Below are positions 1 to 37,100 of a DNA stretch of 37,100 nucleotides, one piece after another. The stretch lies in contig JAUVZL010000025.1 of assembly GCA_030602565.1 (NCBI GenBank), positions 1 to 37,100 on the forward strand, written 5' to 3'. Within the stretch, counting starts at the first letter, position 1. Each line of letters begins with the position of its first letter. Under the pieces are notes generated by a model. That model saw only the letters and a list, made by a program, of their open reading frames with translations. It was not told the DNA's origin and did not search any database. Source of the stretch: Candidatus Stahliibacteriota bacterium. Lineage in GTDB: Bacteria; Hydrothermota; Tepidihabitantia; SM23-42. Both the position numbers and the translations under genes were made by a program.

Positions 1-7
1 CAATCAT
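1..7 (-). CDS. Start of a gene running off the left edge
   Basis: On the minus strand a strong Shine-Dalgarno (AGGAGG, at about 13-18) is followed after six bases by ATG at 7-5. Only the first two codons are inside the window, so the product cannot be named. The roughly 300 bp to its right hold no other gene on this strand except the convergent-in-order dehydrogenase, which would be transcribed towards it. Confidence 0.45.
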
Positions 8-154
8 CCTGTTCCTCCTTACTTTCATAAAACAGTAAGATTATAGTCAAAAAAATAAGTTTGTCAAGCCCTAATTTTGTTTCTTGAATTTCAATTATTA
101 CCCCTCAAGAAAATAAACAATAAAAACTGGGGGATGGCAAGCCTACCGTCCGTC

Positions 155-182
155 TTGACACTTAAGTACTTTTGGATATAAT
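155..182 (+). promoter_or_regulatory. Orphan sigma70-like promoter
   Basis: TTGACA at 155-160 and TATAAT at 177-182 with a 16-bp spacer, both perfect consensus. No plus-strand gene follows; the downstream sequence is a structured non-coding stretch (see the ncRNA candidate). The same 16-bp spacing is used by nearly all promoters found in this window. Confidence 0.6.
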
Positions 183-188
183 AAACGG

Positions 189-330
189 TTAGGAAATTCA
201 GGTGTCTAAACTATAGAAACATTTCCCCTCCCGGTCGCGACCTGCGGGTCGCGGCCGAGAGGGATTTGCTTGCTTACTGCTTAGTGCCTAGTGAAGGAAG
301 CCGGACTTTATCCGGCGCCGAGTTTTTTTA
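189..330 (+). ncRNA. Candidate structured small RNA
   Basis: Predicted transcript from the consensus promoter at 155-182. It contains a long stem-loop: a 10-bp stem 233-242/247-256 with loop TGCG, extended by CCCTC/GAGGG at 226-230/259-263. A second hairpin at 300-316 (GCCGGA/TCCGGC) is followed by seven Ts at 323-329. That could be a rho-independent terminator, although the T run starts six bases after the stem. The 3' end overlaps the end of the minus-strand dehydrogenase gene. It may instead be just a terminator hairpin of that gene plus a chance promoter. Confidence 0.3.
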
Positions 331-1606
331 CTTTCTTGAGCCTTTTCTTTATCGCGTTCCTTGTATCAATGACCAATTTAGAGTTCTTGATAATAAAGTC
401 ATAGTCATAAACAGAGTGGTTTGCCAGGATTATAAGCGCATCGTATTTTTTTAACTCGGTTTTGGTCAGTTTGACTGAGTTTACAACTTTTCTGTCGATG
501 CGGAATTGCGGAACATGAGGGTCGTGATATCTGATTACTCCAACCTTTGGTTTTATGATCTGATACACTTTTATCGCTGGTGAAGCCCGCAAGTCAGAAA
601 TATCTTTCTTGAATGACATGCCAAGCAATAGGATTTTGGCTTTGCTTGGACATACGCCTGATTTACTCAATTCATTTATCGTTTTATTGACGACGAAATA
701 GGGCATTTCTTCATTAATACGTGCGGAGAGCTCAATGAATACGGTGTGAAAATCATATTCCCTTGCTTTCCATGATAAATAGTACGGGTCAATCGGTATG
801 CAGTGCCCGCCCACACCAGGTCCCGGATAAAATGCCATATAGCCAAATGGTTTGCTCTTTGCTGCTTCAATAACTTCCCACATGTCAATACCACCCATTC
901 TTTCGCAGAGTTGGGCAAATTCATTGACTAATGCAATATTTACATTTCTAAAAGTGTTCTCAAGAAGTTTTGTCATCTCAGCGCAGCGCGGCGATGAGAC
1001 CGCGTGTACTTCACTAACGTATTTACTATAGAACAAGGCTGCCATTTCAGTACATTTCTTGGTAACTCCACCAATGACCGTGGGTGTATTCTCAACCCCG
1101 AATCTTCTATTGCCGGGGTCGATTCTTTCCGGACAAAAAGCAAGGTAGAAATCCTTGCCTACCTTGAGACCAGACTCACATAAAATTGGCAGAACAACCT
1201 TTTCTGTAGTTTCTGGATATGTTGTGCTTTTGAGAATGACCATTTGTCCTTTTCGCATGTTTCTCTTTATTTCTTCTGCACTGCTAATAACTGGTTGAAG
1301 ATCCGGCTCCTTGTTTTCATTGACCGGCGTTGGAACGCAAATAAGGATTATGTCACATAGTCTCAATTGTTTGAAATTAGTCGTCGCCGTTATTTTTTTC
1401 TTTTTGGTTAATTTTTTTAGATCTACTGATGTAACATCACTTATCACTGACAAACCCCTGTTTACTTGCTTCACTCTTGTCTTGTTGATATCAAAGCCAA
1501 TGACTTTTGCGCCTTTGTTTGCTATCTCTACAGCAAGGGGTAGACCGACATAGCCGAGTCCTATTATGCCGACTTTTATCTTGTTTTTCTTTATCGAATC
1601 TTTCAT
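308..1606 (-). CDS. UDP-sugar / nucleotide-sugar 6-dehydrogenase (WbpA/WecC-like)
   Basis: Predicted to oxidise C6 of a UDP-hexose(amine) to the uronate with two NAD+, supplying precursors for surface polysaccharide. The N-terminus has a Rossmann motif (GIIGLGYVGLPLA), the middle has the FCPERIDPGN segment typical of the UDP-GlcNAc/ManNAc dehydrogenase branch, and the catalytic cysteine lies in PGVGGHCIPIDPYYL. The length (432 aa) is normal for the family. I chose the ATG at 1606 and not the GTG at 1627, because AAGGAGAG sits just upstream of the ATG; the GTG codon overlaps the edge of a palindromic element. The gene is alone in its transcript; its stop codon lies in the GCCGGA hairpin that may end transcription. 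The exact sugar substrate cannot be fixed from sequence alone. Confidence 0.88.
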   Translation of the reverse strand: MKDSIKKNKIKVGIIGLGYVGLPLAVEIANKGAKVIGFDINKTRVKQVNRGLSVISDVTSVDLKKLTKKKKITATTNFKQLRLCDIILICVPTPVNENKEPDLQPVISSAEEIKRNMRKGQMVILKSTTYPETTEKVVLPILCESGLKVGKDFYLAFCPERIDPGNRRFGVENTPTVIGGVTKKCTEMAALFYSKYVSEVHAVSSPRCAEMTKLLENTFRNVNIALVNEFAQLCERMGGIDMWEVIEAAKSKPFGYMAFYPGPGVGGHCIPIDPYYLSWKAREYDFHTVFIELSARINEEMPYFVVNKTINELSKSGVCPSKAKILLLGMSFKKDISDLRASPAIKVYQIIKPKVGVIRYHDPHVPQFRIDRKVVNSVKLTKTELKKYDALIILANHSVYDYDFIIKNSKLVIDTRNAIKKRLKKVKKLGAG

Positions 1607-1624
1607 TAAAACTCTCTCCTTGTT

Positions 1625-1673
1625 CACCCCGTTGGATTACCTCACCCTTCAAGGCGGGGTTTCCTACGGGGTG
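1625..1673. repeat. ACCCCGT-ended palindromic element (short form)
   Basis: Inverted ends CACCCCGTtGGA and TCCtACGGGGTG enclose about 25 bp. The element sits in the 5' leader of the dehydrogenase gene, between its promoter and its ribosome binding site. It shares the ACCCCGT terminus with longer elements at 13335, 21840, 22885, 23647, 23786 and 31216. Confidence 0.6.
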
Positions 1674-1678
1674 ATACT

Positions 1679-1706
1679 ATTATACTTTTTTTTGAGAAAT
1701 TATCAA
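1679..1706 (-). promoter_or_regulatory. Promoter of the nucleotide-sugar dehydrogenase
   Basis: On the minus strand TTGATA (1706-1701) and TATAAT (1684-1679), 16-bp spacer. The transcript would have a leader of about 65 nt containing the ACCCCGT hairpin. Unlike most genes in this window, this one has a leader with a clear Shine-Dalgarno. Confidence 0.65.
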
Positions 1707-1716
1707 GAGGCGGTGT

Positions 1717-1801
1717 GTAGTCGCACGATTTATCGTGCATAATATAGGAGTTCATTAGCTTGCTAATGTGTTGTCGTATGCGCCATAAATGTCGCAACTA
1801 C
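1717..1801. repeat. BIME-like repeat with GTAG/CTAC ends
   Basis: Starts with GTAG (1717-1720) and ends with CTAC (1798-1801). Inside are two small perfect hairpins, GCACGAT/ATCGTGC and CATTAGC/GCTAATG. This matches the layout of REP pairs moved by RAYT transposases, although the hairpin sequence differs from the main REP family of this window. Confidence 0.5.
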
Positions 1802-1848
1802 GCTTCTCTACTGAAAATTGAACAGTTACTGTTTTTCTTTCTATGAAG

Positions 1849-1876
1849 TTGACAAGACGCAAAATCTGTTTACAAT
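1849..1876 (+). promoter_or_regulatory. Promoter giving a leaderless mRNA
   Basis: TTGACA at 1849-1854 and TACAAT at 1871-1876, 16-bp spacer. The GTG start codon at 1882 lies exactly where transcription should begin, and there is no Shine-Dalgarno. Confidence 0.7.
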
Positions 1877-1881
1877 AAGTT

Positions 1882-3927
1882 GTGGAACAATCAATTGTTA
1901 ATAATTTCTTAAAAGAGATTGCAGTATCATTTAGAACCGCAAAATCTTATCCGCCAGGTCATCCGGTTATGGATAAGGTAATCGATAAACTAAAAGAACA
2001 GCTCACGATCATTTATGGTCAAATCAGCGAATTCTCAATGTTCTTTTTGGAACAGACAATAATCTTTCAGGATATGAAAATCGATGTCCTGAAGAATCCG
2101 GCGATCCTTGCAATGCTTGAAGCATTGCGAAAAATCGAAATAGACAGTTTGTCTTTTGAATCAGGGGTTACGTCCCAAGATTTGAAGAACCTCTTAGATG
2201 TCATGATAACACCTAAGATGAAGGTTAAGCGATATGGTGATGCAGCAACCATGTTAGATACAAAGGGTAGCCGTAGAATAAAGATTAACGCAGTGAAATT
2301 CGGTGTCCAGACCAGCGGTACGGTGCAGGTTGCTGGTGCTGATAAGAAATCAGCAAGAACAAAAGAGGAGATTCTAGGGGCGCTCAGTAATTTGAAGAAC
2401 TTTGTTGAAAAGGGATTGTCGGTATCAGAAACACAAACAAGATTGGATAAAGTAGTTGACGGTATTGAAGCCACACCTGAAGAATCCCGGCAGGCATATA
2501 GCAAGAACGTAGCTGAAATCCTCCAACTTATGCCTCCCCAGCAGCGGCTGAAGCTCTTCCAGAATATGGATATGCAGCCATTCTTGCTAAATCTTCTCTC
2601 CGGAGCAAAAAATGATTTCTTGGTTGATGTGATAACTGATTGGGTTGAACGCAACAAAGAAGCGAATATACACAAACTACTGCGCACGATGGATGAAGAT
2701 AAACTCGCCAGGATGGTGCCCGTCTTAAAAGATACTATGCCGAAGATTTTTGAACAGCTTGCACACGCCGGTGTGAAGTTGTTATTGAGTGACAAACTCG
2801 CCTCGGTCGTGACCGAGGACGACCTGCGTATGACGGTGGAACCTTATTTCGCGATGCTGGATTCGGAAAATGTTGCAACACGAGAGACAGCATTGAGGTC
2901 CTTAGCACTATTGGGAAATAGATTTGTTGGACAAGGTAGCTATGATATCGGGAAAACCATTATCTTAAGAATTTCTGCGGGGCTCGAACAGGAGCCGGTA
3001 GTAGAAGTTATTGAACGGGTTTTTGATGACGTGGGTTTCTTGTATCAAGTATGCAGAGAGCATCACCAGAAGGATTTTTGCACCAAAATCCTCGAACCAC
3101 TTAACACGATTTTATCAAGAGAAGAGATATCTCCTGCATTCAAGATGAAAATGATTCATTTCTTAGGCGAAACCGGTCACCCGCTTGGTTTGTCGCTACT
3201 TTTTTCCATGGTATGGGAGAGTGGTATCTATCCTGAGGTGCGAACAGCGATCGTGAAATTCGGTGCGGCTGCAGTAAACCAGGCGATTGTGACCCTACGG
3301 GATGTCGAAGATTATAATATACGCATGAGACTCGTTGATATCATGAAAAATGTCGGCGAGAAGAGCATCACAATCCTGCTCAAGAATTTAGGTGCTCGCG
3401 AGTGGTATTTGCGGAGAAATATCCTTACTATTCTCAGCGAGATCGGGACCCCATCAATCACTGAGCAACTCGAACCCCTTCTGGAGGACGAGGACTACCG
3501 CGTCCGCCTTGAGTTAGTGAAAACCTTTACGCGTCTTGAGTATACTGAGGGGTTGCTCAAAGCCTTACATGATATGTCAGTCGAAGTTCAGGCTGAGGCT
3601 CTGAGAGGTTTGAAAAAGAAGTTGACCTCTGAGGAGTTTGTTAAACTACTCCCGCGTTTTAAAGACACTGGCGATGAGGTTTATATTGAAGTTCTGAAGA
3701 TCATCGAAGATAAAACATTATTTGAAGCTGGTCCATGGATCAAGGATATATTGTTATTATTACAGAAGCGAAGTGATTCAGTGGCGCGCAGTTTGAAAGA
3801 ACTCGGTATTGCAACCCTGATGAAAATGCGATCTCAGGATCTAAAACCAACGCTCCAGGAACTGGCGCATGCGGAAGACAAATATTTGAGGAAGCTCGCC
3901 TTAAAAGCTTTGGAAAAAATCGCGTGA
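1882..3927 (+). CDS. HEAT-repeat protein with YPPGHP N-terminal domain
   Basis: A soluble 681-aa protein with no signal peptide or membrane segment. The N-terminal ~120 residues carry the sequence AKSYPPGHP, a motif I associate with cytoplasmic HEAT proteins that sit near cyclic-di-GMP or sensor genes. The C-terminal two thirds (about 300-680) consist of helical HEAT-like repeats, for example the stretch around REWYLRRNILTILSEIG and EDYRVRLELVKTF. Such repeats act as protein-binding scaffolds, and no catalytic motif is visible. The GTG start is the one demanded by the promoter six bases upstream. The diguanylate cyclase follows after 88 bp on the same strand, so the two may work together; that link is inference. 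Confidence 0.75.
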   Translation: MEQSIVNNFLKEIAVSFRTAKSYPPGHPVMDKVIDKLKEQLTIIYGQISEFSMFFLEQTIIFQDMKIDVLKNPAILAMLEALRKIEIDSLSFESGVTSQDLKNLLDVMITPKMKVKRYGDAATMLDTKGSRRIKINAVKFGVQTSGTVQVAGADKKSARTKEEILGALSNLKNFVEKGLSVSETQTRLDKVVDGIEATPEESRQAYSKNVAEILQLMPPQQRLKLFQNMDMQPFLLNLLSGAKNDFLVDVITDWVERNKEANIHKLLRTMDEDKLARMVPVLKDTMPKIFEQLAHAGVKLLLSDKLASVVTEDDLRMTVEPYFAMLDSENVATRETALRSLALLGNRFVGQGSYDIGKTIILRISAGLEQEPVVEVIERVFDDVGFLYQVCREHHQKDFCTKILEPLNTILSREEISPAFKMKMIHFLGETGHPLGLSLLFSMVWESGIYPEVRTAIVKFGAAAVNQAIVTLRDVEDYNIRMRLVDIMKNVGEKSITILLKNLGAREWYLRRNILTILSEIGTPSITEQLEPLLEDEDYRVRLELVKTFTRLEYTEGLLKALHDMSVEVQAEALRGLKKKLTSEEFVKLLPRFKDTGDEVYIEVLKIIEDKTLFEAGPWIKDILLLLQKRSDSVARSLKELGIATLMKMRSQDLKPTLQELAHAEDKYLRKLALKALEKIA

Positions 3928-4015
3928 TGAACGTAAAATGATAGCCGTTATATGAAGTTGCAGGGATAAATCGTGTTGTCCTCGATATAACTTCAAAGCC
4001 ACCAGTAACTATAGA

Positions 4016-6013
4016 ATGAGAATAAAAATATTCTATCTCAGCGCAATTGTCTATGCAGTTATTAGCAGCATTGGTGTGCTGAGACTGCAGTTGCCAGGGT
4101 ATTTGCTTTACGTATTGCCGGTCGCGATCGCACTTTTCTATTTATTCTATGCGTGTCAGAAGAAAGTTGAGCTGGTCCACACTACGATCGGCGCGATCCT
4201 TGTAAATCTCTCGGTTCAGCTGACCGGTGGCTTAAATTCGCCGCTCTTTATGGCTTATGCGATCATCCTTCCGATAATAGGGTATAAAGAAAAATACTCT
4301 AATTACTGGATAATTGCTTTATGCCTGCTTGTAGTTGAAACCATTGCGTCGGTCTTTAGCCATGAGATAATAATCTTACGTCTTGTTTTGTTTGCAGTTG
4401 TAATCATCATTATCGGTGTGTTAATAAGAAATTATTCAGAAAATGAAGCGTTCTTGAAAAAATCCTTAGTAAAATATGAGGCACGTGATGAATTCTTTCG
4501 ACCGGCTGACTTTGAATCCCAAGAAATATTGACTTCACTTGGGGATATTGACCGACACAGTGGTGTTGAAAGACCGCTCCTTTACTATGTTAAGCTTATA
4601 CATAACTTCTTTGATGCCAACACAACGGCTTTTTTCTCACACAGTGAACATAACCTCGTGCTGGTTCAGGGTTTTTCGCGTTCCGAGCTCTTTTGTCCAG
4701 GCTCTGTGGTCAGTCTTAAAGGAGGTATCTACAAACAGATCATAGATTCCAGGAAGTCTATTTTAATAAAGGAATTTGTTCAGAACCCAGACGAACTCGG
4801 TTATTATAAAGGCGAATTGAAGATCGATTCAGTGATGATTGCTCCAATCGTTCTTTTGGAGAAGATTGAGGGTGTTTTGGTTATTGATCGTAAAGGCGAA
4901 CAATTTGATGAAAAAGACAAGGAGTTATTCGATGAGGCAGTAAGGGCAGCGGGTTATTTCCTGGCTATGCTGCGGTTGTATGAAAGGCAGTATCGTAAAT
5001 CCAAAGATCTCCATGCACTTGTGGCATTTGCCAAAAGACTACATAGAGGATTGGATCTCGAGAAAATACTGCCCAATGCGGTGAGTTCGTTCAGAGAAGT
5101 CCTTGATTGTAATGATGTCTCAATCGCTGAGATTGATGAACTGAATGAGTATGGTAGAGTAATAAAGTCTACCTATATTAAGGAGAATACCGAATTTCCT
5201 TTGGATGATGGACTCATCGGTTTCATTGTCCGGCACCGAAATTATATAATAAAAGAAGACCTAAGTGAAGGCAATTTAGTTGTCTTTAAAAGGAGCGAGA
5301 AAACCAGAAATCTTTCGTTCATCGGGGTTCCAATTACCCAGGATGAAGCTCTGCTTGGCGTAATATGGTGTGAGGACCACAAGAAGAAGAAATTCAATGA
5401 GGATGATGTTGAGCCAGTTAATCTTCTTGCCTCTCATTTGAGTTTGGTGTGGCAAAGAGCGATCCACCATCAGCAGGAAAAAGAAAAGGCAGCTCGGGAT
5501 GGCCTCACCGGATTGTTTAATCACCGGCAATTTCAAGAGTTTCTTCAGAAAGAAATCGCTGAGAAAAAAGAGGTGGTGCTGTTAATGTTTGATATCGACC
5601 ACTTTAAGAAAGTTAATGATACCTACGGACATCAGGCGGGCGATAGAGTCATTAAATTCCTTGCTAATCTAATATCGCATACTGGTATTGCTGCCCGGTA
5701 CGGCGGTGAGGAATTTACCATAGTTCTTTCCAATACTTCGTTGAAAAAAGGCATTGATCAAGCAGTACGCATAAGAGCGCATATCTCAAAGTCGAAAATC
5801 AAATTCAATGATGTTGAAATACAGATAACCATCAGTGTCGGCGTTGCACATTATCCAGGTGATGCTAAGACCAGAGAAGAATTGATCGAAAAAGCAGATA
5901 ATGCTATGTATCGAGCAAAACAAACAGGACGTAATAAGGTTGTCGTGGCACGCACTATGGAAAGATCAGGGAATCAGGATATCAGGGGATCAGGTGAATA
6001 CGGTAAAATGTAG
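4016..6013 (+). CDS. Membrane GAF-GAF-GGDEF diguanylate cyclase
   Basis: Predicted to make cyclic-di-GMP from GTP at the inner membrane. About five membrane helices fill residues 1-140. Two GAF-type sensory domains follow (roughly 180-320 and 325-485), then a GGDEF domain (about 490-650) beginning with DGLTGLFNHRQF. The catalytic signature is RYGGEEF (about 561-567) and the metal-binding segment FDIDHFKKVNDTYGH is intact, so the enzyme should be active. No RxxD inhibitory site is visible just before GGEEF, so product feedback through that site is unlikely. I find no convincing promoter before the ATG, so it may be read from the HEAT gene upstream. An HD-GYP protein at 14468-15130 could be the opposing phosphodiesterase. 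Confidence 0.88.
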   Translation: MRIKIFYLSAIVYAVISSIGVLRLQLPGYLLYVLPVAIALFYLFYACQKKVELVHTTIGAILVNLSVQLTGGLNSPLFMAYAIILPIIGYKEKYSNYWIIALCLLVVETIASVFSHEIIILRLVLFAVVIIIIGVLIRNYSENEAFLKKSLVKYEARDEFFRPADFESQEILTSLGDIDRHSGVERPLLYYVKLIHNFFDANTTAFFSHSEHNLVLVQGFSRSELFCPGSVVSLKGGIYKQIIDSRKSILIKEFVQNPDELGYYKGELKIDSVMIAPIVLLEKIEGVLVIDRKGEQFDEKDKELFDEAVRAAGYFLAMLRLYERQYRKSKDLHALVAFAKRLHRGLDLEKILPNAVSSFREVLDCNDVSIAEIDELNEYGRVIKSTYIKENTEFPLDDGLIGFIVRHRNYIIKEDLSEGNLVVFKRSEKTRNLSFIGVPITQDEALLGVIWCEDHKKKKFNEDDVEPVNLLASHLSLVWQRAIHHQQEKEKAARDGLTGLFNHRQFQEFLQKEIAEKKEVVLLMFDIDHFKKVNDTYGHQAGDRVIKFLANLISHTGIAARYGGEEFTIVLSNTSLKKGIDQAVRIRAHISKSKIKFNDVEIQITISVGVAHYPGDAKTREELIEKADNAMYRAKQTGRNKVVVARTMERSGNQDIRGSGEYGKM

Positions 6014-6064
6014 TTGCACTCATAGCCACAACCTGATGCCCCGTTTTTCTGATAGTCTTTCATC

Positions 6065-6952
6065 ATGACCATTGGTATTGCATTGGGCGGCGGTGGGGCC
6101 AAGGGGCTGGCGCATATCGGTGTCCTCGAAGTTCTTGAAGAACTCGGTATAAAACCACGTTTCGTGGCGGGTACTTCAATCGGTTCTATGATCGGCGGTA
6201 TGTATGCGTTGAATGGTACAGCTAAAGGATTAAAAGAACGAGCCATACGCATGATTCAATCCAAAGAATTCAAGAATTTCGGATTGGATGAGTTTTACAA
6301 AGACACGGATAATATCTTGGAACGTTTCAAAAAAGAGGTTTTTGAAAAATTCTATATCGGTCGGTTGCTCTTTAAGAAATCGCATATTAAAACCGAGGCA
6401 GCCAGGAAGATGTTTCAGGACCTATTTGAAGACAAGACATTCGGGGATTGCAAAATAACCTTCACATGTAATGCCCTGGATATCCAGTCAGGTGAGGAGA
6501 TTATTTTCAAAACCGGCTCGCTGGCTGAAGCAGTATGGTCGAGTTGTGCAATACCAGGGATTTTTCCACCTTTTGCTAAAGACGAACGTATCCTTGTAGA
6601 CGGGGGTGTGATTGATAATATCCCGGTGACACCGGTGATGAAACTCGGTGCCCGAATAGTAATGGCAAGCTATCTTGGTAGCCAACCGAAATTCAAGGGT
6701 GACCCTGATACCGGGTTTCAGATTAGCCACCGTGCCCAATCCTTTGTGCGCTTTTACCTTGACCAGAAAATTCTCGAACCCGCTGATCTTGTTATTGCCC
6801 CAGATGTTAACGGGTTTCACTGGGCTGATTTTTCAGCTATTGATGAATTGGTTAAAGCCGGTCGCGCTGCTGCAGAAAAGAATACCAAGAAAATCAAATC
6901 AGTAACTTCATTCTGGTATCGATTGCGCAAAACACTGAGTATGACAATCTAA
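6065..6952 (+). CDS. Patatin-like phospholipase (RssA/NTE family)
   Basis: A 295-aa serine acyl hydrolase with a Ser-Asp dyad. The glycine-rich oxyanion loop GGGGAKGLAHIG and the nucleophile elbow GTSIG are near the N-terminus (about 8-45), and the catalytic aspartate is in LVDGGVIDNIP (about 178-188). The length fits the small bacterial RssA type. There is no signal peptide, so it is probably cytoplasmic or membrane-associated and hydrolyses phospholipid or lysophospholipid acyl esters. It lies 51 bp after the diguanylate cyclase on the same strand and probably belongs to the same transcription unit. It converges with the LpxH-like gene, leaving only 13 bp between the stop codons. Confidence 0.9.
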   Translation: MTIGIALGGGGAKGLAHIGVLEVLEELGIKPRFVAGTSIGSMIGGMYALNGTAKGLKERAIRMIQSKEFKNFGLDEFYKDTDNILERFKKEVFEKFYIGRLLFKKSHIKTEAARKMFQDLFEDKTFGDCKITFTCNALDIQSGEEIIFKTGSLAEAVWSSCAIPGIFPPFAKDERILVDGGVIDNIPVTPVMKLGARIVMASYLGSQPKFKGDPDTGFQISHRAQSFVRFYLDQKILEPADLVIAPDVNGFHWADFSAIDELVKAGRAAAEKNTKKIKSVTSFWYRLRKTLSMTI

Positions 6953-6965
6953 ATCGAGCGGCTAG

Positions 6966-7661
6966 TTATCGTCGGTAGTATTTGAGGCTGACTTTTCCCT
7001 TATCGATCACGCCGTAGGAAAAATTGCTGACCCAATCACCGATATTAAGATAGAATTTATTGCCCGGGTATTCTTTGAAATCAGGGATGTGAGAATGAGC
7101 AAGGATCGCGATATCAGCTTTTTTTAATATTGCTCGGGCATGGTCTTCAAACATCTTTGGCAAATTCGGATTACGCCGCTGTTTGCGCGAAAGATAAGCA
7201 ATGCCCTGAGCAAGGAAGACACCGATATCCGGGTGGATGAGCCGATAAAGCGCATGGTTAATTTTTGAGGTCAGTAATTTTTCCCAGAGGCTTGTCCAGA
7301 GCCTGCGGTCGATTTTGTTACCGTGGGCAAGGTAGACAGTTTTACCATCAATGTTAACGGTGGTCTGTTCTGGATGGACCACAAAGCCAAAATTCTTAAG
7401 AAATCGACCAATCATGACTTCATGATTTCCCATTATATAATGGACCGTCTTGCCGTCCTGAATCAGGTTGTACAGAGTAGCCAGAGTTTTGAAGTAGTCT
7501 TTGGGGAAAACTATATTGTATTCAAACCAGAATTCAAAAAGGTCGCCAAGGATATAAAGGTCGGTCATCTTTGCTTTATTTTCATGGAGAAACCTTGTTA
7601 GCATTCTCGCCCGATAGCTTTCATCGGTTCTGATATGCGCGTCGCTAATGAAAAAGTGCAT
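6966..7661 (-). CDS. UDP-2,3-diacylglucosamine hydrolase-like metallophosphoesterase (LpxH-like)
   Basis: A 231-aa calcineurin-type phosphoesterase. All the metal-ligand motifs are visible: SDAH at the N-terminus, GDLFEFW, GNHE, AHGNKID and AHSHIPD. GDLFEFW and the AHG...D block resemble LpxH, which cuts UDP-2,3-diacylglucosamine to lipid X in lipid A synthesis on the cytoplasmic face of the inner membrane. The assignment suggests a lipid A-type outer membrane, but a related general phosphoesterase cannot be excluded. It is transcribed divergently from the large outer-membrane protein gene, and the two promoters share an 88-bp intergenic region. The ATG lies five bases after the -10 box, so the mRNA should be leaderless. 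Confidence 0.8.
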   Translation of the reverse strand: MHFFISDAHIRTDESYRARMLTRFLHENKAKMTDLYILGDLFEFWFEYNIVFPKDYFKTLATLYNLIQDGKTVHYIMGNHEVMIGRFLKNFGFVVHPEQTTVNIDGKTVYLAHGNKIDRRLWTSLWEKLLTSKINHALYRLIHPDIGVFLAQGIAYLSRKQRRNPNLPKMFEDHARAILKKADIAILAHSHIPDFKEYPGNKFYLNIGDWVSNFSYGVIDKGKVSLKYYRR

Positions 7662-7666
7662 ATATA

Positions 7667-7694
7667 ATTATATAGATTTGCTAAAGCGAGTCAA
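7667..7694 (-). promoter_or_regulatory. Leaderless promoter of the LpxH-like gene
   Basis: Minus strand TTGACT (7694-7689) and TATAAT (7672-7667) with a 16-bp spacer. The ATG at 7661 begins five bases after the -10 box. Confidence 0.7.
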
Positions 7695-7715
7695 TAAAGG
7701 TGCGGGATAAACAGA

Positions 7716-7744
7716 TTGACATCGTTACCTGTTTCATGTATAAT
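7716..7744 (+). promoter_or_regulatory. Leaderless promoter of the 925-aa outer-membrane protein gene
   Basis: TTGACA at 7716-7721 and TATAAT at 7739-7744, both consensus, with a 17-bp spacer (the only 17 in the set). The ATG at 7750 begins five bases after the -10 box. Confidence 0.75.
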
Positions 7745-7749
7745 GGACT

Positions 7750-10527
7750 ATGACAAACCTTGCAATAATAAGTTTAATCTTATTTTCACAATATTATGGT
7801 CAGAACAAAATCCAGTACAAGGATTACCACTTTAAGGTTCTTGAAACCGAACATTTCAATATATACTTTGCCGAAGGTGGGGAAGAGCTTGCTGCTTTTG
7901 CCGAGGAAATTCTTGAAGACGGGTATGATATGTTCACTGAAGACCTTGGTGTGGAAGTTGATTTCACCATCCCGGCGATAATCTATAACTCGCCAAATGA
8001 TTTTTCGCAGACAAATATCACCCTTGAGTTGATCGAAGAAGCAGTTGGGGGGTTTACCGAGATATTGAAAAACCGCATGGTCGTTCCATTTACCGGCGAC
8101 TATGAGGAATTCCGTCATGTTTTGGTCCACGAATTAAGCCATGTTTTCCAGTTTGTCATATTCTTTCCGACCAAAATGGAAGCATTATTCTCCGGCGACA
8201 TTTTCTACTCAGTACCTCTTTGGGTCATGGAGGGTCATGCAGAATTCTCATCATTGGGGTGGGATCCTGAGACTGACATTTTTATGCGCGATCTGGTCAT
8301 GAACAATAACGTAATCCCCTTATCTGCCTTGGGAAGCTACGGCGGTTTTGTTATATATAAAGAGGGGCAAGCTTTTTATAGATATATCGCCGAAAAATAC
8401 GGACGGCAAAAAGTTGGTGAGTTCCTCCACCTCGTGAAATCCAAAAAAAGCCTGAAAGAAACTTTTATTCATTTATTCGGTGTTACGATTGACGATTTCA
8501 ATGATGAGTGGATGAGGTATTATCAGATGCAGTACTTTCCCAAAGTTGAGTTGCAAGAAAATTTTCATGATTTCGCGCGTATCGTCTTTGATCATAAAAA
8601 AACGAAGACGATTTATAATACCTCGACCGCTATTTCGTCGCGCGGCGATAAAATAGCTTTTATAAGCGATCGATCAGGTGTTGCTGAACTAATCGTGATC
8701 TCGAGCATTGATGGTCAACTTCTGAAGAAACTGGTGAAGGCTCAATATTCATCAGGCTACGAAGGTCTGCATCTATACCAGGGTGGTTTGTCATGGTCAC
8801 CGGATGACCGGTTTATTACATTCGCTGCAAAGTCAAAGGGCACTGATGTTCTTTATATTATAGATGCGGTAAACGGCAAGGTTTCTAAGAGAATGGATTT
8901 TGGGCTTGATGGTATCTATTCTCCGAAATTCGCTCCGAACGGCGATGAAATAGTATTTTCTGGGGTTAAAGACGGATACACTGATATCTTTATTTTGGAC
9001 ATAATGTCTGGTACAGTTGAGAATATAACCAATGATATTTACACTGATAAGTATCCGTGTGTTTCTTCAGAAGGCATCGTCGCATTTGTTAGTGACCGTC
9101 CTGATTCCACTGCTGAATACAGATACGGCAATTATGCTGTGTTTTTTAATCAAAAAGGGGTGATATCACGTTTGACGCCGCGCACCACTTATGTTGCATC
9201 GCCAATCTTTGACAACGAGGGTGGTTTGTATTTTACTGCTGATTATGACACGGCATTCAATATGTACTGGTATTCGTGTGATAGCGCACGCATAATAAAG
9301 AAAACGAGCATCCTTACCGGCATATATTATCCATCAATTTCAAAAGACGGTAAGAAAATTGCCTTTTCATATCTCAATGATTACGGCTATGATATTTGTG
9401 TCGTAAAAAACCCGTTGACCAAAATGTTAGACGCGCAAACACCTGAACCGGCTGCTGTATCCAATACTTATGAAGAAACTGAGCTGGAGACGGCGCGGGT
9501 CAGGAAGTACACCCCAAAGTTTACCTTTGACTATTTTGTGGCGAGTGCTTCATACTATTCAATAATTGGATTTTCTGGGCTCGGCGAGATTGCCTTGAGT
9601 GATATTCTGGGTAATCACCGGATTCTAATTGCTTCGAATTTCTACGGCAGCCTTACGAGTTCTGATATCTTTCTGAGCTACTGGTATCTTAGGAAACGGA
9701 GCGATTTTGGTTTCACCTTGTTCCAGTACTTGAATTACTTTCGGGAGTATGATGACCTTTTTATTTGGCGCTATCTAGGCGGTGGTGGTATTGTTCAATA
9801 TCCGTTCAGTCGGTTCTTCCGTGCTGAATTAGGCGCTTACGCCTATAAGATCTACGAGACCAGGTGGTATGATTTCTTTGTGCCACCGATATACAGCTCA
9901 GATACTTATCGTGATTCCAGTTATAATATGTTCTATCCAAACCTTGCTTTTGTCTTCGATAATATAAGATGGGGAAGAATCGGTCCGCACAGTGGGCGCC
10001 GCGTAAGACTTGAGGGGTATACGACACTGTTTAGCGATTTCGACACAAGAAGCTTGATCTTTGACTACCGCAGGTATTTCGGTCTTTCACCCCGAGCAAG
10101 TTTTGCCACCCGTTTAGTTCTCGCCTCCAGCTTTGGTCCAGACCCTGATCAATGGTCAATAGGTGGTCAGCATTCTTTGCGCGGTTATGATTCCTATGCA
10201 CTTGCCGGGTCAAAACTGGGTTTTCTCAACCTCGAGTACCGTTTTCCATTTATTGACCGACTCAAAATTTCGTTTCCTTTGCCCATTGAATTCAGGGATA
10301 TTCGTGGTGTTTTGTACGCTGATTTTGGCGGCATTTACTCAGATTCCTTTGAAGTCTACAGCACAGATAATGGTTTTCACCTTGAAGACCTTAAAATGGG
10401 TTTTGGCGCGGGTGTGCGGATGACGTTTATGTATATGATATTCAAATTTGATATTGGTCGGGCATATAATTTCCAGGACTTTACCGACGATTGGAAGTAT
10501 TACCTAACCATTGGACCAGAATGGTAA
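7750..10527 (+). CDS. Peptidase-MA-like metalloprotease / TolB-type propeller / BamA-type barrel fusion
   Basis: A three-part envelope protein of 925 aa. After a short hydrophobic N-terminus (about residues 3-18, a probable signal peptide), a gluzincin-like domain carries HELSH at 127-131; a third ligand is likely in MEGHAEF (E161 or E165). Residues about 280-560 contain TolB/WD40-like blades with repeated phrases such as KIAFISDRSG, YSPKFAPNGDEIVFSG and KIAFSYLNDYGYDI. The C-terminal ~330 residues are aromatic-rich beta strands of the surface-antigen (Omp85/BamA) type, with a GGQHSLRGY motif and a terminal tryptophan, as expected for an outer-membrane barrel. The likely placement is outer membrane with the peptidase and propeller in the periplasm. 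Substrate and role are unknown. The gene is monocistronic, ending at a strong terminator. Confidence 0.8.
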   Translation: MTNLAIISLILFSQYYGQNKIQYKDYHFKVLETEHFNIYFAEGGEELAAFAEEILEDGYDMFTEDLGVEVDFTIPAIIYNSPNDFSQTNITLELIEEAVGGFTEILKNRMVVPFTGDYEEFRHVLVHELSHVFQFVIFFPTKMEALFSGDIFYSVPLWVMEGHAEFSSLGWDPETDIFMRDLVMNNNVIPLSALGSYGGFVIYKEGQAFYRYIAEKYGRQKVGEFLHLVKSKKSLKETFIHLFGVTIDDFNDEWMRYYQMQYFPKVELQENFHDFARIVFDHKKTKTIYNTSTAISSRGDKIAFISDRSGVAELIVISSIDGQLLKKLVKAQYSSGYEGLHLYQGGLSWSPDDRFITFAAKSKGTDVLYIIDAVNGKVSKRMDFGLDGIYSPKFAPNGDEIVFSGVKDGYTDIFILDIMSGTVENITNDIYTDKYPCVSSEGIVAFVSDRPDSTAEYRYGNYAVFFNQKGVISRLTPRTTYVASPIFDNEGGLYFTADYDTAFNMYWYSCDSARIIKKTSILTGIYYPSISKDGKKIAFSYLNDYGYDICVVKNPLTKMLDAQTPEPAAVSNTYEETELETARVRKYTPKFTFDYFVASASYYSIIGFSGLGEIALSDILGNHRILIASNFYGSLTSSDIFLSYWYLRKRSDFGFTLFQYLNYFREYDDLFIWRYLGGGGIVQYPFSRFFRAELGAYAYKIYETRWYDFFVPPIYSSDTYRDSSYNMFYPNLAFVFDNIRWGRIGPHSGRRVRLEGYTTLFSDFDTRSLIFDYRRYFGLSPRASFATRLVLASSFGPDPDQWSIGGQHSLRGYDSYALAGSKLGFLNLEYRFPFIDRLKISFPLPIEFRDIRGVLYADFGGIYSDSFEVYSTDNGFHLEDLKMGFGAGVRMTFMYMIFKFDIGRAYNFQDFTDDWKYYLTIGPEW

Positions 10528-10542
10528 TAGATAAGTGGGAAG

Positions 10543-10580
10543 TCCCGCACTTTCACTGAAAGTGCGGGATCCTCGTTTTT
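10543..10580 (+). terminator. Rho-independent terminator
   Basis: Perfect 12-bp stem TCCCGCACTTTC/GAAAGTGCGGGA (10543-10569) with a 3-nt loop, followed by a run of five Ts ending at 10580. It ends the transcript of the 925-aa protein gene. Confidence 0.8.
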
Positions 10581-10636
10581 GCAGTCAAATTAAAAATTTG
10601 AGCAAAAATGGGATAAGAAGATATCCATGAACATGC

Positions 10637-10664
10637 TTGATTTACACGGGGATTTTACTATAAT
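10637..10664 (+). promoter_or_regulatory. Leaderless promoter of the GND-repeat gene
   Basis: TTGATT at 10637-10642 and TATAAT at 10659-10664, 16-bp spacer; the ATG at 10671 begins six bases after the -10 box. Confidence 0.65.
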
Positions 10665-10670
10665 TCAAAT

Positions 10671-12383
10671 ATGTTAGTGTTGTTTCTCTTAATGCAAGCT
10701 TGGTCCGCATATGTTGATTCATCGCTTGTTTATATCGGATTGACCAGGCAAGACATTACATTCAGGGATGACTATACAATACGTGATGAGTATCGCTTTG
10801 CAATAGTTGACGAGTTGCTTGTCAATCCACTTGGCACAATAGATTTCCTGATTGATATGGATACGCTCTTTTGGACATCCTCTGAAGAGAAGATCTTGGA
10901 TGAACTGATTGGTTTGTACGATTTCAAAGTCAGTTACCGGCAAACCGATTTTGAAACCGCCCTAAGAAAATGCTACGGCTTAATCAATAACGCATTTGAA
11001 AAAACACCGGTTGAACTCAGTGGGGTTTTTGAAGAGTTAAGCGTATTTTCTCCTGAACTGACAAGCTCAATTGAACAGGAAAGAGAGGACACCGAACAGA
11101 ATGATTCATTGGTGAATTATCTAAAGGAGCACGCCGGAAAAGTTGATTATGAGAAACTCTTTACTGCTCAAGCATATCTTCTTTGTGCGGCGTTAAGTTA
11201 TCAGAAGTGGATTGAAGGAATCGATAGACAGCACCAGAGTGTTGTAGGTATTGAAGGGAATGTGGTCTTTTATAAGCGATATGAATTCGGCGAGATCGTT
11301 GTGGCAGATACTGGAAAGAACGTATACTCGAGAGATTTTGCCGTGATAATTGATCTTGGTGGTGATGATATCTACAGGTTCGGTGCGCCGACAGATAAGG
11401 TGCATCTAATCATAGACCGCGCCGGCAATGACCAATATGAAGGTGACAATTATGCTATTGCGTGCGGTCATTTTGGTGTTTCGATTTTGATCGATGAGCA
11501 GGGCAATGATATATATCGAGCAAAAAGTTTTTCACTTGGTTGCGGCGTTTTTGGCGCCGGGTTATTGATTGATAAAATGGGTAATGACGCCTATTATGGC
11601 GATACCTTTACCCAGGGTGCAGGAGGTTTTGGCATCGGTGTGCTGAGGGACGAAGATGGCAATGACCTGTATCAAGGCGCCCTTTATGCACAGGGTTTTG
11701 CTTCAACATATGGCATTGGTATCCTTGGTGATAAAACCGGTAATGACCGATACATAGTGCTTGAGAAATACACGGATGAAATACGGTATCTTGATCACTA
11801 CTTGTCTTTATCCCAGGGTTTTTCAATCGGTTTTAGACCTGATCTGTCAGCTGGTATTGGAATGATTCTTGAAGGCAGGGGCAATGACTACTACATTGCA
11901 GACATATTTGCCCAGGGGGCGAGCTACTGGTATGGCATCGGTGCGATTGTTGATGATGCAGGTAATGATTCATATATCGCCTACCAGTATGCGCAAGGTT
12001 CAGGTGTACACATTGCGCTCGGTGCTTTGATTGATATGTCTGGAGATGACAACTATGTAGCCAAAGGCGTGTCACAGGGATGTGGACACGATCTCGCATT
12101 AGGTATATTATACGATATTAAAGGAGATGATTCTTATGTGGCTTTTGACCTGAGTCAGGGAGCAGGCAATGCCAATGGTGTGGGTTTGCTCATTGACGAA
12201 TCAGGTGATGATGCATATTCTGTGAAACGCGCACATAATACTCAGGGTTATGGGAATTTCCGCAGAGAATACGGCAGCATCGGTGTACTCATAGACATCA
12301 AGGGAAAAGACGCTTACTATTCTGGTAAGGATGCAAGCCTCTGGAAAAAAGGTGAATATGGTATTGGTATTGATTGGGAATGA
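10671..12383 (+). CDS. Secreted protein with twelve GND(x)Y repeats
   Basis: A 570-aa protein with a short hydrophobic export signal (about residues 1-13). The N-terminal ~220 residues are helical and unassigned. From about residue 225 to the end there are some twelve repeats of about 26-28 residues, each with a core I/LxDxxGND-x-Y followed by an AQGxG-type phrase and a GIG turn; one repeat, around residue 370-390, is expanded. The Asp/Asn/Gly-rich turn resembles calcium-binding repeat toxins, but the GGxGxDxxx nonapeptide is absent, so calcium binding is only a guess. A stacked beta structure on the cell surface or in the periplasm is likely. The secreted HEAT-repeat gene follows after 24 bp and is probably co-transcribed. 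Confidence 0.7.
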   Translation: MLVLFLLMQAWSAYVDSSLVYIGLTRQDITFRDDYTIRDEYRFAIVDELLVNPLGTIDFLIDMDTLFWTSSEEKILDELIGLYDFKVSYRQTDFETALRKCYGLINNAFEKTPVELSGVFEELSVFSPELTSSIEQEREDTEQNDSLVNYLKEHAGKVDYEKLFTAQAYLLCAALSYQKWIEGIDRQHQSVVGIEGNVVFYKRYEFGEIVVADTGKNVYSRDFAVIIDLGGDDIYRFGAPTDKVHLIIDRAGNDQYEGDNYAIACGHFGVSILIDEQGNDIYRAKSFSLGCGVFGAGLLIDKMGNDAYYGDTFTQGAGGFGIGVLRDEDGNDLYQGALYAQGFASTYGIGILGDKTGNDRYIVLEKYTDEIRYLDHYLSLSQGFSIGFRPDLSAGIGMILEGRGNDYYIADIFAQGASYWYGIGAIVDDAGNDSYIAYQYAQGSGVHIALGALIDMSGDDNYVAKGVSQGCGHDLALGILYDIKGDDSYVAFDLSQGAGNANGVGLLIDESGDDAYSVKRAHNTQGYGNFRREYGSIGVLIDIKGKDAYYSGKDASLWKKGEYGIGIDWE

Positions 12384-12407
12384 CCCAGATTACACAGGTG
12401 GCATAAT

Positions 12408-13280
12408 ATGATTCTATTATTATTTGCTTTGAGTCAGGATATTGATTTTGAGGATTTATATGGTATAGCTACAACCTCACTTGTGCAGTTCCAGGCAGAA
12501 CAAGAATCAGCCTTTGCACTGCTTGTGGAATTGGGTAAAGATTCCTTAGATGCTGATACGACGATCGCATTTTTGGTATCAAAGTTCGATACTAAGGGAG
12601 CAAGAGAACGCCACCGAATGAAAGATATTTTCAAGAAGATTGGCGAGTCTGCAATTGACGATATTGTCAGCAATATCACATACCGGGGTAGTGATGAGGA
12701 GTCGCGCAGTCTCAAGCAGTCACTATGGGTCTTGGGCGAGATCGGCAGTGATAAGATTGTTGAACCGGTGTCACAATTCATTGATGATGAGCAGTGGCAG
12801 ATAAGGTCAGGTGCTTTCACCGCGTTAGGAAAAGCGAAATCCAGAAAAGCCCTACTGTTTATTGTTCAGGGACTCAATGATTCAATTCAGGTGGTCAGGA
12901 AATCTGCCTATTATGCGCTGAGCCAAATAGCCACGACTGATGACCTTGATTATTTAATCGAGGGACTTGATGACAGCTATTATGGAGTCAGGTATGCGGC
13001 AGTTCAAGGCTTGGTAAATATCGGGCAGGCAGCGAGCAAACCCCTAATTGGACTGATTGGCAAGAATACCTTGAAAGATTACTATATCCTGAAAATTCTA
13101 TGCCAGCTTGACATAACTGAAGAACAACTGTTCAGTTTTGTGAAACAAGTGGGTCCAGAAACCCGACTTCTGATTTACGAAATCTGGCAAGACAAAAAAT
13201 CCCTGACCAGGTTTTTGGAAATTGAAAACAATGTTTTTTTATCGAATTTTCTCCTTGAAAAGACGACTGAAGCGCCATAA
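12408..13280 (+). CDS. Exported HEAT / PBS-lyase-type repeat protein
   Basis: A 290-aa protein that starts with a short hydrophobic stretch (MILLLFALSQ), a probable signal sequence. Residues about 85-215 hold HEAT repeats of the PBS-lyase type, with phrases such as SLKQSLWVLGEIGSDKIVEPV and YYGVRYAAVQGLVNIGQAA. These repeats bind partners; no enzyme motif is present. The ATG is preceded by AGGTGG at a suitable distance, unlike the leaderless genes here, which fits its position as the second gene of an operon with the GND-repeat protein. The two may form an extracytoplasmic complex; that is inference from the gene order. Confidence 0.72.
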   Translation: MILLLFALSQDIDFEDLYGIATTSLVQFQAEQESAFALLVELGKDSLDADTTIAFLVSKFDTKGARERHRMKDIFKKIGESAIDDIVSNITYRGSDEESRSLKQSLWVLGEIGSDKIVEPVSQFIDDEQWQIRSGAFTALGKAKSRKALLFIVQGLNDSIQVVRKSAYYALSQIATTDDLDYLIEGLDDSYYGVRYAAVQGLVNIGQAASKPLIGLIGKNTLKDYYILKILCQLDITEEQLFSFVKQVGPETRLLIYEIWQDKKSLTRFLEIENNVFLSNFLLEKTTEAP

Positions 13281-13334
13281 ATGTGTTGAATAGGCTTCGC
13301 TCGACTCAGCCAAATTCCAAACCCCAAATTCTTT

Positions 13335-13369
13335 ACCCCGTGGAATAAATAATAAATATTCCACAGGGT
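13335..13369. repeat. Minimal ACCCCGT-ended palindrome
   Basis: ACCCCGTGGAATA at 13335-13347 is matched by TATTCCACAGGGT at 13357-13369 (one mismatch) with only about 9 bp between. It lies between the HEAT gene and the phzF-like promoter. It could double as a terminator hairpin. Confidence 0.6.
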
Positions 13370-13457
13370 GAACAATATCGAATATCAAAATCCAAATGAC
13401 CAAGACGTCCCTTTTTTAATTCTCAGTCCAATCTCTTTTGCCTGCCGTCCGTCCGTC

Positions 13458-13485
13458 TTGACAATACTAAAAATGTATATAGAAT
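13458..13485 (+). promoter_or_regulatory. Leaderless promoter of the PhzF-like gene
   Basis: TTGACA at 13458-13463 and TAGAAT at 13480-13485, 16-bp spacer; the ATG at 13494 follows after eight bases and has no Shine-Dalgarno. Confidence 0.6.
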
Positions 13486-13493
13486 TTTAATAT

Positions 13494-14414
13494 ATGGCAG
13501 AGTGGATTAAAGCAAAGAGGATGAGCGTATTCACCTCAATACCATACGGAGGCAATCCTGCATGGATTGTATTGTCGTCAAGCGGCATGGCTGATGAGAC
13601 CATGCGCAAGATAGCCAAAGATCTTAACCCCTTGACAGATACCGGTTTTGTCTTACCTGAACAAACCAAAGAAGCTGATATTTACCTCCGTTTCTTTACA
13701 GGTAGTGGCGAGGTTAACTTCTCTGGTCATACAACTATCGCAACGTACTTTGCTCTCAGTGGCGAAAATATACTGTCCGTAAAAGAACCTAAAACAACGG
13801 TTCGGCAAAGAACCAAAGTCGGTATTCAACAGGTGGACTTGAGAGTGAAAGGTGATAGAATCATGCGGGCAACCGTGCTTTTGACCAAACCAAATTACAT
13901 GGAACCAGTGGTCAACCCAGTCGCCGTTGCTAAGTTCTTGGGCCTTACGCCTGATGACCTTACGTCTGTCGGGCTACCTTTTGATATTATTTCGGTGGGT
14001 TTTTATGATCTAATCGTACCTGTGAAATCATTAAACGATATGCAAAGACTTAATCCGAATTTTTCAGTAATGGACAGTGTATGTACTCGTCTTGGTATAC
14101 ATGGCGTAATTGTCTTCTGCCAAGAAACCTTTGATGCTGGCGATGATGCCTTTATGCGCCATTTTGCTCCTTCATTAGGTATCAATGAAGACCCTATTTC
14201 TGGTGCATCAGCCGGCAGCCTTGCTTGTTACATGATTCGCCAGAAGGTAGTCACGCCGACCAATTTTACGCGAATTATTATAGAGCAGGGCTATTTGCAG
14301 GGGAGAAAAGGTAGGGTTTATGTCCATGTTGAAACTACGCGAGACCAGATATTGAGAGTAAGAGTGGGTGGTAACGCAGTTCTTACCTTTACTGGCTATA
14401 TCCTTGCGCCTTAG
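13494..14414 (+). CDS. PhzF-family isomerase/epimerase
   Basis: A 306-aa member of the PhzF family, whose proteins are cofactor-free isomerases with a diaminopimelate-epimerase-like double-barrel fold. The family marks are clear: FTSIPYGGNPA near the N-terminus, NFSGHTTIATYFAL at about 70-85, and DPISGASAGSLACYM at about 232-248 in the second half. The length is normal. The substrate of most such proteins is unknown, and nothing here indicates phenazine synthesis. I kept the ATG at 13494 because residues 5-20 align with the usual family start and because it sits at the expected transcription start. Confidence 0.88.
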   Translation: MAEWIKAKRMSVFTSIPYGGNPAWIVLSSSGMADETMRKIAKDLNPLTDTGFVLPEQTKEADIYLRFFTGSGEVNFSGHTTIATYFALSGENILSVKEPKTTVRQRTKVGIQQVDLRVKGDRIMRATVLLTKPNYMEPVVNPVAVAKFLGLTPDDLTSVGLPFDIISVGFYDLIVPVKSLNDMQRLNPNFSVMDSVCTRLGIHGVIVFCQETFDAGDDAFMRHFAPSLGINEDPISGASAGSLACYMIRQKVVTPTNFTRIIIEQGYLQGRKGRVYVHVETTRDQILRVRVGGNAVLTFTGYILAP

Positions 14415-14467
14415 CATTCTAACACCAAATATATAAAAAAATAAAACACGTACTATTTGATACGGCG

Positions 14468-15130
14468 TTATTTTCTATTTCTTTTGTCTTTTTGAGCTAA
14501 TAGTTTTAAGAATATTTTTACGATTGCTGGGTCAAACTGACTGCCTGAAGCACGCTTCAACTCCTCGATTGCTGCTTGTTTAGTCAGTGCCTTTCGATAA
14601 GGCCGTTCTGAGGTCATGGCATCAAAAGCATCAGCTACTGCAATGATCCTACCGATAAGCGGGATGTCTCCTTTGGCTAGACCCTCAGGATACCCAGACC
14701 CATCATAGTATTCATGGTGGGTTTTGATCCCCTCAAGTGCTTCAATGAGTTCATTAAAACCAGCGAGCATGTAATAACCCCTCATTACATGCATTGTAAT
14801 TTCGTTCCTTTCATCGCTGGTCAGTGCTTCTGGTTTAAGTAATATGTTCTCGTCAATTCCGATCTTCCCAAAATCATGCAAGAGTGCGGCGACCTCTAAG
14901 ACAACCTTCTCCTTTTCAGAAAAACCAAGGTCATCAGCAATGTTCAAGCAATAGTCAGTTACCCTAATGCTGTGGCCGTCACGGTAGGGGATTTTACGGT
15001 CTATTTCCCCGCCGATATTTCTTAAATCTTTTAGCGCTTGTTTTGGATTTTCATGCAGGGTTTGGGCAACAATACTCAAACAGCGGATGATTTCATCGAG
15101 GTTGATTTTCTGACTCCGCTGCTTTTTCAT
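14468..15130 (-). CDS. HD-GYP domain protein (putative c-di-GMP phosphodiesterase)
   Basis: A 220-aa protein consisting of one HD-GYP domain and a short helical N-terminus. The metal-ligand and signature motifs are intact: LLHDFGKIGI, then HHEYYDGSGYP, then ADAFDAMTSERPYRKAL. HD-GYP enzymes hydrolyse cyclic-di-GMP to pGpG or GMP, so this protein may counter the diguanylate cyclase at 4016-6013. There is no receiver or membrane domain. A longer reading frame begins with TTG at 15163, but that TTG is the first base triplet of the -35 box (TTGACA), so the true start must be the ATG at 15130, five bases after the -10 box. Confidence 0.88.
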   Translation of the reverse strand: MKKQRSQKINLDEIIRCLSIVAQTLHENPKQALKDLRNIGGEIDRKIPYRDGHSIRVTDYCLNIADDLGFSEKEKVVLEVAALLHDFGKIGIDENILLKPEALTSDERNEITMHVMRGYYMLAGFNELIEALEGIKTHHEYYDGSGYPEGLAKGDIPLIGRIIAVADAFDAMTSERPYRKALTKQAAIEELKRASGSQFDPAIVKIFLKLLAQKDKRNRK

Positions 15131-15135
15131 ACTTA

Positions 15136-15163
15136 AGTATAGCTGCTTCTGAACTGGTGTCAA
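15136..15163 (-). promoter_or_regulatory. Leaderless promoter of the HD-GYP gene
   Basis: Minus strand TTGACA (15163-15158) and TATACT (15141-15136), 16-bp spacer, ATG at 15130 after five bases. It is back to back with the rnf promoter; the two -35 boxes are 31 bp apart. Confidence 0.72.
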
Positions 15164-15194
15164 GGGGTGACTTTAGCTGGGTTTTGTAGAAAGC

Positions 15195-15222
15195 TTGACT
15201 GATTGAGGAAAATGACTATACT
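15195..15222 (+). promoter_or_regulatory. Leaderless promoter of the rnf operon
   Basis: TTGACT at 15195-15200 and TATACT at 15217-15222, 16-bp spacer. The ATG at 15230 begins seven bases after the -10 box. The frame is open from a TTG at 15203, but that codon lies inside the promoter spacer. Confidence 0.7.
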
Positions 15223-15229
15223 AAACCCC

Positions 15230-16522
15230 ATGTCAAAAGGGTTTGTCGGTGGTATCCATCTTCCAGAAAACAAACTTACTGAAAGCCTTGCTATTGAAGT
15301 CATGCCAGCGCCGAAGCGGGTATACATACCATTTGCTCAACATACTGGCAAGCCAGCTAAACCCCTTGTACAAAAGGGTGACCTTGTGAAAATCGGTACG
15401 AAAATTGGCGAAAGTGAAGGTTTCATTTCTGCTTCAACCCATGCCAGCATTTCAGGTAAAGTATTGGATATTAAGCAACATGCGCATCCTGTTTTAGGTT
15501 CATCCCAATGCTGCATCATTGAATCAGACGAAACAGAAGACTGGGCTTCAGGTGTTAAAGAAAAACATGACCATGAAAATCTTTCAAAAGAAGAGCTCCT
15601 CAGTATTATTAAAGATGCTGGTATCGTGGGTCTGGGTGGTGCAGCATTTCCGACGCACGTAAAACTGTCACCACCTCCAGACAAGCCAATCGATTATTTG
15701 CTTATCAATGGTTGTGAATGTGAACCGAGGCTAACTGCTGACCATAGGTTGATGCTTGAGTACCCAGTTGGAGTTATTGAAGGTGCCAAATTGTTTCAAA
15801 AAATTCTCAATGCTGAACATTTAATATTCTGTGTCGAAGATAATAAAAAAGATGCAGCCAAGATTTTTGCCCGTGAAAATGAAGAAGTTAGGGTATTAAA
15901 CACAAAATATCCCCAGGGTGCTGAAAAACAGCTAATAAAAGCGGTGCTCAATCGTACTGTACCCAGAGGAGGATTGCCCATGGATGTGGGCTGTGTGGTG
16001 CAGAATGTGGGTACGTGTTATGCTACATTTCAGGCAGTAAAGTTCAGGAAACCATTGATCGATCGGATCGTGACTGTAACGGGTAATGGGGTTAACCAAT
16101 CCAAGAATTTGCTCGTTAGAATCGGTACGCCGATAATTGAGGTGATTAACTTCTGCGGTGGTTTTGTCGATCAACCCAAACAGATTATTTTTGGCGGGCC
16201 AATGATGGGGATTTCCCAATATGCTGAGGATGTACCTGTAATAAAGGGCACCTCAGGTATCTTAGTTACTAAAGAGGCTAGTATTTATGAGGAGGGACCA
16301 TGTGTACGCTGCGCTAGTTGCATTGATGTATGCCCCATGGGACTGATGCCGACCGAGATCTACAAACTCGTCCAGAACAAAAAATTTCTAGCATCAAAGG
16401 AGTATGGTGTGCTTGATTGTATCGAATGTGGCTGTTGTGCTTATGCTTGTCCTTCGAAGATACCGCTTGTGCACTATCTGAAATATGGCAAGAGTGAGGT
16501 CTGGAGATTATCAAACAAATGA
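15230..16522 (+). CDS. rnfC: Rnf complex subunit C (Fe-S, NADH-side)
   Basis: A 430-aa subunit of the membrane Rnf complex, which couples electron transfer between reduced ferredoxin and NAD+ to ion pumping; RnfC carries the NADH/flavin side. The start FVGGIHLPENK and the barrel-sandwich segment around LVKIGTKIGESEG are typical, as is the glycine-rich GLGGAAFPTHVKL. Two four-iron clusters are bound by CVRCASCIDVCP (C358, C361, C364, C368) and CIECGCCAYACP (C397, C400, C403, C407). The ATG at 15230 was chosen over upstream in-frame codons because those fall within the promoter. It overlaps rnfD by 4 bp. Confidence 0.95.
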   Translation: MSKGFVGGIHLPENKLTESLAIEVMPAPKRVYIPFAQHTGKPAKPLVQKGDLVKIGTKIGESEGFISASTHASISGKVLDIKQHAHPVLGSSQCCIIESDETEDWASGVKEKHDHENLSKEELLSIIKDAGIVGLGGAAFPTHVKLSPPPDKPIDYLLINGCECEPRLTADHRLMLEYPVGVIEGAKLFQKILNAEHLIFCVEDNKKDAAKIFARENEEVRVLNTKYPQGAEKQLIKAVLNRTVPRGGLPMDVGCVVQNVGTCYATFQAVKFRKPLIDRIVTVTGNGVNQSKNLLVRIGTPIIEVINFCGGFVDQPKQIIFGGPMMGISQYAEDVPVIKGTSGILVTKEASIYEEGPCVRCASCIDVCPMGLMPTEIYKLVQNKKFLASKEYGVLDCIECGCCAYACPSKIPLVHYLKYGKSEVWRLSNK

Positions 16523-17496
16523 AAGATTTGTTGATTGTTTCTGCGTCACCCCATATCAGAGGTAGACTCGATATTTCATTGGCAATGAAGGCGGTTATCC
16601 TTGCCCTTTTGCCAGCCTGGGTGTTCAGCGTCTATATATTTGGCTGGCGCGCTTTGCTCATAACAGTCATGAGTATTGTCTCCTGCATGATTAGTGAAGC
16701 AGTTATGCAAAGGATGTTGGGAAAGAAGATTACCTTAGATGATGGCAGCGCAGCGCTCACTGGCATATTGCTAGCCTTTAATCTTCCACCTGGCGTACCG
16801 CTCTGGCTGCCAGTTGTCGGTAGCGTTTTTGCAATTGTTTTTGCCAAGCAGCTTTTCGGTGGTCTGGGTTACAATTTCATCAATCCAGCACTTGCTGGCC
16901 GCGCGTTCTTAATGACTTCGTGGCCGTCTTTTATGACCAAGGCGTGGCTGGTGCCTACGGGCAGTACCTTATCAGGTATTGATAGTATCACGAGCGCTAC
17001 GCCTTTAACCCTGCTTAAAAACCCGGCAAATTTCGGTCCGCCAGAAATCATTATTCAGCGACTCAATGAAATGTCAACGATAAAGAACCTTTTTATTGGC
17101 AAAGTTGGAGGGTGCCTAGGTGAAACATCAGCGCTCCTTTTGCTTATTGGCGGTTTATTCTTGATAATCGTCGGTATCGTGGACTATCGCATTGTTACGG
17201 GATATTTGGTGAGTTTTGGTGTGCTTGCGCTTATCCTGCCCACTAAGGCGAACTTACCATTCCATCTTTTCTCAGGTGGTTTATTTCTTGGTGCCTTTTT
17301 CATGGCAACTGATTGGGTAACTTCGCCGATAACCAAGAAAGGACGGTGGATCTTCGGCATTGGCTGCGGAGTCCTTACCGCAGTCATACGGATATGGGGA
17401 GGTTATCCTGAGGGTGTGTCTTATTCAATCCTTCTCATGAATGTGTTTACACCGGTAATTGATCGATTCACAAAAGAAAGGATTTTTGGTGGGTGA
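16519..17496 (+). CDS. rnfD: Rnf complex subunit D (membrane, covalent FMN)
   Basis: A 325-aa integral membrane subunit with about nine or ten hydrophobic helices. The covalent FMN attachment site is seen as DSITSATP (residues 155-162), in which the threonine of SAT normally carries the flavin. Its conserved GYNFINPALAGRAFL segment is the family signature shared with NqrB. The ATG overlaps the stop of rnfC by 4 bp, so translation is coupled. A 21-bp gap separates it from rnfG. Confidence 0.95.
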   Translation: MKDLLIVSASPHIRGRLDISLAMKAVILALLPAWVFSVYIFGWRALLITVMSIVSCMISEAVMQRMLGKKITLDDGSAALTGILLAFNLPPGVPLWLPVVGSVFAIVFAKQLFGGLGYNFINPALAGRAFLMTSWPSFMTKAWLVPTGSTLSGIDSITSATPLTLLKNPANFGPPEIIIQRLNEMSTIKNLFIGKVGGCLGETSALLLLIGGLFLIIVGIVDYRIVTGYLVSFGVLALILPTKANLPFHLFSGGLFLGAFFMATDWVTSPITKKGRWIFGIGCGVLTAVIRIWGGYPEGVSYSILLMNVFTPVIDRFTKERIFGG

Positions 17497-17517
17497 ACAG
17501 AAGAAGGGGGTGAAATC

Positions 17518-18414
17518 ATGACCAGTGCCAGATCCATAGTGGTAACACTTTTTATTGTTGCGCTCGTTTGTTCAGTCATTTTGTCTTTTGTATACTCGTA
17601 TACTGCACCGCGTATTGAAGAAACCCAAAAAGAATTGACCCTTGCCGGTCTAAAAGAAGTAATAATCGCTGAAATATTTACTCCAGTAGTACCAGATACC
17701 GTGTGGAAGGCTATTGACTCCACGCAAAATGTTGTGGGTATTGTTTTCCGCGTCTTTCCACAGGGCTATAGTGGTCCCATCCCACTTATGGTGGGTCTTG
17801 ATCTAGAAGGAAAAATCACTGGTATTAGGATTGCCAGTGCCGCTGAAGGACTCAAGGAGACACCGGGCTTAGGCGTCAAGATTATTGAGCTTGACTTTCG
17901 AGAGCAGTTTATTGGCAAAACCCTTGATAATGTTCTTCTAAAAAGGGATGGCGGCGAGATTGACGCGATAACTGCCGCAACAATCTCATCGCGCGCCGTG
18001 TGTAATGGGATAAAACAGGGTATTGAGCAATTCGCCAGTTACTTATGTCCACCACTTGACAAGCGTTGCGTGTTCCCTGATGCCCAAGACTTCATTGAGA
18101 TTATACCAGATACGCTCTGGTATGCACTCGGGGAGAGCGATACTATCGGTATTGTTTTTATCGCAACAACCCAGGGATATGCGGACCAGATTGAATTTAT
18201 TGTTGGCGTAACCATGAAAGGACAAATAACCGGCGTTGAAATACTCTATTCAAACGAGACCCCGGGTATTGGTGAGGTTATAAGAAGTAAGGAATTTCTT
18301 GATTCTTTCAAAGAGAAAATACCTGATGCGATAACCGGCGCAACAGTTTCTTCTAAGGCATTGATCAATGGCGTAAAAGAAAAAGTCGAATGCTATAAGG
18401 ATTATCTAAAATGA
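17518..18414 (+). CDS. rnfG: Rnf complex subunit G with duplicated FMN-binding domain
   Basis: RnfG is a single-helix subunit with a covalent FMN domain on the outer face of the membrane. Here the N-terminal helix (about residues 5-27) is followed by two FMN-binding domains in a row, making 298 aa against the usual ~180-220. Copy one spans about 60-175 with DAITAAT at 149-155; copy two spans about 200-295 with DAITGAT at 270-276. The two copies share phrases such as GIVF...TQGY / FPQGY and GKITGIRI / GQITGVEI. Copy two has the canonical TGAT flavinylation motif and copy one has TAAT. GGGGGTG serves as ribosome binding site. The last 4 bp overlap rnfE. Confidence 0.9.
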   Translation: MTSARSIVVTLFIVALVCSVILSFVYSYTAPRIEETQKELTLAGLKEVIIAEIFTPVVPDTVWKAIDSTQNVVGIVFRVFPQGYSGPIPLMVGLDLEGKITGIRIASAAEGLKETPGLGVKIIELDFREQFIGKTLDNVLLKRDGGEIDAITAATISSRAVCNGIKQGIEQFASYLCPPLDKRCVFPDAQDFIEIIPDTLWYALGESDTIGIVFIATTQGYADQIEFIVGVTMKGQITGVEILYSNETPGIGEVIRSKEFLDSFKEKIPDAITGATVSSKALINGVKEKVECYKDYLK

Positions 18415-19013
18415 AGAAGTCGCAAATTTTCACCCGCGGTTTGATCAAAGAAAACGCTGTTCTCGTTCTGATGATTGGTTTATGCCCGGCACTGGCAGTA
18501 TCTGGCACGGTGCGTGATGCGTTTGGCATGGGACTTGCTGCTACCTTCGTACTCCTTTTTTCTAATATAATAATTTCGATTATGAGAAAGAGGATACCGA
18601 ATGAGGTAAGGATACCGATCTTCATTTTAATTATATCAACTTTTGTAACGATAATTGACTATTTTATGCAGGCATTCCAACCAAGTCTGTATCGTGCCCT
18701 GGGTGTTTTTGTGCCGCTCATTGTAGTCAACTGTATGATCTTGGGTAGGGCTGAGGCTTATGCTTCAAAAAATTCAGTAATTAATTCAGCACTTGATGGC
18801 CTTGGGGTTGGTTTGGGGTTCACCCTTGCACTGACGGTCATGGGTGCGATAAGAGAAATTCTTGGTAACGGTACTTTTTTGGGTATGGCAATATTTGGTG
18901 AAGGGTTTAAGAATGCGCCGGTTATCTTCATGATACTTCCACCTGGCGCGTTCCTTGTTATTGGTGTCATGAAGGCATTAATAAACAAATATGTCAAAAA
19001 GGAGACACAATGA
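18411..19013 (+). CDS. rnfE: Rnf complex subunit E (membrane)
   Basis: A 200-aa polytopic membrane subunit of the NqrD/RnfE family with about six helices. Family marks include RGLIKENAVLVLMIGLCPALA near the N-terminus and the VNCMILGRAEAYA loop. RnfE and RnfA form an inverted pair that carries an intramembrane [2Fe-2S] centre in the well-studied homologues. Start and stop overlap both neighbours by 4 bp. Confidence 0.95.
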   Translation: MKKSQIFTRGLIKENAVLVLMIGLCPALAVSGTVRDAFGMGLAATFVLLFSNIIISIMRKRIPNEVRIPIFILIISTFVTIIDYFMQAFQPSLYRALGVFVPLIVVNCMILGRAEAYASKNSVINSALDGLGVGLGFTLALTVMGAIREILGNGTFLGMAIFGEGFKNAPVIFMILPPGAFLVIGVMKALINKYVKKETQ

Positions 19014-19594
19014 AAGATCCTGCTTTGATATTTCTTGGTGCTTTCCTGGTCAATAATATCATACTGATGCGTTTTCTTGGCTTATGTCCGTTCTTTGGTG
19101 TTTCTACTGCTGTGGAAACTGCTACTGGTATGGGTATGGCAGTAATATTTGTTATGACCCTTGCTTCATGGATCACCTGGATAGTTTTCAATGTGGTTCT
19201 TTTGCCATTCAATTTAGTATTTTTAAGAACTGCAGTATTTATTTTAACGATCGCTTCACTGGTTCAATTGGTCGAGATGTTTTTAAAGAAATACTACAGA
19301 ACATTATATAATGCAATGGGTATATATCTTCCATTGATTACTACAAACTGTGCAATTCTCGGTATTACTTTCTTGGCTATCGACAATAAGTTTAATTTTT
19401 TAGACAGCACGATTTTTTCCATCGGTACAGGTCTTGGATTTATGGTCGTTATGATTACATTTGCCGCAATCAAGGAGCGGCTCGATCTTGCACCGATAAA
19501 CCCTTCAATAAAAGGTTACCCAATCTCATTTATTGCTGCAGGTTTGATGGCGCTTGCCTTTTTAGGCTTTTCCGGCCTCTTCGGCTTAACCTAA
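19010..19594 (+). CDS. rnfA: Rnf complex subunit A (membrane)
   Basis: A 194-aa polytopic membrane subunit of the NqrE/RnfA family; the typical start segment NNIILMRFLGLCPFFGVST and the loop TTNCAILG are intact. It partners RnfE in the membrane. AGGAGAC precedes the ATG. In the common gene order rnfB comes next, but here the operon stops and a field of palindromic repeats begins within 35 bp, so rnfB must be elsewhere or lost. Confidence 0.95.
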   Translation: MKDPALIFLGAFLVNNIILMRFLGLCPFFGVSTAVETATGMGMAVIFVMTLASWITWIVFNVVLLPFNLVFLRTAVFILTIASLVQLVEMFLKKYYRTLYNAMGIYLPLITTNCAILGITFLAIDNKFNFLDSTIFSIGTGLGFMVVMITFAAIKERLDLAPINPSIKGYPISFIAAGLMALAFLGFSGLFGLT

Positions 19595-19628
19595 TACATA
19601 TATAATTCTTCTCTTCCTTGAAGGAAAG

Positions 19629-19808
19629 GTAGCGGTCGCATTCATGCGACGATTTGTTTGATGAACCCCGCTTATCTGCGATGGGCGTGGGTAAATCAAA
19701 CCACTACGCATTGGGGGATTAGTATGGTTGTAGCGGTCGCATTTATGCGACGGTTTGTTTGATGAACCCCGCTTATCTGCGATGGGCGTGGGTAAATCAA
19801 ACCGGCTA
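19629..19808. repeat. Tandem pair of REP/BIME units
   Basis: Two nearly identical units, 19629-19708 and 19730-19808, 101 bp apart. Each begins GTAGCGG, continues with the palindrome GTCGCATnnATGCGAC, then a larger hairpin closed by GTTTGAT/ATCAAAC around a conserved core, and ends with a CTAC-type sequence (CACTAC or GGCTAC), the inverse of GTAG. This is the usual layout of REP pairs mobilised by a RAYT transposase, and a RAYT gene lies at 23011-23460. Confidence 0.75.
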
Positions 19809-19835
19809 CAACTTCGGACCAGGTCATTTGTACTG

Positions 19836-19851
19836 GTCGCATTTATGCGAC
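19836..19851. repeat. REP hairpin
   Basis: GTCGCATTTATGCGAC, the same 16-bp palindrome as in the tandem pair, here as a single copy directly next to methylase tail 1. The GTAG box has decayed to GTAC. Confidence 0.65.
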
Positions 19852-19871
19852 AATCATTCGAGGGCATCAGT

Positions 19872-20136
19872 GATTTCCTTCTATTACCTTCCTCTCCTTC
19901 TCCGTAATCCCATATATTACTGGGGTCATTAAATAGCTTAATTTGATAGTTCCCTGTAGCCTGATGCAGGGTTTCCTATGTCATTCCCTGGCTCGACCAG
20001 GGAATCCAGAAAAATAAAGAATATACAGAAACCTGGATTCCGCATCAAGTGCGGAATGACAACATACATTCGGCAGTATCCGATTAAACTATTTAGGGCT
20101 CTGAGTAATAACTTATAAACCAAATCATCAATCTTA
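19872..20136 (-). pseudogene. Methylase 3'-end fragment, tail 1 (interrupted)
   Basis: Two pieces read in the same direction encode the C-terminus of an R-M protein. 20136-20111 gives KIDDLVYKL and 19914-19872 gives YGITEKERKVIEGNH followed by a stop. Between them lies a ~196-bp element with inverted ends (19915-20110). The first piece overlaps the stop codon of the PIN gene at 20134, so the cargo gene runs directly into the tail. It matches the end of the full-length gene at 33431-36709. Confidence 0.7.
19915..20110. mobile_element. Small element with inverted ends inside methylase tail 1
   Basis: Ends 19915-19942 and 20083-20110 form an imperfect inverted repeat: TATTACT outermost, then TAAATAGCTTAAT matching TAAATAGTTTAAT (12 of 13). 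Inside are two hairpins, CATTCCCTGG/CCAGGGAATC and GGATTCCGC/GCGGAATGAC. It separates two parts of a coding fragment that are continuous elsewhere, which shows that it was inserted. No coding capacity is seen. Confidence 0.55.
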
Positions 20137-20628
20137 CCCAATTCTTTGTATCGCGTCTGCTTTCCAATGCTGCATTGCTTTTTCAGTCAATTTATATGGC
20201 AGCTTGCAGGATTTTACTCCTTCGAGGCATTTTTCAAAAGACACGACTTGGGACATGACGTCATAGAGATGTGCTGCTGCAATTGCAGCCTTATCTGCGG
20301 TACAAAAATACAATTTCTGATATTCGGGCTTTAATAATGCAGCAATTGATTCAGCCTCACCTGCCTGTATGTCGAGTCTATTCTCACACGCCTTCTTTAT
20401 TGCTGTTTGAATCTCCTCAATCGGCATTGAAATTTTAATTATTTTCCCACTGGCTATGTCTTTTTTGAGATCTAAATAATGTTTCACCTGTAAGTCATCT
20501 TTAAAATATTGCGCTTCTTTCAAGACAATAGAAGCAAAATGTATTCTATAATGTGACTTTAGAATCTTCCATATTCCTAAATTGTGGGCATCAATTATGA
20601 TGACAGCGTCACACAAGAGTAATTTCAA
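20134..20628 (-). CDS. PIN-like toxin-type protein, partner of the XRE-ImmA gene
   Basis: A protein of about 160 aa with a PIN-like acidic pattern: CDAVIIIDAH at the start, AGEAESIAALL in the middle and CTADKAAIAAAHLY towards the end. PIN proteins are metal-dependent RNases, often toxins. It overlaps the preceding XRE-ImmA gene by 20 bp on the same strand, the usual layout of a toxin-antitoxin or regulator-effector pair. The start is uncertain: the longest frame uses TTG at 20628, and TTG at 20616 or GTG at 20613 would also keep the first acidic residue. Its stop codon lies within methylase tail 1. Confidence 0.65.
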   Translation of the reverse strand: MKLLLCDAVIIIDAHNLGIWKILKSHYRIHFASIVLKEAQYFKDDLQVKHYLDLKKDIASGKIIKISMPIEEIQTAIKKACENRLDIQAGEAESIAALLKPEYQKLYFCTADKAAIAAAHLYDVMSQVVSFEKCLEGVKSCKLPYKLTEKAMQHWKADAIQRIG

Positions 20629-21724
20629 TATCAGATTCTTCCCTCAAAACCAGACCAATATTCGCAAAAACATCTTCTAATTTACTGACCGGTATTTCAA
20701 GATATTCAGCAGCCCGCATTTGCGACATTTGACCTTGATTGACCGCCTCAAAAACCATACACACATATTTTTGTGAGATATGTGGGATGTCCCTGCTTTC
20801 TTTTTTCCTGAGATCCTTATCGTATTCTTTTATATCTCCTGAATCCAAAATTTCCTTAGCCAGACTCTTCTTTAATCTTCTGATATTGACGAGCCGCCAG
20901 AGCAAAGCAGATAATGATACACCAAAATCATACGCCATAGCAATTAAGCTGGCGATGCCGATTTTCTCTTTTTTCCGTCTCACATCGATTTCTTTATCGA
21001 GTGCATTTTTTGGCAATAAAATTGCTGAAGCAAAGGCATTTGCACATTTTTCAAATAAATTTGTTTCATTCTCTCCGCATTTATCAGAAATAGATTTCTT
21101 GTATATGATATGGAATAATTCGTGGGCAATATCAAATCTTTGACGCCAGGGTGCATCGCTGTAATTCACGCATATCGCTGCGTTACCATTGGCAATAAGC
21201 GATATCGCGGATGCGCCTTCAGGTAAGGGTAAATAGAAAATTGGTAAATTATACTCATTCTCCAGAATAGATGACAAGGATAATGCGGGTCTGTCACCAA
21301 GTTTCAATAATCCAGAATAGGTATCACCGAGGCTATCCGCATTTTTAAGGTTCATATCATTAATAGGTTGTACAGGTAGATTGAGGTTAGAGGTGGATAG
21401 ATCTAAGATTTTAATGAGATGTATATACCGTTCGAAAAACATGGTAAATTGAGCTTGAGCAGATTTATCCTCAGGTGGATTGGGATCTGACCGCCAGAAA
21501 ATTCTCATTTTACTTGGTTTCGGCTCATCCAGAAGAAAAAGGTTGATGTCAAATGAATATGCCTTTGCAAGCGAAACCAATTCCTCCGCTTTAACACTCC
21601 TCGTTCCCTTCTCGATTTTACTTAGTGTCTGAAAATTCCGAAAACCCGCCAATTTTGCCGCTTGTTCCAAAGTCAACTCCCTTGATATCCTCAAATCCCT
21701 CAATTTCTTGGCAATGCTCCCCAT
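20609..21724 (-). CDS. XRE HTH plus ImmA/IrrE metallopeptidase regulator
   Basis: A 371-aa protein with an N-terminal helix-turn-helix (about 5-60; LTLEQAAKLAGFRNFQTLSKIEKG) and a central ImmA/IrrE (COG2856-type) zinc peptidase with FDIAHELFH (HExxH at 201-205). The C-terminal ~100 residues contain a further helical segment (ISQKYVCMVFEAVNQGQMSQMRAAEYLEIP) typical of these regulators. Such proteins act as repressors or antitoxins, sometimes cleaving a partner repressor. The upstream region has a consensus promoter overlapped by a perfect 8-bp inverted repeat, which suggests self-repression. AGGAGG precedes the ATG. It probably controls the overlapping PIN gene. Confidence 0.85.
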   Translation of the reverse strand: MGSIAKKLRDLRISRELTLEQAAKLAGFRNFQTLSKIEKGTRSVKAEELVSLAKAYSFDINLFLLDEPKPSKMRIFWRSDPNPPEDKSAQAQFTMFFERYIHLIKILDLSTSNLNLPVQPINDMNLKNADSLGDTYSGLLKLGDRPALSLSSILENEYNLPIFYLPLPEGASAISLIANGNAAICVNYSDAPWRQRFDIAHELFHIIYKKSISDKCGENETNLFEKCANAFASAILLPKNALDKEIDVRRKKEKIGIASLIAMAYDFGVSLSALLWRLVNIRRLKKSLAKEILDSGDIKEYDKDLRKKESRDIPHISQKYVCMVFEAVNQGQMSQMRAAEYLEIPVSKLEDVFANIGLVLREESDIEITLV

Positions 21725-21747
21725 CTTAGCCTCCTTTTCTTTTATTA

Positions 21748-21791
21748 ATTATAATAACAATTAGAGAAAAGTCAAGTAGTAAATTCTCTAA
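21748..21791 (-). promoter_or_regulatory. Promoter and operator of the XRE-ImmA/PIN pair
   Basis: Minus strand TTGACT (21775-21770) and TATAAT (21753-21748), 16-bp spacer. A perfect inverted repeat, TTAGAGAA at 21761-21768 and TTCTCTAA at 21784-21791, brackets the -35 box. This is a likely binding site for the XRE domain. Confidence 0.65.
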
Positions 21792-21839
21792 AATCGGGAA
21801 AAAAACATTATGAGGATAGAAGTATTACTGTTCGAGCCT

Positions 21840-21940
21840 GCCCCGTGAAATACGATACTATATATTCGCAGCAAATTATTTTTTTTGTTTAAGACCGTGT
21901 CTTTTCATACCACAAATACGTTACTATTATTTCACAGGGC
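21840..21940. mobile_element. ACCCCGT-family element, 101 bp, copy A
   Basis: Inverted ends GCCCCGTGAAATA (21840-21852) and TATTTCACAGGGC (21928-21940), one mismatch. The interior is AT-rich and non-coding. It is almost identical to the element at 23786-23887, and both share the same flanks (TTCGAGCCT on the left, GAGTCGAGAACC on the right). Confidence 0.7.
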
Positions 21941-21960
21941 GAGTCGAGAACCCGTATCTG

Positions 21961-21996
21961 TCATTGCGATCCGCCTTAGGCGGAGAAGCAATCTCA
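21961..21996. repeat. Palindromic repeat CCGCCTTAGGCGG, copy 1
   Basis: A 36-bp repeat built around CCGCCTTAGGCGG with TTGC/GCAA shoulders. A second copy lies at 36821-36856, at the other end of the island. It directly follows element copy A here and a REP hairpin there. Confidence 0.65.
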
Positions 21997-22038
21997 CAAA
22001 TAGCATTTACTCTTCGAGCCTGTCGAGAAGTTCCTTAG

Positions 22039-22110
22039 GTCGCACTCATGCGACGATTTAACCGCTACAGATTTAGGATAGTATGGTTGTAGTGGTCGCA
22101 TTCATGCGAC
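22039..22110. repeat. Two REP hairpins
   Basis: GTCGCACTCATGCGAC at 22039-22054 and GTCGCATTCATGCGAC at 22095-22110, the latter preceded by GTAG (22089-22092). CCGCTAC between them is the inverted partner box. The second hairpin abuts methylase tail 2, just as another REP abuts tail 1. Confidence 0.65.
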
Positions 22111-22123
22111 AATCATGCGAGGA

Positions 22124-22214
22124 CATCAGTAATTTCCTTCAATTACCTCCCTCTCTTCCTCCGTAATCCCATACAATCTATACATAATCTCATTAATTTT
22201 CTTAAATGGACTTA
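22124..22214 (-). pseudogene. Methylase 3'-end fragment, tail 2
   Basis: Reads KKINEIMYRLYGITEEEREVIEGNY and a stop, a variant of the R-M C-terminus. It begins within about 10 bp of the stop codon of the DUF4160 gene. The flank after the stop codon matches that of tail 1 for roughly 25 bp and then enters a REP hairpin, so the two tails share a common origin beyond the coding part. Confidence 0.7.
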
Positions 22215-22219
22215 AAATC

Positions 22220-22480
22220 CTATTTCAAAGGCTTTATTTTATCAAGTTTCTGGTGGTTCATTGCCTGCTGCCAAACTTTTCTCAACTCCTCTTGATGAAT
22301 AGTCGCCCATTCGATAGCAAGCCCTAGTGCTCTTGGTGAAAGATGCCCAGCTAAAACTGCTAAAGTATCTATTGCGATTAGAGTTTCTTCGTCGCCATAA
22401 ACGGCATGAAAATGAGGTGGTTGATGTTCTCGGTAAAATATGTAAATAATGATGCCATAAAATCTGCTTATCTCAGGCAT
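22220..22480 (-). CDS. DUF4160 family protein
   Basis: An 86-aa protein recognised by ISRFYGIIIYIFYREHQPPHFHAVYGDEE, the DUF4160 signature, followed by the usual helical segment around LSPRALGLAIEWATIHQEEL. The molecular function is unknown. Members are usually paired with DUF2442 proteins, as here, and have been considered toxin-antitoxin-like. It follows the DUF2442 gene after 20 bp. Methylase tail 2 begins right after its stop codon. Confidence 0.85.
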   Translation of the reverse strand: MPEISRFYGIIIYIFYREHQPPHFHAVYGDEETLIAIDTLAVLAGHLSPRALGLAIEWATIHQEELRKVWQQAMNHQKLDKIKPLK

Positions 22481-22500
22481 TTATTGTCTTCTCTGCAGCA

Positions 22501-22782
22501 TTATACACTACTATGGATTTTTGCTTTCAATAATGAATTAATGTCTTTTCCTGTTATTTCTGCATACAATGAATCTGGGCATAAATCAATTCCCCCTGGC
22601 CAGGCAATCGTATGGCTTTCTTTATCCACATAAACTGAGTTGAAATATTTTTTATCAGACCATTTAGAAAAAATGCCCTTCCCGACTAAATCAGTTAAAT
22701 CAGCAGTACCCTCAATGCCATCGCTGAACTTTATCCAAACTTTATAATCGGACATTGTTTTAACTGCCACAATATGGTGCAT
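22501..22782 (-). CDS. DUF2442 family protein
   Basis: A 93-aa protein with the DUF2442 pattern: YKVWIKFSDGIEGTADLTDLVGKGIF, then a spacer and HTIAWPGGIDLCPDSLYAEITG. Family members are small two-part alpha/beta proteins of unknown function found with DUF4160 partners. It is the first gene of a two-gene operon with its own promoter and an AAGGGGGAA ribosome binding site. Function as antitoxin or regulator is only a possibility. Confidence 0.85.
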   Translation of the reverse strand: MHHIVAVKTMSDYKVWIKFSDGIEGTADLTDLVGKGIFSKWSDKKYFNSVYVDKESHTIAWPGGIDLCPDSLYAEITGKDINSLLKAKIHSSV

Positions 22783-22803
22783 AAATTCCCCCTTTATATT
22801 TCA

Positions 22804-22831
22804 ATTATAATTTAAAAGTTCTTTATGTCAA
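22804..22831 (-). promoter_or_regulatory. Promoter of the DUF2442/DUF4160 operon
   Basis: Minus strand TTGACA (22831-22826) and TATAAT (22809-22804), both consensus, 16-bp spacer. The leader is about 15 nt and includes a Shine-Dalgarno, so this operon is not leaderless. Confidence 0.7.
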
Positions 22832-22884
22832 GGCTAGAATTTAAAAAACTTATACACAAATAGGAACGCTACCGATTTTTTTCA

Positions 22885-22972
22885 ACCCCCTTAGCAATCT
22901 CTCACGAGCATCAGTGATCGTATTCTGAAAAAAACTTAAACATCCTGGTCTTTCAGGAATTTCTAATGGGGT
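22885..22972. mobile_element. ACCCC-TTAG-ended element, 88 bp
   Basis: The left end ACCCCCTTAGCAAT and the right end ATTTCTAATGGGGT form an imperfect inverted repeat. The ends match those of the element inserted in methylase tail 7 (31216-31299). No coding capacity. It lies in the intergenic region between the DUF2442 promoter and the RAYT gene, where nothing else is seen. Confidence 0.5.
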
Positions 22973-23010
22973 GAATTTGTTCTTTTGTAATCACGAATTG
23001 CCTTGTTTGT

Positions 23011-23460
23011 TCATCCATTTGTAGCGGTCGCATTTATGCGACAATAGATAGTTCTTAAATCTAATCTTTCTTTCTCCGGATTTTCTTGAATATATTTTCT
23101 TATTTCATACAACGCCCGTTCATTTCTTATGATGTGTTCATAATAATTCCATTCCCAAAATGGTTTACAACCTGTGGTTCTTGTTACGAGTGCTTTATAT
23201 GCCCTAACGATTTCACTAACCGACACGTTAGCATTGCTGAGGATAAATATCGCATGCAAGTGGTCAGGCGTAAAACTGTAAAAATCAAGTTTAACGCCGG
23301 TAAATCGTGACGGCAGATTCTGAAGAATCAATTCAGCCTCTTTTCTGTATTGTTCTAATAAAGGTTTCCTGCGTGCGGTGCAGATAGTGATGAAATAATA
23401 CCCATTGGTTTTGTAATTGTAATTTTTTAGTCTTGTAGATTTACGCCACTTCATATACAT
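23011..23460 (-). CDS. REP-associated tyrosine transposase (RAYT, IS200-like)
   Basis: A 149-aa Y1 transposase that would cut and join single-stranded REP hairpins. The HUH motif is HLHAIFIL at about 67-74, the N-terminal signature is YYFITICTARRKPLL, and the likely catalytic tyrosine is in YEIRKYIQENPE near residue 121-123. The length is typical. It lies inside a REP pair: a GTAG-led hairpin at 23021-23042 and the inverted CCGCTAC box at 23476-23482. The hairpin overlaps the last dozen codons, so the gene ends with residues encoded by the REP sequence itself. It is probably responsible for spreading the REP hairpins of this window. Confidence 0.9.
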   Translation of the reverse strand: MYMKWRKSTRLKNYNYKTNGYYFITICTARRKPLLEQYRKEAELILQNLPSRFTGVKLDFYSFTPDHLHAIFILSNANVSVSEIVRAYKALVTRTTGCKPFWEWNYYEHIIRNERALYEIRKYIQENPEKERLDLRTIYCRINATATNG

Positions 23461-23482
23461 GTTTGATAAATCAAACCGCTAC
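23021..23482. mobile_element. REP element carrying its own transposase (REPtron-like)
   Basis: Bounded by GTAG plus the GTCGCATTTATGCGAC palindrome on the left (23021-23042) and by GTTTGATAAATCAAAC plus CGCTAC on the right (about 23461-23482). These are the same end structures as in the transposase-less units at 19629-19808. The RAYT gene replaces the central core. Confidence 0.65.
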
Positions 23483-23502
23483 AATTTCGGACCAGATCAT
23501 CT

Positions 23503-23573
23503 GTAGCGGTCGCATTCATGCGACAGCAATTTATTTTCATCAACAAATTTCTTCAATTACCTTCTTTCCTTCA
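23503..23573 (-). pseudogene. REP hairpin next to a residual methylase tail (tail x)
   Basis: A REP hairpin (GTAG at 23503, palindrome 23509-23524) abuts a short stretch, 23573-23540, that reads ERKKVIEEIC and a stop on the minus strand. This is what remains of a methylase tail, in the same tail-then-REP order as tails 1 and 2. The match is short, so the tail call is weak. Confidence 0.4.
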
Positions 23574-23646
23574 TGCGGGAGACCTTCTATCCTTCCTGCT
23601 TCCTCTCCCCTGGTGCTGTGTCCGCCCCAGGTGGAGGAGAGGATTC

Positions 23647-23748
23647 ACCCTGTGAAATAATAGTAATTGAAACTTGATAAATCCATTAATATGTTCGTTA
23701 CTGAGCGCACTGTTTTAGCACCATCAGAAATCTTGTATTTCACGGGGT
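23647..23748. mobile_element. ACCCCGT-family element, 102 bp, copy B
   Basis: Ends ACCCTGTGAAATA (23647-23659) and TATTTCACGGGGT (23736-23748) are inverted repeats with one mismatch. The interior differs from copies A and C, so the family is defined by its termini. Non-coding. Confidence 0.65.
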
Positions 23749-23785
23749 AGAGGTGAGGGGGATGAAAATATTACTGTTCGAGCCT

Positions 23786-23887
23786 GCCCCGTGAAATACG
23801 ACACTATATATTCGCAGCAAATTATTTTTTTTTGTTTAAGACCGTGTTTTTTCATACCACAAATACGTTACTATTATTTCACGGGGC
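23786..23887. mobile_element. ACCCCGT-family element, 102 bp, copy C
   Basis: Ends GCCCCGTGAAATA and TATTTCACGGGGC are perfect 13-bp inverted repeats. It is nearly identical along its length, including the flanks, to copy A at 21840-21940. Confidence 0.72.
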
Positions 23888-23920
23888 GAGTCGAGAACCT
23901 CATATAGAATACTTCCTTTT

Positions 23921-23941
23921 GTAGTCACCCGATTCATCGGG
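23921..23941. repeat. GTAG-led hairpin (divergent REP)
   Basis: GTAG at 23921-23924 followed by the perfect hairpin CCCGAT-TC-ATCGGG at 23928-23941. It resembles the GTAG hairpin at 1717 more than the main REP family. The 500 bp between 23461 and 23961 contain repeats only and no gene I can support. Confidence 0.5.
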
Positions 23942-23961
23942 CATTTTGTATGTCCCTGGAT

Positions 23962-24177
23962 TTATGCGGACGAATCTGTGGTGGAGAAAGAGAATTTTGG
24001 ATTCAGCTGTTGTAAGTATTCGTTGCTCATATCCAATAATTTTCTATATTCACCGTACAATTTCATTAGATCTGATATGCCTGCATTTTCAGCCATTTTC
24101 ATAAGTTCCTCATACTCTGTTTCTGGGTCATTCTGTATGGGTTGCGATTTATCTAAATTATTCTTAAAATCTTTCAT
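23962..24177 (-). CDS. Small hypothetical protein
   Basis: A 71-aa charged, mostly helical protein with no cysteine pattern, signal or membrane segment; I do not recognise it. GTGAGG lies upstream of the ATG at a suitable distance. It follows the 321-aa HEPN-like gene on the same strand after 180 bp, a gap that holds the plus-strand small-RNA unit. It could be a small partner (antitoxin-type) of that gene, but the order and the gap make this a guess. It is possible that the frame is not a real gene. Confidence 0.45.
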   Translation of the reverse strand: MKDFKNNLDKSQPIQNDPETEYEELMKMAENAGISDLMKLYGEYRKLLDMSNEYLQQLNPKFSFSTTDSSA

Positions 24178-24255
24178 GATTTTTGCCTCACTTTTATTTT
24201 TTATTCATTTATCTATATCAATAATAGCCACATTAAATGAACCAGAAATCACCCC

Positions 24256-24283
24256 TTGACATTTCATAAATATGCAATATAAT
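24256..24283 (+). promoter_or_regulatory. Orphan promoter of a candidate small RNA
   Basis: TTGACA at 24256-24261 and TATAAT at 24278-24283, both consensus, 16-bp spacer. It points against all neighbouring genes, towards a hairpin with a T run 40-70 bp away. Confidence 0.65.
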
Positions 24284-24289
24284 AATATA

Positions 24290-24356
24290 GTCTCATCTGC
24301 CTATGGCAGAAGGAGCTCTTTCGCCGTTTGATTTATCAGGCGGCGATTGCTTTTTA
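24290..24356 (+). ncRNA. Candidate small RNA with terminator
   Basis: A predicted transcript of about 66 nt. It has a short hairpin CTGCC-TAT-GGCAG (24297-24309), then a purine-rich AAGGAG segment, then a strong 10-bp stem-loop (24322-24345, arms beginning CGCCG and ending CGGCG) followed by five Ts at 24351-24355. Promoter, structure and terminator together make a complete small transcription unit. It ends at the stop codon of the minus-strand HEPN-like gene, so it could act on that mRNA as a 3'-end antisense RNA or on unknown targets. The AAGGAG could pair with an anti-Shine-Dalgarno or form part of the fold. Confidence 0.45.
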
Positions 24357-25322
24357 TCATGTATCTTCATATCCTTTTGTAATATCTTCTTTCCAAATCT
24401 TTTTTCTTCCATGCTTCTTGGCATATGCTAGTGATACCTCGATCCATTGTACTAAAATATCAAATCCGCTCAAAAAAATTTTTGCATTATTGATATCACC
24501 AGTGAATGATAGCTTGTGTCTTAATAGCTCTGCAAAATGTTCTAAAAAAATCAAAAGATGGGACAAGTATAAAGCAGCATACCTTTCAAACGATGCAATA
24601 TTATTTTTGACAATGTAAAAATTGTTTCTTATGAGGTATTCATAACCTTCGCTATAGATTTGAAATAATATTCCCTCTTCCGGTTGTGGAAAAACTAAAC
24701 TGTAACCACCTTTATGAACCGTTTTATTTCGAACTATGCTAATATCATCATACCATGAAGTGATTTCAACCATTTTTGCAATCTCAGAGCCAAGAGATTG
24801 ATGCCTTTTATTCCTCACATCTTTTTTCAACCATTGTTTTAATCCAGCGAACTTCTGTGGTACATTCAACCACTTTTGTATTTTACTATAATCCTGTGGT
24901 CCATTTGACCACTTATTTAGTTTAATAAGCTTTTGCAACACTCGTTTGTTAGCATGTTCGGCTATTATTTCCGCAATATAATCCATTATTGACTTTATTT
25001 CTATATGGAAAAGCGAAATGTCAGCACTAGCAAAAAACATCCACATCTTGTGTAAATAATCATCATGACAAGCTTTTTCTCTCATCCATGATAAACGAGT
25101 TATGATTGCGCCAATATTCCCTATATCTTGACTTATGTATGACGTCAGCATATTCAAACTATTTAGTCGAGCATCTCTTAATCTCTTTTTAGTCGCCTCA
25201 ATGTGAATTTCTGTACAGAGAGAGGGGAAATTACCCGCCCAAGCGTTATCTTCATGCATTAACAGTGTTTTTGTTGTCTGCAGGACCTCTGTAATATTAC
25301 AATCAGCTGTTTTACCTATCAT
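24357..25322 (-). CDS. HEPN-like accessory protein of unknown function
   Basis: A 321-aa soluble, helix-rich protein. It has an RNKTVH segment (R-x4-H, about residue 198-203), the pattern of HEPN RNases, within helices before and after; assignment to HEPN is tentative. Around residues 130-165 there are three short tandem repeats of about 14 residues, each with a KW..xPQ or QW core. GGGGGAT may be the ribosome binding site; no promoter is visible, so it may be read from upstream. Methylase tail 3 ends 25-30 bp before its ATG. A defence or toxin role is inferred from the neighbourhood only. Confidence 0.6.
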   Translation of the reverse strand: MIGKTADCNITEVLQTTKTLLMHEDNAWAGNFPSLCTEIHIEATKKRLRDARLNSLNMLTSYISQDIGNIGAIITRLSWMREKACHDDYLHKMWMFFASADISLFHIEIKSIMDYIAEIIAEHANKRVLQKLIKLNKWSNGPQDYSKIQKWLNVPQKFAGLKQWLKKDVRNKRHQSLGSEIAKMVEITSWYDDISIVRNKTVHKGGYSLVFPQPEEGILFQIYSEGYEYLIRNNFYIVKNNIASFERYAALYLSHLLIFLEHFAELLRHKLSFTGDINNAKIFLSGFDILVQWIEVSLAYAKKHGRKKIWKEDITKGYEDT

Positions 25323-25346
25323 TTCTTGATTTATCCCCCAATTAAT

Positions 25347-25491
25347 TATCCTTCAATCACCTTCCTCTCCTCTTCCGTAATCCCATACAATCTATATATC
25401 AATCTACCGGTTCCCATGTCCGTCTTTTCGATTTTTTTGGCTGATTTTTTCACTATTTTTGGTTGGTTGTTGTGTATTAAAAGCATCAACA
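25347..25491 (-). pseudogene. Methylase 3'-end fragment, tail 3
   Basis: The clear part (25425-25347) reads IEKTDMGTGRLIYRLYGIT...KVIEG and a stop. The stretch up to 25491 can be read as a decayed upstream part (VDAFN..., cf. VDVML in the intact gene), which would begin immediately after the stop codon of the SAP gene. The frame is not continuous throughout. Confidence 0.65.
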
Positions 25492-26475
25492 TCAATCAAA
25501 AACTGGAGATATGCAACATCGACATCCCAAATCGCAAGTGCATTTTTCGTAAGGTAGTTCTGGTATGTTATTCAAAGTATACTTTTTGTTCGCCATTACC
25601 TTACACTCCTCACATGAATCGTTAGCTGCAATAATCGCAATTTTTTTTATTGTTGCAATGCCTGATTTTATTGAATTGTTGATGTCATTTTTTTCTCTAA
25701 GAAATTCTACATGAAATAAGAGCATTCTTGCTGCGGTATTGTTATCGAAACGAGACTTCGTCTCAAAGTTTGTCGGAAACCATTTATCAGCAGCAGCGGC
25801 GCCATACAAATGCATCATACTTGCGCCAATTCTTAAAACCTCAGATTTATCATCATCGACGTCTGACAGGATTTTCGGTTTATTTTTAAAGATATTTGTC
25901 AGTATTTCTACATCAATTTGTTCGAGGTTGTAATTTTTCCAATCGATACCCATTCCTCTTGGAATAATTTGTGAGGCTTCAAATTTCACCATCTCACGTA
26001 TTGCTTTTACGAACTCTCGTTCTTTCAATGCATTAACGACCAAGTATTCATTTTCTTCTCTTCTCCGATTTTCCTCTTCCACATATTTTTGGGCTCGCAT
26101 TTCACCACTTGGGGAACACTTATACAATACTATCGTTAAATAGTCTTTAAACAGCTCTTGTTTAGCGTTCTTCAATAATCTGTCTATTAGTTCTTCCTTT
26201 TTTCCTGTTTGCTTTAGATCCAAGTTTTTCAGCATTTCTTTCAAATCATTTATCTTGCATTTGTTCTCCAAGACAGTCTTTAAATCAGCCTTTATGAGAT
26301 ATCCTTGATTGCGAAGCGTCTCGATTATTGAGGCTGTGGGTTGTTTTAATATGGAACACCAAAATTCCGTTTCAAATTCTTGAGGTTCTTTGAATTTTTG
26401 GAATTTGCTTAACAAAAATAGGTACTCAGGAGTTAAATCGCTATTGTTCATGTTACTGTACTCCAATGTTGCCAT
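25492..26475 (-). CDS. SAP-domain protein with MuF-like cysteine-rich C-terminus
   Basis: A 327-aa protein. Residues about 62-100 form a SAP motif (LKEMLKNLDLKQTGKKEELIDRLLKNA), a small DNA-binding helix pair. The last ~45 residues hold DSCEECKVMANKKYTL....LPYEKCTCDLGCRCC, which resembles the end of Mu gpF/SPP1 gp7-type domains found in phage head proteins and polymorphic toxins. This second assignment is tentative. No other phage gene is present, so the context favours a defence or toxin role over a prophage. The first ATG (26475) lacks a ribosome binding site; the ATG eight codons on has TTGGAG upstream and may be the true start. Confidence 0.6.
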   Translation of the reverse strand: MATLEYSNMNNSDLTPEYLFLLSKFQKFKEPQEFETEFWCSILKQPTASIIETLRNQGYLIKADLKTVLENKCKINDLKEMLKNLDLKQTGKKEELIDRLLKNAKQELFKDYLTIVLYKCSPSGEMRAQKYVEEENRRREENEYLVVNALKEREFVKAIREMVKFEASQIIPRGMGIDWKNYNLEQIDVEILTNIFKNKPKILSDVDDDKSEVLRIGASMMHLYGAAAADKWFPTNFETKSRFDNNTAARMLLFHVEFLREKNDINNSIKSGIATIKKIAIIAANDSCEECKVMANKKYTLNNIPELPYEKCTCDLGCRCCISPVFD

Positions 26476-26543
26476 AAATTTCTAAAGTTAGACCCCATTT
26501 CATATTCTTGACATCGTTTGTGGTGTTTTCTGTCTTTATTTTG

Positions 26544-26697
26544 CTGCTTCAATTATCTTCCTTTCTTCCTCCGTAATCCCATACAGTTTATACAATATTT
26601 GGTGAGCTAAGTCGAACCACCAAATCATCGATTTCTCTATCAGTTTTCTCAATTTGTTTCTGGATTTGTTCTCGTTTACTGCCATTGAAGTTAAGCA
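26544..26697 (-). pseudogene. Methylase 3'-end fragment, tail 4 (frame broken)
   Basis: Reads NFNGSKREQIQKQIEKTDREIDDLV and then, after a ~25-bp insertion with a frame change, YKLYGITEEERKIIEAAK. The insertion makes an 8-bp inverted repeat with its target (ATTTGGTG/CACCAAAT, 26595-26623). The fragment begins about 27 bp after the stop codon of the PIN gene at 26724. Confidence 0.75.
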
Positions 26698-26723
26698 GGT
26701 TTTTCACAATAATGCTTTGTTAA

Positions 26724-27260
26724 TTATCTGATAGCGATTATCTGGAGATTTTGGTCAGGAATGTTGTCAAAATCAGTATCTGTTGTTGCAATAGTGCTTA
26801 CACCATTTTCTCTTAAAATAGCCAAATGAAAAGAATCTCTCGGCATCATTGGGATATTTATTAAATTACTATAAGCATTATTTATTATCCGGCTTTCTAA
26901 ATCTAATATCTGAAACTTCTTTTTCTGTATATATTTATCTATGAATTCTTGAAAAGCATTCAACAGATTTTGGCAATCTTGGATAAAATACATATTATTT
27001 TTTAGCCAATGCTGATCAAAATCTCTTCTATATATTTTTTTGTATTCAATCTTAATGAGTGCCCACCATGATTCATCTAATGAAAGTGGTGATAAATATG
27101 CTACAGAATGATAACTAAACATCGCAAATAAAAGACTTTTTGCTTTATGGTGGAATTTGTGATTTTTCAAAAATGCTGAAAGCAAGATGTTTGAGTCAAG
27201 ATAAATCTTATCAGGAAGACTTGTTAACCTAGCTGCACCAAATAGAATTTTAGTCGCCAT
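26724..27260 (-). CDS. PIN-domain toxin-type protein
   Basis: A 178-aa PIN protein (metal-dependent RNase fold, VapC type). The acidic positions are visible: IYLDSNILLSAF at 19-30, LDESWWALIKIE in the middle, MPRDSFHLAILRENG and TTDTDFD towards the end. I use the ATG at 27260; the frame is open from a TTG four codons earlier, but ATG overlaps the upstream stop (27250) in the usual coupled way. It is the last gene of a three-gene operon, where the toxin would come after its antitoxin(s). It is followed directly by methylase tail 4. Confidence 0.8.
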   Translation of the reverse strand: MATKILFGAARLTSLPDKIYLDSNILLSAFLKNHKFHHKAKSLLFAMFSYHSVAYLSPLSLDESWWALIKIEYKKIYRRDFDQHWLKNNMYFIQDCQNLLNAFQEFIDKYIQKKKFQILDLESRIINNAYSNLINIPMMPRDSFHLAILRENGVSTIATTDTDFDNIPDQNLQIIAIR

Positions 27261-27786
27261 CAATAGAGACAAATTTCATTTCTGCAAACAACGATTCTAT
27301 GTCAATATTTTTTGGCAATGGTTCAGCTCCAACAAATTCTAAAAGTGCAAGCATCTCATTAATATCTACTTTTCTATTTTTCTTCAATATAGCCTTATAT
27401 AAATCGGGTTCCATTCTGCGTAAGTCCTTTAGAATAGATTTTAACTTTCCAACAAGTTTTTTAGGAAGGAATTTTTGCTGATTTTCTGCTTGAATTATAT
27501 CTGCAAAATTTATCTCGTTTGGTTGCTCAGAAGACACAACGAATTCTTTGAGTGGATTAATGATAATTGTTTCAGATAATAAATTGCCACTGGTGGATTC
27601 ACAAGGACTATTTGAGTAAGGGTAAGTAAGCTGCGGTAAGATGGTTTTTTGGGGGATGTAAAAACTAATTGATTTAGTTTCTTTATTGACTAAATTCTCT
27701 TCCCACCAGTTTTGTTGAATGGCTAAATCAATACCTGTCTTTCTACTTTCTTTCAACAAAGATGGTGTATCTATGGTGTTAAGCAT
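27250..27786 (-). CDS. Hypothetical protein, possible antitoxin of the PIN protein
   Basis: A 178-aa soluble protein that I do not recognise. The N-terminal half is low in structure signals (proline/serine-rich around residue 50-75), and the C-terminal ~80 residues look helical (KLVGKLKSILKDLRRMEPDLYKAILKKNRK). It overlaps the gene before it by 8 bp and the PIN gene after it by 11 bp. Position between an unknown gene and a PIN toxin suggests an antitoxin or adaptor, but no DNA-binding motif is evident. Confidence 0.65.
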   Translation of the reverse strand: MLNTIDTPSLLKESRKTGIDLAIQQNWWEENLVNKETKSISFYIPQKTILPQLTYPYSNSPCESTSGNLLSETIIINPLKEFVVSSEQPNEINFADIIQAENQQKFLPKKLVGKLKSILKDLRRMEPDLYKAILKKNRKVDINEMLALLEFVGAEPLPKNIDIESLFAEMKFVSIDGD

Positions 27787-28435
27787 TACTAACCACCTCG
27801 ATATTTTTCATTACCTTACTAAATTCAGCTTCACTGTTGTCAATGATTGATATAATTTCTTTGAAAGTAATATTGCTGATTATTTGCGTATCCAACGCTA
27901 TAGTATAGAGTCCCTTTTTATTATCTTTAATTGTGCATTGGAGATGGTATCTAAGTTTATTTTTAATAAAGGTTACTTTAATATCATTCAAATCACCAGC
28001 ATAGGTCTTAAATTCCTTCGAAAAATACGGTAAAATAGTTGACAAATCAATAAGCGGTTTATCCTTGGCAATGCAATCAGCAAAAATAACTGCACCGATG
28101 AATTCGAACTTACAATTTATATAAAAATCTTGCAGATTTGTGTAAAATTGATTGGTTAATTTCTTAAAATCGTTTAAACTAAAAAATTTAGTTTGAGAAA
28201 TGATGGTCTTAACAGGAGTAAATTTTATTTCGATTGGTGGATTTTCAGCTCGAATAGTAACACCCTCGGGTAAATCGAGAGAAATATTAAGAGGAGTTCC
28301 TGGTATATATAACTTACGACAGTTTTCAACAAATTGTCCTTTTCTATCTAAAAAAATCGGCATCATTGCATATTGCATGCCAACTGCTGCGTTTGTGATA
28401 CTATATCTTTTAATCAAACGCTTTGTTTTCTTCAT
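27779..28435 (-). CDS. Hypothetical protein, first gene of the PIN operon
   Basis: A 218-aa protein with mixed alpha/beta character and no signal or membrane segment; not recognised. It begins MKKTKRLIKRYSITNAAVG and includes the phrase GAVIFADCIAKDKPLIDLSTILPYFSKEF. The start at 28435 was chosen because the longer frame begins with a TTG (28462) that lies inside the promoter spacer, while the ATG begins six bases after the -10 box. Together with the next two genes it forms a tightly overlapping operon, so the three products probably act together. Confidence 0.65.
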   Translation of the reverse strand: MKKTKRLIKRYSITNAAVGMQYAMMPIFLDRKGQFVENCRKLYIPGTPLNISLDLPEGVTIRAENPPIEIKFTPVKTIISQTKFFSLNDFKKLTNQFYTNLQDFYINCKFEFIGAVIFADCIAKDKPLIDLSTILPYFSKEFKTYAGDLNDIKVTFIKNKLRYHLQCTIKDNKKGLYTIALDTQIISNITFKEIISIIDNSEAEFSKVMKNIEVVSNA

Positions 28436-28441
28436 ATTGTA

Positions 28442-28469
28442 ATTATATTCACTAAATGACAATTGTCAA
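28442..28469 (-). promoter_or_regulatory. Leaderless promoter of the three-gene PIN operon
   Basis: Minus strand TTGACA (28469-28464) and TATAAT (28447-28442), 16-bp spacer; ATG at 28435 after six bases. It lies within about 25 bp of the end of methylase tail 5. Confidence 0.7.
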
Positions 28470-28488
28470 CTGGTCAATTTTCACCCAC

Positions 28489-28672
28489 CCTCAATTACCT
28501 CCCTCTCTTCCTCCGTAATCCCATACAACTTATAAACCGAGATAACTACGTTATACTTATCAGTATGCATCCGCATTCATCTGTCTGAATCTAATAGTTT
28601 GAAGTGAAGTAATTATTTAAATTCCTATACTTCAAACTATCGATTTCTCTGTCCGTTTTTTTAGTTTACCTT
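28489..28672 (-). pseudogene. Methylase 3'-end fragment, tail 5 (interrupted)
   Basis: 28672-28633 reads KVKGKLKKTDREIDSL; 28537-28489 reads VYKLYGITEEEREVIEGG. Between them lies about 95 bp (28538-28632) that breaks the frame. The insert forms a perfect 12-bp inverted repeat with the target edge (ATAGTTTGAAGT at 28594-28605, ACTTCAAACTAT at 28629-28640). The fragment starts about 25 bp after the stop codon of the TPR gene. Confidence 0.75.
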
Positions 28673-28695
28673 TGACTTTGTTCATCTTCCGCAGC

Positions 28696-30021
28696 CTAAT
28701 CCGTGGCGACCATTGTTTCTTCCATTTTAGCGATTGGGTATTCCATAAACGCAGGGGTTATACTAAATTCCAATCCTGTAGGTGGGGTGAGTTCTACCTC
28801 AACTCCACCTGCTTTGAAACGAAGTAACATTGGGGATAACAACAAAAGAGCAAGAATAATTGCAAGCAACCCATACAATTGCCAGTTTATGTTTATTTCA
28901 ATTTGCCAGTTTAACTCTTTAAAAATGAATTCTATAAACGGATGTACGGAAAGAACAATCGTTTCTATTCCCAAAAGAACTGTAATAATACCACCAGCAA
29001 CTTGCTTAATAAATCTATTCAGATATTTAGGAGAGAAAAACCACCATCGCCACCATGAAGGTCGTATCCTGGAGTTCCATATATGGTCGAGGAGTTCTTT
29101 TGCCTTTGCACAATCTTTGCTAGATTTTAGCGATTCTTCAAGATTCTCCTTTGCTGAAATTAAGTCGTTAATTTTGAAATAGAGAACACCAAGCCAGTAA
29201 TATATCTCAGCCATTGTTTCATCACCATACATATCTTTAATCTTATTTTTAAAGACTTTCATTGTCCGTTGAAGGTCGAGTATAATCAGGTGTATCTGTT
29301 TCTGGTATGTAGGACTATCTTCTCTCTTTTGTTTTTCATCTTTTGGACAAATTTGCGATAATTGTAAGTATTTACAGTAAATTATCCAGAAATTTGCTGG
29401 TATACTTTGGGGACCAATTCTTTTTGCATTAATAAAGTTACTGTGAGCTTCTGTGAAATTTCCTGCACTGATTTCAATTTTACCTTTAAGCATATAAGCT
29501 TCCATAAAATTCTTGTTGATAGCAAGAACTTTATTAACCATTTTGTTGGCTGCCTTATGGGCACCAAGAAGATAGAGGAGTTCACCCTTATTATGCCAGG
29601 CTTCAGCAAATTTAGGATCAATTTTGATTGTATGTTCATATGCTTGTAATGCTTCATAATGCCTGCCGAGTTCCCCGAGGACAATCCCTTTATTATACCA
29701 GGTTTGAGTATCTTTAGGATCAATTTTGATTGCATGTTCATATGCTTGTAATGCTTCATAATGCCTGCCGAGTTCCCCGAGGACAACTCCCTTGTTATGC
29801 CAGGTTTGAGCAAATTTAGGATTGATCTTGATTGCGTTTTCAAATGCCTGTAATGCTTTCTCATGCTTGCCGAGTCGCCCAAGTGCAACTCCCTTGTTAT
29901 GCCAGGCTTCAGCAAATTTAGGATCAATTTTGATTGCGTTTTCAAATGCCTGTAATGCTTTCTTAAACTTACCCTCTTTTGCAAGTGCAACACCTTTATT
30001 ATACCATTCTTTAGCAGTCAT
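28696..30021 (-). CDS. TPR-repeat membrane protein
   Basis: A 441-aa protein. Residues about 1-170 hold five TPR repeats of 34 residues with the pattern EAWHNKGVALGxLGKHEKALQAFENAIKIDPKF; a further helical region follows to about 320. Two membrane helices come next (about 335-365 and 388-406), and a ~35-residue tail follows. The TPR part is a protein-binding scaffold that would face the cytoplasm. Two central repeats are almost identical at DNA level over 102 bp, a sign of recent duplication or gene conversion. AAGGAGG lies before the ATG; no promoter is evident. Tails 6 and 5 flank it. Confidence 0.8.
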   Translation of the reverse strand: MTAKEWYNKGVALAKEGKFKKALQAFENAIKIDPKFAEAWHNKGVALGRLGKHEKALQAFENAIKINPKFAQTWHNKGVVLGELGRHYEALQAYEHAIKIDPKDTQTWYNKGIVLGELGRHYEALQAYEHTIKIDPKFAEAWHNKGELLYLLGAHKAANKMVNKVLAINKNFMEAYMLKGKIEISAGNFTEAHSNFINAKRIGPQSIPANFWIIYCKYLQLSQICPKDEKQKREDSPTYQKQIHLIILDLQRTMKVFKNKIKDMYGDETMAEIYYWLGVLYFKINDLISAKENLEESLKSSKDCAKAKELLDHIWNSRIRPSWWRWWFFSPKYLNRFIKQVAGGIITVLLGIETIVLSVHPFIEFIFKELNWQIEININWQLYGLLAIILALLLLSPMLLRFKAGGVEVELTPPTGLEFSITPAFMEYPIAKMEETMVATD

Positions 30022-30065
30022 TTATTATTCCTCCTTGGTACGATCTTCTCTTTTTTTCATCCTTT

Positions 30066-30150
30066 TCCCTCAATCACCTCTCTCTTCTCTTCTGTAATCC
30101 CATACAATTCATATACCAAATTATCAATTTCTCTGTCCGTTTTCTCAATT
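30066..30150 (-). pseudogene. Methylase 3'-end fragment, tail 6
   Basis: An uninterrupted tail reading IEKTDREIDNLVYELYGIT...REVIEGK. It starts about 10 bp after the stop codon of the HEPN-like gene at 30160 and ends about 45 bp before the TPR gene. It is the cleanest example of the repeated unit outside the intact gene. Confidence 0.8.
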
Positions 30151-30159
30151 AATTATCAG

Positions 30160-31110
30160 CTATATCTTACTTCCATTTTTTAGATCTCTAATGACCATAT
30201 TGAGAACGGCAAACGATGCATTTGCTTCTGGCTCATCAATTTTATATTTTTCATTCAATTCTTTTATAGGATGCACTAAGTTCCTAAAATTTCTTAGCGA
30301 ATGACTAAACTCTTTAATTCCTTTCGTGATAAGACCCGCAGATGTTGCACGATTTATTAACTTACAAAGATCAGGTTCGTCATTATTTTTATCATTGGGC
30401 AAGACTTTTTTAGCCACCAAAGAATCATAAAGCAAAGCTTCTATGGAACTACCGCATAGAATTATTGCTGCTTTATAGCATTTTAGATTACGACATCTTA
30501 TGATTTCATTGAAGTCTCTTTCTATGATCATTCGTAGTTGCTGATTTTGTACAAACGAGAAATCTGCAACTGGTTGAATCGTTTCATGAACTACTGAAGT
30601 AGAATCAATTAGCCCATTTTTATCTATATGTTCTGCTATTAATTTATTGATCCTCTGCAAATTTTTCCTGAAATAGTCCATCTTGGTTCTAAAATCACCT
30701 TCTATTGCATTATGCATATCATTCCTTTTTTTAATCCATGATTTCAACGTGGTACAATACACGGATGACCATGCAGATTCGGCACTAAAATCAAGTGATT
30801 TTTTATGAACGATACTTGGCAGTGGGGGTAGTTGTTGCACATTGTTTATTATTTTAAATAAACCGGGAGGTAATTTGATTGATCGCCATATTTCAGGCGT
30901 CAAGTTATCATCAATATATTTAATCAATGGTTCAGGGTTTTTCAATCGTTCTTTAACAGAACTCTTTAACTGATCTATCTCGTATTGAATTTTTTTGAGA
31001 GTATTAAAGAAATTCCCAAGGTCACTATTATGAGTCAAGAAAACAGCGGGACTGACTAAATTTTCAAGGTGTGTTTTTATTTCTTCGATTGTTTTTTGAA
31101 AATCATTCAT
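30160..31110 (-). CDS. HEPN-like accessory protein
   Basis: A 316-aa soluble helical protein. The N-terminal half is coiled-coil-like (KTIEEIKTHLENL, LKKIQYEIDQLKSSVKERL). The C-terminal ~120 residues contain YKAAIILCGSSIEALLYDSL followed by LRNFRNLVHPIKE, the arrangement of HEPN-type domains with an R..H pair in the last helices. HEPN proteins are often RNases in abortive-infection or toxin systems; catalytic activity here is unproven. GAGGAGGT precedes the ATG at a good distance and there is no promoter, so it is probably translated from a read-through mRNA starting upstream. Tail 7 ends about 25 bp before it. Confidence 0.65.
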   Translation of the reverse strand: MNDFQKTIEEIKTHLENLVSPAVFLTHNSDLGNFFNTLKKIQYEIDQLKSSVKERLKNPEPLIKYIDDNLTPEIWRSIKLPPGLFKIINNVQQLPPLPSIVHKKSLDFSAESAWSSVYCTTLKSWIKKRNDMHNAIEGDFRTKMDYFRKNLQRINKLIAEHIDKNGLIDSTSVVHETIQPVADFSFVQNQQLRMIIERDFNEIIRCRNLKCYKAAIILCGSSIEALLYDSLVAKKVLPNDKNNDEPDLCKLINRATSAGLITKGIKEFSHSLRNFRNLVHPIKELNEKYKIDEPEANASFAVLNMVIRDLKNGSKI

Positions 31111-31134
31111 TTTACCTCCTCGGACTGATTTATT

Positions 31135-31383
31135 CCTTCAATTATCTTCCTCTCCTCCTCCGTAATCCCATACAACTTATACACCAAATCATCAATTTCT
31201 CTATCCGTCTTTTCAACCCCGTTAGAAATTATTAAAACCAGCACGTCCACCTCTTTTAGGATGTGACTTCAAAAGCACAATAGATATTTCTAACGGGGTC
31301 GATCTGCCGCTGGATTTGGTTGTTTTTATTACCTTCAGCAATCTGAATTCGTTTATTCAACGTCAGTATAGCATCTACGTATT
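31135..31383 (-). pseudogene. Methylase 3'-end fragment, tail 7 (longest, interrupted)
   Basis: 31383-31300 reads KYVDAILTLNKRIQIAEGN followed by NQIQRQI, and 31215-31135 reads EKTDREIDDLVYKLYGIT...KIIEG. The two parts join in the intact gene (VDVMLDLNKKIQ...QIQRQIEKTDREID). An 84-bp element (31216-31299) sits exactly between QRQI and EKTD. The fragment starts about 30 bp after the stop codon of the pentapeptide gene. Confidence 0.85.
31216..31299. mobile_element. ACCCCGTTAG-ended element, 84 bp, inserted in tail 7
   Basis: Perfect 14-bp inverted ends ACCCCGTTAGAAAT and ATTTCTAACGGGGT. Comparison with the uninterrupted copies gives an empty site, so this is a real insertion and not just a local palindrome. 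The interior is non-coding. Confidence 0.75.
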
Positions 31384-31413
31384 TCAAAAAGCAAGCACCA
31401 TCTTTTGTCATGT

Positions 31414-33201
31414 TTAACGTCGGAAACGACGTCTTATTGCCAGAAGAAGTAATGCTAGAACTGCCAGACCTAAAATCTTCGCTATTACCAAAATCGCTGA
31501 GCCCCAAGTATTCACTGGTCTATATGGTTCCACCCCGCTGAGGAAAATGGAATTTACAACTGCTATAAAAGAATTAATCAGCGTGCAGATAGTTGTCCGC
31601 CATTGTGAGAAATTAAATTGTGGTAGTAACTTAAAGATTTCATCTGACTTTTCGAATCCGGCGAAAGCGAAAGAAAGTGCAGATACGAACAAGAAACCGA
31701 CGAACCATAAAAATGCGCGCCCCACACGTTCTCCATAATCACTAACTAACCAATAAAGAAAGTGAAGTACTTCGATGAGCAAACCCATGGGCTTTCTCCT
31801 TCTTGCATCCATTTCAAGAAGATAGAACTCACCAGCATCTGGATAGTATCCACTTGTTTCATAAATCAGCTTTATCTGCTTATAACATCGTTCAATTTCC
31901 TCTTCTTTATTCTCAGTTTTCTCAATAGGTTCAAAAATATCATTCCATTCTTTCTCCTGTAATTCATCACTTTTCCATTTTTTGTATTCTGGTCTATTAT
32001 ATATGTCATCGAGGATGAACTTTTTAGTCCCCCAGTTAACACGAATAAAATCTACCCTTGGTCGGATAACGTGGAGATTTGTCTGCCAGAAGGAAACTCT
32101 CGATATATCAATATCTTCTATCAAGATATGTCCGTTTTCCCAGAATCTTAAATCTCGCAGCAATATAATTGGTGATTCTTTGGTTACCTCACGATCCTCT
32201 TTATTATTCTGTTTTCGAATCTGTCGAAGTCTCAAGAACGATGATATTTCACACCGTGTATAATCCACCAGTTTCATAATCGCATTACTGAAATCCGCTT
32301 CCTGATGAAATTTTGCAGCGGTAAACGTGCATTTTTCAGTAATCGAAAAACCTTCAAAAATGGCTTTACCGCCAAAATTAGTAGCCATGAATGTTGCTTC
32401 ACAGTGAAATTTGGTATTCTTAAAGAATACATCACTCTCAAACTCCACTCTGTTAAAGTAGGCCTTACCGCTAAATTTTGCATTTTTGAAGGATGCTCTA
32501 TTAACAAATTTTGCTCCAATGAAAGAGGCTTCGTTGCTAAAATCCACATCCTGGAAAAGTCCTGGATCATTAAATTCTGCAGCGTAAAAATTTACATCAC
32601 GATCAAATTTCGCAGCCCAAAAATTCGCACATCCAAGAAATTTCGCTACGGCAAAAATTGCTTTATCATTGAATTCCGTATCAGTGAATTTAGCTTCGCC
32701 CACAAATTCTGCTCTTGAAAAATCCGTATTACTAACAAATTTAACATCCTCAAAGTCCGCTTCACCGCAAAATCTTGCGCTACTGAAATCCGTCTCTCTA
32801 CAAAACGTTGCGTTCTTGAAACCTGCAGTGCCACCAAAAATTGCTTTTGTGAATGATACCGAGAAATCAAGTTTAATCTTGGGTCTTTTTTTAGGTGAAA
32901 GTTCTGAAATGGGAGACCACATCTTTCGCCATTCCTTTACCTCCAAAATTGGAAAGATAAAACGTGCGCATACGAATTGAGATTTGTCCTTTGTTTTTGG
33001 AACTAACATTTTTGAGAATGATTGAATGAATTCTTTTACAATTATTTGTGCTTTCTTACTTCGTTCGTCGGGTTTGATGAATATTGGTTTATCCCTATCA
33101 TAGCCTTTTATCTTCCCAGTCTTAGTATGAAAGATACAACAGCCATCATCCTGATATGCAGATACTGGATGGGGGCAACCATCAATCTTACAAGAGCCCA
33201 T
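31414..33201 (-). CDS. Pentapeptide-repeat protein with zinc-finger-like N-terminus and two membrane helices
   Basis: A 595-aa protein. The first 25 residues hold C4, C9, C21/C22 and H25, a small zinc-finger-like cluster. Residues about 115-290 are about 35 pentapeptide units of the A(x)F type (for example TDFSSARFCGEADFEDVKF), which stack into a right-handed beta helix. After a linker come two hydrophobic segments (about 490-515 and 570-590) and a basic C-terminus RRRFRR. The protein is likely anchored in the inner membrane with the helix in the cytoplasm. Pentapeptide proteins occur in DNA-gyrase protection and in several defence settings; the role here is unknown. The start follows a consensus promoter by five bases. 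Confidence 0.82.
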   Translation of the reverse strand: MGSCKIDGCPHPVSAYQDDGCCIFHTKTGKIKGYDRDKPIFIKPDERSKKAQIIVKEFIQSFSKMLVPKTKDKSQFVCARFIFPILEVKEWRKMWSPISELSPKKRPKIKLDFSVSFTKAIFGGTAGFKNATFCRETDFSSARFCGEADFEDVKFVSNTDFSRAEFVGEAKFTDTEFNDKAIFAVAKFLGCANFWAAKFDRDVNFYAAEFNDPGLFQDVDFSNEASFIGAKFVNRASFKNAKFSGKAYFNRVEFESDVFFKNTKFHCEATFMATNFGGKAIFEGFSITEKCTFTAAKFHQEADFSNAIMKLVDYTRCEISSFLRLRQIRKQNNKEDREVTKESPIILLRDLRFWENGHILIEDIDISRVSFWQTNLHVIRPRVDFIRVNWGTKKFILDDIYNRPEYKKWKSDELQEKEWNDIFEPIEKTENKEEEIERCYKQIKLIYETSGYYPDAGEFYLLEMDARRRKPMGLLIEVLHFLYWLVSDYGERVGRAFLWFVGFLFVSALSFAFAGFEKSDEIFKLLPQFNFSQWRTTICTLINSFIAVVNSIFLSGVEPYRPVNTWGSAILVIAKILGLAVLALLLLAIRRRFRR

Positions 33202-33206
33202 GATTC

Positions 33207-33234
33207 ATTATATTGAATTAAAAGCACTGGTCAA
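33207..33234 (-). promoter_or_regulatory. Leaderless promoter of the pentapeptide gene
   Basis: Minus strand TTGACC (33234-33229) and TATAAT (33212-33207), 16-bp spacer; ATG at 33201 after five bases. Confidence 0.7.
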
Positions 33235-33358
33235 GAGAAAATAGTGAATGCGTCATAAGATCGTTACCGTGATGATTCACTTGCAAGTAAATTATCGAAA
33301 AAAGCAAGTTTTGACTTTAAAATAAGATGTGATATGAGCCGAAAGGAGATATCGAATA

Positions 33359-33430
33359 TTAATTGATTTGGATTGCCAGAACAGTTGCGATTATCGCAGC
33401 ATAAATCCCGACTATTTCTGCAACAGTCAT
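33359..33430 (-). CDS. Putative 23-aa membrane micropeptide
   Basis: The ATG at 33430 follows the TAA stop of the R-M gene with no gap. The GGAGG inside the last R-M codons is a good ribosome binding site, so translation would be coupled. The peptide, MTVAEIVGIYAAIIATVLA plus four residues, is one hydrophobic helix. It resembles the first residues of small membrane proteins and could be the remnant of a longer one. The rest of the interval 33202-33358 shows nothing else except the pentapeptide promoter. Confidence 0.4.
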   Translation of the reverse strand: MTVAEIVGIYAAIIATVLAIQIN

Positions 33431-36400
33431 TTATCCACCTCCTTCAATTATCTTCCTCTCCTTCTCCGTAATTCCATACAATTCATATACCAAATCATCA
33501 ATTTCTCTGTCCGTTTTTTCAATTTGCCGCTGAATTTGTACTTTTCTACTGCCTTTTGCAGACTGAATTTTTTTATTTAAATCCAGCATCACATCTACCA
33601 GTGCCACAAGATTGTCGTGGAGTTTTCTTTCGTTGGTGTTTGAGAAATTGATGGTTTTAATGGGAAGTTGCTTTATGTATTTGTTTTCATAAGAGTAAAA
33701 CCCACCTCGTAGAGCAGTAGAAATAGTTTTTAAGAATTTATCTATAAGTATCGAGTTCAAGACACCCAGGAAATATCTATAATTTTCCTTAACATCATTT
33801 CGGAACAAAAGACCATACGCACCTGATACACCGGCACTGAAGATGAAATCCCCGACATCATCGAAAGCAAATGAACCGGTAAAAGCGTTAAAAGGAGTGA
33901 GTATTTTTTTCTTATCTAGTAGTCTCATGTTCTGCGGTCTACTATACGACCACCAAATCTTTCTAAATCGTCCTTTTTCCCTATCAAGAAGGATCCTCTT
34001 GTTGGTTTTGTTAGACAAGTATTCATACGCTAAGGGAAATGAGATTTTCAGGGTTTTTTCTGGGATCAATATCCCATACTTATCGTAAGGGTAAAGTATA
34101 TATTCATCACTTCGCTTAATATAATATCGCCGGATATTCTTACCTTTTACATAAGGTTTTAGAATACCTTTTTCTATTTTTATATTCTCATCAATTGAAG
34201 ATGAATAACATATACATCTTTTATTACGTTGTTGGAGCAGTCGTAAGATAAATACAGGATCTGCGCCTGACTTTGGGCCTTGGAAGATGTTTGTTGTGAT
34301 ATTGCCTAACTCGGGCTTATCTTTTCTCACTTTGATTAAAAACGCGTCGAATTCAGGGGTGACAAATACCCAATTCCTGGAGTGGATTTTCTTGCTGTTT
34401 ATGTTGAAGTACTTAATTCCATCAGTTACAGCATCTTCTAGATCAGCAACTTCATTCTTGAATTCATAGTACTGGAAACCAGTCTGTTTTTTCCCGGATA
34501 GAAATAAAAGACATGTGTAAGTTGTCGCATGCTCAAAGACCTGGTTGATGCCAAAGTTTAGTACCTTAACGATATTTTTGTGTTCTGATATCATACTGCG
34601 AATGTGCTCACCATACTTGGAGTTGAAAAACTTGTGTGGGCAGATATACCCCATCAGCCCATTTTCGGACAGTAATGCCAGCGCTTTTTCAATAAATATG
34701 ACATATATGTCGACACTATGAGCAGAAGACGAGTAATATGTGTCTTTTAAGTAATTTACTTCCTTCGGTTGGAATTCTTGAAGTTTTTGAATTTTGATAT
34801 ACGGAGGATTTCCGATAACCACATCAAATCCACCTTCTTCAACCATTATCTTCCTGAATGCATCTTTCCAGTTGAAGGCTTTTACTTTGTACCAGTCATC
34901 GCCAAAGTATTTTTTGAGTTCCAGGGTGTCGCCTGAGATTAATGAATTGCCGCAGCGGATGTTCTTATCGAGCATGGGCAGGATATTGCGTCCCGGGATG
35001 ATGCCGAATTCACCTTCGAGCATTTTGAGCATTAATGACAGTTTTGTGACTTCCACTGCCTGTTCGTCTATGTCCACGCCAAAGATATGTTCTTGCAGAA
35101 TTTTGCTTTTTTCTTCGATGGTTAAGACCGGTTCAATATCCCCGTCTGGCAACGAGAGGACTCGTTGCACTCCAGAGTTTTCACCCTCACCCTTACCCTC
35201 TCCCGTTAAGGGAGAGGGAATATGGGGGGAGCCTCCCTCCTTCAAGGGGGAGGAATTTTGTGGGTTGTGCTCTCCCGTCAAGGGAGGGGAATTGATAGAA
35301 GTGGACTTTCCCTGCAAGTGGGAGGAATGACGAGAACGAGTGGATTTCTTTTTCTTCTGAGAACGATAAAATCTAAGCATTTCTTCGTATGCCCTGATGA
35401 GAAAGCTACCTGAACCGCAGGCCGGGTCTAAAATGCGCAGTTTTTTAGTCTTGGATGAGATTCCTCGCTTCGTTCGGAATGACAGGAAGCGATTAGCTGG
35501 TAATTCCTTCAGCAATTTGCCAACAGTATTCTTCACAATATAATCAACAATATATTCTGGTGTATAATATACACCACCTGCTTTTCGTACATCTGGTTTT
35601 AACTCATATTTTACCTGATGGTCAGTCAATCTAATAGTATAACCAAGATACTGTTCATACATATTACCCAAGACTTCTAATGGGATAACGTCAAACTGAT
35701 AAGGATTATATGTATCCATGATAATATCTTTCATTACTTTAAAATCGATTGCCAAATTTGTTTCCCAATCCTGGGGTCTGAAAAGGTCACTATCAAAAAT
35801 AATGTTATAGTGTTTGAATTCTTCTCCGAGGAAAACCATTGTATTCGTACCAACGGTTTCAGTTCTTTCCGCAAATAATTCTCTCAAAGGACGTCTGTGA
35901 ATAAGTTTTCGGTCTTCGCACGAACGCATGAACATGATGCGGTCTATTATCCGCTGGGTGATTTCTTTAAGATAATCAGCGCCCCCACCCACTGAAACAA
36001 GTTCCCCTCGCCTGCGCTCGGGACAGGCAGGGCAGGCTTTTTCCTCCCCCACTCGTGGGGGGAGGGAAGGAGGGGGGGAATGGAACAAATTTGGATTGTT
36101 CTTGAAAATATCTTTTGCCAGTTTCTCACGCCAACCTTTGAGATCATCAAGGATTGCCTTGTCAACCGGCAACCTGTCCTTGGGTTTTTTAAGGAGCAAT
36201 TTATCTAATTCACCATTAAGAACCGACTCTTTAGACAAAAGCCAGATTTTATCAAATTTTAAAAGATATTCTTTCCAATCCAAATCGAGTTTGAGCCCTT
36301 TTAAAGGATTTCTTGCATCAGGTTTAATCGTAACATCAAAAAGTTTTAGTCCCTCAAAATCCGTCAGCAAGACGAATGGCACACTTTTGTGATTATAACC

Positions 36401-36709
36401 ATAGCCAACCGCCTGTTTTATGTGTTTATCAAGATCAGCCCTGGGTGGTTTGACTTCTATGAATAGCTTGGTTTGTCCTTGGATTTTAAGACCATAATCA
36501 ACCCTACCACGGGAAATTCTTTCTTCAGGGCTTACTTCATCCCGGTCAGAAACGCTCCATCCCAAGACATTCTTTAGAAAAGGTTGTATAAAACCAGTCT
36601 TGGTCGCCTCTTCATTGTAGTCATTGATTCGACCAGCCCGGTTTTCTTTTTCGAATTTTTCTATTAATTTAGTCAGATTTTCTTTTGCCTTATGTTTACC
36701 TAATTTCAT
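33431..36709 (-). CDS. Eco57I/type IIG-like restriction-modification enzyme
   Basis: A 1092-aa single-chain enzyme. The N-terminal nuclease part has a PD-(D/E)xK pattern, VDYGLKIQGQTKLFIEVK (D71, E85, K87). The adenine methylase has motif I DPACGSGSF (about 427-435) and motif IV NPPY (about 632-636). The C-terminal ~350 residues form a TaqI-like target-recognition part ending DREIDDLVYELYGIT. It should methylate an adenine and cut DNA at or near its site. Three in-frame inserts, at about residues 208-241, 405-422 and 455-520, are made of intergenic palindromic repeats, and the first and third are rich in P, G, S and K. They may be tolerated linkers or may impair activity. A promoter lies 15 bp upstream. 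Its 3' end is the source-like copy for all the tails in the island. Confidence 0.85.
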   Translation of the reverse strand: MKLGKHKAKENLTKLIEKFEKENRAGRINDYNEEATKTGFIQPFLKNVLGWSVSDRDEVSPEERISRGRVDYGLKIQGQTKLFIEVKPPRADLDKHIKQAVGYGYNHKSVPFVLLTDFEGLKLFDVTIKPDARNPLKGLKLDLDWKEYLLKFDKIWLLSKESVLNGELDKLLLKKPKDRLPVDKAILDDLKGWREKLAKDIFKNNPNLFHSPPPSLPPRVGEEKACPACPERRRGELVSVGGGADYLKEITQRIIDRIMFMRSCEDRKLIHRRPLRELFAERTETVGTNTMVFLGEEFKHYNIIFDSDLFRPQDWETNLAIDFKVMKDIIMDTYNPYQFDVIPLEVLGNMYEQYLGYTIRLTDHQVKYELKPDVRKAGGVYYTPEYIVDYIVKNTVGKLLKELPANRFLSFRTKRGISSKTKKLRILDPACGSGSFLIRAYEEMLRFYRSQKKKKSTRSRHSSHLQGKSTSINSPPLTGEHNPQNSSPLKEGGSPHIPSPLTGEGKGEGENSGVQRVLSLPDGDIEPVLTIEEKSKILQEHIFGVDIDEQAVEVTKLSLMLKMLEGEFGIIPGRNILPMLDKNIRCGNSLISGDTLELKKYFGDDWYKVKAFNWKDAFRKIMVEEGGFDVVIGNPPYIKIQKLQEFQPKEVNYLKDTYYSSSAHSVDIYVIFIEKALALLSENGLMGYICPHKFFNSKYGEHIRSMISEHKNIVKVLNFGINQVFEHATTYTCLLFLSGKKQTGFQYYEFKNEVADLEDAVTDGIKYFNINSKKIHSRNWVFVTPEFDAFLIKVRKDKPELGNITTNIFQGPKSGADPVFILRLLQQRNKRCICYSSSIDENIKIEKGILKPYVKGKNIRRYYIKRSDEYILYPYDKYGILIPEKTLKISFPLAYEYLSNKTNKRILLDREKGRFRKIWWSYSRPQNMRLLDKKKILTPFNAFTGSFAFDDVGDFIFSAGVSGAYGLLFRNDVKENYRYFLGVLNSILIDKFLKTISTALRGGFYSYENKYIKQLPIKTINFSNTNERKLHDNLVALVDVMLDLNKKIQSAKGSRKVQIQRQIEKTDREIDDLVYELYGITEKERKIIEGGG
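35155..35345. repeat. Palindromic repeats inserted in frame in the R-M gene (insert 3)
   Basis: Contains CTCTCCCGTTAAGGGAGAG, CCTCCCTCCTTCAAGGGGGAGG and CTCCCGTCAAGGGAG-type hairpins one after another. They encode PSPLTGEGKGEGE, SSPLKEGG and SPPLTGE, between the DPACGSG motif region and the next conserved methylase block. The same hairpin type occurs outside genes at 37030-37065. Confidence 0.7.
35444..35498. repeat. Palindromic repeat in frame in the R-M gene (insert 2)
   Basis: Encodes FLSFRTKRGISSKTKK just before LRILDPACGSG. The DNA contains ATTCC/GGAAT arms and the phrase GGAATGAC also found in intergenic repeats at 20051 and 36950. In relatives this position is a short linker. Confidence 0.6.
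35990..36085. repeat. Palindromic repeats in frame in the R-M gene (insert 1)
   Basis: Encodes SPPPSLPPRVGEEKACPACP and ERRRGELVSVGGG. The DNA shows CCCCCACTCGTGGGGG and CCTGCCCTGCC-type arms. It lies between the nuclease and methylase domains, where a linker would tolerate extra residues. Confidence 0.65.
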
Positions 36710-36724
36710 TTTTTGCCTGATTAG

Positions 36725-36752
36725 ATTCTAATTAGCGTCGCATGAAAGTCAA
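36725..36752 (-). promoter_or_regulatory. Promoter of the R-M gene
   Basis: Minus strand TTGACT (36752-36747) and TAGAAT (36730-36725), 16-bp spacer; ATG at 36709 after 15 bases with a weak CAGG ribosome binding site. Confidence 0.6.
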
Positions 36753-36763
36753 GGTATATTTCC

Positions 36764-37100
36764 GAGCCTGTTGAAAAAATACAGGCTCGATGATTGTAGC
36801 GGTCGCATTTATGCGACTCTGTCATTGCGATCCGCCTTAGGCGGAGAAGCAATCTCAAACGTCCCTTCTTCTTCTTGTTATTTTATTGTGCGGCAATTTA
36901 TCTTCCCCTGCATTTTAATCTCACCATTAAACTCCGTCATTCCGAGAATTACCGGAATGACCAGAAACTTGGACACATCTTTGATAGCAAATTTGAACTG
37001 CATCAACATCAATCCAAACCCATCATACTTCCCCTCCCTTGACGGGAGGGGGTAAGGGGGAGGGTGATTTTTTTCATAATTTAATACACCCCTCACCTTT
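36764..37100. repeat. Repeat-rich intergenic end of the island
   Basis: No gene is supported here. In order: hairpin GAGCCTGT/ACAGGCTC (36764-36788); a GTAG-led REP hairpin (36796-36817); the second copy of the CCGCCTTAGGCGG repeat (36821-36856); hairpin CATTCCG/CGGAATG (about 36939-36961); and a CCCTCCCTTGACGGGAGGG palindrome (about 37031-37050) like those inserted in the R-M gene. Open frames through this stretch are made of repeats. Confidence 0.6.

Follow-up and report, generated by a model that had tools for sequence, protein, structure and literature searches.

In the Rnf complex, RnfG relays electrons between the RnfA/RnfE cluster and the RnfD flavin. In the solved complexes from A. 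woodii (9eri), C. tetanomorphum (7zc6) and A. vinelandii (8ahx), the RnfG chain has 187-237 residues and consists of a membrane helix followed by an FMN_bind ectodomain. RnfGs with more than one FMN-binding domain, described as multi-flavinylated, were reported in RNF clusters in 2021 together with a proposed second electron path (PMC8238504); the portion of that report drawn on here names no case from WOR-3 and shows no sequence. The statement in the preliminary description that a standard RnfG has one such domain is therefore correct for the solved complexes but not for RnfGs in general. Tandem FMN-binding domains also occur in SaFMN3 and CbFMN4 (PMC10339131; 8p2a, 8p2b), which the portion of that paper drawn on here does not present as Rnf subunits. 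In these two proteins, the domains are more than 80% identical and joined by flexible linkers, and mass spectrometry of SaFMN3 found covalent FMN at all three sites (PMC10339131). NqrC of Na+-NQR is a homologous flavoprotein subunit. Rnf was found in 135 of 181 WOR-3 MAGs in the WOR-3 genome paper, whose main text mentions neither RnfG nor FMN (PMC12542636). In the literature we searched, supplements aside, we found no report of a tandem RnfG in WOR-3, of its internal duplication or of the TAAT habit described below. The kind of protein is already in print; our study adds examples and an origin, not a new concept.

The window analyzed here is a 37,100-nucleotide stretch of DNA, and the closest named relatives of its source are MAGs of candidate division WOR-3/Candidatus Stahlbacteria. 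An rnfC-D-G-E-A operon spans 15203-19594 on the forward strand. It contains rnfC (15203..16522, 439 aa; TIGR01945 E 1e-160, over cut-off), rnfD (16519..17496, 325 aa; TIGR01946 E 3.8e-101), rnfG (17518..18414, 298 aa, ATG start), rnfE (18411..19013, 200 aa; TIGR01948 E 4.2e-77) and rnfA (19010..19594, 194 aa; TIGR01943 E 1.5e-72), with rnfG flanked by rnfD and rnfE. These operon partners are also those of the solved RnfGs. The RnfG model TIGR01947 is matched in two stretches (E 1.8e-50; 171.6 bits versus a cut-off of 102). The protein is not an NqrC: it scores 45.3 bits with TIGR01938, far under the cut-off of 144, and the operon is rnf. RnfD itself bears a flavinylation-type motif, DSITSAT, read from the sequence. 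The remaining gene, rnfB, lies on a separate contig (G000 contig 1, 22215-23231; L081 8216-9232, - strand), apart from the operon, and encodes a 338-residue protein in which an FeS domain and several ferredoxin domains in a row are present. Its neighbors, judged by eye from their open reading frames, are an FAD-dependent oxidoreductase-like gene and a small 2Fe-2S protein-like gene.

As in the multi-flavinylated proteins, two FMN_bind domains are located in one chain. Pfam FMN_bind (PF04205) matches the whole RnfG with an E-value of 1.4e-33 in two stretches, 17764-18024 (E 1.5e-16) and 18175-18381 (E 6.0e-16). A hydrophobic stretch at about residues 5-28 (17530..17601, limits by eye) forms the single N-terminal membrane helix noted in the preliminary description, modeled at residues 3-48. 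It is followed by two ectodomain repeats, residues 49-176 (17662..18045) and 184-298 (18067..18411), the second of which matches PF04205 with E 3.7e-16 when searched alone. Aligned over 126 columns (E 2e-24), the repeats share 37% identity, bearing out the claim that the two domains of this 298-residue chain are homologous; this level of identity and an arrangement conserved in relatives exclude chance as the source of the repeat. The whole-chain model has a pLDDT of 91.1 and a pTM of 0.60, so that each domain is well modeled and their mutual placement is unsure. In the model, an N-terminal helix leads into the RnfG fold, as RnfG requires. Residues 1-177 match the A. woodii RnfG (9eri_G) with Z 16.1, rmsd 2.4 and 171 aligned residues, and the solved RnfGs match residues 1-179 with Z 14.9-16.1. 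Unlike in the solved chains, which match one repeat, the ectodomain is repeated in the window's RnfG.

Structure prediction of the second half had been named beforehand as the refuting test, and it found the FMN fold. Residues 211-292 of the whole-chain model match the crystallized FMN domain 8p2b (Z 10.2, rmsd 1.6, 79 aligned). Modeled alone, domain 2 has a pLDDT of 89.8 and a pTM of 0.82; among solved structures it is most similar to RnfG chains (114-115 residues aligned, Z 12.9-13.4), including 8ahx_G with Z 13.4 and all 115 of 115 residues aligned. The isolated domain matches 8p2b with Z 10.1 and soluble NqrC structures with Z 9.8-10.5. An ordinary extension without the FMN fold is ruled out by the PF04205 match and by the full-length match of the model to RnfG. 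Sequence and model agree that the protein is an RnfG with two complete predicted FMN-binding domains, as originally proposed. The flavinylation motifs, attachment sites of the ApbE type read from the sequence, are DAITAAT at residues 149-155 (17962..17982) and DAITGAT at residues 270-276 (18325..18345), and close relatives show them at the same positions. They do not head the domains, as had been stated; each lies toward the C-terminus of its domain, directly before the last helix (modeled at 155-175 and 276-292).

The two-domain RnfG is not unique to the window's genome. A profile of the tandem protein, searched against 147 WOR-3 genomes, matched 115 of them, about 109 strongly, and in 44 of the 147 a single frame encodes two FMN_bind domains (rows judged by eye in both counts). 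The tandem form is found in 18 of 23 genomes of the window's family (f1), all four of f2 and seven of eight of f4, two of the latter with an in-frame TGA. The others belong to f29 (two), f28 (one), f30 (four), f26 (five) and f17 (three). Two more genomes are doubtful: G027, in which the gene is apparently split across two contig ends, and G019 (L207 2157-2990, - strand), in which an in-frame deletion spanning roughly residues 143-169 removes motif 1 and keeps motif 2. The G019 deletion may be genuine or may stem from faulty assembly. We retrieved and checked the open reading frames of all tandem and doubtful genomes other than G079. The other strongly matching WOR-3 genomes appear to have a single domain. 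Outside WOR-3, open reading frames with at least two FMN domains lie beside Rnf genes in several groups among 80 relative loci: Syntrophomonadaceae (L113, L131), Youngiibacter (L119), Erysipelothrix (L165), Proteiniclasticum (L173), a spirochaete (L120) and uncultured Clostridia (L129, L150). Two further loci, L136 and L177, have such frames with no Rnf neighbor seen. In L119, L165 and L173, the reading frame upstream of the two-domain RnfG, an RnfD by eye, has a C-terminal FMN_bind domain, and the domain 1 motif of the RnfG is not matched by our search pattern.

Two complete FMN-binding domains in the chain naturally lead to the prediction of a second covalent, extracytoplasmic flavin. We consider it probable that the ectodomain was duplicated within the gene, that both sites carry FMN and that domain 2 is an added electron carrier on the outer face. 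In this mechanism, the genome's single ApbE flavin transferase (318 aa, contig 11), whose N-terminus by eye resembles a lipoprotein signal, would attach FMN to Thr155 and Thr276. Domain 1, beside the membrane helix, would keep the ordinary RnfG role of electron relay between the RnfA/RnfE iron-sulfur center and the RnfD flavin. Domain 2, with its own covalent FMN, may store an extra electron or hand electrons to some acceptor. The presence of ApbE and rnfB in the genome, selection on domain 2 and the conservation of site 2 count for this explanation. The loss of site 2 in two f30 proteins and of motif 1 in G019 counts against it, as does the lack of a conserved neighbor, paired-CXXCH cytochrome or other FMN_bind protein that could act as acceptor. 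The unsure mutual placement of the domains in the model and a free tree that does not unite domains 1 and 2 of f1/f2 also count against it. The electron partner of domain 2 is its weakest step. If both sites are flavinylated, the outer face of this Rnf would have one redox center more than the solved complexes. WOR-3 also offers a natural series of one-domain RnfGs, two-domain RnfGs, a loss of site 1 (G019) and losses of site 2 (L196, L197), which would permit a direct test of the effect of the extra flavin.

A narrower form of the two-flavin explanation is a bifurcated path, in which domain 2 leads electrons from Rnf to a dedicated extracytoplasmic acceptor. Such a path was proposed in 2021 for multi-flavinylated RnfGs (PMC8238504), and domain 2, at the chain's free end, is suitably placed for it. 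However, FMN_bind matches in the 96% complete genome are confined to the two stretches of RnfG, with no second FMN_bind protein, and no paired-CXXCH cytochrome was found in it. No acceptor gene is conserved beside the operon among the 22 loci compared. We consider the bifurcated path rather doubtful.

The same lack of a conserved partner or acceptor gene is also what would be expected if only domain 1 were flavinylated and working, with domain 2 serving for structure or docking and keeping its motif by descent. In two of six f30 proteins (L196 2275-3246, - strand; L197 2139-3092, + strand; genomes G126 and G127), the long C-terminal region is indeed retained without a motif. We nevertheless regard this alternative as improbable, since site 2 is kept across several families. 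We compared 45 tandem proteins, that of the window and those of WOR-3 loci taken by region. Site 2 is SGAT in 23 of them, TGAT in 20 and TGAS in one; none is found in L070, which is cut off by its contig end. The form [TS]GA[TS] is thus kept in 44 of 45. In an alignment of 24 tandem proteins, GAT at site 2 is found in all rows, and both Thr155 and Thr276 are invariant. The dN/dS of domain 2 is 0.11-0.18, compared with 0.07-0.15 for domain 1, in six non-independent pairs among genomes G000-G003 of the window's genus (by a simple counting method, with high dS in some comparisons). These low values indicate that domain 2 is under purifying selection and is kept by it.

The preliminary description raised the opposite alternative: because the first motif deviates (TAAT), only one site may be flavinylated. 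Only domain 2 would then bear a working flavin, and domain 1 would be a spacer or poorly flavinylated. In the same 45 proteins, site 1 reads TAAT in 31, TGAT in nine (f2 is among those with GAT), SGAT in two and TSAT in one. The pattern is unmatched in two: L065, which reads TAST, and L207, which lacks the site. The canonical motif is thus found at site 1 in 11 of 45, versus 44 of 45 at site 2. Section 8 of a review (PMC12052999) describes a Gly-to-Ala substitution in the motif of the FMN-containing fumarate reductase of K. pneumoniae that lowered flavinylation to ~50%; replacing the terminal Thr of the same motif with Ala abolished it. The G019 protein, with motif 2 and no motif 1, points in the same direction. 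However, about half of the flavinylation remained after the Gly-to-Ala change, and in 35 single-domain WOR-3 open reading frames the sole site is TAAT in 13, SAAT in three, TGAT in 11, TSAT in three, SGAT in one and TQAT in one, with no site found in three. TAAT or SAAT is therefore the only flavinylation site in 16 of these 35. The commonness of TAAT in single-domain WOR-3 RnfGs marks it as a habit of WOR-3 RnfG, not a result of decay after duplication. The 80 relative loci have 73 single-domain frames, three WOR-3 loci and some neighboring non-RnfG frames included; the only TAAT among them is that of L107, a WOR-3 locus. The argument from TAAT to a single flavinylated site is accordingly weak, and TAAT as a dead site is not upheld; it may lower the efficiency of flavinylation. 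Since Thr155 is also invariant, and domain 1 is the better conserved of the two (averaging 65% identity to the window's sequence across 19 rows, versus 59% for domain 2), a flavin on domain 2 alone is quite improbable.

The two-flavin explanation includes a duplication, and its traces differ between families. The second domains of f1 and f2 retain the stretch preceding the FMN_bind core (PDTLW...GIVF) typical of single-domain WOR-3 RnfGs, and the 37% identity between the window's two repeats extends over this stretch. We compared profiles of 35 single-domain WOR-3 ectodomains and of 58 non-WOR-3 RnfG ectodomains. The WOR-3 profile outscores the other on 13 of 14 f1/f2 second domains (L044 is the exception), with 84.8 versus 77.1 bits for domain 2 of the window, and its alignment begins at position 5-12 of 134. 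In all six f4 second domains tested, the non-WOR-3 profile scores higher and the match begins at 40-42 of 134. These scores and start positions speak for an internal duplication of the RnfG ectodomain in f1/f2, and in f4 for a minimal FMN domain added by fusion. With its repeats only 37% identical and its place in an Rnf complex, the window's RnfG differs from SaFMN3 and CbFMN4. It is a new member of the reported multi-domain RnfGs, arisen here probably via duplication of the RnfG ectodomain. Domain trees separate the second domains of f1/f2 (support 97-99) from those of f4 (95-99). The larger tree has 131 rows and 123 columns, uses 16 of the 80 relative loci and omits nine close-relative loci; the tree used for the AU test has 65 rows, with L062, L063 and L120 left out. 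In the free tree, domains 1 and 2 of f1/f2 are not together, and a single origin of the second domains is likewise absent. The AU test did not reject either domains 1 and 2 of f1/f2 as one clade (p 0.146) or a common origin of the second domains of f1/f2 and f4 (p 0.162). Given the latter value, separate origins for f1/f2 and f4 are favored, not shown.

In two f4 genomes of different genera, G042 (L068 5316-6287, - strand) and G030 (L069 3004-3969, + strand), RnfG domain 1 is separated from FMN domain 2 by one TGA, in the frame of both. The TGA is located within an identical 13-base element, TTCTTGACTGACT, and the FMN domain downstream is intact in both genomes. Among the eight f4 genomes searched, the element is present as a single copy in G042 and in G030, at this position only, and is absent from the six others; a reversed control pattern occurs twice in G030. 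In G042, a CTG directly after the stop is the only in-frame start-like codon within the next 150 bases, and in G030 there is an additional in-frame ATG 75 bases past the TGA. Selenocysteine at this position is rejected, as SelB was not found over the cut-off in the seven f4 genomes searched, including G042 and G030. SelB is present in the window's own genome. By eye, single folds (no shuffles) gave no clear RNA stem common to the two downstream regions. UGA readthrough, restart at the CTG or a nonsense change common to the two MAGs are all possible. A more far-reaching reading is that WOR-3 RnfG gained a second flavin domain repeatedly, and that in f4 the second flavin is optional through UGA readthrough or CTG restart; we consider it very unlikely. 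If true, f4 could produce RnfG carrying either one flavin or two, which would set the outflow of electrons from the complex at its outer face. The gene order of f4 is also distinct: in L064-L070, rnfCDG lies apart from rnfEA, whereas f1 and f2 have a contiguous rnfCDGEA.
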